Shown one piece after another: positions 1 through 64,000 of a DNA stretch of 64,000 nt. The DNA is from Proteromonas lacertae (Eukaryota > Sar > Bigyra > Opalinata > Proteromonadidae). The notes under the pieces were generated by a model. The model was not told the origin of the DNA and did not search any database. It saw only the letters and a list, made by a program, of their open reading frames with translations. The position numbers were made by a program, and so were the translations under genes. How positions within the stretch are numbered: position 1 is the stretch's first letter; each line of letters opens with the position of its first letter. The stretch covers positions 1-64,000 of the forward strand of contig NGBS01000031.1 of the NCBI GenBank assembly GCA_002245135.1, given 5' to 3'.

Positions 1-3000
1 ATGAATTAATAAAGAGTCAAGAGAACTATGTGATAGCATTGAAATATACAAAGAATGCAGGAAATGCTAGTGTATTACATCGTATAAGTGAGATTTACTA
101 TGAAGGTAATAATTTCGATGCTAGTTTATCTTTATTGATATCTATAATCAATCGATTCCCAAATTATAATCGATTGAACGAAGTAATCTTTTTATGTGGT
201 TGTATATTGAAATCTAAGAAAGATTATAAAAAAAGTATCGATTATTTCCAACATTTGGTGAATGTTTGTCCAAATGATTTTAAGAGTAGTGATATATGGT
301 TAATAATTGGTTTATGTTTAGAAGAAAGTAATTCTAATCAAAATGTGACAAGTTATAAACGATATTATAGTAATTTAGATGAGCGAACAAAAGAATTATA
401 TAAGAATTGGGAAGATTGTTATAATGATAGTCGTACTTGGATGAATGAAGGTGACAAACTATACAAGAATCGATATTTCAGTTTAGCTTATGATTTTTAT
501 GAAGAAAGTGCGAAACGCTCAAATTGTGATAAAGAGATATTGAATGAGAAAGAATGTTTATTAGGAACGAAAGAACACAATGATAAAATAATTGAAAAGA
601 GTTATAATGATATAAAAGATGAAGAAAGAAGAAAGATTTAGATGTGTAAATCGAAAAGAGTAAAGAATGATATAAACCCAATTTCGATAGTAAGATGGAT
701 GATATTTGTGAAGAAATTTTAAAGATTGAAGAGAATGATTTAACTGAATTTGAAGATGAGCGATTAGGTGATAATCCATTTATAGAAGAAGAAAACAAAC
801 GATTGAAAGAAGAAATTTGTAAATTGGAGAAAGATTTAAACAGTAGTGAATTGAAGATAATGATTTAGAGAAAGAGATGATAGATTTGAAGAAAGAACTA
901 AATGATTTAGAGAATGTGAAGAAAGAGTTGATGGATAAAACTCGAGATATTCCTAAGCTTGAAGATGATTTAAAAGAAAAGACTCAAAACATAAGTGATT
1001 TAGAGAAAGAAGTAAAAGACTTATTAGATAAGTTAAGTAAGAGTGGTGAAAGAAACTGAAAGAAAATCCAACAATAAATATGAAAGAATTCTTCAAAGAA
1101 CATGAAGCTGAGAATCTCGAAATGAAACGACTATTATTATTACGAAATCGTTGTTTCGAACTATTCAAGAATCAACAATATGAGAAATGTATAAAATATG
1201 GTGAAATAATCCAAAATAAGATGAAGAGAACAATTACAATGATGATGAAGAAGGTGAATTATATCGAATAATCGGTGAGAGTTATTACAAGTTATACATA
1301 AATGATAATAATATAAATGAATTAATAAAGAGTCAAGAGAACTATGTGATAGCATTGAAATATACAAAGAATGCAGGAAATGCTAGTGTATTACATCGTA
1401 TAAGTGAGATTTACTATGAAGGTAATAATTTCGATGCTAGTTTATCTTTATTGATATCTATAATCAATCGATTCCCAAATTATAATCGATTGAACGAAGT
1501 AATCTTTTTATGTGGTTGTATATTGAAATCTAAGAAAGATTATAAACAAAGTATCGATTATTTCCAACATTTGGTGAATGTTTGTCCAAATGATTTTAAG
1601 AGTAGTGATATATGGTTAATAATTGGTTTATGTTTAGAAGAAAGTAATTCTAATCAAAATGTGACAAGTTATAAACGATATTATAGTAATTTAGATGAGC
1701 GAACAAAAGAATTATATAAGAATTGGAAGATTGTTTAATGATAGTCGTACTTGGATGAATGAAGGTGACAAACTATACAAGAATCGATATTTCAGTTTAG
1801 CTTATGATTTTTATGAAGAAGTGCGAAACGCTCAAATTGTGATAAAGAGATATTGAATGAGAAAGAATGTTTATTAGGAACGAAAGAACACAATGATAAA
1901 ATAATTGAAAAGAGTTATAATGATAAAAGATGAAGAAAAGAAGAAAGATTTAGATGTAGAAATCGAAAAGAGTAAGAATGATATAAAACCAATTTCGATA
2001 GTAAGATGGATGATATTTGTGAAGAAATTTAAAGATTGAAGAGAATGATTTAACTGAATTTGAAGATGAGCGATTAGGTGATAATCCATTTATAGAGAAG
2101 AAAACAAACGATTGAAAGAAGAAATTTGTAAATTGGAGAAAGATTTAAACAGTAGTGAATTGAAGAATAATGATTTAGAGAAAGAGATGATAGATTTGAA
2201 GAAAGAACTAAATGATTTAGAGAATGTGAAGAAAGAGTTGATGGATAAAACTCGAGATATTCCTAAGCTTGAAGATGATTTAAAAGAAAAGACTCAAAAC
2301 ATAAGTGATTTAGAGAAAGAAGTAAAAGACTTATTAGATAAGTTAAGTAAGAGTGGTGAAAAGAAACTGAAAGAAAATCCAACAATAAATATGAAAGAAT
2401 TCTTCAAAGAACATGAAGCTGAGAATCTCGAAATGAACGACTATTATTATTACGAAATCGTTGTTTCGAACTATTCAAGAATCAACAATATGAGAAATGT
2501 ATAAAATATGGTGAAATAATCCAAAATAAGATGAAAGAGAACAATTACAATGATGATGAAGAAGGTGAATATATCGAATAATCGGTGAGAGTTATTACAA
2601 GTTATACATAAATGATAATAATATAAATGAATTAATAAAGAGTCAAGAGAACTATGTGATAGCATTGAAATATACAAAGAATGCAGGAAATGCTAGTGTA
2701 TTACATCGTATAAGTGAGATTTACTATGAAGGTAATAATTTCGATGCTAGTTTATCTTTATTGATATCTATAATCAATCGATTCCCAAATTATAATCGAT
2801 TGAACGAAGTAATCTTTTATGTGGTTGTATATTGAAATCTAAGAAAGATTATAAACAAAGTATCGATTATTTCCAACATTTGGTGAATGTTTGTCCAAAT
2901 GATTTTAAGAGTAGTGATATATGGTTAATAATTGGTTTATGTTTAGAAGAAAGTAATTCTAATCAAAATGTGACAAGTTATAAACGATATTATAGTAATT

Positions 3001-6000
3001 TAGATGAGCGAACAAAAGAATTATATAAGAATTGGGAAGATTGTTATAATGATAGTCGTACTTGGATGAATGAAGGTGACAAACTATACAAGAATCGATA
3101 TTTCAGTTTAGCTTATGATTTTTATGAAGAAAGTGCGAAACGCTCAAATTGTGATAAAGAGATATTGAATGAGAAAGAATGTTTATTAGGAACGAAAGAA
3201 CACAATGATAAAATAATTGAAAAGAGTTATAATGATATAAAAGATGAAGAAAAGAAGAAAGATTTAGATGTAGAAATCGAAAAAGAGTAAGAATGATATA
3301 AAACCCAATTTCGATAGTAAGATGGATGATATTTGTGAAGAAATTTAAAGATTGAAGAGAATGATTTAACTGAATTTGAAGATGAGCGATTAGGTGATAA
3401 TCCATTTATAGAAGAAGAAAACAAACGATTGAAAGAAGAAATTTGTAAATTGGAGAAAGATTTAAACAGTAGTGAATTGAAGAATAATGATTTAGAGAAA
3501 GAGATGATAGATTTGAAGAAAGAACTAAATGATTTAGAGAATGTGAAGAAAGAGTTGATGGATAAAACTCGAGATATTCCTAAGCTTGAAGATGATTTAA
3601 AAGAAAAGACTCAAAACATAAGTGATTTAGAGAAAGAAGTAAAAGACTTATTAGATAAGTTAAGTAAGAGTGGTGAAAAGAAACTGAAAGAAAATCCAAC
3701 AATAAATATGAAAGAATTCTTCAAAGAACATGAAGCTGAGAATCTCGAAATGAAACGACTATTATTATTACGAAATCGTTGTTTCGAACTATTCAAGAAT
3801 CAACAAATATGAGAAATGTATAAAATATGTGAAATAATCCAAAATAAGATGAAAGAGAACAATTACAATGATGATGAAGAAGGTGAAATTATATCGAATA
3901 ATCGTGAGAGTTATTACAAGTTATACATAAATGATAATAAATATAAATGAATTAATAAAGAGTCAAGAGAACTATGTGATAGCATTGAAATATACAAAGA
4001 ATGCAGGAAATGCTAGTGTATTACATCGTATAAGTGAGATTTACTATGAAGGTAATAATTTCGATGCTAGTTTATCTTTATTGATATCTATAATCAATCG
4101 ATTCCCAAATTATAATCGATTGAACGAAGTAATCTTTTTATGTGGTTGTATATTGAAATCTAAGAAAGATTATAAACAAAGTATCGATTATTTCCAACAT
4201 TTGGTGAATGTTTGTCCAAATGATTTTAAGAGTAGTGATATATGGTTAATAATTGGTTTATGTTTAGAAGAAAGTAATTCTAATCAAAATGTGACAAGTT
4301 ATAAACGATATTATAGTAATTTAGATGAGCGAACAAAAGAATTATATAAGAATTGGGAAGATTGTTATAATGATAGTCGTACTTGGATGAATGAAGGTGA
4401 CAAACTATACAAGAATCGATATTTCAGTTTAGCTTATGATTTTTATGAAGAAAGTGCGAAACGCTCAAATTGTGATAAAGAGATATTGAATGAGAAAGAA
4501 TGTTTATTAGGAACGAAAGAACACAATGATAAAATAATTGAAAAGAGTTATAATGATATAAAATGAAGAAAGAAGAAAGATTTAGATGTAGAAATCGAAA
4601 AGAGTAAGAATGATATAAAACCCAATTTCGATAGTAAGATGGATGATATTTGTGAAGAAATTTTAAAGATTGAAGAGAATGATTTAACTGAATTTGAAGA
4701 TGAGCGATTAGGTGATAATCCATTTATAGAAGAAGAAAACAAACGATTGAAAGAAGAAATTTGTAAATTGGAGAAAGATTTAAACAGTAGTGAATTGAAG
4801 AATAATGATTTAGAGAAAGAGATGATAGATTTGAAGAAAGAACTAAATGATTTAGAGAATGTGAAGAAAGAGTTGATGGATAAAACTCGAGATATTCCTA
4901 AGCTTGAAGATGATTTAAAAGAAAAGACTCAAAACATAAGTGATTTAGAGAAAGAAGTAAAAGACTTATTAGATAAGTTAAGTAAGAGTGTGAAAAGAAA
5001 CTGAAAGAAAATCCAAACAATAAATATGAAAGAATTCTTCAAAGAACATGAAGCTGAGAATCTCGAAATGAAACGACTATTATTATTACGAAATCGTTGT
5101 TTCGAACTATTCAAGAATCAACAATATGAGAAATGTATAAAATATGGTGAAATAATCCAAAATAAGATGAAAGAGAACAATTACAATGATGATGAAGAAG
5201 GTGAATTATATCGAATAATCGGTGAGAGTTATTACAAGTTATACATAAATGATAATAATATAAATGAATTAATAAAGAGTCAAGAGAACTATGTGATAGC
5301 ATTGAAATATACAAAGAATGCAGGAAATGCTAGTGTATTACATCGTATAAGTGAGATTTACTATGAAGGTAATAATTTCGATGCTAGTTTATCTTTATTG
5401 ATATCTATAATCAATCGATTCCCAAATTATAATCGATTGAACGAAGTAATCTTTTTATGTGGTTGTATATTGAAATCTAAGAAAGATTATAAACAAAGTA
5501 TCGATTATTTCCAACATTTGGTGAATGTTTGTCCAAATGATTTTAAGAGTAGTGATATATGGTTAATAATTGGTTTATGTTTAGAAGAAAGTAATTCTAA
5601 TCAAAATGTGACAAGTTATAAACGATATTATAGTAATTTAGATGAGCGAACAAAAGAATTATATAAGAATTGGGAAGATTGTTATAATGATAGTCGTACT
5701 TGGATGAATGAAGGTGACAAACTATACAAGAATCGATATTTCAGTTTAGCTTATGATTTTTATGAAGAAAGTGCGAAACGCTCAAATTGTGATAAAGAGA
5801 TATTGAATGAGAAAGAATGTTTATTAGGAACGAAAGAACACAATGATAAATAATTGAAAAGAGTTATAATGATATAAAAGATGAAGAAAAGAAGAAAGAT
5901 TTAGATGTAGAAATCGAAAAGAGTAAGAATGATATAAAACCCATTTCGATAGTAAGATGGATGATATTTGTGAAGAAATCTTAAAGATTGAAGAGAATGA

Positions 6001-9000
6001 TTTAACTGAATTTGAAGATGAGCGATTAGGTGATAATCCATTTATAGAAGAAGAAACAAACGATTGAAAGAAAAATTTGTAAATTGGAGAAAGATTTAAA
6101 CAGTAGTGAATTGAAGAATAATGATTTAGAGAAAGAGATGATAGATTTGAAGAAAGAACTAAATGATTTAGAGAATGTGAAGAAAGAGTTGATGGATAAA
6201 ACTCGAGATATTCCTAAGCTTGAAGATGATTTAAAAGAAAAGACTCAAAACATAAGTGATTTAGAGAAAGAAGTAAAAGACTTATTAGATAAGTTAAGTA
6301 AGAGTGGTGAAAAGAAACTGAAAGAAAATCCAACAATAAATATGAAAGAATTCTTCAAAGAACATGAAGCTGAGAATCTCGAAATGAAACGACTATTATT
6401 ATTACGAAATCGTTGTTTCGAACTATTCAAGAATCAACAATATGAGAAATGTATAAAATATGGTGAAATAATCCAAAATAAGATGAAAGAGAACAATTAC
6501 AATGATGATGAAGAAGGTGAATTATATCGAATAATCGGTGAGAGTTATTACAAGTTATACATAAATGATAATAATATAAATGAATTAATAAAGAGTCAAG
6601 AGAACTATGTGATAGCATTGAAATATACAAAGAATGCAGGAAATGCTAGTGTATTACATCGTATAAGTGAGATTTACTATGAAGGTAATAATTTCGATGC
6701 TAGTTTATCTTTATTGATATCTATAATCAATCGATTCCCAAATTATAATCGATTGAACGAAGTAATCTTTTTATGTGGTTGTATATTGAAATCTAAGAAA
6801 GATTATAAACAAAGTATCGATTATTTCCAACATTTGGTGAATGTTTGTCCAAATGATTTTAAGAGTAGTGATATATGGTTAATAATTGGTTTATGTTTAG
6901 AAGAAAGTAATTCTAATCAAAATGTGACAAGTTATAAACGATATTATAGTAATTTAGATGAGCGAACAAAAGAATTATATAAGAATTGGGAAGATTGTTA
7001 TAATGATAGTCGTACTTGGATGAATGAAGGTGACAAACTATACAAGAATCGATATTTCAGTTTAGCTTATGATTTTTATGAAGAAAGTGCGAAACGCTCA
7101 AATTGTGATAAAGAGATATTGAATGAGAAAGAATGTTTATTAGGAACGAAAGAACACAATGATAAAATAATTGAAAAGAGTTATAATGATATAAAAGATG
7201 AAGAAAAGAAGAAAGATTTAGATGTAGAAATCGAAAAGAGTAAGAATGATATAAAACCCAATTTCGATAGTAAGATGGATGATATTTGTGAAGAAATCTT
7301 AAAGATTGAAGAGAATGATTTAACTGAATTTGAAGATGAGCGATTAGGTGATAATCCATTTATAGAAGAAGAAAACAAACGATTGAAAGAAGAAATTTGT
7401 AAATTGGAGAAAGATTTAAACAGTAGTGAATTGAAGAATAATGATTTAGAGAAAGAGATGATAGATTTGAAGAAAGAACTAAATGATTTAGAGAATGTGA
7501 AGAAAGAGTTGATGGATAAAACTCGAGATATTCCTAAGCTTGAAGATGATTTAAAAGAAAAGACTCAAAACATAAGTGATTTAGAGAAAGAAGTAAAAGA
7601 CTTATTAGATAAGTTAAGTAAGAGTGGTGAAAAGAAACTGAAAGAAAATCCAACAATAAATATGAAAGAATTCTTCAAAGAACATGAAGCTGAGAATCTC
7701 GAAATGAAACGACTATTATTATTACGAAATCGTTGTTTCGAACTATTCAAGAATCAACAATATGAGAAATGTATAAAATATGGTGAAATAATCCAAAATA
7801 AGATGAAAGAGAACAATTACAATGATGATGAAGAAGGTGAATTATATCGAATAATCGGTGAGAGTTATTACAAGTTATACATAAATGATAATAATATAAA
7901 TGAATTAATAAAGAGTCAAGAGAACTATGTGATAGCATTGAAATATACAAAGAATGCAGGAAATGCTAGTGTATTACATCGTATAAGTGAGATTTACTAT
8001 GAAGGTAATAATTTCGATGCTAGTTTATCTTTATTGATATCTATAATCAATCGATTCCCAAATTATAATCGATTGAACGAAGTAATCTTTTTATGTGGTT
8101 GTATATTGAAATCTAAGAAAGATTATAAACAAAGTATCGATTATTTCCAACATTTGGTGAATGTTTGTCCAAATGATTTTAAGAGTAGTGATATATGGTT
8201 AATAATTGGTTTATGTTTAGAAGAAAGTAATTCTAATCAAAATGTGACAAGTTATAAACGATATTATAGTAATTTAGATGAGCGAACAAAAGAATTATAT
8301 AAGAATTGGGAAGATTGTTATAATGATAGTCGTACTTGGATGAATGAAGGTGACAAACTATACAAGAATCGATATTTCAGTTTAGCTTATGATTTTTATG
8401 AAGAAAGTGCGAAACGCTCAAATTGTGATAAAGAGATATTGAATGAGAAAGAATGTTTATTAGGAACGAAAGAACACAATGATAAAATAATTGAAAAGAG
8501 TTATAACGAAATAAAAGATGAAGAAAAGAAGAAAGATTTAGATGTAGAAATCGAAAAGAGTAAGAATGATATAAAACCCAATTTCGATAGTAAGATGGAT
8601 GATATTTGTGAAGAAATTTTAAAGATTGAAGAGAATGATTTAACTGAATTTGAAGATGAGCGATTAGGTGATAATCCATTTATAGAAGAAGAAAACAAAC
8701 GATTGAAAGAAGAAATTTGTAAATTGGAGAAAGATTTAAACAGTAGTGAATTGAAGAATAATGATTTAGAGAAAGAGATGATAGATTTGAAGAAAGAACT
8801 AAATGATTTAGAGAATGTGAAGAAAGAGTTGATGGATAAAACTCGAGATATTCCTAAGCTTGAAGATGATTTAAAAGAAAAGACTCAAAACATAAGTGAT
8901 TTAGAGAAAGAAGTAAAAGACTTATTAGATAAGTTAAGTAAGAGTGGTGAAAAGAAACTGAAAGAAAATCCAACAATAAATATGAAAGAATTCTTCAAAG

Positions 9001-9977
9001 AACATGAAGCTGAGAATCTCGAAATGAAACGACTATTATTATTACGAAATCGTTGTTTCGAACTATTCAAGAATCAACAATATGAGAAATGTATAAAATA
9101 TGGTGAAATAATCCAAAATAAGATGAAAGAGAACAATTACAATGATGATGAAGAAGGTGAATTATATCGAATAATCGGTGAGAGTTATTACAAGTTATAC
9201 ATAAATGATAATAATATAAATGAATTAATAAAGAGTCAAGAGAACTATGTGATAGCATTGAAATATACAAAGAATGCAGGAAATGCTAGTGTATTACATC
9301 GTATAAGTGAGATTTACTATGAAGGTAATAATTTCGATGCTAGTTTATCTTTATTGATATCTATAATCAATCGATTCCCAAATTATAATCGATTGAACGA
9401 AGTAATCTTTTTATGTGGTTGTATATTGAAATCTAAGAAAGATTATAAACAAAGTATCGATTATTTCCAACATTTGGTGAATGTTTGTCCAAATGATTTT
9501 AAGAGTAGTGATATATGGTTAATAATTGGTTTATGTTTAGAAGAAAGTAATTCTAATCAAAATGTGACAAGTTATAAACGATATTATAGTAATTTAGATG
9601 AGCGAACAAAAGAATTATATAAGAATTGGGAAGATTGTTATAATGATAGTCGTACTTGGATGAATGAAGGTGACAAACTATACAAGAATCGATATTTCAG
9701 TTTAGCTTATGATTTTTATGAAGAAAGTGCGAAACGCTCAAATTGTGATAAAGAGATATTGAATGAGAAAGAATGTTTATTAGGAACGAAAGAACACAAT
9801 GATAAAATAATTGAAAAGAGTTATAACGAAATAAAAGATGAAGAAAAGAAGAAAGATTTAGATGTAGAAATCGAAAAGAGTAAGAATGATATAAAACCCA
9901 ATTTCGATAGTAAGATGGATGATATTTGTGAAGAAATTTTAAAGATTGAAGAGAATGATTTAACTGAATTTGAAGAT
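1..9977 (+). repeat. tandem array of 1320-bp coding units (7 full copies plus partials)
   Basis: Using the anchor gtgatagcattg, copies begin at 30, 1346, 2656, 3976, 5293, 6609, 7929 and 9249. Spacing is 1316, 1310, 1320, 1317, 1316, 1320 and 1320. The array runs off the left edge, so the true copy number is unknown. On the right, identity stops sharply after 9977. Apart from small indels, only a handful of sites differ. Units 7 and 8 carry Asn-Glu-Ile where unit 6 has Asn-Asp-Ile (about 8,507 and 9,827). Copies 5 and 6 share one synonymous C (about 5,980 and 7,298). Copy 1 has Lys for Gln near 230. The 1320-bp period is exactly 440 codons, so units stay in frame. Such near-identity implies recent amplification or ongoing homogenisation by unequal exchange or gene conversion. 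Confidence 0.97.
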
Positions 9978-12900
9978 AATATCACTTTAATTACTTTAGA
10001 TGAACATGACAAAGTTATTGATAAATATAATCATACTATTAATGAAATGAATGAAAAGATTGATTCTATGAATGAAAAATTGAAAACTAAAGAAATTATG
10101 GTAAATAAAACAATAACCCTTAATGAAAAATTAAGAGATGATTTAATGAAAATACAAGAGATTGAAAATATACTTAATGATAATATTGCTGAAATGAATA
10201 ATTTAAGAAATATAACTGAAGATCGTGATAGAAGATACAATATTGTAGGAGATGATATGTCATATTTGCAAAAAGAAATACACAGATTAGTAAGGGATTA
10301 TCATATATCATCAAAGTATGCTGAAATCTTAGCATATCCTGAACCTGATTTCAGACCATCACCTTTAAAGATTTCAACATCACATGAAATGTTACAAAAG
10401 TATAGAAGAGAGTATACAGAAAAAGCTATATGTGATTATAATAATGGTATTATTGACAGGTGCTGCTGGCACATTGAAACTTTTGTATGAAAATATAGAT
10501 TGCAGTGATAGAACTGATGTTATAGCAGCGGAAGGATATAAAGTGTTAGGAGAATGTTTTTACAAAATGTTTTTAAAGACTGATAATAGGCAGTTCATTG
10601 AATCTAGTATGAGTGCATTTACTGGATGTATGTATTATGATAAATATCGTGATAATCCAGAAATTCTACATAGAATAGCAGATTTAACATACCAAGATGC
10701 TACTTATACCTCAACATTGCCTTTATTATCTGATTTATTACTCAAACATCCTGCTTATGAAAAATTCTATGAAGTAATGTTTTTAGCAGGATGTGTTCAA
10801 AAATATAACTGTGATTATAGACAAGCACTGGAATACTTTAAACCTTGTGTGAATAAATTACCACCAAATGTAACAGAAAGTGAAATATGGTTTATTATAG
10901 GACTAACCTATCAAGATATGAAAGAGCCAACAGATGTTAATAGTGTTACAGCATTTAAGAAATGTCATAATGCATTGGATGAATATGTAAAACCAGATTA
11001 TGAAACATATAAAGAATATATATCTAGTCCTAGAATATATGAACTTCATGGTGATAAATTCTATAGCTTGAAATATTACACATTAGCATTAGATTTCTAT
11101 CTAAAGTGTCTTATAAAATATGATCCAAGCAGATATAGAAATAAGAATAATACAAAGGAGAATATAATATACAAATTGTGTAAGACTGCTTTAAGGTGTG
11201 AAAAAATTGATGTATATGAAAGATATTTGAAGCAGTTAATGTTATCAAAAGCAGAGATAGATGTTCAAAGACAAGAAGAATTGAAAGTTTTATATAAAAA
11301 GTTGGTGATAGGACAAAGAGATGCACTAGAGAATCTACCAGTTCCAACATCTTTAACTATTTTACTCAGAATAATTGATGAAGATAATTTAAGAAATGAA
11401 ATGGATTCGAATCATTCCCATGGAAATTTCTATTTCCCAATTGATCCTTATGAATCAATAGCATTAATAAGAGAATATATAGACTATAAGAATAGAGTTT
11501 TAAAAAAATTAAAGACACAAATTGCAGAGGTGGAAAAAGAAAAATCTGATTTGGAGAAATCAAGTATGCCAAAAGTTGAATATGAAAGATTGAAAGCAGA
11601 ATATGATAAGTTAAGTGAAGAAAGTAGTAGTAAAATTCAAGAATTGGATAAAAATGTAAATCAAACTCTGAGTAAGAATTTATCATTGTTATTTAACCTC
11701 AGTATAAGTGAAAAAGAAATGAAACAATTAAAGGATGATATTGTTGAATTAATTCATTTATTAGAAAAATATAATATAGGTGATTTAGGTAATATATTTG
11801 TAAAGGCAAAAGGTAAAAAAGCTGTGGTAGATATATTGCACATCATTTATTTAAGAGCAATGATGTTATACAGTATATATACATTATTTTTCTTATTTAT
11901 TTGTAATAGATGATAATCAAATAAGACCTTCTACAAGGTATTTAGAGTATGTCTTACATAGAAAAGAAATATGTCATTTGAATGAAGATAAAAGTATATT
12001 CATTTTTTAATATATATAATTTAATATAGTGAGTGAATTATATCGAGTTCTTGGTGAAAGTTATTATAAGATTTTTAAAGATACAAATAACATCAATTAT
12101 CTAAAACAAAGTCATCAACACTATTTAGAAGCATATAAATATAGAAAGAATACTTCTAATCCTACATTCTTATTCAATATGGCTATTGTTCATTACGAAT
12201 ATGGATTATATGATGATTGTTTGAGATTATTAGACAAGATAAGACAAGAATTTATGGCTTATGATAAACTTCAAAATGTTGTATTTTTATCAGCTGTAAT
12301 AAAGAAATATCAAAAAGATTATGAAACAAGTCATAACGAATTTGCTAGTTTGTATTACAATCCACCAGAATATATTACTGAATCTGAATTATATTTTATA
12401 AAAGGAAGAATGTATGATGAATGTTTAGACGATAATGCTACTGATAGTTTTATTAAGAGTTATGAACTTTTAGAACCTTATGAAAAAGAGAAATTTAGTG
12501 ATGTTACAGATTATAAATATGATTATGAAGTATGGGAAGATTTTGGAGACAAATATTATAATATGAGATACTTTACATTAGCATTAGATTACTACTTGCA
12601 AACTATTCATTATCGTCCTTTAAATGAAGAAGAAGTATATGGAAAGATATGTAAAGCTGCTATATTTTGTGAAAGTTCAGAAGCATTTAACGAAAATAGA
12701 GTCAGTTGTATAGATCCAGATTTGCAAAATGAATTAGAAGAATTACATTCAGCAAGAAATAATCCAGAAGATATATCACTTACACTTGATTCTGATGATA
12801 TAGAAGAAGAATTAATATCTAAATTACTATCAGCTGAATCATACATTAATGAAGAAATGGAAGAAGAAATATCAATGAAAAAATCAGAATATGATAGTAA

Positions 12901-15900
12901 GTTGAATAAGATGAAGAGTATAATCAGTGAAAATGAGAATACTATAATGAGTTATAAAAATGAAATAAATAGACTAGAAAAAGAAAGACAAAAACAAGAA
13001 TGTGAATATAAATCAAAAATAGAAGATTTTAAAAAGAATATTAAAGAGAAAGAAGAATTGATATTACTGAAAGATAAGAATTTATGTGATAATGGTGAAG
13101 AATTACAAAAAATAAAGAAAGAAAGAGAAATTATGATGATAGAATTAGATAATATAAATAGAAAATTAACAAATGATTTAGACAAAGAAAAAATTATAAA
13201 TAAATTAGAAAAAGAAAAAGAAGAACAACAATGTGATTATGATAAAAGAATAGAAGAATATAAAGCAAATATCAAAGAGAAAGAAGAAGTATTATTGGCA
13301 AAAGAAAGACAGTTGAAAAATATCAATGAAGAATATGAAAGAAAAAAGAAAGAGAAAGATAGTGAAATAGAAGAATTAAATAGTGAAAAGCAGTTATTAG
13401 CTAATGAATTGGATAAAGAAAAGAAGAAATTATCAGATTATAAAATGGAACACTCAAAATCAACAAATGAAGAAATGGAAGAACTAAATAGAGAAATAAC
13501 GAACTTATCAGAAATGATAAAGCGTAGAGATGAAAAGATTGATGAAATTAATAAAAGAAAAAAGAGTATAGAATTACAATTAGCTGATAGAATATCTGAA
13601 TTAACCAAAATTATTGATTCTTTAACAAGTTCTAATGAAGAAAAGAAGAATGAAATTGAAAAGTATAAAGCAGCTATTAATAATCAAGAACAAATTAACC
13701 ATGAAAAGGAGATGAAGAAAATTGAATTATTGAATAAAATAGATGAATTAAAGAATAGAATAACTGATTTAGAAAATATAAATAAAGATCGTAAAAATGA
13801 AATAGAAAGAATGGAGAAGAACCATAAAGATGAAAGAGAAAAATTAATAGAGAGAATTTGTAACACTGAATCAGCTAGAAGAGAAAAAGAAAACAGTTTA
13901 AATGAATTACATGGTGAATTAAAAAGACATAAGAGTTTATTAGAATCAAAAGAAAAGGAAGAAGAAGATAAGAACAGTTACTACGAAGAGTTATTGGAAG
14001 ATAATAGAAAGTTAGAGTTATTGGTTAAACAATTAAAACAAGAAATTACTTCAATTCAGTCTGAAAATGATAATGTTAGTAGTGAAACTATAGAATCTCT
14101 TAAGAAAGAAAAAGAGAAACTTGAAAAGGATTTTACTAACTTACAGACAAAATATAGAATCACTTTATTGGAAAAGAGCCAATTAAATAATCAATATAAG
14201 TCAGTTAATAATGATTTAAATAATTATAAATCTAAATTGGAAGAAATGGAGAATGAAAAGAGTAAAAAAGAAACTGGGAATACAGAATTAATAAATCAAT
14301 TGAAAGATAAAATTAATAAATTAGAAAGTTATAGAAACAGTTTGATTAATAAGAATAATTCTTTAGAAGAAGAAATAAAGAAATTAAACCAAAAGATAGA
14401 TGAATTGATTAAAACTAAAAATATGTCAGACAATGAAATAATCAAAGAATTAAGAATAAAAATAATAATAATAACCAAAGAAAAGAATGAGTTAATTGAT
14501 GATGTAAAGAAGTTGCATAGTAATATAGCTGAATTAAAAGCTAAGTTAAAAGAAACAGATATTTTATCACAAGAAAATAAAGAATTGAAAACAAAGTGTT
14601 TGAATCTACAAAAACAAATCCATCTCTTAGGCAGTAGTGGAAGTATTAGTGATAAAAAATTACATGAGTTAGAAATGCTTCAGTCAAAAAGTAAAGTTGA
14701 TGAATCTGAAAAATTACTTACTCAGCTAAAAGATTTGCAGTCGAAATTTGATAAACAGAAGAAGCAACTTGATGATCTGCAAAATCTCAATAATACATAC
14801 AAATCTAATGAAGATAATTATACTAAGAAAATACAGTCTTTAGAACAATCATTAAAGTCAAAAGAGCAAAAGCCAGAAGTAATACTAAATGTTAAAGAAG
14901 TTCAATCAAAATTTGATGAACAACAGAAGCAAATAATAAAATTGCAGAATATGAATAATAGTCTAAAATCCAATGAAAATATGTATAAAATGAAAATTCA
15001 GTCTTTAGAAAATACTATTAAGAATAGTAAAGACAATACAAAAGACAGTAAAGAATTATCTGAGAAAATAGAAAGATTAACATCTCAATTAGATAAACAA
15101 CAAAAACAGATCGACCAGCTTCAGAATAATAACAGGATATACAAAACCAATGAGACAATATTAAAGCAAAAAGTCCAGTTATTAGAAAATTCACTTAGAG
15201 CATCAAAAGAAAAAGAAGGAGAATCTGAACAAAACAAAACAGAAATAGATAAACTGAAGAACGAGAATAATATGTTAAAGAATAATGAAAAAATATATAA
15301 ACAAAAAATACAATCACTCAGCAATACGATACAAATCACAAAGGATAATGGTAAAGATAAAGATAGTGAAGTATTATCTTCACCTACTTTTAAAGAATTA
15401 CAAAAGAAATATGATATTCAACAAAAGCAAGTTACTCAATTACAGGATTTCATAAGAATCTATAAATCAAATGAAACAATTCATAAACAAAAGATACAAA
15501 TTTTGGAGAATTCATTGAAAGAAACAAAAGATAAACAAAAAGAAATACAAGAGGTTTCAAAGAATTATAGTAACTTGAAAGTGAAATATGATATTCAACA
15601 AAATCAAATGAGTCAATTACAAACTCAGAATAAGACATTAAAATTAAATGAAGCTTCTAACAAACAGAAGATTCAAAGTCTAGAACAAACTGCTATGGTA
15701 AATGAATCAAAAATTAAAGAAACAAAATCTATAATATCTGATTATAATATATTGAAAAATCAATTTGAAATACAAAATAGACAATTAGAACAATTAAAAA
15801 CATTAAATAACAGTCTTAAATCAAATGAAAATAATTATATTTCCAAAATATCAAAATTGGAGAATAGTTTAAAGGAAATGGAATTAAATAAATCAGTTAC

Positions 15901-16309
15901 TCCTTTAGTTGATAGAAAGAAGTATAAAGATGATAATAGTGATGAAGAAGATGATGATGACGGTATTCCTCATTCTATAAAAGAAAAATATAGACAATTA
16001 CAAATAGAACTTAGTAAATATCAAGAAGAGAATAATCTACTATTAAATCAGTTAAGTAAATACAAGTATTCTCTTGGAATTAATAAGAATGATGCAAATG
16101 AGTATAAAGAAGAATCAAATGAGTTTTTAAAACTAGTTGAATTATCTTATGAAGTAATAAAAGGAATGAAGGGTAAAGATTCTAGTTTAGTTAACTTAGA
16201 AAGTCAGTTGAAAGAAGTGATAAATAAGAAGAAGAATAGAGATTTAGAAAGAAGACAATCAGCAAATGCTGTAAGTCCGTTAATAAGAAAGAAGAAGAGT
16301 ATTATGTGA
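1..16309 (+). CDS. giant TPR-like / coiled-coil repeat protein, 5' end outside window
   Basis: I do not recognise a named family. The protein is built from 440-residue units. Each unit has about 150 residues of charged heptad coiled coil, then about 270 residues of helical hairpins resembling tetratricopeptide repeats (for example the stretch HRISEIYYEGNNFDASLSLL). Near-identical units fill 1-9977, two diverged units follow to about 12,730, and a long coiled coil with an acidic patch (DEEDDDDG) runs to the TGA at 16307-16309. Three pieces join downstream: a frame to about 10,446, then 10,460-11,872, then exons 11,910-11,993 and 12,030-16,309, with introns of 37 and 36 nt. Unit 3 aligns to the array consensus without gaps across both introns, which supports one gene. 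Frame breaks before about 6,075 look like assembly errors. The likely role is scaffold or cytoskeletal, inferred only from architecture. The GTG triplets that open several of these frames are not real starts. Confidence 0.82.
10447..10459 (+). other. unexplained frame change: 13-nt GT...AG segment or indel
   Basis: The frame that runs through the array ends at 10490, but homology to the TPR-like unit continues one frame over from about 10,460. Removing the 13 nt GTATTATTGACAG restores the frame. It also gives an ungapped match in length to the array unit and to unit 3 over the helical turn (YNNGAAGTLKLLYENI against FKNQQYEKCIKYGEII). The alternatives are loss of an AT dinucleotide, which leaves four extra residues, or a 28-nt intron starting GTGATT at 10432, which would be the only non-GTA donor in the window and would remove five conserved positions. 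I cannot decide between them from sequence. Confidence 0.4.
11873..12029 (+). other. two short introns flanking an 84-nt exon
   Basis: Introns at 11873-11909 (37 nt) and 11994-12029 (36 nt) both run GTATAT...TAG and flank an exon encoding roughly NDNQIRPSTRYLEYVLHR. Splicing keeps one frame from 10,460 to 16,309 and gives a 38-residue stretch that aligns to the array unit with no gap. This is the main evidence that the C-terminal coiled coil belongs to the repeat gene rather than to a separate gene starting at 12,029. Confidence 0.88.
14741..15890 (+). repeat. seven degenerate ~50-residue coiled-coil repeats
   Basis: Within the C-terminal coiled coil of the giant repeat protein a pattern recurs about seven times: [KQ]-[FYL]-[DE]-x-Q-x-[KR]-Q, then L-[QK]-x-x-N, then K-x-N-E, then K-[IV]-Q-x-L-[ES]-x-[ST]. 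Examples are KFDKQKKQLDDLQNLNN, KFDEQQKQIIKLQNMNN and KYDIQQKQVTQLQ. Copy 4 is shortened. The copies are clearly diverged, unlike the 1320-bp array upstream, so this is an older internal amplification of a coiled-coil module. Confidence 0.8.
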
Positions 16310-16464
16310 ATATAGATTACATTTTTATATGTTAATATATTTTAATTTTATATATTTTGTTATTAATTGTATTGCTTTTGGTCTTTAAAGATATTTTATA
16401 CAATATTTCGATTTGAATTATGAAATATTAATTATAAAAAAATAGAAAAATATAATTACTATAT

Positions 16465-18278
16465 TTAAGTAGGTTTAGGCGGAACAAAACATGAATCAAT
16501 AGGTCCAATATCTAAAATAACTTCTCTATGACAAGACCAAACCTGTAAAATACTCTCTGGTGTTCCAATACCTCCATCTCTTGGATCTCCAGCAGGTCCA
16601 AACCAGTGATTCTGAGGTGCTCCAGTAGTTCTTGCTCTAATACCAGCGTATGTAGTTCCATTAACAGTATGACCTAAAACATAGTTGATAAACCTTGAAT
16701 CATTACTAACAACTGCAGCAGTTAAATGATGATTCATTCTTTCACATGCTTCAATAATAAGATTCAATTCTTTAGTTTCATAATCTGTAATAATTTGAAA
16801 TGGACCAAATATTTCTTTTGTTATTAAGTTATAGTTACTATGCAATAACAATTCATCTAATGGAATATATATGGCTGTTGGTTCAAATGATCCATAACAA
16901 GTAGGTATATTATGTTGTAATAATCTTCTACCACCAAATTCTATTCTAGCTCCAGGTATTTTCAATAAATTATCAATATGTTGCTATATAATCAATATAT
17001 ATATATATATATATTATTTATACTTCTATATCTTTGTTAGTAATAGATAATAATGGTCCAACTGTCATATTATTGACTGTTCTTAAATTAGCTCTTTCTT
17101 TTAATTGTTCTACTATTCCTGCCTTTCTCCAATTCTTATGAATAAATAATAATGAAGTTGCACTGCATTTTTGACCACTTGCTGCATAAGCATCCTAATA
17201 ACAATATATATATATATATTTGATTTAATAAAATAATTATCATTATACTTGATCACATTGCCAACTAACATATTCCATATCATGAACATCTGGTCCAAGA
17301 ATCTAATAAAAATACAATATATATATAGTATTATACTTTCCAATCAAACCCTGCATCTTCAATTTTAATCTTTCCATGTACATCAATTGATAATTTCTCA
17401 GCTGCTTCTGCACCTCCAGTAAACATAGTCAATGCAGGTTGTGACTTAATTAAAAATTCGTTCATCACTCTTCCAGAACAACTAATAAAACTGATATCAT
17501 TCAATGGCAATCCACAATGATGTAATAATCTAATCATTTGCTCCATAACGATATGCACTTGTTGGGATACTTTAATAATTGGCTTATTACCTACAAATAA
17601 AGCACCCATTAATTGCAATGTTGGTATTTCTAATGGATAATTGAATGGTGTAATTAAGGCTACTGGTCCATAAGGCCAATGATAACTAACACTCATTTGA
17701 CCAACATGATCACCAGGTACACCGTGTGTACTACACATGAACCTGACTTGATCAGATGAGAAATTCTCTAAGAAGTGTTTTACAGTGACAATTTCACCTA
17801 AACATTCTTTATCACTTTTTGGCATTACTCTTTGGATTAAACGGATGAAGAAACGTTCTACTTGTGGTTTGCCTAATAAATGTGCTGCTCTACTACAAAT
17901 ATCACCGTAGAGTAAGTATCTAGAAATGAATTAGATGAAAATAATATACCTTTCAACATTCTTTAACGGATTATGCAAACCTGATTTTGGACATGTATTT
18001 AAATGTTCCATATACTCATCTAACTCATCCTCTCCTGTATTTGGACATACAATGAACTTTTCACCATTCCAAGGGTCTATAATAGGTTTTGTGGTTTTAC
18101 TACCTTTCCATTCACCATGCACTTACATTTTAAAAGCAAATACTATACCTAAATTAAGAACATAACCTGGATCATGTTCACTCATAGAAAATGGATCAAC
18201 AGTTGCAAAATCATAAACTCTTACGAAGCTTCTACTTAGACATTTCGGTTTTATGCGAAGTAAGCACTTGGACAACAT
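16465..18278 (-). CDS. delta-1-pyrroline-5-carboxylate dehydrogenase, plant-type ALDH12, mitochondrial
   Basis: It oxidises pyrroline-5-carboxylate (glutamate semialdehyde) to glutamate with NAD+, the second step of proline breakdown. Six exons give 542 residues: 18278-18149, 18121-17950, 17919-17337, 17302-17249, 17194-17024 and 16983-16465. Introns are 27, 30, 34, 54 and 40 nt. The start was chosen because it yields a basic, acid-free leader (MLSKCLLRIKPKCLSRSFVR), as expected for mitochondrial import, followed by YDFATVDPF. Signatures include WPYGPVALITPFNYPLEIP, EDAGFDWK, the catalytic-cysteine motif SGQKCSA, TKEIFGPFQI, and the C-terminal TTGAPQNHWFGPAGDPR. Length and motif order match plant ALDH12, not the ALDH4 type of animals and fungi. 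It shares a divergent upstream region with the receptor gene. Family assignment is firm. Confidence 0.95.
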
Positions 18279-18620
18279 TTCTTCTCATCTTCATTATGAC
18301 AAGCCTCAAACTATTATGAAGAATTTTTATATCTTTAAAGTGATTTTTTTCAATTACTACAGACAAATGAAAAATGAAAAATTGTCAAAGAGTGTATTAT
18401 AGATTGGGCTATAATATATCATATTTAGTTTCATAAATACATGATTTAGGTAATTTCTACTTTTTTAAAACTAACCATATATATTGATATATAATAATTT
18501 AACTGATTTTGGTATTTTATTTTAGCAATTCTCTTTCTGGAGTTCAGAAAATCAATTCAATAATAAAATGCGACAAAACTCAGATCTGATCAAAAATTCG
18601 TTTTATTTTTTAAATACAAA
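18279..18620. promoter_or_regulatory. divergent intergenic region between P5C dehydrogenase and the receptor
   Basis: This 342-bp AT-rich spacer lies between two divergently transcribed starts and must hold both promoters. I see no gene, tRNA or conserved hairpin. TCAAAAATT at 18590-18598, 23 nt before the receptor ATG, also occurs in the spacers upstream of two other gene starts in this window. Confidence 0.5.
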
Positions 18621-20413
18621 ATGTTGTTGTTTGTAGTGTTTTTGTTGTCATTAACTATACCAACACACAGTTATAAAATAGGCTTCATAATAAATTCAGG
18701 TTCTGAGAGTGAGAAGCAAGAGTATGATCTATTTAGTAAATACCTTACTAAAAAGGACAACACCATCACAGTTACTGAATTTACTTATGATGGGACTATT
18801 GATAAATTCATTACAGTATTGAATGAAATAATCGACGATAACAAGGCCGATTTGTTATACACTAATTGTACAGAAGATATTTTACATATGGATATGAAAT
18901 CTATAGAAGAGAGTAATAAATTGTTGTGGTGTACAAACTCTTATAATGTAGGTGTGTGTAATCACAATATAGTCTCAGGAAATTCAATAGTATCACCATT
19001 GAAAGAGAGTATGTTCAATTATTATCTTATATATTCTAGTTGATTTCAAAACTGCACTGTCTTCCAACTATATGGCTGTAGTATCAGGAATAGAAAGTGA
19101 ATATGATGCATTCTGGACATTGAGAATTGATAATTTAGGTGAAATATACGGACAGAAGACTATATATGATGCAACTCAAGGTTCATTACAAGAGAATAAT
19201 ATAACGTACTTAGTTAATTTGATTAAATCCGATGAGTATAAAGACAAACAATTACAAATATACGTTTCAATAAGAAATGAAATATTATTAAAGAAATTTA
19301 TAGATGAAGTTGGTGATTTAGGAAAAGAAATATTATTCTTTAAAGGTGGTCCAAATGAAAAGAGAATAATAGAAATAGCAAAAAATGCTGGTATTGAAAG
19401 TAAACTAAATGGACATTCAATATTGCATATTTATGATGATGACGCAGATTCTAATACTGCATACAGTGATATAATTATTGATTTATTCCCTTCTCTTAAT
19501 GTTGCTGATAGATTATCCCATGATAATGATGTTTTTATGATAGGATTAGCCAATATTGTAGTAGATGTATTTGACAGAGTAAATACCAATAATATATTAG
19601 ATATATTACCATTTATATATAATAATGAATATTCATATCCTGGTGGTAAATTAGTATTATTAGAGAATAACAATATAGCTACATCGTGGTATATGTATAA
19701 GTTTGTATATGATTCTACTGCAACTCCAGCAATATCTACTAAAAGAGATAGTGTTATTGCATTGAATAAAGGTTTTACTCATGATCAATATTTTGACAGA
19801 TATTACAGTGAAAGATGTAATTTATTAAATCCAGATAAGAATGTAACTGAATTAGATGTTATTAAAACATTAATGGTTACTGAATATAATTTGAATTTAA
19901 ATGATAAATTGTTGAGAAGAATGCTACATGAGATGGTTAGTTATTATAATGAAAATGTATATACTTTTATTGTTTATATTTTATATATTATGTTATAGAA
20001 ACCAATTCAAGGTAAATTCATCGAATTAATTTCATTAACATTTGATCCAAATGATGATAAGTCATTAACAGAAACAATAGAGAAGATAAATGATTTAGCT
20101 GAGAATGCAACAATTTCAGCAGTATTCTTATATACATCAGTTGAGAGAAGAGTGAAAGTAGCCACTGGTATATTATTATAATAATTATATATATTATAAA
20201 TAGAAGTTGATCCTAATTTATTGATATTTTATCTTGGAGCTGTAGAAGGTGATCATTGTAGTGATAATGTTATTTATGTATAAATATTTAAATATATATA
20301 TATATAATTTATAGTGTGATATGATTAATATGAATTACATTCAATTAGTTTCATTATACTTGAGAGAAAATGTAGAATCGAAAGATATCTATATAGTTGG
20401 TAGTGTTCAAACG

Positions 20414-20451
<38 letters not shown>

Positions 20452-23400
20452 AATATATATATAGTTATGGTTCAAAAACAAGAAAATTATTGAGAGAATA
20501 TTTGATCAATAGAGATGGTTATACAACCAGTGAAATTCTATCATCTGATATAAGATACGGTACTAAAGATGAATGTAATGAAACAGCAATAATGATAAAG
20601 ACAAAATATGAAAATGGGTGTGTTGTTGTAGTTACAGCTGAAATTGATTATATCTTACAGTTATATAATGCATTTAAAGCTAATAATGTAACAAATTCTT
20701 TTGGATATCATGTTATATTCTTTACATTGGATGAATTAACAGCATATTCATATATAGTATGAGTGTTATTGTTATTGAATTATAGATTGAGGATGTATCA
20801 TTTGTTGCTCATTATTATAATGGTTATAAATACAATGGGAAAACTGATATGTTAATAGAATTGTTTAGTAAAAAAATAGAAGATTTAGTTGGTCTAAAAT
20901 TACCATTTACTGCTACACTTGGTATTGGATATAATTCATTTCAACAGTGGGCAAGTGCTGTACAATTATCATCCGATGATCCTGCAGTATATAAACAGTA
21001 TTTCAATCACCAAACCACCCCAAACCCAATTGCTGGTCCATATGAAATTTATTACAACGGATATGGTCAAGGATTATTACAAGTAGTGAAAATAAAAGAT
21101 GCAAAAAGCTTATCTTTTGTTCAAGAAAAACAAGATTATTATGCAAGACGTGCAAATGCATTTCATAATAATACACTCGCTTGTTCCTATAAAGATTCCT
21201 CCAAGAAGCCAATTCAACCAATATCTCAGTATAAAGTTGCTTTATTGTTGAATGTCAATACAGATGAAGGTTCAGAGAGGTATGAGGAGGCTCAGATGTT
21301 TAGTGATTTAATAAATCAAGATGGTGGTATAAATGGAAGAGATATACAAATCATAACTACAAAATATAATGGAAATCCATCAGAATTGAATGAAATAGTA
21401 AAAGAGTTAGTTAAAGATAAAGACTTATTGTTTTTCATTGGTACTACTAATACTGAAGAAAGGAATGCAATTAATGAGACTTTAATTAATGCTAAGAAAT
21501 TGTGTTTTTCAATTCATTCAAGCCCTGGTCAAGTTGCTTATCAAAATATTATTATTCTTAATAGATTACCACATCAACATCTTACTTATCACTTCTATAC
21601 TTCGATGGAATTGTTTGATTCATATGCAATTATGTATGATAATACAACCGAGTATAAAACTATTTTTTTTAATTATTATTATATTTTGTATAGAGAAAAA
21701 ATAGGTTTAGCCAATTATCTAATGAAAATGGGTAAAAATGTCAATCATATACCAGCTTTCGTTTATCCATTCAACAGCTCAATGCAATTAGCAGAATCAT
21801 TAGCAGATGAGGTAAGTGTTGATTTGAATATAACAAAACCAACATTACTATTTTCATTTATTGGTGATTCAATTGATAGTTTTATAAAGAATTATACATT
21901 GGATGGAAGTATGCATTTTATATTGATAGAAGATTTTATTGAATCGATGATTACTAATTATACACTATTTGAAGGTCATTTTTGTGAATCTTTTTATTTT
22001 TTAGATTTACCTAATTCAAAAAATCAAGAACTTAAGAAACAAATTGAAACATATAAAGGAATTCCTTCTGTAGTATTAAACAAATACTCTGTATTGATTT
22101 ATACAGCTTTAGAGATGATGAAAACATCAATTAGTATAACCAAAACAACAGAAGTGGATGATATAAGATATAAATTATATGCTACTGAATTAGACACTCC
22201 AATTGGTAAAATGAAAGTATTTAGTAATAATCATGTCAATCAATATAATATATTGAGAAAAATAAGTGGAAATGGTACATTAATTGCCGAATTTGAATTT
22301 CCAAGACAAATTTGTCCTATAGTTTATCATCCTTTGGATAATGACAGATTGTATTTTGATATATCATTTGCTTTAAATGAAGATCATACAAAACATGTAA
22401 AAGAAATAATAGGTATTGCATTTTATAGTAATATTGAAGCACGAGTTAATGCACTTATCAATTATGATGTATCAAGAATAGTGATTGAAGATGCGAATTA
22501 TAATGGTGGAATAAAAGGATATGAAGTTGTTACTGAGTTATATCAATGTCCAAAAGATGAAACAGTTGCAGCAGCAGAGATATTGAAGCTGAAGAATAGA
22601 GGTATTTATATAATAATTGGTGGTTGCGATACTAATCACAGAAATGATATGAGGACTATTGTAGAATCGATGAATATGGTGTTCTTTTACACTGGTTTTA
22701 ATGCAGGAGGTGATTGTTCAAAGAATATGTATAATTATATATAATTATATATATATATATATTCTATCATTTTCATATAGAGTATATATTTATGCTTCTC
22801 CTTCTCAGATTATTATTCCTCCCATTTTACATGTAATTTATCAAGAAAATGAAGATCCATTCCTTATATATTCATCCCATCCAGATTATGCTACAAGAAT
22901 TAATTTGTTGGTGAGTATTTTTGATGCATTTCCATTACAAATAACAGGGAAATATGCTGTTGATGAAGATGAAAAAAGTACTAAAATGATTAAGAATGCT
23001 ATTATTTCATTAAAGAAAATAATGCCAAATGGTGGACCTATCATTGTTTTGCTTAGAAGTACTTATATGGTAAATTTCTTAGATTTTATGTTAGAATTAT
23101 TATATGATAATAAAGACTTTTCAAGCAGAGAAGAATTCTTTAACTATTACCGAATTTATGCATTAGATTCATCTCATACTTATTTTGAACATGGTGAGAA
23201 ATATCCAAATGTAAAAATATCAACTCCATTTTTAGTAATAAAAGATGATAAAGTAAATGCGCAATACTTTAATGATTATATGAAATTAACCAATAAGAAT
23301 CTACCTAGTTTTGTAAATGTAGTAGAAAATGTAGCAACAAGTTTCGCAATTCAAATATTGAAAGATGTCTCAACAATTGATCCAGATTCTTTATTAAAGC

Positions 23401-26400
23401 AAATATATACTTCAAGAATTCAAACAGTATTAGGTTCAACAATCTCTGATAAAGGAAATCATATAGATCAGTATTTATATTGCCGGACATATTGATAAAA
23501 GTGGCTTTGTTATGTATGATGTAACATTATCAAGAACATGGGATGGTGATCCATGGAGAGATTCATTCAATATGATTGATTATTACAGATGCGATTGGGT
23601 TGATCTTAAAGAAGAAAAAAAGAAAGTTGAGTTGTATAGATTTGTTGTTTTTGTATCAGCTAATCCATTATATAAGGTAGCTTCTGTTCAGTATTATAAT
23701 GCTTTATTTACCAGTATTTCAAGAATTAATATGATTGGTGGAATAAGAGGTAAATATACATGGCCAATTGTTCTTTCTGATAGAAATAATGAAACTTATG
23801 TGATTGAACAGATTAATTACTTTTATAATACTTATACAATAAAAGTATATTTAGGTGGATTTACTTCAAACATTAGAAATGCAATGCAAAAAGCTGCTGA
23901 TAATATTGATATTATATTATTCTTCCCATCAAATTTTGAAGGAGATGAATGTCATAGAAAAGGATTATATTTTGGTTTTCCATATCAATCCTATTTAGTT
24001 ATGTTACCTTGGATATTATCGAATTCTCAAGGTAATATTATTATGATTTACTCAGATACTGAATTTGCTAGAACATATTATGATAAACTTCTCCAAGATT
24101 TACAAGCATTTGATTTGAGTGCGCAATTTGTATTGAATATTCCAGTAAACCAGAATAATGTTACTACATCGTGTGAAATTATTAGTAGAATGAATCTAGG
24201 AAAAGGTTTAATTGTTTCATTCTTAGAAGGAGAATCTGCAAAATCATTATTTTCTGCTATGAAAGTGAATAAATTAGAAGAACCAAACTTTATTAGTGTT
24301 TCGATTGCTATTGATGATATATCAGTTTATGATATTGGAGAAGATTCTGTTGGACATTATTATTGGGATACTTTTTACAGAGACATTAACGATTCAGTAA
24401 TGCTTGATGGTGAAGGAGCTTTATTAAATCTATTTTCGTTTTATCCATATGTTAATACAATAATGGTAAATGGAATGGATTCATTGAATAGTTTCTATTA
24501 TGGAATGAATCAGTTATCAGTTGATAGTATTACAGCTGCTAATTTACATGAAATGGTATTACAAAGTACATTTGATTATGTAAGAGGAAAAGGTATTCCA
24601 TTTACTAAGAGTGGTGTATTATATAGTAATAATTATTTGAAACATGTTGATGCGTTTGAAAATGGAAAACCAGTGATTTCATTAACTTATCAAAGTGATA
24701 GTTTAATTCCATCATATACATTTGGTTGTATTTATCATGATACAATAATTAAACGTTGTGATTGGACACAAGCTGTAAATGATATTATTGAATATAGTAA
24801 TGTAAAAATTGGTGTTATATTTTCTACAACTGGTGAATTAAGAAATATAGAAAGAAGATCAATTCATGGTGTTTTTACAGCTATTAAAGAATTATATTAT
24901 GAGTATGATCCAATTCAAAATTCATTTATAACTATAAAACATTTTGATTATAGGAGTGATATAAATTATTTAGATGAAAATATAGATGAATTCCTAAAAG
25001 ACAATCAAATAAAAGTCGTTGTAGGATGTTCTGCAAATGATTGTAAACTAGTTTTATTATCACATCTTGAAAAAATGGCAAATCCTCCACCATTTTTATA
25101 TGGAAGATTGACATTAGGTCAAGCTTGTAGTCCATTAGTATATCAAACCAAATTTAGTGCCTGATCAATTTGTTAATAGATTATTGGAATATTCAATTAC
25201 TACCAAGTTCGCTACTAATTTATATTTGATTATAGAAGAGAATTATGGTGTTTATAGTTTTGATGAAGTAGTTGAAGATGCATCAAGTGGTTTATATACT
25301 TATAAAGGAGATCACAAAGTATCAGAAAACAAACCAATAACACAAGCCACTGTATTAGAAATTAGAGAATTGATGGAAGAAGGTGGTATTATTATAACTG
25401 CATTAAGTCAAGTAGATTTGTTGAAATTCTTACAATTATTTAATAAATTGAGATTTGATAGTGAAAAATTTGCTATTTTTGATGTTTTATTAGAGGAAGA
25501 GCATTTTGATACATTTTTACCAGCTTATAGAAAGAATGTTTACAAATTTGCTAGATATTATAAAGATATTCCAACAGAAGCAAATGAAAAATTCAAGAAT
25601 AAAGTATTCCATTATACCAGTCAAACAGAACCAACAGCAATGTTAGAAAGTGTTTATGGATCGATAATGTTATGGTATAATGCAGCAAAGAAATGTGGTT
25701 GTTTTGATCCAAATGAAATAAGAAAAACAATTCATGGTTTAAGTGTAGATGTTGGAAGTGGAGTTTTAACAATGACAGAAAACAATTATGCAACTGCTCC
25801 ATTCTTTGTTGCAAGATATGCAGCTGATGGTAATAAATTAGAATCTGTTTTCTTTAAATATGAAGCTGAAGTACCATCACCTTGGAGTTGGAATGTAAAA
25901 GCAACATTTGGTTATAAATGTAGTTTTAAAGATAATGTTAATAGAGAAATGTATAAAGTTCCAGTGAAAAGAGTATTACTTGCTGCTGGTTTAACTGGTT
26001 CATTATCCTCAACAACAATGGGTTTAGTTGATGCTTTCCAATTAGCAATTAATGAAGTTAATAATAATGGTGGAATTGGTGGTTATACAATAAAAGCTGA
26101 TATTATTGATATGAAATCTGATCCAGAATATTGTAAACAGTCTTTGTCTAATTATTTATCTGATGAAGTTGCTACTATGTTTTTATTTGTATTACCTGCT
26201 TGTGCTAATTATTTCATTGAAAATGATATATTAGTTAATAGGAAAATGTTAATCTTTATGGTTAGAGAACAAAGATTAGGTTTTTGTGATCAAAATGTAG
26301 CTAATGCTGTAGATCATGTTTCTTTATATAAACATATAGTTGCTGTTATTCATTCAAGATTTTATAAAAGAGTATTTGTTTTGTCGAATAGTGCAGATGA

Positions 26401-29400
26401 TGAAAAAGCTACTTATATGTTTGATGAATTAACTAATGTTTGGGTTGAGACATATAATTATACTGAAAGTATATTTACTACTAGAAACTTATACAGTTTT
26501 ATAAATCGTTACAATAATAATAATGATGCTGCAAAATCAAATTGCATTTTATTCTTTGGTGAAATAAATGATTTTACTATACTAATGTCAGTATTAGCAA
26601 TTAACAATATTAATAAGAATAAACAATTTCATATTATTGTAATGAAGAATGCTGATAAAATAAGAACATTAAAAGAATATTACAGTTCAGGATATGAAAT
26701 ATTTGGATTTTATGAACAAGACTATGATACAGAAATCAATAATGTCTTTAAGACAAATATGTATCAGAGAATTACAGCTGATAGTTATATATCTGATTCA
26801 ATGGTTAGATTATATTCATCAATCAAACTGTGGTCATTAGCTATTAATAAATTACCATTAGATACTACCGATAAGGAAGGTAATAAAGTCTCTAGTTTAG
26901 ATTTCAATGAAATGAGAGTGAATCTAAGATCTGTTACATTTGATAGTCCAAGTGGTTTAACGCATTTTGGTGCAAATCAATATTTAGCAAGGATTGGATT
27001 TCTATCACAAATGCAACCAGATGGAAAAGCGAAAGTTATTTATACTACTGAAGTACCTCATGTTCCTGAAGCTTGGCCATTTATTGAAGGAAGATATACA
27101 AAATGTGATTTTGATGATTCAAATGTTGATTCTCAAAAGCAAATGAATACTTATACTATAGCAATTGTATTATCGTTTACAGGTGGTGATAATATAAATG
27201 GCGTGAGATTATATCATAGTTTAGCTGCTGGATTAGATCAAATTAATGAAGATGGTGGTTTATTAGATTATTATTTAACATATCAGTTATATAATGCTAA
27301 TTCGAGTGATGATCAGTATGTTAGTATTATTAATGACATTATTAAAAATACACAAATTATTTATGTATTTGGTGGTAATTTACCTGATACTCTAGAAGTT
27401 ATTGCTCCATTATTTGATAATACAGTAAAAGGATTGTTCTTCTTAGGTAGAGGATATGGAGATAAATGTTATTCAAATGCCATTATTGCTTCTGTCCCAC
27501 CAGAACCTTTAGCAAGAGAAACAATTAGAAGAATGTTGGAACTTTCAACTTCAACCTATTTAGTTTATAACGATGATCCTTATATTCTGTTTTTATTAGA
27601 AAAATTTACTGAATTAATGGAAAACCTACAAATGACATTAAGTGGTAGTAGTAATATAAAAGATGGTAAAAGATGTGTAACAAATATTAAATCTGCTTTA
27701 CCAAATGGTGGTTATATCATTAATATGATAATGGGAGCTGGTCCAATGAAAGAATTTTACAAATATATTGCTGAAGAAGGTATGTATTCTCCTACTTACA
27801 CATTTATTGACATATTTATTGATGTAAATTTGTTAAGAACAATGGATAAGAAATTATTAACTGGACATATATTCTTAGGAACATTCTTTGAAGAATTAAT
27901 TGACTCAAATCTTAATAAAGTTGGAGATATTCCATATATTGGTAAACAGTTTGTACAAAATGTACATATTAGAACTGGTGATTATTATCTAAGTAGTGGA
28001 ATAGAAATACCATATATTCAGACTTTAATATTTAATTCAGTGATAAAGAAATCAAATAGTTTCAATTTTGAGTCATTAATGACTATGTATAATTATCCAA
28101 TTGAAGTACCAAGTTATACAGCTGAAGTGATGGCTAATAATTACGTAGCAAGAATGGAATTTGCTGGAACAGTTCAAGCTGATGGTACAGTAGTTGTTGA
28201 TTGGCATCCTAATGATTATTTTAAAGTTAATCCTTATTATGGTTATAATACTTCAACAGTTGGTTATAAATGTGATTGGGTTGTAGAACAGAAAGAAAAG
28301 GTGTATACTGATCCAATAGTTGTTGGATTTTTACATGAAAGAGATATTGGCGGAGAAACTGAGATTTATAATTCGTTATTACAAGATATGATTATTGATG
28401 AAATTAATAGTGCTGGTGGTGTTGGTGGTAGAACAATAGCTGCTGTTCATTATTGGGTTATTATTAACGATGCTTATAAAACAACAAGAGAAATATTAGA
28501 AGATGGAAAAGTAAATGTAATTATGGGTTGTTTAACTCCTGAATGTAGAAATGAAGTTAATAGATATTTAGATACTCATGATTTCTTATATATTTATCCA
28601 GGAAGAGATGATGGTTACAGTTGTTCAGAGAATACAATTTATACTGGTTTAACTATTAATCAGAAATTAGATCCATTATTTTTGTATTTAAATAAATTAG
28701 GTATTGAATCATTATATGTAGTTGGTTCATTAAGAAACAGTTCTAGAACAGAATATTATCAAATTTCACAATATGCAGAAAAGAATAATTATCCAATTAT
28801 TGGTTCATCATTCTTTACTCCTTTCAGTTCAAGTGCTTTAGATAATTGTGTTGAAGATGTGGTAAAACTATTAGAAACAAATACAAGAGTTGCAGTAGTT
28901 GATCTATTAGTTGCCAAAGAAAATGAGTTGTTTTTAGCTTCGTTTTTAGGTAATAGTGTTATTAAAATGTCAGTAACAATGATTCTTATGAATTATGATC
29001 CATCTGATTTATCTACTGAAACATTGAATAATTTAGAAGGTTCTTATGTTGTTACTTCTTACTATGAAACAATTAAAAACACTCTATCTAATTCACTGAA
29101 ACTGACAAAGACAAAAAGATATCAAAATGCAGTTTCAATATCAGAGATTATAGAGAATAGCTATGATGCTTTATATGTATGGAAAGCTGCTGTAGAATAT
29201 GCAAAAACTCAAACTTCTGATGCATGGCCAACTGCAAATTATGTTAAATTGAGTTTCAAATACGTAACAGTTGATACACCTTCGGGAATGATTACTATTA
29301 AAGATACAAATCATATTATGAAATCTGTTTATATATTCAGAATAACCAATAGAAATTTGAATTTGGTTTATCCAAATCAAGGTATTCAATATCAAGTAGA

Positions 29401-30569
29401 AGCAGAAATGACTTATATTTCTAATGATAAATGTGTTTTTTCTAAATATATTGAATATTATGAATATAATGAAGCTTTAAAATCAGTTACAATTGCTATT
29501 GTAGTTATTGATTTAGTATGTGCAGCTGCAATTGCCTCAATTGTTTACTTTTTTAGACATGCAAAAGTTATTAAAAGTGCCAGTCCTTTATTCTTATATT
29601 ATTCATGTTTTGGTCATATATTATTGTCTTTATCCAGTCTTGTGTATAATTATGAACCAACTAATACAGCAGTTTGTGCATTTAGAATATGGTTTGTCTC
29701 TTTATCATTAGATTTGGTGTTTAGTATTTTATTCTGTAAAGCATGGAGAATTCATAAACTATTTAACAATAAAGAGATGAAGAGAGTCAAAGTGTCAAAC
29801 ACTCAGTTGATTGAAATGATTGGTATTATATTAGGTTTCCAAGCCATTTATTTAATGATATGGCAATTGGTAATGCCATCTGAACCAACGTTGACATATA
29901 ATAATGGTTATAGTACTTTCTTAAAAGATGTATATGTTAGAGAATGTTCATCAGCTACTGTTTTTATGTATATAATAATATTATTATTATTATTATTTAT
30001 ATAGTGTAATTGAATTGATTGCTATATTTGCTTTATTCTTATTTGGAGCAAAAATGGCATGGAGTGTTAGAAATGCTTCTGCAGAGTTTAATGAATCTAT
30101 GTCTTTAATGTCAACAATTGGTTTTATAAGTATATATATATATTATTATTATTATTTAAATATAGTTATTCTTGGTATTTTGGAAGTTCCATTAAATTAT
30201 CTTTTAGCTTCAGAGCCAAGTACATTAATGATATTAAGAACATTTGGAATATCAATTGGAGCATTTGCTGTATTAGTTATTCAATTTTCACCAAAATTGA
30301 TTTATTTATATGAGAATGAAATGTCAACTACATTTGGCTCTTCTACAGAGAATAGTAATTCAAATAATAGAAGTAAAGCGTTAAGAAGAGCTGCATCAAG
30401 AGGAAATTTCTCAGTTAAACCAGATTTATTGAAATATGGAGGAATGGCTTTAAGTACAATATCTCATCCTGATAAATTCTATGAAAGAAATCCAATTAAC
30501 TCTTGCTCAACTTCTAGAAAAACTACAAATGGTAATAAATCAAGTTCAAGAAGTTCTGCAAGAGTATAG
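18621..30569 (+). CDS. class C GPCR-like receptor with nine tandem Venus flytrap modules
   Basis: Exons are 18621-19008, 19040-19956, 19999-20167, 20204-20277, 20315-20412, 20465-20756, 20786-21651, 21694-22728, 22781-29967, 30005-30129 and 30166-30569. Two apparent AT losses (about 23,478 and 25,140) interrupt the long exon; with them allowed for, the protein is about 3,852 residues. It has a signal peptide (MLLFVVFLLSLTIPTHS), nine type-1 periplasmic-binding-fold modules, a class C seven-helix domain and a short Ser/Arg-rich cytoplasmic tail. The modules most resemble bacterial urea/short-chain-amide binding proteins (EINSAGGVGGRTI, GYSCSENTIYTGLTINQK). Family knowledge predicts a cell-surface G-protein-coupled receptor for small ligands. 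Which modules bind, and what, is unknown. GABA-B and glutamate receptors carry one such module, so the architecture is highly unusual. No intact cysteine-rich linker domain is seen. Confidence 0.9.
18675..29434 (+). repeat. nine tandem extracellular ligand-binding (PBP1-fold) modules
   Basis: Approximate modules are 18675-19818, 19850-21184, 21225-22315, 22370-23592, 23625-24759, 24795-25921, 25965-27106, 27150-28273 and 28305-29434. Each ends with a strand such as IxxDGxxxVV and then a lone cysteine followed closely by an aromatic or aliphatic residue: RCNL, ACSY, ICPI, RCDW, RCDW, KCSF, KCDF, KCDW, KCVF. Most modules also carry an N-terminal NxxGGIxG-type loop and a central GxxCxxNxIY-type motif, as in urea/amide substrate-binding proteins. 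Modules 8 and 9 match the bacterial pattern best; 1 and 3 are most degenerate. Copies are too diverged to be recent duplicates. Confidence 0.85.
20413..20464 (+). repeat. AT dinucleotide run inside a 52-nt intron
   Basis: The intron between receptor exons 5 and 6 is almost entirely TA/AT dinucleotides, bounded by GTATTA and ATATAG. Similar (AT)n introns occur at 22,729-22,780 and 62,628-62,678. They are length-variable candidates and places where sequence consensus may be unreliable. Confidence 0.8.
29470..30340 (+). other. class C GPCR seven-transmembrane domain
   Basis: Seven hydrophobic segments follow the ninth module. TM1 is around VTIAIVVIDLVCAAAIAS and TM2 around FLYYSCFGHILLSL. TM3 is CAFRIWFVSLSLDLVFSILF, followed by CKAWRIHKLF. 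TM4 is around IIGLILGFQ-like IGIILGFQAIYLMIW, TM5 around VIELIAIFALFLFGA, TM6 around GFIIILGILEVPLNYLL and TM7 around GISIGAFAVLVIQFSPKLIY. Family hallmarks are visible: the TM3 Cys and the KxWRI motif, AWSVRNASAEFNES after TM5, and FSPK in TM7. Introns of 37 and 36 nt interrupt TM5 and TM6. Confidence 0.92.
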
Positions 30570-30698
30570 TTACTTGTTTGTTATTATTATTATTATTAAA
30601 AATATTATGATTGATTGTATGAATTTTGGGATTGAATTATTTTAATCAAAATAACAAATACAAGTATAAAACGACTAAATATTTAATTATACTGTTAA

Positions 30699-33600
30699 TT
30701 AAATTATTTCAGGATGTGAATCTTCATAAGATGGAATATATGTATAAGGAGGGAATAAATTACCATTTTCTACAGGTTCTGGGGCTGGCTCAGTTGATTC
30801 AGAAATCATTATCTTTTGTTGAGTTATAATTGAAACAGGTGAGCATTCCATATAAGAATAGGATGAATTGTTCTTTGTTTTGATTTTATCTTTCAGTTTA
30901 TTCTTTTCATTTTGTAATTTCAGTAACTTCGATTTTAATTTCTCAATCACCATATTCTGTTTGTTGATTATATCTTCATCATTTTCGTGTAAATCACTAT
31001 GATCATTTATTGTCCTGTTTATTGTTTTAGTTATTTCTTCAATTTCAACTTTATGTTCTTGTTTTAATATTGTTATTTCATTCATTATTTCTTTATTCTT
31101 TTCTTGATTTAGATTAATATCATTCAGATATTGTTGATTCTGATTTTTCAGGTCATTTATCATTTTATTAAGTTTTTCAATTTCATCGTTCTTATTTTCT
31201 ATTTCTTTATTCAATTTTGATATAGTTTTAAGCATTTCTTTTTGCGATTTTTCATTCACTGTTTTTATCTCATTCACCATATTTTGTAAATTTTTATTCT
31301 CCATTTGTATTTTGTTCAATACATCTTCATCCATATTCACATTTGTACTTTCTTCTACCTTCATAACTTTCTTCTCTTTCTTTTCTTTTACCATTTGTTC
31401 TTTTTCATCTTTTAATTCTTTTATTCTATTTTCTTTCTCTCTTATTAATTCATTAAATTCATTTCTCACTTTATCTATCTCATTCTCTTTCTCATTTGAT
31501 TCTTTCTTCATTTTCTCTATTCTTTCTTTCAATCCACTAATTTTTCTGTTCTTTTGAACAATTTCATTATTCTGATTCTCTTGTGATACTTTTAATGAGT
31601 TTATTTGAGTCTTTAATGATTTATTCTCTTTCTTCAAGTTCTCTATTTCTGATTTATTATTCTTTATTAACTCTTTGTATTTGTCATTATTCTTTTTATT
31701 CTTCAAAGAATCTTCATTCAATTCATTTATTCTCTCTTTTAATGTATTTAATTCTTCATTATTCTTTTCAATATTACTTTCTAATACACCATTCAACTTT
31801 GTTAAATTACTGTTATTCACTTTCAACTGTTCATTTTCTTTCTTTAAAACATCATTATGTTGTGATAAATCAGATGATTGTATTGTGATAATTTCATTAG
31901 TGCATATTGATTTCATATTCTTATTATTCTGTTTCATCTTACATTCCTGTTGTTGTTTTGACAAATTTTCTAACTCTATTTGATCGTCATTTACTTTTTG
32001 AGTTAGTAATTGATTAATTTGTTTTATTCTATTATACTCATTCATTATTTGCTCTTTTTCATTTTCTAATTTCGATATATTATCTTCATATTCATGTTTT
32101 AAAGAAAATTCATTTTCTTTTCTCTGTTTCTCAATACTATCATAACTCTGTTTCAATAATTTCAATTCATCACACTCTTTTCTTAATTTTTCTTTTTCTT
32201 TATTTAGAGAATTGATCTTCACTTCATTATCACTTAGTTTGCTTAATAAACGATTATTTTCACATTTTAATGTTTCTAATACAGAATCATTACCATTATT
32301 ATTATTATTTCTCTTTTCACTTTCTTCTAACAACAATTTCAAATTTTCTATTTCTTTATTTAATTCTATTTTTTCTTCTTCCAATGAATTGATTAATTCT
32401 TTATTAGATTGATTATCATTTACCAAGCTTTCATTCTCTTTTGATATTTCATTTAATTCATTAATTGTTACATCATACTGATCTTCTAGATTTTTTATTT
32501 GATTATTTAATTGTTCAATCTTATTCTTAAGATTATCATTTGATATTTGATATTCATTTAATTGCTTTTCCATATCCTCATTTTGAGTTTGTAAGACTTG
32601 ATTATTATTGTTGAAAATATTTACTGTCTTTTCCATTTTCTTATTCTCATTCAATAATAATCCATAATCATTTTTCATTTTATTATTATCATCTTCTAGT
32701 TTATTGATAGTTATCTTTAATTCTACTATTTCATCTTGATTATTATTGATACACTGTTGAAGCTTTCCAATTTCTATATCTTTATCATTTTCTTTCAGTA
32801 TTTGAGATTTTAGAGTTGTATTTTCTATATTTAATCTATTAATTTCATTTTCAAGTTTTGCCACAGCAATTGTCTTATTATCATCTATTGATTCTAATTC
32901 ATTTATTTTCATATTTAATTCTTCTATCATTTCCTTATCTTTATTATCTTCATTATTACCATCATTAACATTATTGTTACTATTATCGTCGTAATTACTC
33001 TTCTTCATTTCTTCTATTATAATCTTCATTGACTCATTCATCTCTTTCAATTTGTTATTCTCTTTTTCTATCATCAAATAACGATTCTCAATATCACTAC
33101 TATTTGTATCTATTTCCTTTAACTGTGAAAGTAAATTCATCTTTTCTTCTTTCATTTCATTATTCTCATTCATTATATTCTCCAATTTCTTAGCTAATTT
33201 TGAGTTTTCTGAATTTAATGCTTTTACTGCTTCAGATAAATCTCCAATTTTCTTATTATAGTTTGAATTAGACATACTCTTCTCAGAAACAGATGTTTCT
33301 AATTTCTTATTTTCATCATTCAATTCTTTGATTTTCTTCTTCAATTCATTACTCTGCGATTTACTCTGATTTAATTCCATTTTCATATTATTCAATTGCG
33401 TTGATAATTCTTTAGCTTTTTCTACTTTACTTTCTGATTCTTTAATTTGTTTTGTAAGATCTTTAATTCTTTTATCTTTTTCATTAATATCTTTCTGATT
33501 GTCTTTAATATCTACTTTAAGATTTAATAGTTTGTATTTCAATTCTTCTACTTTATTATTCAAATTTTCATTCTCTTTCTTCATATAATTCACCTCTTCC

Positions 33601-36600
33601 TCATTAACTTGTTTAACATTTTTCATTCTTTCTATTTGTTCTTCCTTCTCTTTCTTCAGCCTTTCTATCTCTTCTTTTAATTGTTTTATCTGATTTTTAT
33701 AATCAGAATTATACTTCTTTTCTTTTTCCATTTCTCTCTTCAACATATCATATTGTTCTTTCATTTCCTTCATTTCTTTTATGTATTTCACACTTGTGTT
33801 TTGCCAATAATGAGTATCGCTTTCTGATTCACTAAATGAAGTTTGTAAACCATTTATCATTGATATACTTGTAGATAATTGTTGTTCATAATTATCTAAT
33901 TTACATTGACTGTCATTCAACTGCATTGTCATTTCTTGCAATTGTTTATTATAATTATCAATTAACTTTTGTTTTTGTTTATCACTTTCTTTTGCACTAT
34001 TTTCTTTTTCTACTTTTAATTCATTCAATTCATTCTCAAATTTGTTCTTCATCTCAATCATATCTTTATTAAATTTCAATTCATTATCTTGTTTTTCTGA
34101 TTGTAATGATAAAAACTGGTTATTAAGATTTAATAATCTCTTTTCTTTCTCATCATTATTCAATTTTAATCCTTTCAATTCATTTTCTATATCATTCATT
34201 TCAAGTTGTAGTTTACCATTCTCTTCTTTCAATAACTTAACTTTATCTTCATTCTCTGTATTTATATTATCTAATTGTATTTTCATTTCTTCTATTTTTC
34301 TTTGATTATCACTTTTCTCTTTTATTAATTGTGTCTGAACATCATTTCTTTCTTTCTGTAATTCCAACAATTGTTTATTATTATTCTCCATTACTTTAGC
34401 CAATTCTTTTTGATAATCAGTTAATTTGTTTAATGACTCATTATGCAATTGGCTAATATTCTTTTGATTCTGTTCAATTAAATCATTCTTTTCTTTGATT
34501 AGTGAAGTTATTTTATCTTCCAATTCAGAGAATTGTTTCTTATATTCTTCATGTAATTTGGAGTAATTATCTTCATACTGTTGTAGTTGATTCTTTTTCT
34601 CTTCTTTTGATAGTTTCAACTGTTTTTGAAGTTCATTTACCTTATTTTCTAATGATTCAGTTTCTTCTTTATATTGTAATTCTATAATGTTTAATTTTTC
34701 ATTATTCTCTTCATTCTGTTTCTTTATATCATTCTCTAATCTCTCTATAGTATCATTTTTCTTTTCTGTTATTTTCTTTTCTTCACTATTATTTTGTTTC
34801 ATCTTTTCATTTTCTTCTTTTAATTTATTCAAAATATTCTCATAATCTTCTTTTATGGATTTAACAGAATTTTTATTTTCTTGTTTCATTTTTTCTATCT
34901 CATTTTCTAATTTTTCAACTTCTTCTTGTTTTTCTTTTATCTTTTCTTCATTATCCTTAATTAAATAATCAATTTTATCATCATATTTCATTTTCAATTC
35001 TTCAATCTCTTTGGATTTCAGCATTTCCATATTCTCTTTCTCTTTAATGAAACTATGAATTGAATTATTAAAGTTTTCTATTGTTTTATTCTTATCTTCT
35101 ACCTCTTTGATTAGCTTGTCATTATGTTGATGTAATGTTCGATATTTATCCTGTATTTTCTTCAATAATTGATCATATTTGGTTATTTTATTGTCATTTT
35201 CCTTTCTTATCTTCTCCAAATTAGATGTCAATTCGATTGTATCATTTTGAAGTTTCATCATTTGTGACTTTAATATCTTCTTTTCATTATCGTTTTCTTC
35301 TATTTCTTCTTTCAAATTCTTATTCATTTTCTTTAGCTTATTATTCAAGCTTTCTAACTTTTCTTCTTCATTTTCCAATTCCTTTATTTTTCTCTTTAAA
35401 TCATTATTTATATTCTCTAATTCACTATTTGTTGAAATTAATTTCATATTATTATTCTCTAAATCTTTTCTTGTTTCTTCAGTTTCATTTAATACATTTT
35501 CCATGTCTTTTTTCATTCTTTGTTTTTCATCAATTAATTCATTTATCTTATTACGTAATTCTTCATTCTCTTTTTCTTCTTCCTCAAATGATTTCTGTAA
35601 TGCCAATGAACTTGGTTGATTAACTAAATCTTCTAATTGTGATTGATAACTTTTCTGTAATTCTTCTAGTTTTGAATGTAAATCATTTATCATTTTGTTC
35701 TCTTTTAATATTTCACTACAATTTGATTCATTTTCCATTTCAATTTCAGCTTTTTCTTTCATCAACTTCTTTGTTTGCTTTTTCAATTCTTTTATTTCAC
35801 TATCTTGTTTTGTGATTATTTGTATTTGAGTATTGTAATTCTTTTCTAATGTATTATTATCATTTTCCAATTTCATCATTTTTGTTTGTAATTTACATAA
35901 TTCTTCATTCTTTTCATTTTCCAACAAATTCAACTGTGACAAATACTGATTTTTATTCATATCATTTTCTTCTGATTTTCTGTTGTATTGATTCATTAGA
36001 TCATTATATTGATTCTTCAATCTATCTAATTCATTCTCTACTACCTCCTTATTAGCTTTTAATGTTTCAATTGTATTAGAATTTATCTCCAACATTGTCT
36101 TTGAATCATCTTCCAATTCTTTGTAATTACTCATCAAATCACTATAATTGCCTTGTAAATTATCATATTTATTCTGTAGACTATCTAAATGAAGTTGAAT
36201 TGTTCCTAACTTATCACTAGAATCATCATTCTTTACTGTTCTTTTACTAGTTGAGAGATTTGTTTGTAAATCATTAATATCACTTTGTAACTGCAAATTG
36301 TCTTTAATCAGCTGTTTAATCTTTTCTTTTGTCTTTTTATTGGTTAGATTGTCATTCTTTTGTTGTTCTTTTAACTTCTTAAATTTATCTAATAATCTGT
36401 TATATTCATTTTGGGTTTGATTTGTTAAATCAGCAATTTCTTTTTGATATTCATCTATTTCTGTTTTGGATTTTTCTAAGTTATTTCTATTTCTTTCTTC
36501 TAATTGCTTTACTTTATCTTCTAAATCATCCAACTTCTTGGTATAAAACTCATTTTCATTTGTTAAACTATTCGATTTCATTTTCAAGCCATTTATTTCT

Positions 36601-39600
36601 TCTTTCATATTATCATTGTCACTTTTCATTGCTTTAACCAAGTCTTTATATTCTTTTTTCTTCTCATCAATTGCTTCAATTTGAGATTTTAAATCATTAT
36701 TTTCATTCTGTAACATGTCTTTTTCAGATTGTAAAGTATAACTATGATATTTCAATTCCATTACTTCTTTTTCTTTGTCATTCAGTTTACTTTCCAAATC
36801 ATTTTTTACTTTTTCTAAATTCACTATTCTTTCATTCAATTGATTTCTATTTTCGTTTAGATCATTCGTTGATGATTCTAATTTTCTTAACTTGTTTTGA
36901 CTCAACAAATTTGTTCTATTTAATTCCTTTACATTTTCAGCAAGAGAATCATTCTTTGATATTAACTGTTGTCTTTTATTCTCTATTTCTTTATTTTCAT
37001 TCTTTAAATTATCAATTTCACATAACAATCTTTCTTTCTCTTCTTTCAATTCTTTATTATTTGAATCAGTTTCAATGTTTTCTGTCTCTAAATTCTCCAA
37101 TTGTGATTGCAATTCTTTCATTTCATTCTGTAAACTATCATTATGGGATGTAACTTCTAAGTATTGTGATTCTAATGTTGATAGTTTATCATTTATCTTA
37201 GTTTTTTCTTTCTCTAGTTTATTTTTCATATTCTCTAATTCTTGATAATTGTTCAATATTCCAGAATGTTTCATTTCCAACTGTTTTAAATTACTTTCTA
37301 ATTTCACTATCTCATCGTTTAATATTTGTTTCTTCTCTTCTAAATCTCTAATTGTATTTTGATATGATTGATTCTTGTTTGTGATATTCTTAAATTGACT
37401 TATTAAATTGTCATTTTCATTTTCTAAATCATTTAATCTTTTCAAAATATCATTCTTTTCTCTTTCTAATATATTCACTTTTTCAATCAAATCAAGTTTA
37501 TTATTAACATCTAAATAATCAGATGATGATGTTTCAACTGGTATTGTAATTGTATTAAAATCAATTCTTTTTATTTCTATCTTTTCCAAATTATTCATCT
37601 TTTCTTCTTCCTTATTCTCCTTCTTTTTCTTATCATTATTTATTTTTCCATTTTTCTTACTACTTTCTTTATTATCATCATCTTTATCACTATCATCACT
37701 ACTACTACCACTTCCACTATCTCCACTATCTGGAGATTTTGCAGCTGTTCTACCAAGAATTGATCTTCTGATTGGCTTTTGAATGGATTGTGGTATTTCT
37801 TTAGGTTCTGTAATAGAAATTGATTTTAAAAATGTAATATTCAGACTTTTAAGATTATCTGTAGTAGATATTGGAGTTTTTGACAATTTCAGTTCATCAT
37901 TCTCTTTCTTTAATTGAATGAGATTATTATTAATTTCTACCAACTCTTTTTCTTTTTTATCCAATTGATTTTGCACATTTTCATACATTGTCTTATAATC
38001 ATATCTATCTTCTGTTTCATAATCTGAGTCTGGTAAAAGTGATGATTCTACAGATTGATCATAGTCTTCACTCATTGTGGACAATGAAGAAGAATCAAAT
38101 GTCATTCTTCTAAACGGAGATCTTGGAGTTTTGATGATTATTTTATCTTTATTATTCTCTTTTTCAGCTAATAACAGTTGGTTGTATTTCTGCTGTAATT
38201 CACATAATTGTTGTTCTTTATTATCTAATCTATCTTGTAATTCTTCTGATGTTGTTTTATTAATATCACTTAGATCACTTATTTCTTCATTTTTATTGAA
38301 TGATATTATATCCATTGAATATGTATCTAAAGATTCGCTACACTTCACTTTCTGTTTCAATAACTTCTCATTTTCCATTTTCATTCTATCATATTGACTG
38401 TGTAGATCTAATAACTTCTTTTCCTTCTCGTCTAATTTCATTTGTAGTTTCTCAATATTCTCATTATTAGAATCATTAACAGCATTAATACTAATTTCTT
38501 CATTTTGTTGTTGATGTTTTTGTTCTTGTTTTAATTCTTCATATTTCTTGTTCATTTCAATAAACTCCTTTTCTTTTGAATCTAGTTTGCTTCTCAAATC
38601 TTTAACAGTAATAACTGAATCACTATTATCTTCATTAATTTCATTATTATCTACAATAAATGTAATTGTTTCTTGTGGAATAACATTCAATTCAATAGAA
38701 TCATTCATTCTATTATCTTTATTATCCTTCTTTGATTTTTTCATTCCAATATAACCATTTTCATTATCAGAATTGTCTCTTGATGAATTATCAGAAGAAG
38801 ATAAAGAAGATGAAGATGGTGATCTTGGTGAATAAACTTTCACTTTCAAATCATTTCTTACTATTTCAATAGATTTATCATCTTCTCTAACTACATTTGG
38901 TTCTTCTAAAGATGATATTAGTGTGTAATTCATTAATTCTAATTGATTGGCTTTTGTAATTTTTGATTCTAATAATCTGATTATTTTCATTTGACTCACA
39001 TTATCTTTATATTGTAAAGCATTTTGATTTTCTAAACTCTTTAATCTATTTTCTAATTCACTATTTTTGAATTTCTTTTCTTTTTCTAATCCTTCAATTT
39101 GTTTCTTCAATCTATCTATTTCTTTTTCATAATTACTCTTTGTTTTTGCTAATTCCTTCTTTAATGGTGAATAATCTGATTTGATTAATTTGTACTTGTT
39201 TGTTACATCTGATAGAGATGATTGTAGTTTTTGATTTTCACTAATTCTTGAGGTTATTTCTGATTCTAATTCCTTATTGTTTTCCTCTAATTCATTTATT
39301 CTATTTTCATTCTCTTCAATAATTCCCTTCAGTTTTGTTATTTCTATTTTTGAATTATTATCATTTTCTTTCAATTTGTTTTCTAATTCAATCTTTGATT
39401 TTTTCAAATCACTTACTACAACATTCAATTTTTGTATCTTATTTAATAAATCTTCTTTGTTTCTATCATAAAGTTCTTTTTCTTTTGTTAATTTACTCAA
39501 TTGTTTATTATTATCACCAAATTGTGTATTTAAGCCTTCATTTTCTTCAGATAATTGATTGATTGCTGATTCTAATGTTTTTACTTTCATTTCAAGTTCA

Positions 39601-42600
39601 GCAATAGTATTTACATCATTCTCTGTATTTTCACTCATTAATTTCATCTTTTCTTCTTTTTCATTATTTTCTAATTCCAATTTATTATACTTTTCTTTCA
39701 TTTCCTCAAGTTCATTTTCAATCATTATCTTTTCTTCTAATTGAGACTGTAATTGCATTATCTTCTGTTGTCTGTTGCTATTTTCATCAACAAGTCTATT
39801 ACATTCTTGATTTAATAATTTGTTATTATTCTCTAAATCCAACATTTTTGTGGAATTTTCAGATTTTAATTTGTTATTAGCAGTTTTTAATTTTAATACT
39901 TCATTTTCTAGCTTATTCTTTTCATTTTTTACTTCTTCTAATGTAGAAGAGTTTAACTTTAATTTTCCATCTAATTCTGATTGAATGTCATCTAAATGAG
40001 TTGATAATTCTTCAACTGTTTTCTTTAACATTTCATTATCAGTATTCAATTGTTGTTTTTCTTTTTCTAAGTATTGGTTCATATTTTTCAATTGTCCAAT
40101 TTCATTTTTATTCTTTAATAACAAATCATTATAATCATCTAACAATTGTTGATATTTTACTTCCATTTCTTTCTTTTCCTTATTGATTTGATTTGCATCT
40201 ACTTCATATGATAATTTGATTTGTTCAATTTCTTCTAATAAATTAGACAGTTGTTGTTTAAATTCTGCATTTTCACTTAGTGCTAGTAAATAGCTTTTAT
40301 TCAAAGTATCATAATCGTTCTTAAGTATATCATTTGATTTGTTTAAAAGGTTATTATCACCAACTATCTTTTTTACTTTTTCTAATTGTTTGTTTAACTC
40401 ATTTATTTCATCATCTTTATTTTTATTCTCTTCAATTAATTCTTTAACTGACAGTTCTTGTTCTTCATATTTATTCTTTATTTCATCCAATTCATTATTC
40501 AATCTGTCCATTTCATCTTTCTGTGTTTTAAGATGTAAATTATCTTCAATCAATTGACTATTCTTACTTTCTAAACTCTTTATTTCTTTTGCCAAGCCTT
40601 TAATCTTCTTTTCTAATAACGAATTCTGTTCTTTCTTTTCCTTTAATTCTGCTTTTATTCCTTCAGATATTTTTCCATTTCTCTCCATTTCTTCTTTTTC
40701 ATTATTAATTTTAGAGTTAATATTCATTAATTGTTGATTAGATTCTTCGTATAGTTTTATTTTCTCCTCTAAATTCATTATTTTTTGTTTTGATTCTTCA
40801 ATTCTTCTTTCATTATCTTCATTTATTGATTCTAGTTGTGATTTTAACTTGTTATTCTCTTCTTTCAATTTCTTCATTATTTCATTCAAATCATCATTAT
40901 CTTTAGTTTCTTTTTGTTTTATTGATTCTTTCAGTTGAGAATTACTACTTTTCAATTTTTCAATTTTTCCAATTAACTGTTTATTCATATTCAATAATCG
41001 AACATTATCATCATTCAAACTCTTATTTTTATGTGTTAAATCTCTATTCTTATTTATTTCATCATCATATTTTTTGTTTATCTCTGATTTCCTTCTTGAG
41101 AAATCATTTGTTTCTGTTTCTAATCTGTTTCTTAATTCATTTAATTCATCATTCAATTTCTTGTTCTTTCCCTTTAAGTCTTTATTCTTTTCATATTCTT
41201 CATCATATCTTATTTTCAATTCACTAATCTCATCTCCAATTAATTCCTTAGACTTTGATAATTCATCTAATTGATTCTTAATATCATTTAACTCAGTTTC
41301 TTTTCTTGTATTATTCAATTTCAATATATTATTTTCATCAGTTAATCTATTGTTTTCCTCTAGTAAATCACTCAGTTTAGAATTATTTATTTCTTTTTCA
41401 TATAATAGTTGTTTTAATGATTCATTTTCTTTGTTAATTCCATCAAATTGTGTATTTACTTTCTCCAACTCTCCTATTCTTTCTTTCATCATCTTTTGTT
41501 GTTTTTCCTTTTCTTCTTCTAATTCTTTCACTTCTTTTGATATTTCATCTAGTCTTAATTGTAATTCATCATTCACTTCAGCTAATTCACTATCTCGACA
41601 TATTAATTCTTTGTTTTTATTTTCTATCATTTCGTTATTGTTTTCTAACTCTGTTAGTAAATTCTTTAGATTTTCTATCTCTTCTTTATCAAGTCTTTCA
41701 TTCTCTTCTTTCTTTTCTATTTCATTTTTCAATTCGTTTAATTTCGTCTTTAAATCATTTATCTCAGTCTCATTTTCTTTTTCTATTATTTCTTTATAAT
41801 CTTTTGCTTCTTTTAATTCTTTTTCCTTCTGTAAGTATTTTGATTTCATTTCATCTATTTCTTTCTCAAGTTTATTAATTAAGGGAATATTTTTCTTTAA
41901 TTCATTAATTTCAATCATCAATTGAGAATTCTCATTGTTTAGCTTTTGTATTGTTGATAATGAATCAGAATATTTGGTTAAATATGAATTAAATTCATTT
42001 TTATTATCTCTATTACTTTCTTCTAATTCTTTTATTCTACTATCTCCATTTTCTATTTTTTCATTCTTATTCTCCAATTCTAACTTAATTCTCTCATTCT
42101 CTTTATTTGTCCTTTCATATTCACATTCCAAATAATTCAATTTCTCTGTTAATTCATTTATCTCATTATCTTTTTCATTGTTTTCTTCTTTTATACTTTT
42201 CATTTCATCTTCTTTTAATTGTCTTTCATTTTTTCTACTTTCATTTTCTTCTTTTAGTTTACTATTTTCATTCTTAAACACTTCCATCTCTTCTTTCTTC
42301 TCTAAGTATTTTGATTTTATTTCATCTAGTTCTATTTCAAGTTTATTAATTAAGGGAATATTTTTCTTTAATTCATTAATTTCAATCATCAATTGAGAAT
42401 TCTCATTGTTTAGCTTTTGTATTGTTGATAATGAATCAGAATATTTTCTGAAATGAGAATTTAATTCATTCTTATTCTCTTTATTTTCCTTTTCCAATTC
42501 TTTTATTCTATTATTGTTTCTATCATTTCTTTATTTTTATTACCAATGTCAGATTTAATTCTCTCATTTTCTATATTCACAGTTCGGATATCATCTTCTA

Positions 42601-45600
42601 AACTACTTATCTTCATTATTAATTCATTCTTTTCATCATCTTTTTCATTTCGAAGTATTTCAAGTTGTGATTGTAAATCTATATTATTCTCTTTAATTCT
42701 GTTATTTTCATCAATAATAACATTTATTCTCTTTTCTTTTTCATCTTCATTTTCTTTCTTGACCTTTTCTAAAGATGCTATTTTTTCTTTTAATCTTTCC
42801 ACTTCTCTTTTCAGCTTTTTATTATCATTATTTAATGTGTTAATAATCTTATTATCTTCTTCTAATTTATTCTTCTTCTTAAGCAAAATATTATAATCAT
42901 TCTCAAGTCTATTCAACTGTTTTGACTTTTCTTCATATTTTGCTTTCTCATCATTTATTGCTGTTTCTTTTTCTTCTTCTAATTCTTTCACTTCTTTTGA
43001 TATTTCATCTAGTCTTAATTGTAATTCATCATTCACTTCAGCTAATTCACTATCTCGACATATTAATTCTTTGTTTTTATTTTCTATCATTTCGTTATTG
43101 TTTTCTAACTCTGTTAGTAAATTCTTTAGATTTTCTATCTCTTCTTTATTAAGTCTTTCATTCTCTTCTTTCTTTTCTATTTCACTTTCTAATTCATTTA
43201 ATTTCGTCTTTAAATCATTTATCTCAGTCTCTTTTCCTTCGTTATCTTCTTTCATCCTATTTATCTCACCTTCTTTCATTTGATTTTCGTTTTCTCTACT
43301 TTCATTTTCTTCTTTTAACTTCACATTTTCATTCTTCCATAATTCTAATTCATGTTTCTTCTCTAAATACTTTGATTTTATCTCTTCTATTTCTTTCTCC
43401 ATTTCGTTCATTCTAGGTATATTCTTTTTCAATTCATTTATTTCTTTTTTCAGTTGTACATTCTCATCACTAACACTTTCAATATTAGATAGTGATTCAG
43501 AATATTTATTTATATATGAATTTATCTCTTTCTCCAATTCTTTTACTCTGTTATTCTTTTCATCTATATCTTTATTTTTATTATCCATTTCTAATTTCAT
43601 TTTCTCATTCTCATTTTCTATACTATTTAATTTCATCTTTAATTCATTTATTTCATTCTCTTTTTCTTCATTCATTTCTTTATTTTCTTCTTTTAATCTA
43701 ATATTCTCTTCTTTCACTAATTCTATTTCTTTTTTCTTTTCAATATATTTTCTCTTTATCTCTTCTATCTCTTTCTCCATTTCATTCATCTTTGGAATAT
43801 TCTTTTTCAATTCATTTATTTCATTTTGTAACTGAGAATTCTCACTGCTAAGTTTTCGAATATTAGTTATTGATTCTGAGTATTTACTTAAATATGAATT
43901 TAATTCATTTTTATTATCCTTGTTGCTATCTTCAATTTCTTTTATAATACTATTCTTATTATTCAATTCATTCTCTATTTCATCAATACCTAATAACAAT
44001 TCATTGTTTTTATTCTTCAATTCTTCAATTTCTTTACTATATTTCTCATATAATTCATTTATTTCCTTCTCTTTCTCCAAATCTTTTTCATTTAATTTTC
44101 TTTTCAACTCTTCAACATTGATCTTCATCTCATTTATATCTTTCACTACATTCCAATATTTATCATCACTTATTGAAGGTACTTTAATCTCTGGTTGATT
44201 ATTAATTGTCAAATTAATCTTAGGTAATATCAACTCTTTAGAATCAAATGAAATTAATTTGTTATTCTTTATATTATACTCAGATTGTCTCTTTTCTTTA
44301 ATTAATGAATTATTCTTCTGTTTAAGATTATTTATTTCATTTTGTAATGTTTTTATTTCATTATTCTTTTGCTTTAACAATCCATTTAACTCATTTATAT
44401 TCTTATTAAAATCAGAATATGTTTTTGTTGTTTTATTATTCATCTTTGATATTGTTGATTGAAGAGATAATAATTGTTCATTATATTTATCTTTATTGCT
44501 CATACTAATCACTTTTGAATATTCTACACTCATTTCATTCTGCTTATTATTAACAACATCAACACAGTCATATTCACTCATATTTACATTTGATAGTATT
44601 TCTTCTTCATTTCTTTCTAATTCTCTTAATTTTTCATTTAATTTCTTGGCTTCAGATTGCAAGAGTAGATTATCTGTAGTTAAATCTTGTATTATCTTAT
44701 TTGAATTATATATTTCTTCACTGTTTGGTATATCTCTTTCTTTTAAAACTTCAATTGAATCAGTTAATAATTGAATATTACCTTTTTGTTTCTCATTTTC
44801 TTCTTTCATTGCATTATAATCATCCAATAATTGATTATTCTGTTGTTGTAATTTCTTATATTCATTCTTTTCTTTCAATAATTCGTTATTTTTTCTTTCT
44901 AAATCATCATTCTTCAATTTCATTGTATTATAAATAGTTTTTAATTTCATATTCTCTTTATTGGTATTATCTAATCTCCTCATTTCATCTTCCAATTTTC
45001 TGATATTCAAACATAAAACTTCATTCTCTTTCTTTGCTTTATCTAATTCTTCTTTCAATTCTACTTTATCAGATTTTAATTCATATATTTCCTTAGTATT
45101 ATTATCTCTTAATTGTTTCAATGCAGTATTCTCTGATACTATTAATTCAGTAGCTGTTGGTAATAACGACTTTTGTTTCAACAATTGATTCTCTGCTTTT
45201 ATATTCTTTACTTCTGATTTATATTTCTCTTCATTGTTCTTTAATGACTTTTGTAATTGTTTAATATCTTCTTTCAATGAATGTATGTCATTCAAATATT
45301 GAACATTATCTAATTTATATTGCCTTAATATAATATTCTCATTCTGCAATTGTTGTAGATCTTTTTCCATTTTTGGTATTTGTTTAAGTTGAGTATGTAA
45401 TTTTGAATTGTCTGATTTAATTTTGATAATCTCATTATCTTTTTCATTGTTTAAATTCATAATATTATCTAATTTAGATTCTAATTCTTCTTTTTCTTTT
45501 TGAATCAGATTAATTTGTTTCATTATTTCTTCTTTTTCATCTGTCAGTTTCTTTATATTGTCTTTATTTTCATTCTCCATATTTTCTACCTCATTCTTAT

Positions 45601-48600
45601 AATTTGAAATTAATTCATTCTCATTCTTTTCTAAATCATTTATTTTCATCTTATAATCATTCTCTAAATAATCAATTTGTTTCTTATAATCAATTTCAAT
45701 TTCATCCATTTTCTTTTCTTGTGATTTATGTAATTGATATAATTCATTATATGATTTATTTGATTCTTCCAACTGCTTTGATATGTTTTCATTATCATTT
45801 TTTACTTCTTCTATTGTGTCTTTCAATTCATTAATATAATCATCAAAATTAGATATATCTGATTGTAATGGATAGCTTTTTAATTTTAAATCACTTACAT
45901 TTGTCAAATTACTCTTATAATCTATTATTTCAGTTGAATTGATTGAAAAATTTCTATTCTGATTGAAATATATATTCTTCAAACCATATTCTTTAATATC
46001 CAAATATTCATTACTTAAAATATCTTCTGTTCGATTTTGTATCAACTCTAAATTGTCATAATTATCATTTATAAGATCCAAATCGTTAAAACTCTTCAAC
46101 TTGAGTGTAATTTCATTGTTATTAATCACATCTATCTGCTTAATATGTTGCATTTCGTATTCTGGTGATTCATTTACAATATCAACTTCATTATTGACAA
46201 TAACATTATTATCATTCTCCTTTAATGAATCAACTGAATGTGATTGAATATATTTCATTTCTACTTCATTTGTATTAGTTGATTTATCTTCATTTTCATT
46301 TTCATTCACCATTTCAATAAAGTTTATATCAATAATAGAGTTGTTATTATCACCATTAAAAACTAAATCAGTATTATAACTTTGCAATATTGTATTTTCT
46401 TCCTTGTTTTCTACAACATTCACTACTTCTTCTGTTATAATGTTCAAATTAATAATACTCTCACAATCTGTTGATTTTTCTTCTGTATTAATACCAACAT
46501 TCATTTCAATATTTTCATTCTCAACCACCTTCATATCATCTGATAATATATTATTCACATTATCATAATTTATAACAACATTTTCATTCTCACTATTTTC
46601 AGGTAAATCAACTTGATTTCGATTAACATTCAAATCATTCTCTATTACTACATCATATGATACTTGATAAGTATTTTTCAATTGATGTATTTTGTCAATT
46701 ATACAATCAACCATTTCGTTATTCATTATTTCATTTTTATTATCCTCAAGTATTGAATTTACAACTTCACTAGGAATTAGATCATATTCATCATTACCTC
46801 TTATTGATTCTACTATTTCACTACCTACTATTACGTTATTATCATAATTGATTATTGAATCTACAACTTCATTAGTAATAACTACATTGTCACTTTCATT
46901 TATCACTCTATTTAATAATTGATATACAACACTTTCACTACTATAACTATCAGTTTGTGTATAACTAGATTCATTTTGAATTACTACTTTCCTTTCTTCT
47001 TCTTCTTCTTCTTCTTTATTATATACATCAATTTTATCATTCATTGATATATTTAAATCAAAATTAGGAATATATGATGTAATAATTGAATTATTAAAAC
47101 TTAATTCTTTATTATCATTATTAATTGCATTAATAACTTGATTTACCATAATTGTATTATTGTTATTATTAACAATATTCTCAAATGGAATAATAACTGT
47201 TGGTGTTACTAATATTTTACACTTTTCTTCTTCTTCCTTCTCTTCTTCTTCATTAGAAATTGAATTAATTGTCTTTTGTTCAACAATTGATAATGGTGTT
47301 ACATTTGGAATACTTTGGATATTTTCATTTGTTATTGATAATGGAGTAATAATTGTAGATGGTGTTGTTGTATAACTAACAATTGGCACATTAATTACTG
47401 AATTTTCATTATTAACAATTGAATTAATGTTTTCACTATTCACAACATGATGATTTATTTCTGGTGTTATGAAATTGATTGTTTCATTAACAGATAACTG
47501 TGATTGATCTGAATCTACAACAACAACGTAATTCGAAGAATTATTAGTAATGATTGATAATTCTGGATCTAAATATTGTGATGTAGTTAAATAACTTGAA
47601 ACTTCTAATGATTCTTGTTGGGATGGTATGATAACAGGATTTTCTATAATTAATCTACCATTATTTTCTATATTATCAGATGATACTTCAAATTTTGAAT
47701 TAATTGTATTATATTCTACAACTACTAATTCATTATTGTGTAATAAATCAATATTATAGTATGAATTAACAATAGATAATCCTTTATTATTATCACTTCT
47801 AACATTAATACTATCAAATTGAATCATCTCATTATCATCTTTTACACTTCCTTCTTGATTTATTATAGATTCAATCTTATTTAATACAGATAATTCAGGT
47901 GTTACAAAATGTTTATTAATTGCATCATAATTACTAATTGAAAGTTTCTCTTCTTTTGTAAATGACATTTCTTGTTGAAATACACCCAATAACATTTCTT
48001 CCTCTTCATTTAAAATACTAATCTCATTTTCTGTTGTTCTTAATTCTACTGAATTATTTTCTATATCCAAATTCTCAAACTCAACTTTTATATTTTCCTT
48101 ATTATCAATAAGAGATATTGTTTCTAGTTGTGTAATTGATAAATCATCTATAGGTTGATAATAATTAGTTATTTCGTTAATTACATTCATTTGAGGTATA
48201 ATTTCTTTTTCATTATCATAACTAATCAAAACAACTAAATCATTCTCACATATACTTAATTTTACATCATCAACTAAAACATCAATTGTATTATCATTAA
48301 CATTAACACACTCTTTCTCAGATTGTTGTATTGTTAATATCTGATAGTTACTTATTTCTAATTCTCTTTCATTATCATTTATAACATCTACATCACTATT
48401 TATAACTTTTACTTCGCTTATGTCATTAACTACAACATCAATTCTCTCATCACAATAAACATCCAATTCTACTGGTTTTACTACAACATCAACAATATCA
48501 CTATAAGAAGCTTGATTTTCTTCAGAGTATAACATCACATCTGTTTTATTCTCTAATCTTGTCAATTCAATTTCTTTGTTTATATTTGAAATAATTGGTT

Positions 48601-51600
48601 GATCAATTCTTGTTAAAATATTATCTTCCAGTTTATTGACTAAACTTTCATTCTCAACAATACTCATTTCTAAATCATCGTGTGTATTGATATTGATAAA
48701 ATCATATTCTACTTTGTGATTATTCTCATTTTGAATAACCAAATTCATTTCTTCAGATTTATTGACTAACTCAACATCATCCTCTTTAATATTGATAGAT
48801 TCATTCTCTATCTTTACCAATTCTTCATCTTTATGTAAGGATATTGGATTATACACTATTACACTACTATTCTTATCATTTAGACTTTCAATATAATTGT
48901 CATTTACTGATAATTCCAAATCACTATTAATCAAAATATCATCTTTACTATTAATGATTGTCATTTCATTTTCTTTCTCTACACTATTAATAACATCTAG
49001 ATGATAATCAGTAGTATGACTTAAATCAATTCCTTTAGAAAGTATGTTTATTTCTTCACACTTTATCTCCTTATTCTGTTGATAATAAACAATATCAATT
49101 ACATTTGTGGTATAATCTAATTCTTTCTCTTTTTCATTATTTATATTGATCACTTCATTCTCTATTACGTTTAAATCTGTTTGAGATATTAAATCAATTC
49201 TTTCATTCATTACCTCACATTTTGGTTGATTATTTACTAAATCAATATTTGACATTCCAATAAACTTCATTTCATCATTTAATCCAAATTCATTTGTATT
49301 ATCAATAACATCAACTGATGAACTTGCTAAGTTCAATTCTATATTATCACATTCAACTTCTTCATATGTCAATGTAATAGTCTTTCCAGTTTGAAGTGAA
49401 AAATCTTTCATTTCATTCACAATACTAGTAGATTGACTTGAAACAAAACCTAACAAAATTGGAGATGTATTAATAGCTTCACATACAACATCTAATTCTG
49501 GTAATTCATATTCAGATCTTATGATTGTTGGTAAAATGGCTATATCATTCATTTCACTATTTGTTAATACTTTTTCATTTTCTATTCTATTCAAATATTC
49601 AATATCACTATTATTATAACTCAATAGAACTGGTGAAGAATTAATTTCTTTATCCTTTGTTTCAGCTTCATATTCAACATCTAATTCTTCAACAATAGTT
49701 GTCAATTCTATAGTTTCATTTTCTGAATGGATTATTGAAGGTAAAATTGTTATATTATTCATTTCGCTATTTGTAAAAACTCTTTCACTCTCTAAACTAT
49801 TTAAGATTTCACTTTTAACACTATTAGTCAATAATACTGGTGATGAGTTTGTTTCCTTATCAGCATATACATCATCAATTATCATGTCTATCTCTTCATT
49901 CATAAAATAATCCAACTTTGGTTCTTCTTCTACATTCACATCTACACTATTGTCCATAACAATCATTTCTGCTTCATTTCTTAATGACATTACAGATAAT
50001 TCATTAACATTTATCATTCTTTCTTCATTGATAAAATCACTACTTATATAAGAGATAAATTTCATCGATTCTTCATCTTGCCTTTCTTTATTGATGTGTT
50101 TATGATTATCAATATATCTATTCAATTCATTAATCTTTGCTTTATATTGTTCAACATCATTCTTATGTCTTATTTTCAACAACATCATTTCTGATTCAAT
50201 ATCATTTACCTTTTTCTCCATTTCCTTTATAACATCTTTATTAGGATTTACACTTTCATTTGCATTGACTATTTCAATCTCATCAAATACCATCAATTCT
50301 TTAATTATATCTTCATCATTTTTGAGATTATTCAACTCTTTCATATCTTCAATATATTCCTTCAAATTGGTAATTTCAGATTGATAAATCTGTAATTTCT
50401 GATTATTGTTTTTATTTTGATCATTTAAATCTTCTATTTGTACTTTCAATTTATTGACAAATTGTCTTTCATTACTTACTTCACAATGTAATTCTGTATT
50501 TGTATTTCTTAACATTTCAATCTCTTTTAATAACTTCTGTTTTTCTATTTCATAATCATCATTCTTTTTATTACTTTCCATTTCATCTTTTTTCTTTAAT
50601 TTATTAACCTCTTCCAACTTCCTTTCTAATTGGTTGATATAATTCTGTTGATTATTGATAATCTCATTCTGTTGATTGTTATTTATTTGTTCTAACAATT
50701 GTTTATTTTCTGATTGTAATTTTTCAATTTCATTATTCTCTTCATCAATAATGCAATTTCTTTTTTCTAATTCCTTTTGTAACTCTGAGAATATGATTGT
50801 AATATCATCTTTTATCTTTTCTTTTTCACCTTCCATTTTTGATTTTTCTTCTTGGTATAAATGTAACAAATTCTCTATTTGATTAGCTATTGTTTCTTTC
50901 TCTGCATCATTTAAAGGATTTTGATTGGATATTTGATGGATTAAATTGATTCTATCTCTTTCATAATCAAGACATCTTGTTTGATATAACTTATTCAAAT
51001 CTTCTAACTTTTGATTTTCTGATTGTAATTTAGATATATCTTGTTGACATGATTGAATTGTAGGGATAATTTCATTTGATTCTTTTACTTTGCATTGTGT
51101 ATTTATATCATTTATCAAATCTAAACTATTTTGATACACATCACTCAATGTATTATAATTTGTACAAACCTCATTGTATTTCTTCTGAATTTCTATTATC
51201 TCATTATCTTTTGAATTATTCAATTCTTCCATACTCATATCACATCTTTCTTTACACTCATTATATTTTGATTCATAATACTGTTTATTTGACTCTAATT
51301 GTTCTGATAATGTACATAATAAATCATGAAATGAGATTGTTGTATTTTCTAAAGTCTTATTATCATTATTCAATATATTTTGTATTTCTTTCTGCTTTTC
51401 TATAATATTCTTTAATTGTGTTATTTGTTCATCATTATCATAGAATAAACTATCATTTTGTTCAACCAATTCCGTATTTTCTTGTTTTAGACCATCTATT
51501 TCATGTTTCATATCTTTTATTTTACTTTGTAATGATGAATTCTTTTCTATTAAGTCTTTATTATTCTGCTTTAATGTATTTAGTAAATTCATTGTTGAAT

Positions 51601-54600
51601 CATTTAGATTGATATTTTCATTCAATTTTTCATTAATTATACTATTCTCTTTCATCAATTTTTCATTGTTACTATTTATTTCAATTAATTGTCTTTCTTT
51701 CTCTAATAACATATTTTTATATTTATTTATTTCATTATTCTGCATTTCAATTGATTTATCTTCTGTTTCTTTCAATTTCATTTCCAATGAGTTTATTCTT
51801 TCTTCATCTTGTTTCTTTGTATCATTTAATTTATTGTTTATATTTGTAATTGTTCTCTTAAAAGCTTCAACCAAATTCTTCATTTCTTTTGTCTTTGAAT
51901 TTGTCTTTTCTAATTCATTTTTCAATGAATCAATCACATTCTTACAATTAACATGATTCTTTGAAAATTCTTCATATTCTTTCAATATTTTTTGATAATC
52001 TTCAGAGAGTTTATTAAATTCGTTTTGAAGATTCTTTAATGTATGTTTTAACACATCTATTTCATCTTCTAACTTTCCATTTGAATCCATTAACTGTTGT
52101 ATATTTGTTTCAAGTTCATTCTTTAAATTAATTTCATTCTTTAATCTTTCTTCTAATTGTTGAATTTCTATTTCATAAGATGTCATTTGAAGTTCTTTGT
52201 CTTGTATAGAATTCTTTAAATTCTGATTCTCATCTTCTATATTAATTATATCATTTATAAATGTTTGTGTTTGTGATGTTTCGTCTTTCAATAATTCATT
52301 CTCATGTTGTAATAGTTTTATTTTCTCTTCACTTTTCATAATCATACTTTTAACATCATTCAATTCATTTTCCTTTGATTTTCTTATTTCATCACTTTCA
52401 TTTAGCTTTTCTTCTAATTCTACTTTTTCTTTTTCTAATGAGTCAAGTATTACTGCTACTTCCTGCACTTTATTCTCTAATTCATTTAAACTACTTCCAT
52501 AAGTCTCTTTTGATTTTTCTTCTCTTATTTCAGCTTCTTTCAGTGATTGTGATAATTGTTTATTGTTTTCAATCAATTTATTCATATTATCCTTTAGAAT
52601 TTCATAATTCTTTAGCTCCATTTCATTTTCCTTTTCTATTTCCTTATAAGATTTGAACAAATTATCATATTTCTTAGTTAAATTAATTTTCTCATTTTGT
52701 AATAACTGATTATTGCTCTTTAATACTGTTATTTCTTTCTCTAAATCTTTATTTATCTTTTTCTTATAATCATCCAACTTTTGCGCAAACTGTTGTAATG
52801 AAACAACTTCTTCTTGTAATCCATTAATAATAGCATCTTTATCTTCACTTACCATTTCATTACTTTCTTCTAACTCTTTTATTTTCTCTTCTAATTCTTT
52901 GATTCTATCTCTATAACTATCTATTTCCATATTCAACTCATTATTCTCAGTTTCAAGGTCTTTTATATCCTTCTGTAGTTTAGTATAATTTGCTATATAA
53001 TCTGTTGTTTTGTCTAATAACATACTTGGCATTGTTTCACTAAAACTTACGATAGATTGTGAATTATCATCCATCATTTCATTCACAGTTGTATTTGATT
53101 TGTATTTATTACTTTCCTGCAATTCATTTATCTTTTGTTTTAGTGTGTTTATTATATTCACACTTTCTTTGTCTTTCTTTTCTAGTATTGAATGTAATTG
53201 TGAAATCTGTGTTTCTAATTGTTGATTTTCCAGTTTCAAATCATTATAATTGTCGATATTCATTATTTCAGTTTCATTATCTATTGGAGAGAGTTGTTCC
53301 TGTGAAGATGGACTGATTATTGAATTATTATTGAAATTTGATTGTTTTATTTGTTGTTGTTGTTTTAAGTGTTGTGATGGATCAACTTCAAATGTTATTT
53401 CACTTATTAAATCAGATTGATCCATTAGACTCTTTGGTACATTCAAAACTGGTTTTTGATATAATTTTGATGAAGATGGAGGAAGAGGTGTAGAGAATGA
53501 ATCATTATTACTATTATGTTCATTACTTTCACTCAATCTATCATGCAATTCTTTTACTAGATTCTTTAATTCATCTTTCTCTTGTTCTAACTTCTTATTT
53601 TTAATATAATAATCATCTTTTTCAACAGTTACATTATCATAACTTTGTTGTAATTCATTCAATTGTTTTTCATAGTCATTTTGTATTTCTTGTATTTTTA
53701 ATTCGCATTCTTCTTTATATTGTTTATTCTCTTTTATTATAGATTGTAAAGCATTTTGCATTTCATTCTTTTTGCTTAAATATTGTTGATTAATTCCATT
53801 CATTTCATTTTGAAAATAGTTGGCTTTTTGGTTTGTTTCTTCACATTTGTTTATTAATTCAGAAATGCATTTAAAATTATAACTATCTATCTTTATATTG
53901 TTCAATATATTCAATTGATTCTCATTTTTACTACCATTTTTCATATAACTTGTTACTGTATTTTCTATCAATGTTAATAGAGATTTGTATTTGTTAATAT
54001 CCAATTCATAACTTGTTATATTACTATTCTCTTTATTCTTAACTTGTGACTTTAAATTATCATTTTCAATTATTAAATTACTCCTTTGTCTATCTAAGTC
54101 AATTATCTGATTCTTTAACTCATCATTATTGTTACTCAAATCTTCATTCAATGACTTAATTTCATCATATTTCTGTCTTAGAAATGTATTATCAGCTTGT
54201 AATTTACCATTATCAGCAGATAATCTTTCAATATAATCATTCTGCGATTTATTCTCTTTCTTCAAATTCTATTTAATAAATAGAATAATATATTATACTT
54301 GTAGCATTTGATCAATAGTTTCATTAGTTATTCCTCCATGTAAACCAGTATCAATATGTGTATTAACAAATGGATCATTCTGAATACTTCTTGCATTAGA
54401 TGAATATTCTAATGACTTGATAGTTTGTGGGTAATAGTTCTTACCTGATCTTACTGTAGTTATCATAATTGTTTTACTATTTCCACCTATTGAATCTTTT
54501 AAAATGTGTGTTAACTTTGAATTTCTGTATATATAAGATTTTTCAGTCTATATATATAACAATAAATAATGTATAATATAGTATATATTTATACCAATGA

Positions 54601-55679
54601 TTCATCACTTGATAATGTTGATAATAAATGACCAATAGAAAAGAGTGACTTATTAATTGATTGAGTTTCTTTCTGTCTTTCTCCTTCTACACCAGATTGT
54701 TCCATATTTTCACTTCCAGCTAAATCAATAATTGCTAATTTCCCACTATCAAATGATGATTCACTTGTATGGTGATTTATTTTGATTATTAGTATTGCAT
54801 GTGATCTAGAACTTTCTGTATTTAAATTGGTTGCAGCTGTTGCTCTAAATGTATTTCCATAACTTATTAAACGAATTGCATCTGCTATAGAATTGATCTT
54901 AAACTCTATTTCACTCTCTGATTCATAACTTATTCCTGAACTATTATCATGAATGAATACTTTTTCTAGTTTCTTATTTTGATCTTTCTTTGAGTTTTGT
55001 GGGAATGTAAATGATTGAGATGAAGTTGTGGAAGAGATTGAAGATGAACGAGTACGATCAAATAAAGGAACAGATGATGGATTTTGTGATAATGGATAAT
55101 TACTATATCTATCAGTGTAACTTGTAAGTAAATTATATAATTCGTCATTGTATAGTTGAAAATAACTCATAAACAACTCATAACTTTCATCAATACTGCT
55201 GAATATTGTTTCTAATGATCTTGGTATTATACCTCTACTATTTGAAGAGAAATTTGTGTTAATTGTTTTGATATAATCTGGAGGTCCCATTACTGTATGT
55301 GTTTTTCCAGAGCCAGTCACTCCATAGGCGAATATTGTACTGTTGAATCCTTGTAATGTTGAAAGTACATACGGTTGTATGAATCTATATACATCCTGTT
55401 GTTCTGCACTTTCAGAAAAGACTTTGTCGTATGTGTAATTTCGTTTCAGCTGGTGATTATCAACAATTCTATTATATTTTGTAATAATTGTTTATATACA
55501 GTAAATTCTTATTATTTTTAGTATCAATGTCTTCAATAGTTAATGACTTATCTCCTACTACTGATAAACATTTTTTAGCTTCTTCATATGCGTTTCTCTC
55601 TAATTATATAACCTCCAAATAATATACCTTTTCGAACTCGAACCACTACATGTATTGGCTCTTTTGATGATGGTTTCAT
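30699..55679 (-). CDS. giant N-terminal-motor kinesin with very long coiled-coil tail
   Basis: Exons are 55679-55628, 55599-55500, 55468-54595, 54547-54299 and one 23.6-kb exon 54268-30699; introns are 28, 31, 47 and 30 nt. The start gives KEPIHVVVRVRK, the usual first kinesin strand. Motor signatures are the P-loop GVTGSGKTHTVMG, switch I TESSRSHA, switch II IDLAGSE and YRNSKLTHILKDSIGGNSKT. The tail is heptad coiled coil broken by a roughly 1,400-residue low-complexity block and Ser-rich hinges. A stop at 42503-42505 divides the last exon, but duplicated sequence on both sides shows one A is missing, so I read one protein of about 8,280 residues. Kinesins are usually 600-2,700 residues. By analogy with CENP-E a long-reach tether is possible, but the class is not assigned. 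It shares a 226-bp divergent spacer with SCAPER. Confidence 0.9.
41509..43230 (-). repeat. near-identical duplicated blocks within the kinesin coiled coil
   Basis: A block of about 230 bp around 41,509-41,740 recurs at 42,969-43,200 with almost no differences; it encodes a stretch containing RDSELAEVNDELQLRLDEIS. The offset is 1,460 bp, one short of a codon multiple. A second block around 41,881-41,975 recurs at 42,352-42,446, an offset of 471 bp (157 codons), and encodes a stretch around NSQLMIEINELKKNIPL. Both indicate recent tandem duplication or gene conversion inside the rod. The odd 1,460-bp offset independently locates a missing base between the copies. Confidence 0.85.
45860..50075 (-). 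other. non-coiled, acidic low-complexity block in the kinesin tail with internal repeats
   Basis: About 1,400 residues here lack heptads and are rich in Val, Ile, Asn, Asp, Glu and Ser. Internal repeats are visible. NSSPVLL occurs near 49,840 and 49,640, with a variant NTSPILL near 49,460. The first two are each followed by TNSEMN[ND]I[TA]ILP-type sequence, giving a period of roughly 70-80 residues. Near 46,690-46,910 a roughly 18-residue motif ending [EN]-[EM]-[VI]-V-[DEN]-[SC]-I occurs four times (NEVVDSI, SEIVESI, SEVVNSI, NEMVDCI). Function is unknown; it could be a flexible spacer or an array of short docking motifs. Confidence 0.75.
54299..55679 (-). other. kinesin motor domain with Ser-rich loop insertion
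   Basis: Four exons encode about 425 residues of motor domain with all nucleotide-binding elements intact, so an active ATPase is expected. After the strand and helix ending NDELYNLLT there is a 45-60-residue Ser/Thr-rich insertion (DRTRSSSISSTTSSQSFTFP) before the next core strand (KVFIHDNSSGISY). Most kinesins have a short loop at this point. The motor ends near SLEYSSNARSIQNDPF, after which the first heptads begin. Confidence 0.93.
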
Positions 55680-55905
55680 TTATAATTTAATTAAACTCTA
55701 GTTAAAAAATAGAAAAATAATTATTATAACAGCTATATTTTTATAAAACGAATATAATTCTTATAATCTCAAAAATTAAAACGAATATATTTTTCATTGA
55801 CAGTTATTCCTTGTTCTTCCTTAAATATCCTATCTAATCTTAGTTTATAACCATATTTAGAGTAAGTATACATTAAATATTTAATAAGTGGTCTATTTAA
55901 TTTAG
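55680..55905. promoter_or_regulatory. divergent promoter between kinesin and SCAPER
   Basis: This 226-bp AT-rich spacer lies between two ATGs on opposite strands. It contains TAATCTCAAAAATT at 55764-55777, identical to a 14-mer just upstream of the gene at 60094. ACGAATATA occurs twice, flanking that element. No other feature is visible. Confidence 0.55.
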
Positions 55906-58784
55906 ATGTCAAGTATTAAAGGAGTTCTTGATAAAGAAGGAGTTAATGCTAAAAATATATACAGTTATTATGTAACTACATCCTATTCAGCAGTTGTAAA
56001 GTCTAATATTGGATCAAATAATACAAATGATTTAAATCACAATACTCAAACTGAGAGTCAATCAAAACCAAAAAATATTACTACTAAAAGTGATACTGCT
56101 TCAAAACCCCTGAAAACACCAACTAAACATACCAAATCAAGATCATCAATTAGTAGTTCTGTATATTGTTTACTATAATTGAATAGCCATCTGTAGAATA
56201 TAGTGGTGTAGATCGTCTATGGTTCTATACATTCAGACAAACCAATAAAGCCATAGATGAGTTATATTACTTATGTGAACATGAAAGTAATATTATGCAA
56301 TGTCAGCAAGCTAAAATGGTACTTACTAGTGCTGTTAATGACTTTGAAAAACTAATAGAGAGTTTAAAAACACAAATTACTCAAGAATCAACACAAGGTA
56401 AAAGTTGTGTAGCATGGGAAATACCAAAAAGAATTCCTTCTATTCAACCATCAGAAATCCCCTATTTAAGTGAAAAAGAAGGTGAACCAATATCAATTGA
56501 GTATAATATATTCATTTATTATATATTATTTATTAGCATGGATATAAATGCAAGAGAAAGTTCAACTAGTGGATTTTCTCCAAAAAGATATTCATTCACT
56601 GGCTCGTTATCTTCACCAGGAAATTCAATACAAAAGAAATTTGAGAATAGAAAATTTACATCTCCATCCAACTCATTTGAAAAACAGTTGGAAAAACAAA
56701 AAACAGCTGAAAAGAATAGAGAAGCATTAGAAAATCAAAGAAGTGAAAAATTGAAAATCACTGATCAAAAGATTGATGAAATTAATCTTAAAAGAGTATT
56801 TAATAATTATATATAATAAATAATAATAGAATAAACAAAATCAAGAGAAAATTATGAAATATCAAAACAAAATTGAAAGTGCTGGTAATAGAAGAGATCA
56901 AAATATAGAATCTATTAGAGAGAAAGCAAGAAAAGAGAATTCAAAAATACCTGAAAGTGGAGAATTAGAGTTTTTAGATCAACAAAATAATTCTATTAAG
57001 AAAGCGACAATCATCAATAAATTAGAAGAAAGTGAAGAAAGAAGGAAGAAAATATTAAATGAGAAAGTAAATAGAGCAAAATTAGTTGGTGAAAAAGAGT
57101 ATTATATATATTATTTTTGAATAATTCTTTTTATATAGTGAATCAACATCTCCTCATTCTCGTAAACAATATTCTACAGTATAATAATCATATTTTAATA
57201 TATATATAGCTTATTATTCCTAAGATGATATGTATTGATGCTAATAACATAACAAAACTACAACAAGAAGTGAAGAAATTAAAATCCAAATCAAAAAGAA
57301 TAAAGAAAACAATTATTTCAAAGGATGTTAAATGGGAAGAAGAGAATGAAGCTGAAAATCAAAAGTTTAAATATAATACACTTGCAATAGAAATAGAAAA
57401 ATTATATACACAAAATCCATTAGATTGTCAAATAACCAAACTTGAAACAGTATTAAAGATAATAGTAAAAACTATTCAAATTGATCCAGCAATATTTTTA
57501 TCAATCAGAAACTGTAATATAATCGAAAAACTACTCAAATTCATAAGTCAAATCTATTTAGAAAAGAATCTGAATCTATCTTATTCAGTGATAAAAATAT
57601 TAAGTAAAATATTAACAAATGATGTGAAAACATGTGAATATATTGTTAGTAATGATATTTTCATAACATTTTTAAATCTGACAATGTGGGGAATATCCAC
57701 ATCAATTGATGATTTAGATGTATTATGTTATATAATAATGATATTAAGAACACTTTATAAAGTAGATATTACTAATAATAATCTTATAAAAGAAAGACTA
57801 TTACTTGGAATTGAATATTTATGCAGTTGTGGATTTATGAGATATTTGTCAAGCCGATTTGAAGTATGGAGAGAATGTTTACCTATCACAATGGATTATG
57901 CATGTTTATTACAAAATTGTATTGGATTATTAGAGATATGGACTCAATTATCGTACATATATTATTTATTATTTATTATTAGAATACCAAAAGAATTCAA
58001 ATTAGATAATAAAAGTAGTCAAATCACATTATTCAATGAATTAAGAGAAACAAATATAAGTAACTTAATGTCATTAATGCTATCATGGATTATGAAAGCT
58101 GCACCACCTCCTACTAATAAAAGTATTATTCATACATTGCCTGAGAATGTAATTATTGTAACAACTACTGGATTGAAAGTATTGAATAATATTGCTATTC
58201 AAGAAATATCATTATTTCAAGTATATAATATCATAATATTTTATTTATTTAATTAATATAGAATGAAGTTGGATCTACAGGTATGTCAGTGGAATACCAA
58301 CACTCTATTAGGTTTTTAATGACTCATTTGTTAGAGTTATGGAAAACTGAAAAGATAGATAAAGACAGTGAGAATTTATTTGCTTTATTGTTAATCAATC
58401 AAGGATATATGATGGTAGGTAATCCATTAACTCAACAGATGTTTAATTGGGGTTTACCTCCAACTATTGCACAACAAATGTGTCAAATACCAATTAAGTA
58501 TTTCATTGATAATAGATACAAAAGCAGTTTATTCCCTACTTTCTTATCGTTGATTTATAAGAATGAAAGCAATAATATTGTGTTATTTGAGCAATTTGAT
58601 CCAAAATTCTTAATAGATTATTTAGAAGAATTGAAAAGTAATCCAAATTTCGAAAAGAGTATTTTTTTTATGTATTATATTATATATTTAAATAGATATA
58701 CCTGAATGGATGTATTGTGAAAATAGATTTCCAAGAGAATGGTGGGATGATGCAATACATCAACTTAAGAATTATACAGAATGA
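55906..58784 (+). CDS. SCAPER-like protein (S-phase cyclin A-associated protein in the ER)
   Basis: Nine exons give 867 residues: 55906-56160, 56187-56500, 56537-56795, 56830-57098, 57139-57178, 57210-57952, 57983-58220, 58262-58658 and 58696-58784. The conserved N-terminal SCAPER region is recognisable as RLWFYTFRQTNKAIDELYYL, followed by QCQQAKMVLTSAVNDFEKLI and VAWEIPKR. The C-terminal region matches the family too: WGLPPTIAQQMCQIPIKYF, LFPTFLSLIYKN, and the end ENRFPREWWDDA. A Glu/Lys-rich helical linker lies between them. Human SCAPER is about 1,400 residues and is linked to the ER, microtubules and cilia. This copy is shorter, and I see no C2H2-type zinc finger. Two introns (56501-56536 and 57953-57982) are multiples of three without stops, so they are easily mistaken for coding sequence. 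AATAAA occurs at 58837-58847. Confidence 0.85.
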
Positions 58785-58915
58785 GATTTAATATATAAGA
58801 ATAACATCTATTTTTATGTGTACTGTTGATAAAATCAATAAAATAAAACAAATATAAATGGATAAGAGAATTTTTAAGAAATATATCATCACAATCTATT
58901 TTTAAATTATTTCAA

Positions 58916-59762
58916 CTATTCTATTTTCTTTAATTCTTCAACTTTGCTTGCAGCTGGGAATAAGTACTTCTTGATATAAAAAGATCCAAACAAACAAATC
59001 ATAGTAATCATATATAAAGTGATTCCTATGTTTATCCAGATAGGAGTACCACATCCTTGTAAATACCCTAACACAGCTTGTACAGCAATAATCACAAACT
59101 GTAAAATCTGTAATCCAGTTAAATATCTAGCCCATTTGCCTTTAATACCCATTGATGTTAATAAGTAATGAGTGTACATTAACACGTGAATGAATGAGTT
59201 CAAAAACATAGCTAATGAAGTATCACCAAATAATTCATATGTTGAGAAGGTTAATGTAATAAAGGTAATTGAGGAATGATGGTAAATATGTAAAAATGTT
59301 AACTGACGATAATTCTTTCTCAATATAAAGAAGAAAGTATCCATAAACTCAAAATACTTCTGTACATAGAATACATAATGAACTAACAGCATTGGCTTAA
59401 CGGCTGGATCTGTAAAATCAACTTCATTACAAACAAATCTCACTGGCCTTGTTATTGAATAATGTATTGTACCATAAACACAATAGGAAGCCAAGCATAT
59501 GCAAATAACATTATAAACAGCCATAATTGGTCTTAGATGAGTAAATGCTTCTCTTTTCTTCATATACTGAAGAAGTGCTAGAATTCCTAAGAAATACAGC
59601 ATGTTTAAGTATAGACAAGAATTGTAATCATACAATGGGTATGACGGTTGGATACCTTCTATAGTACATATAGATAAAATAGAATTCTATACGCTCAACT
59701 CTCTGATGCAATAAATCATTAGATTCAGCTAAACTTGAACGAAATTGATCGAGTAATCCCAT
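58916..59762 (-). CDS. ELO-family very-long-chain fatty acid elongase (3-ketoacyl-CoA synthase)
   Basis: It condenses malonyl-CoA with an acyl-CoA in the ER membrane, the first step of fatty-acid elongation. Two exons (59762-59693 and 59658-58916) with a 34-nt intron give 270 residues, normal for the family. The upstream ATG is preferred because splicing yields MGLLDQFRSSLAESNDL and then QGIQPSYPLYDYN in frame. Family motifs are all present: KYFEFMDTFFFILRK, the histidine box HIYHHSS, HVLMYTHY and TGLQILQFV, with several hydrophobic helices. The C-terminus is ELKKIE; KKIE fits the dilysine ER-retrieval signal. Its tail-to-tail neighbour is SCAPER, 131 bp away. Substrate chain length cannot be told. 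Confidence 0.95.
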
Positions 59763-60093
59763 TTCAAATACACTTCTTCAGAAGAAGATCGTGTTGAGTA
59801 ATAGAATAATTTGTGATGTAATACAAGCTTGCTTGACAAAAAGTTGTAATGTTTTTGTTTTTGTTTATTCATTGTAAATATGAATATGTGAATGTATGTG
59901 AGATAGAAATGAATATAAACTCTTATAATTTTTGTAAATATATTTACATTGCATGGAATCTCATAATTATCTTTCTTTTAATTACACAAAACTCTATTGA
60001 ATCAGCCATACTTTTATAATTTCTATCTGAAATAGCAAAATTCTACTTACATTCATACTAAAATCAACATTTTTTAATCTCAAAAATTGAATA
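59763..60093. promoter_or_regulatory. divergent intergenic region between the ELO gene and the small basic protein gene
   Basis: This 331-bp AT-rich spacer separates two divergent starts. TAATCTCAAAAATT ends 4 nt before the ATG at 60094 and is identical to a 14-mer in the kinesin/SCAPER spacer. No RNA gene or further open frame could be supported. Confidence 0.5.
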
Positions 60094-60631
60094 ATGGCAA
60101 AAGCTGGTAGAGCAAAGTTCAAGAATGCTCCAAAACTATCTAAATGTATTATTTGTCATGCTTATGATGTGTAGCTACAAAAGAACCTTCTAAAGTAGCA
60201 GATGTACCACTATCAAGGTATATTGTATTGATTTACTGTTTTAAGAGGTCAGAAAAAACGAAAAGAGAAATTGATGAAAGAAGAAAGGAAGAAACAATTA
60301 ATTCAATCAATAAAAAGAGATATTACTGAAAAAGGGTATGTGAGGTAATGCATTATTCTTAAATAGATTAATAAATAAAAATAGTAAAGCAGAAAAACAA
60401 GTGTTAGATTCAAAACCTAAGATTAACTCATTAGCAAATTCAACAACGAAAGTATTATTTATTTATATATATTGAGTATAGAAATCGCATAGAAAGGGAA
60501 TAACTAAGCATACTAACAAAAATAAGATAGTAATGGAAGGAATGAAGCAAATGAACTCATTATTGAATACTACAAACTCAGATGATATTTTTTCAACAAT
60601 TTTGAATAATATAGAACAATCAACAAAATAG
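60094..60631 (+). CDS. small basic protein resembling ribosome-biogenesis factor SLX9/FAM207A
   Basis: Five exons give about 139 residues: 60094-60145, 60175-60217, 60246-60335, 60367-60451 and 60482-60631. Introns are 29, 28, 31 and 30 nt. The protein is Lys-rich: MAKAGRAKFKNAPKLSK, then LSRGQKKRKEKLMKEERKK, and a C-terminal helix EGMKQMNSLLNTTNSDDIFS. The LSxGQ-(K/R)-rich helix plus a short C-terminal segment containing a hydrophobic IxxxI/L stretch is the layout of SLX9, which acts in 40S ribosome maturation in the nucleolus. The match is by pattern only and could be another small nucleolar protein. Exon 3 could alternatively end at GAG|GTAATG, giving a 22-nt intron and three more residues; I prefer the GTATGT donor. 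The gene is fragmented in all frames and easily missed. Confidence 0.6.
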
Positions 60632-60748
60632 TTTTTTTAATATTTACTCTTTTAAGTTTGTTATTTGTCATATCTTTCTTTTTCTATAATTATTTTTTAA
60701 TATTCAAGGTTATACAAAAAAATAGATAATTTATCACAACATTATAAT

Positions 60749-61650
60749 TTATGACTTCTTTTCCTCCTGTTGAGGAAGAGATTGTTCAAGATTTGACAGT
60801 GCTCTTTTCGCTTGTTGCATTACTTTTTCATTCGTACTACTCAATAACGATTTAAGTGTTTCAACACCACCAAGGGATATTATTTTTTTCTGATTCTCTT
60901 TATTTACTGATAAATTTCTCAAAGCTCGAGCAGCTTGAGATTGTAAATCTAAATTTGGTTTCTTGGAAGCATCAATTATTGGTTCTATTCCTCCTAATTT
61001 ACCTATTTCTACTTCATTAACATCATTCACAGCTAGATTTGCTAAAGCAGCTATTGCTTCAATTTCTACACCTACATTTTCTGATTTAGCAGCTGCTATT
61101 AATGGTGGTAAACCACCTGCTTTAGTTATTAATTCTTTATTGTCATCTAAACAAATAGAACTTAAAAAAAATAAAAAATACTGTTAACACCTAAATTTGC
61201 AAGTGCTTTTGCAGCTTGTCTTTGAACTTGATCACTTGGTGAATTCAAAAGGGTTATAATCATTTCAATTCCACCATTTTGAGCCATTACAATTTGGTTG
61301 GTTATATTCACAGATAAATTTGCTAAAGCATGTGCAGCTAGTCTTTGTACCTCAATATCAGAGCTTTTTGTCAGTGGTAATAATAATTTCAACCCACCTA
61401 GTTCTACTATTTGAACTTGTCTTTGTGCTATTTGAATTAAAATCTACATGAATACGTTGTATAGCCTCATTTGCTAGTCTTTCTGCAACTTCTCTCTGCA
61501 ATTCAGTATCTGCTGATTGTGCATATACTATAAGTCTTTGCAAATTTATTCTAACTGACTCACAAAACGAATCATCTACAAAATGTGAAGTAAATCTATA
61601 CCTGATCCCTCAGATAAGATATCTGATTCTTTTGATTCACTACTTCCCAT
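60749..61650 (-). CDS. armadillo-repeat protein, possibly N-myristoylated
   Basis: Four exons (61650-61602, 61575-61456, 61427-61182, 61146-60749) with introns of 26, 28 and 35 nt give 270 residues. About five to six armadillo repeats are visible, with cores such as QRLAAHALANLSVN, QRQAAKALANLGVN, EIEAIAALANLAVN and QSQAARALRNLSVN. Each is followed by a Gly-Gly hinge (NGGIEMI, AGGLPPLI, LGGIEPII, LGGVETL). The N-terminus MGSSESKES fits the myristoylation pattern (Gly2, Ser6), as in the yeast vacuolar armadillo protein Vac8, so membrane attachment is plausible. The partner is unknown. The third intron has an internal AAG that gives a stop; only the GTTTAG acceptor at 61147 keeps the frame. Confidence 0.88.
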
Positions 61651-61736
61651 GAAAATAAATAAAAAAGAGAATCGGTTTTGATTTAGTAAAAATTACTTGA
61701 ATTGACATGTCAAAAACAAAAATAAAAAATGTAAAA

Positions 61737-62645
61737 TTATTGGCTTTTAACACTATTTACACTCTTTCTATTAATAACAGATTGTCTCATCAATGCTGCA
61801 GCTTTCTGTCTTTCCATTCTATCAATTACTCTAAATTGTGAAGTTCTCTTCGAAGTTCTTACACTCTTTGATTTTCTGCTTTGTGAAAAAGATCTTTCAA
61901 AAATACTATTATCTAATGTTATTTCTAGTGGTAGTTTTGTTTCTAATTTCTTCTTCTTCTTTACCACTTCCTTATATAGTATCTTTCCTGCAGTTTCTCT
62001 GTTAGATTGAGGAGGCCTTAAGTATGGTGGTAATAGATATTTAGTAACTGATCCTTTTGTTGTATCAACTGGATATTCTATTGGACAACCCTGGAAAATC
62101 AAATCTAATATTTTCATAGTCTAAAAATCAATATATAAATAAAACAAATATACTAAATGTGGAATTGGATTATCTTTCATATTAATCTTGATTGAATATT
62201 TGGGTAAAATATGATAAACATTAATAATTGCTCTTCCTCCCACTCTACCTATCATATTTCCCGTTAAATTAATAATCTGCAATGAAGTGTTCCTTAGTAT
62301 ACCATTACAAAATGGTATTACTCCTTTTGAAGTGATTCTATTAGAACTTAGATCAATCTCTGTTAAGAATGGGCAAAATGGAATTATTTTACTCAATTTT
62401 CTTACTCCTTTATCACCAATTTCATTTCCACTAAATCCAATGCAAGTCAATCTTTGATATGTCTTTAAGGATGGAACAAATTTAATAAAACCTAAATCAG
62501 TAATTCTACATCTATTCAATATTATCATCTGCATTTTAGCAAATCTTGTAACTAGATAATCTGAGAGATAATGTTCAACCAATTTCAAACTTGCATCTCC
62601 TAATGGATTATCTTCAATTAACAAAGTCTAATTGAGTATTATTAA

Positions 62646-62676
<31 letters not shown>

Positions 62677-64000
62677 ACTTGTGGAGTATAAGTATAACAT
62701 CTCAAAGTCTCGATTAAATTATTCATTCCAATTTCATTTATCATATTCTTTGCAAATGCTATTGCTTCAACTGTAAAACACGATTTCAATCCTTGTGATA
62801 ATCTTCTAATACCTTTATCATCTATTGTTCCTTCACCAATTGCTAATGTGTGTAAGAATTCACTATGTGGTAATAAATCTGTTATAATTGAAGCCTATAT
62901 ATTGATGATAAACTAATATTTTATACATCATTATTTGTTATTGTAACTCCATCAATTAAGACATTATTTCTTTCAAAACCTGTAAGATTCTCCCACCATC
63001 TTGCTTCAGGTTGACTATTATAATAAATAAATAAAATGAAAAAATATACTCTAAAGGCTTCCAATTGGTTGTTTTTAAATCATAAGCAACCATTTTGAAT
63101 GATCTAATTGGTAATAATGGTTTATAATGTCCTGTTCTCATTTGTTGTGCATTTGCATAACTGAATAATTGATCAACTTTAAATCTTTCATTAAATCCTC
63201 TCCATCTAAATCAAAATAAATATATATTCAAATATAAGAAAAATACAATTTCTGAAATGATGTTGCAGCATTTTGAATACTTTCATACTCAGCTTTTTCT
63301 AATGATCTTAAATACTCTACAAGCTTCTTTGCATTATGCCTTCTTACAATGGATTGTATTTTTATTGCCGCTTTTGTATATTCTAAATATAATTTATAGT
63401 TCTTTCTGGTATGATAACCTCTATATTTTGTTTGTATTACTAAAGCTGCATGATATAATTTCTTTCTTAACTTTCTTCTTTCTATCATTTGAGTTTTCAC
63501 TTGTTTTCTAACTCTATATCCTCTCCATCTATACACATAATAATACTAATAATAATAAATTCATACACTCTTTGAATGGTAGAACATGCCAACATCTGTC
63601 TTTTTGCTCTTTTAATTGATTTGAATATCTTTTGAGCTTGTCCAAAGGCTGATAAACTTAGTCTTGTTTTATAACCTCTGTATACTCTTTGTATATTTGT
63701 AGCAGCTGCTATTTGTCTTCTCTTATTCTCAATTGCTGCCATTGCTGCTTTATAACTATTTAATAAATATATATGTGATTTATGTTTATATATACTTTTT
63801 ATCTCTTTCTCTTTCTTCTAATCTTTTTAGTTTTGATGTTGATGGTTTTGCTCTAATATATAATTATAATATAAACTAAAATAAAATATACAATCTTGAT
63901 TTTCTTGGTTCAAGAGATGTAGAAGTATTAGAAAGTTTTGAATTTCTTGCCATTGTACTCTTTCTATGTTTCATTGGTGAAAACTGTGATATAATTGAGA
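61737..64000 (-). CDS. IQ-motif and leucine-rich-repeat protein (N-terminus possibly outside window)
   Basis: In-window exons are 64000/63974-63892, 63852-63796, 63755-63567, 63528-63247, 63205-63050, 63014-62927, 62894-62679, 62627-62154 and 62120-61737, with eight introns of 32-51 nt. The first ATG is at 63974, but the frame stays open to the window edge, so the true start is uncertain. From it the protein is 642 residues. Five IQ motifs (IQRVYRGYKTR, IQRVWRGYRVR, IQTKYRGYHTR, IQSIVRRHNAK, FQKLWRGFNER) predict calmodulin or centrin binding. An RNI-type leucine-rich domain follows (LTEIDLSSNRITSKGVIPF, LQIINLTGNMIG), then a basic Ser-rich tail. Such combinations are common in axonemal and basal-body proteins, but no specific orthologue is recognised. 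Confidence 0.85.

Follow-up and report, generated by a model that had tools for sequence, protein, structure and literature searches.

The analysed window is a stretch of 64,000 nucleotides of genomic DNA from the opalinate protist Proteromonas lacertae, and the gene studied here is located in contig C253 of a genome assembly of 50.2 Mb in 1,181 contigs. At 18621-30569 (+) the gene consists of ten exons and nine introns (29-52 nt) and encodes a spliced protein of ~3,840-3,865 residues, which comprises a predicted signal peptide, nine Venus flytrap modules (M1 to M9), a class C seven-helix transmembrane domain (7TM) and a short tail. All nine introns have the form GTAT...TAG with an AT content of 76-95%, and their positions are concentrated in M1, M2, M4 and the 7TM. 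The features of the gene are as follows.

18621..18671, + strand: start codon and predicted signal peptide MLLFVVFLLSLTIPTHS, read from the translation
18672..19821, + strand: flytrap module M1, degenerate, with an intron at 19009-19039; 37.5 bits with the paralogue-only HMM
19888..21175, + strand: M2, with introns at 19957-19998, 20168-20203, 20278-20314, 20413-20464 and 20757-20785; Peripla_BP_5 52.1 bits
21230..22369, + strand: M3; Peripla_BP_5 68.0 bits
22409..23598, + strand: M4, with an intron at 22729-22780 and either a frame step near 23.48 kb or an extra intron at 23471-23501; Peripla_BP_5 56.1 bits
23635..24765, + strand: M5, the module that comes nearest to the UrtA pocket motif in the comparison of pocket residues; Peripla_BP_5 67.6 bits
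24805..25927, + strand: M6, with either a frame step near 25.15 kb or an extra intron at 25118-25157; Peripla_BP_5 100.2 bits
25970..27112, + strand: M7; Peripla_BP_5 64.4 bits
27152..28279, + strand: M8; Peripla_BP_5 62.9 bits
28319..29428, + strand: M9, membrane-proximal and top-scoring; Peripla_BP_5 128.4 bits, TIGR03407 (UrtA) 124.8 bits, below its cut-off
29477..30296, + strand: class C seven-helix domain, with introns at 29968-30004 and 30130-30165; 7tm_3 129 bits, GABA-B2 being the best solved relative
30297..30569, + strand: short Ser/Asn-rich cytoplasmic tail and stop codon, read from the translation

A preliminary description of this locus had proposed nine flytrap modules and one class C seven-helix domain at these positions and on this strand, and profile searches recover all ten domains. 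With Pfam alone, eight of the nine modules (M2-M9) exceeded the Peripla_BP_5 cut-off of 27 bits, M4 and M6 being scored with an X at the frame step. M1 had no relevant match in Pfam (one irrelevant match, at E 0.15), but scored 37.5 bits (E 7.6e-11) against an HMM built only from the modules of other genes of the genome, where the best of 500 shuffles reached 2.9; by the same profile M2 scored 73.0 bits (best of 500 shuffles, 3.1). The profile search that had been suggested as a check for nine modules thus returns eight by Pfam alone and all nine by the paralogue profile, with 7tm_3 found once, well above its cut-off of 33.5 bits. The seven-helix hallmarks were complete, as had been claimed: CAFR, FCKAWR, VRECSS, FNES and SPK are all present in the sequence and in its alignment with GABA-B2. 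Class C hallmarks listed in the accessible text of PMC3727952 are the extracellular-loop cysteines, a basic residue in TM3, an acidic residue before TM6 and a PK in TM7. Sequence profiles also place a bilobate-flytrap ectodomain N-terminal to the 7TM, an arrangement that serves as a criterion of class C. The GABA-B subfamily is defined by a single ANF_receptor flytrap, whereas the window protein has nine modules whose best family is Peripla_BP_5, with ANF_receptor over its cut-off in M8 only (28.0 vs 25.4). The gap of ~15-20 residues between M9 and TM1 leaves no space for the nine-cysteine-rich domain that marks the mGlu/CaSR/taste receptors.

The modules had also been said to resemble bacterial urea/amide-binding proteins, and this likeness holds. 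When a profile of M3-M9 was compared with solved structures, UrtA came first (8HIC, E 8.7e-45; 7S6E; 7S6F), with AmiC lower down. The UrtA profile TIGR03407, with which M9, M5 and part of M6 were scanned, gave a best score of 124.8 bits (M9) against a cut-off of 492.75. According to the accessible part of PMC10392092, the urea pocket of UrtA is formed by W120, S122, Y141, Q144, E146, Y190, N246 and S274; in sequence alignment, all eight residues are kept in none of the nine modules. M5 has F, S, F, N and E at UrtA positions 120, 122, 141, 144 and 146, S122 and E146 being kept, and most of the contact set is gone from M3, M4, M6, M7 and M8. Among the position-5 modules of six close paralogues, the alignment shows W120 in 5/6, P142 in 4/6, D or N at 144 in 6/6, Y or F at 145 in 6/6 and E146 in 4/6, and in the position-9 module residues 144-147 are RDDG or REDG, in the window gene as in all six of these paralogues. 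Most modules probably lack the ancestral urea pocket and would now hold modified pockets or act as spacer. By these profiles and alignments the window gene is predicted to be a class C GPCR, and neither a GABA-B receptor, on the flytrap criterion, nor a UrtA, on the score cut-off and the pocket set.

Nine module-end cysteines had been singled out beforehand as a feature of the array. In seven of the nine modules they align with the C-terminal CDW cysteine of UrtA, M2 and M3 being the exceptions, and CDW itself is retained in M4, M5 and M8; because of this alignment, the cysteines are a trace of descent, not a novel device of the linkers. Pairwise identity among the nine window modules is only 17-27% (median 22%), which excludes avidity through near-identical modules. 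The earlier proposal of a multi-ligand or avidity-type sensor is thereby narrowed: simple avidity is unlikely at this level of identity and with the contact set not kept, and multi-ligand sensing, or a few ligand-binding modules carried on a long stalk, would fit the sequences better.

The window gene belongs to a family. A 7tm_3 search of the genome gave 132 match rows, duplicates included, 36 of which lie in open frames with a length of 2,000 aa or above (maximum 3,672). Several rows are fragments of one gene or same-score duplicates on small contigs, so that the number of genes is below 132; the family comprises dozens, perhaps a hundred, of them. Peripla_BP_5 had 683 candidate places in the genome, and all of the 112 that were scored matched. 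We sampled ten paralogues for long open frames, a choice biased towards many modules, and in every one of them six or seven modules (at least 60% of the profile) lie in one uninterrupted frame. The same frame contains 7tm_3 in all ten, near-complete in nine and covering positions 3-178 of 251 (~70%) in C104. Because modules and 7tm_3 co-occur in single paralogue frames, the module-7TM linkage is independent of how the window gene is spliced, and the earlier view that the gene is no chance fusion now rests on a gene family. Chance fusion and bacterial contamination are both excluded by the family, the introns and 7tm_3.

Further modules lie upstream in the paralogues, split between frames. Chaining at E < 0.05, with a profile that was iterated on the same ten loci and is not independent of them, gave nine modules in 8/10 paralogues, ten in C116 and eight in C1043; the tenth module of C116 is an isolated 9.5-bit match 1.7 kb upstream, and in the eight-module chain of C1043 two gaps measure 893 and 1,240 bases. 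When E < 0.001 was required, nine modules were chained in 7/10 and eight in 3/10. Reversed decoys of the ten loci (1,332 frames) produced one match at E < 0.05 and none at E < 0.001. Three further 10-kb stretches, each cut by the 10-kb limit, held 9, 8 and 7 modules at E < 0.05, and 9, 7 and 6 at E < 0.001. The nine-module architecture does not depend on the window copy, and the predicted nine-flytrap class C GPCR is not a singleton, its profile matches marking out a large family in which nine is the usual number of modules.

Module order is conserved as well. Counting positions from the membrane and taking matches at E < 1e-20 only, we found that each of M4-M9 best matched the module at the same position in all six close paralogues, as did M3 in the five (5/5) that have M3 in the set; M1 and M2 were without counterparts there. 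For four divergent paralogues, which were set apart from the close ones after the scores were known, same-position matches were found for M5 in 4/4, M6 in 3/4, M9 in 3/4, M8 in 2/4 and M3, M4 and M7 in 0/4, with no positional match above 51 bits. The same order is kept in four unnamed Logan proteins, some with partial end modules: P0125 has M3-M9, P0001 has M4-M9 and the 7TM, P0003 has M5-M9, and P0002 has M7-M9 and the 7TM. Because position-specific matching holds in the close paralogues, the array is older than the duplications among these genes, and its sequence relationships mark it as ancestral in them. Recent tandem duplication of the modules is excluded by the same positional orthology.

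Within this fixed order, divergence is uneven along the chain. We compared three paralogue pairs over M3 to M9, and two of these displayed a clear gradient from distal to proximal modules, identity rising from 0.43 at M3 to 0.83 at M9 in C104/C116 and from 0.41 to 0.72 in C713/C356; in C830/C1089 the gradient was weak and not monotonic (0.54 to 0.67). Both dN and dS increase towards the distal modules, and dN/dS tends to increase also (in C713/C356, 0.78 at M5 and 0.25 at M9). Since dS too is higher distally, selection on ligand specificity need not account for the whole gradient, part of which may come from gene conversion in the 3' half. In our reading, the 3' half is homogenised and the outer modules are under relaxed or diversifying selection, the two not being separated by these comparisons.

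Taken together, it is reasonably probable that the gene encodes a class C GPCR with nine UrtA-type flytraps on a GABA-B-like 7TM, and that such receptors form a chemosensory repertoire in which variable distal modules are joined to a conserved proximal transducer. A fuller version is possible, and we offer it tentatively: the genes, between some dozens and about a hundred, would form a receptor superfamily not described before, whose members carry nine position-specific flytraps on a GABA-B-like 7TM, diversify in their distal modules and are homogenised with one another in their 3' half. Every receptor would then be a multi-site chemical integrator, in which a single 7TM receives input from several pockets, and not a receptor for one ligand.

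Adhesion GPCRs have long ectodomains that hold a contact site off the cell. The flytraps might likewise form an adhesion or filtering antenna, being mainly a long spacer for one binding module or contact site, with small-molecule binding vestigial. The loss of the full UrtA contact set from every module, most extensive in M3, M4, M6, M7 and M8, would suit such a role, as would the maintenance of nine modules in 8/10 paralogues, which is expected of a stalk whose length is set. Different, position-specific module sequences would be unnecessary in a mere spacer, however, and the pocket positions are non-random, being RDDG or REDG at position 9 and partly UrtA-like at position 5. We give the antenna only a modest chance of being the correct reading and favour the chemosensory receptor.

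A separate matter is whether the window copy itself is intact. The preliminary description had a continuous spliced frame with a signal peptide; the gene can be spliced and its N-terminus, MLLFVVFLLSLTIPTHS, is hydrophobic as judged by eye from the translation, but its continuity is broken near 23.48 kb and again near 25.15 kb, where the frame changes at sites that belong to none of the nine clear introns. If both are read as X, the protein has 3,865 residues. Alternatively, candidate GT-AG introns at 23471-23501 (31 nt) and 25118-25157 (40 nt) make the frame open throughout (3,841 aa), and no change of base is needed. The AT content of these candidates is lower (71% and 68%), one of them ends in AAAAG and the other begins with GTCA, and each would remove residues that are present in the relatives P0001 and P0003 (compared by eye). 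Given this loss of residues present in relatives, a slip of one base, in the assembly or in the gene itself, is at least as likely at both places, and we lean towards such slips, rather than introns, as the source of the frame changes. Searches of the genome assembly gave no second copy for either stretch; the one with the second stretch found a 75% identical paralogue on C1001, where its frame is open.

Given two frame changes without a certain explanation, and no second assembly copy of either stretch for comparison, the window copy could be a recent pseudogene, or a copy broken by an assembly fault, and in either case would make no nine-module receptor. Against this, the spliced reading has zero internal stops besides the two frame changes, and its frame is complete once the two additional GT-AG introns are allowed. 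The window gene is, moreover, under purifying selection: compared with C1001, the closest paralogue found, amino acid identity is 66.7% over 1,467 codons, with dN 0.23, dS 0.79 and dN/dS ~0.3, and the C1001 frame runs open from M6 past the site that corresponds to the second frame step. We consider a broken window copy improbable, and the family carries the architecture regardless of it. It is more improbable still that alternative splicing or internal promoters cut the chain into two or more transcripts, leaving a 7TM receptor with fewer modules: the clustering of introns in M1, M2, M4 and the 7TM and the upstream paralogue modules broken between frames point that way, but each of the ten long-frame paralogues has six or seven modules in one frame with 7tm_3 (~70% of the domain in C104), and a single frame of Logan P0001 spans M4-M9 and the 7TM.

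To our knowledge, the class C GPCRs described so far have at most one flytrap per chain. The window 7TM, compared with solved structures, found GABA-B2 first (E 4.8e-18), aligned along the whole 7TM. It shares with GABA-B receptors (GB2) a short linker between flytrap and 7TM without a cysteine-rich domain, and with GABA-B2 a Lys that precedes AWR where TM3 reaches the cytoplasm, the FNES of loop 3 and the PK of TM7. Unlike the GABA-B receptors, the window protein has nine flytraps instead of one, its flytraps are of the UrtA/AmiC type (Peripla_BP_5) and not of the GABA-B type, and it belongs to a large gene family. The modules are of the same sequence family as UrtA and AmiC (8HIC, 7S6E, 7S6F, 1PEA) and share with them, in part, the ECSxN and terminal CDW motifs. 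In contrast to these proteins, the window protein is eukaryotic, fused, ninefold and predicted to be a membrane receptor, and both the UrtA score (124.8 of 492.75 bits) and the urea-contact residues, which are not kept as a set, separate it from UrtA itself.

A class C expansion that involves bacterial binding-protein ectodomains is also found elsewhere outside animals. Anaerobic gut fungi have 24-51 class C GPCRs per strain, about half of them with such ectodomains, according to the accessible part of PMC5168858. The binding domain given there is SBP Type II (sugar-type), in N-terminal regions of 200-1,600 aa, whereas the domain here is Type I, in nine copies over ~3,500 aa. An origin of the DNA in such a fungus, which its low G+C and class C expansion had brought to mind, was rejected when a scan for CBM_10 dockerins gave no hit, although this is weak evidence, the controls of the scan having given none either. 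A G-alpha comparison led instead, as no more than a lead, towards the stramenopiles: ahead of any named protein came unnamed ones, including three Logan proteins with 99, 84 and 75% identity, and a EukProt entry (PLAT4981) with 59%, and the named matches included the stramenopile Triparma (52%), Chattonella (48%), Batrachochytrium salamandrivorans (48%) and a bat G(z) protein (43%), the last with an E-value slightly better than that of Triparma. Diatoms, also protists, have class C-like GPCRs of 300 to just over 1,000 aa, seven of them with a PBP-like N-terminus (PMC3727952, accessible part), and further protist class C receptors are those of the close relatives of animals (PMC12716839, accessible part). 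The available sections of the diatom and gut-fungus reports mention no class C receptor that carries more than a single flytrap, nor does the available text on the relatives of animals, which gives no per-receptor counts. In the available text on social amoebae (PMC10445921) the words 'tandem' and 'venus' are absent and no domain counts were seen, and ciliates are stated to have no class C receptors (PMC9960496, accessible part). A class C receptor with several flytraps was likewise not found in the literature covered, most subscription papers lying outside it, and protein searches with the receptor, each scoring ~8,000 candidates, recovered four Logan proteins, all unnamed, and a weak match, GABA-B2 of Culex. 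The earlier remark that no description of such a receptor was known agrees with the literature covered, and what seemed a single gene is one of a large family with unnamed Logan relatives.

If expressed as read, the receptor would be a new architecture for small-molecule sensing in a single-celled eukaryote, and the large class C repertoire of a protist lineage would derive from another bacterial binding protein than the one used by animals. The array is also a natural set of UrtA-type pockets for study. A family with nine flytraps in fixed order raises the questions of how signals are relayed through successive hinges, whether several ligands can be integrated by a single receptor and why the number nine is maintained. 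In the usual model of class C activation, a pair of flytraps closes above a 7TM dimer. For the chemosensory receptor favoured here, we suggest that the proteins may act as environmental sensors of small polar molecules, for instance dissolved nitrogen compounds, amino acids or amides. Ligand would close one module, or a few of them, the fast-evolving distal modules being the candidates for specificity, and the closure signal would travel along the chain to the conserved M9. From there it could reach the 7TM through a linker that, as in GABA-B receptors, is short and has no cysteine-rich domain, and this 7TM would in turn activate a heterotrimeric G protein. In the same genome, G-alpha gave 12 match rows and RGS gave 85.

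Beside the nine-flytrap receptor gene, at the start of the window and on other contigs (C numbers) of the same assembly, open frames and profile searches delimited the following features:

30702-55491, minus strand: kinesin motor (Pfam Kinesin match) and long coiled-coil open frames
3-638 and 3931-4563, plus strand: two TPR-protein open frames
C1118:51837-52937, minus strand: weak 7tm_3 and RGS profile matches in one frame
C244:37744-38714 and C992:123771-124619: ANF_receptor profile matches

The kinesin motor, matched at 197 bits, is apparently joined by two short introns to a 3,921-aa coiled-coil frame, such that the two appear, from sequence, to form one protein of at least ~4,300 aa. A second coiled-coil frame of 3,943 aa, whose reading shifts once at about 42.5 kb, follows, and a single kinesin of ~8,200 aa may possibly include both; either length, at least ~4,300 aa or ~8,200 aa, would be exceptional for a kinesin if in one protein. 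The TPR-protein frames, spaced ~3.9 kb apart, have nearly identical starts (first 90 residues of each compared) and likely arose by local duplication.

Across the assembly, the 132 7tm_3 match rows exceed the true count of distinct 7tm_3 genes, since scores are the same or almost the same across C18/C475/C957/C287 and likewise across C304/C800/C914/C1021, which suggests haplotype or repeat copies. The 687-aa C1118 frame, where 7tm_3 scores 25.1 bits (below the 33.5-bit cut-off) alongside an RGS match, is a possible 7TM-RGS fusion, judging by its profile matches. The genome carries 85 RGS match rows, a strong expansion relative to its few G-alpha genes, with multiple RGS domains in tandem within single frames on C85, C633 and C371. 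The C244 and C992 loci hold stronger ANF_receptor matches (60-134 bits) and may be ordinary receptors with a single flytrap, in the genome that also carries the nine-flytrap gene.
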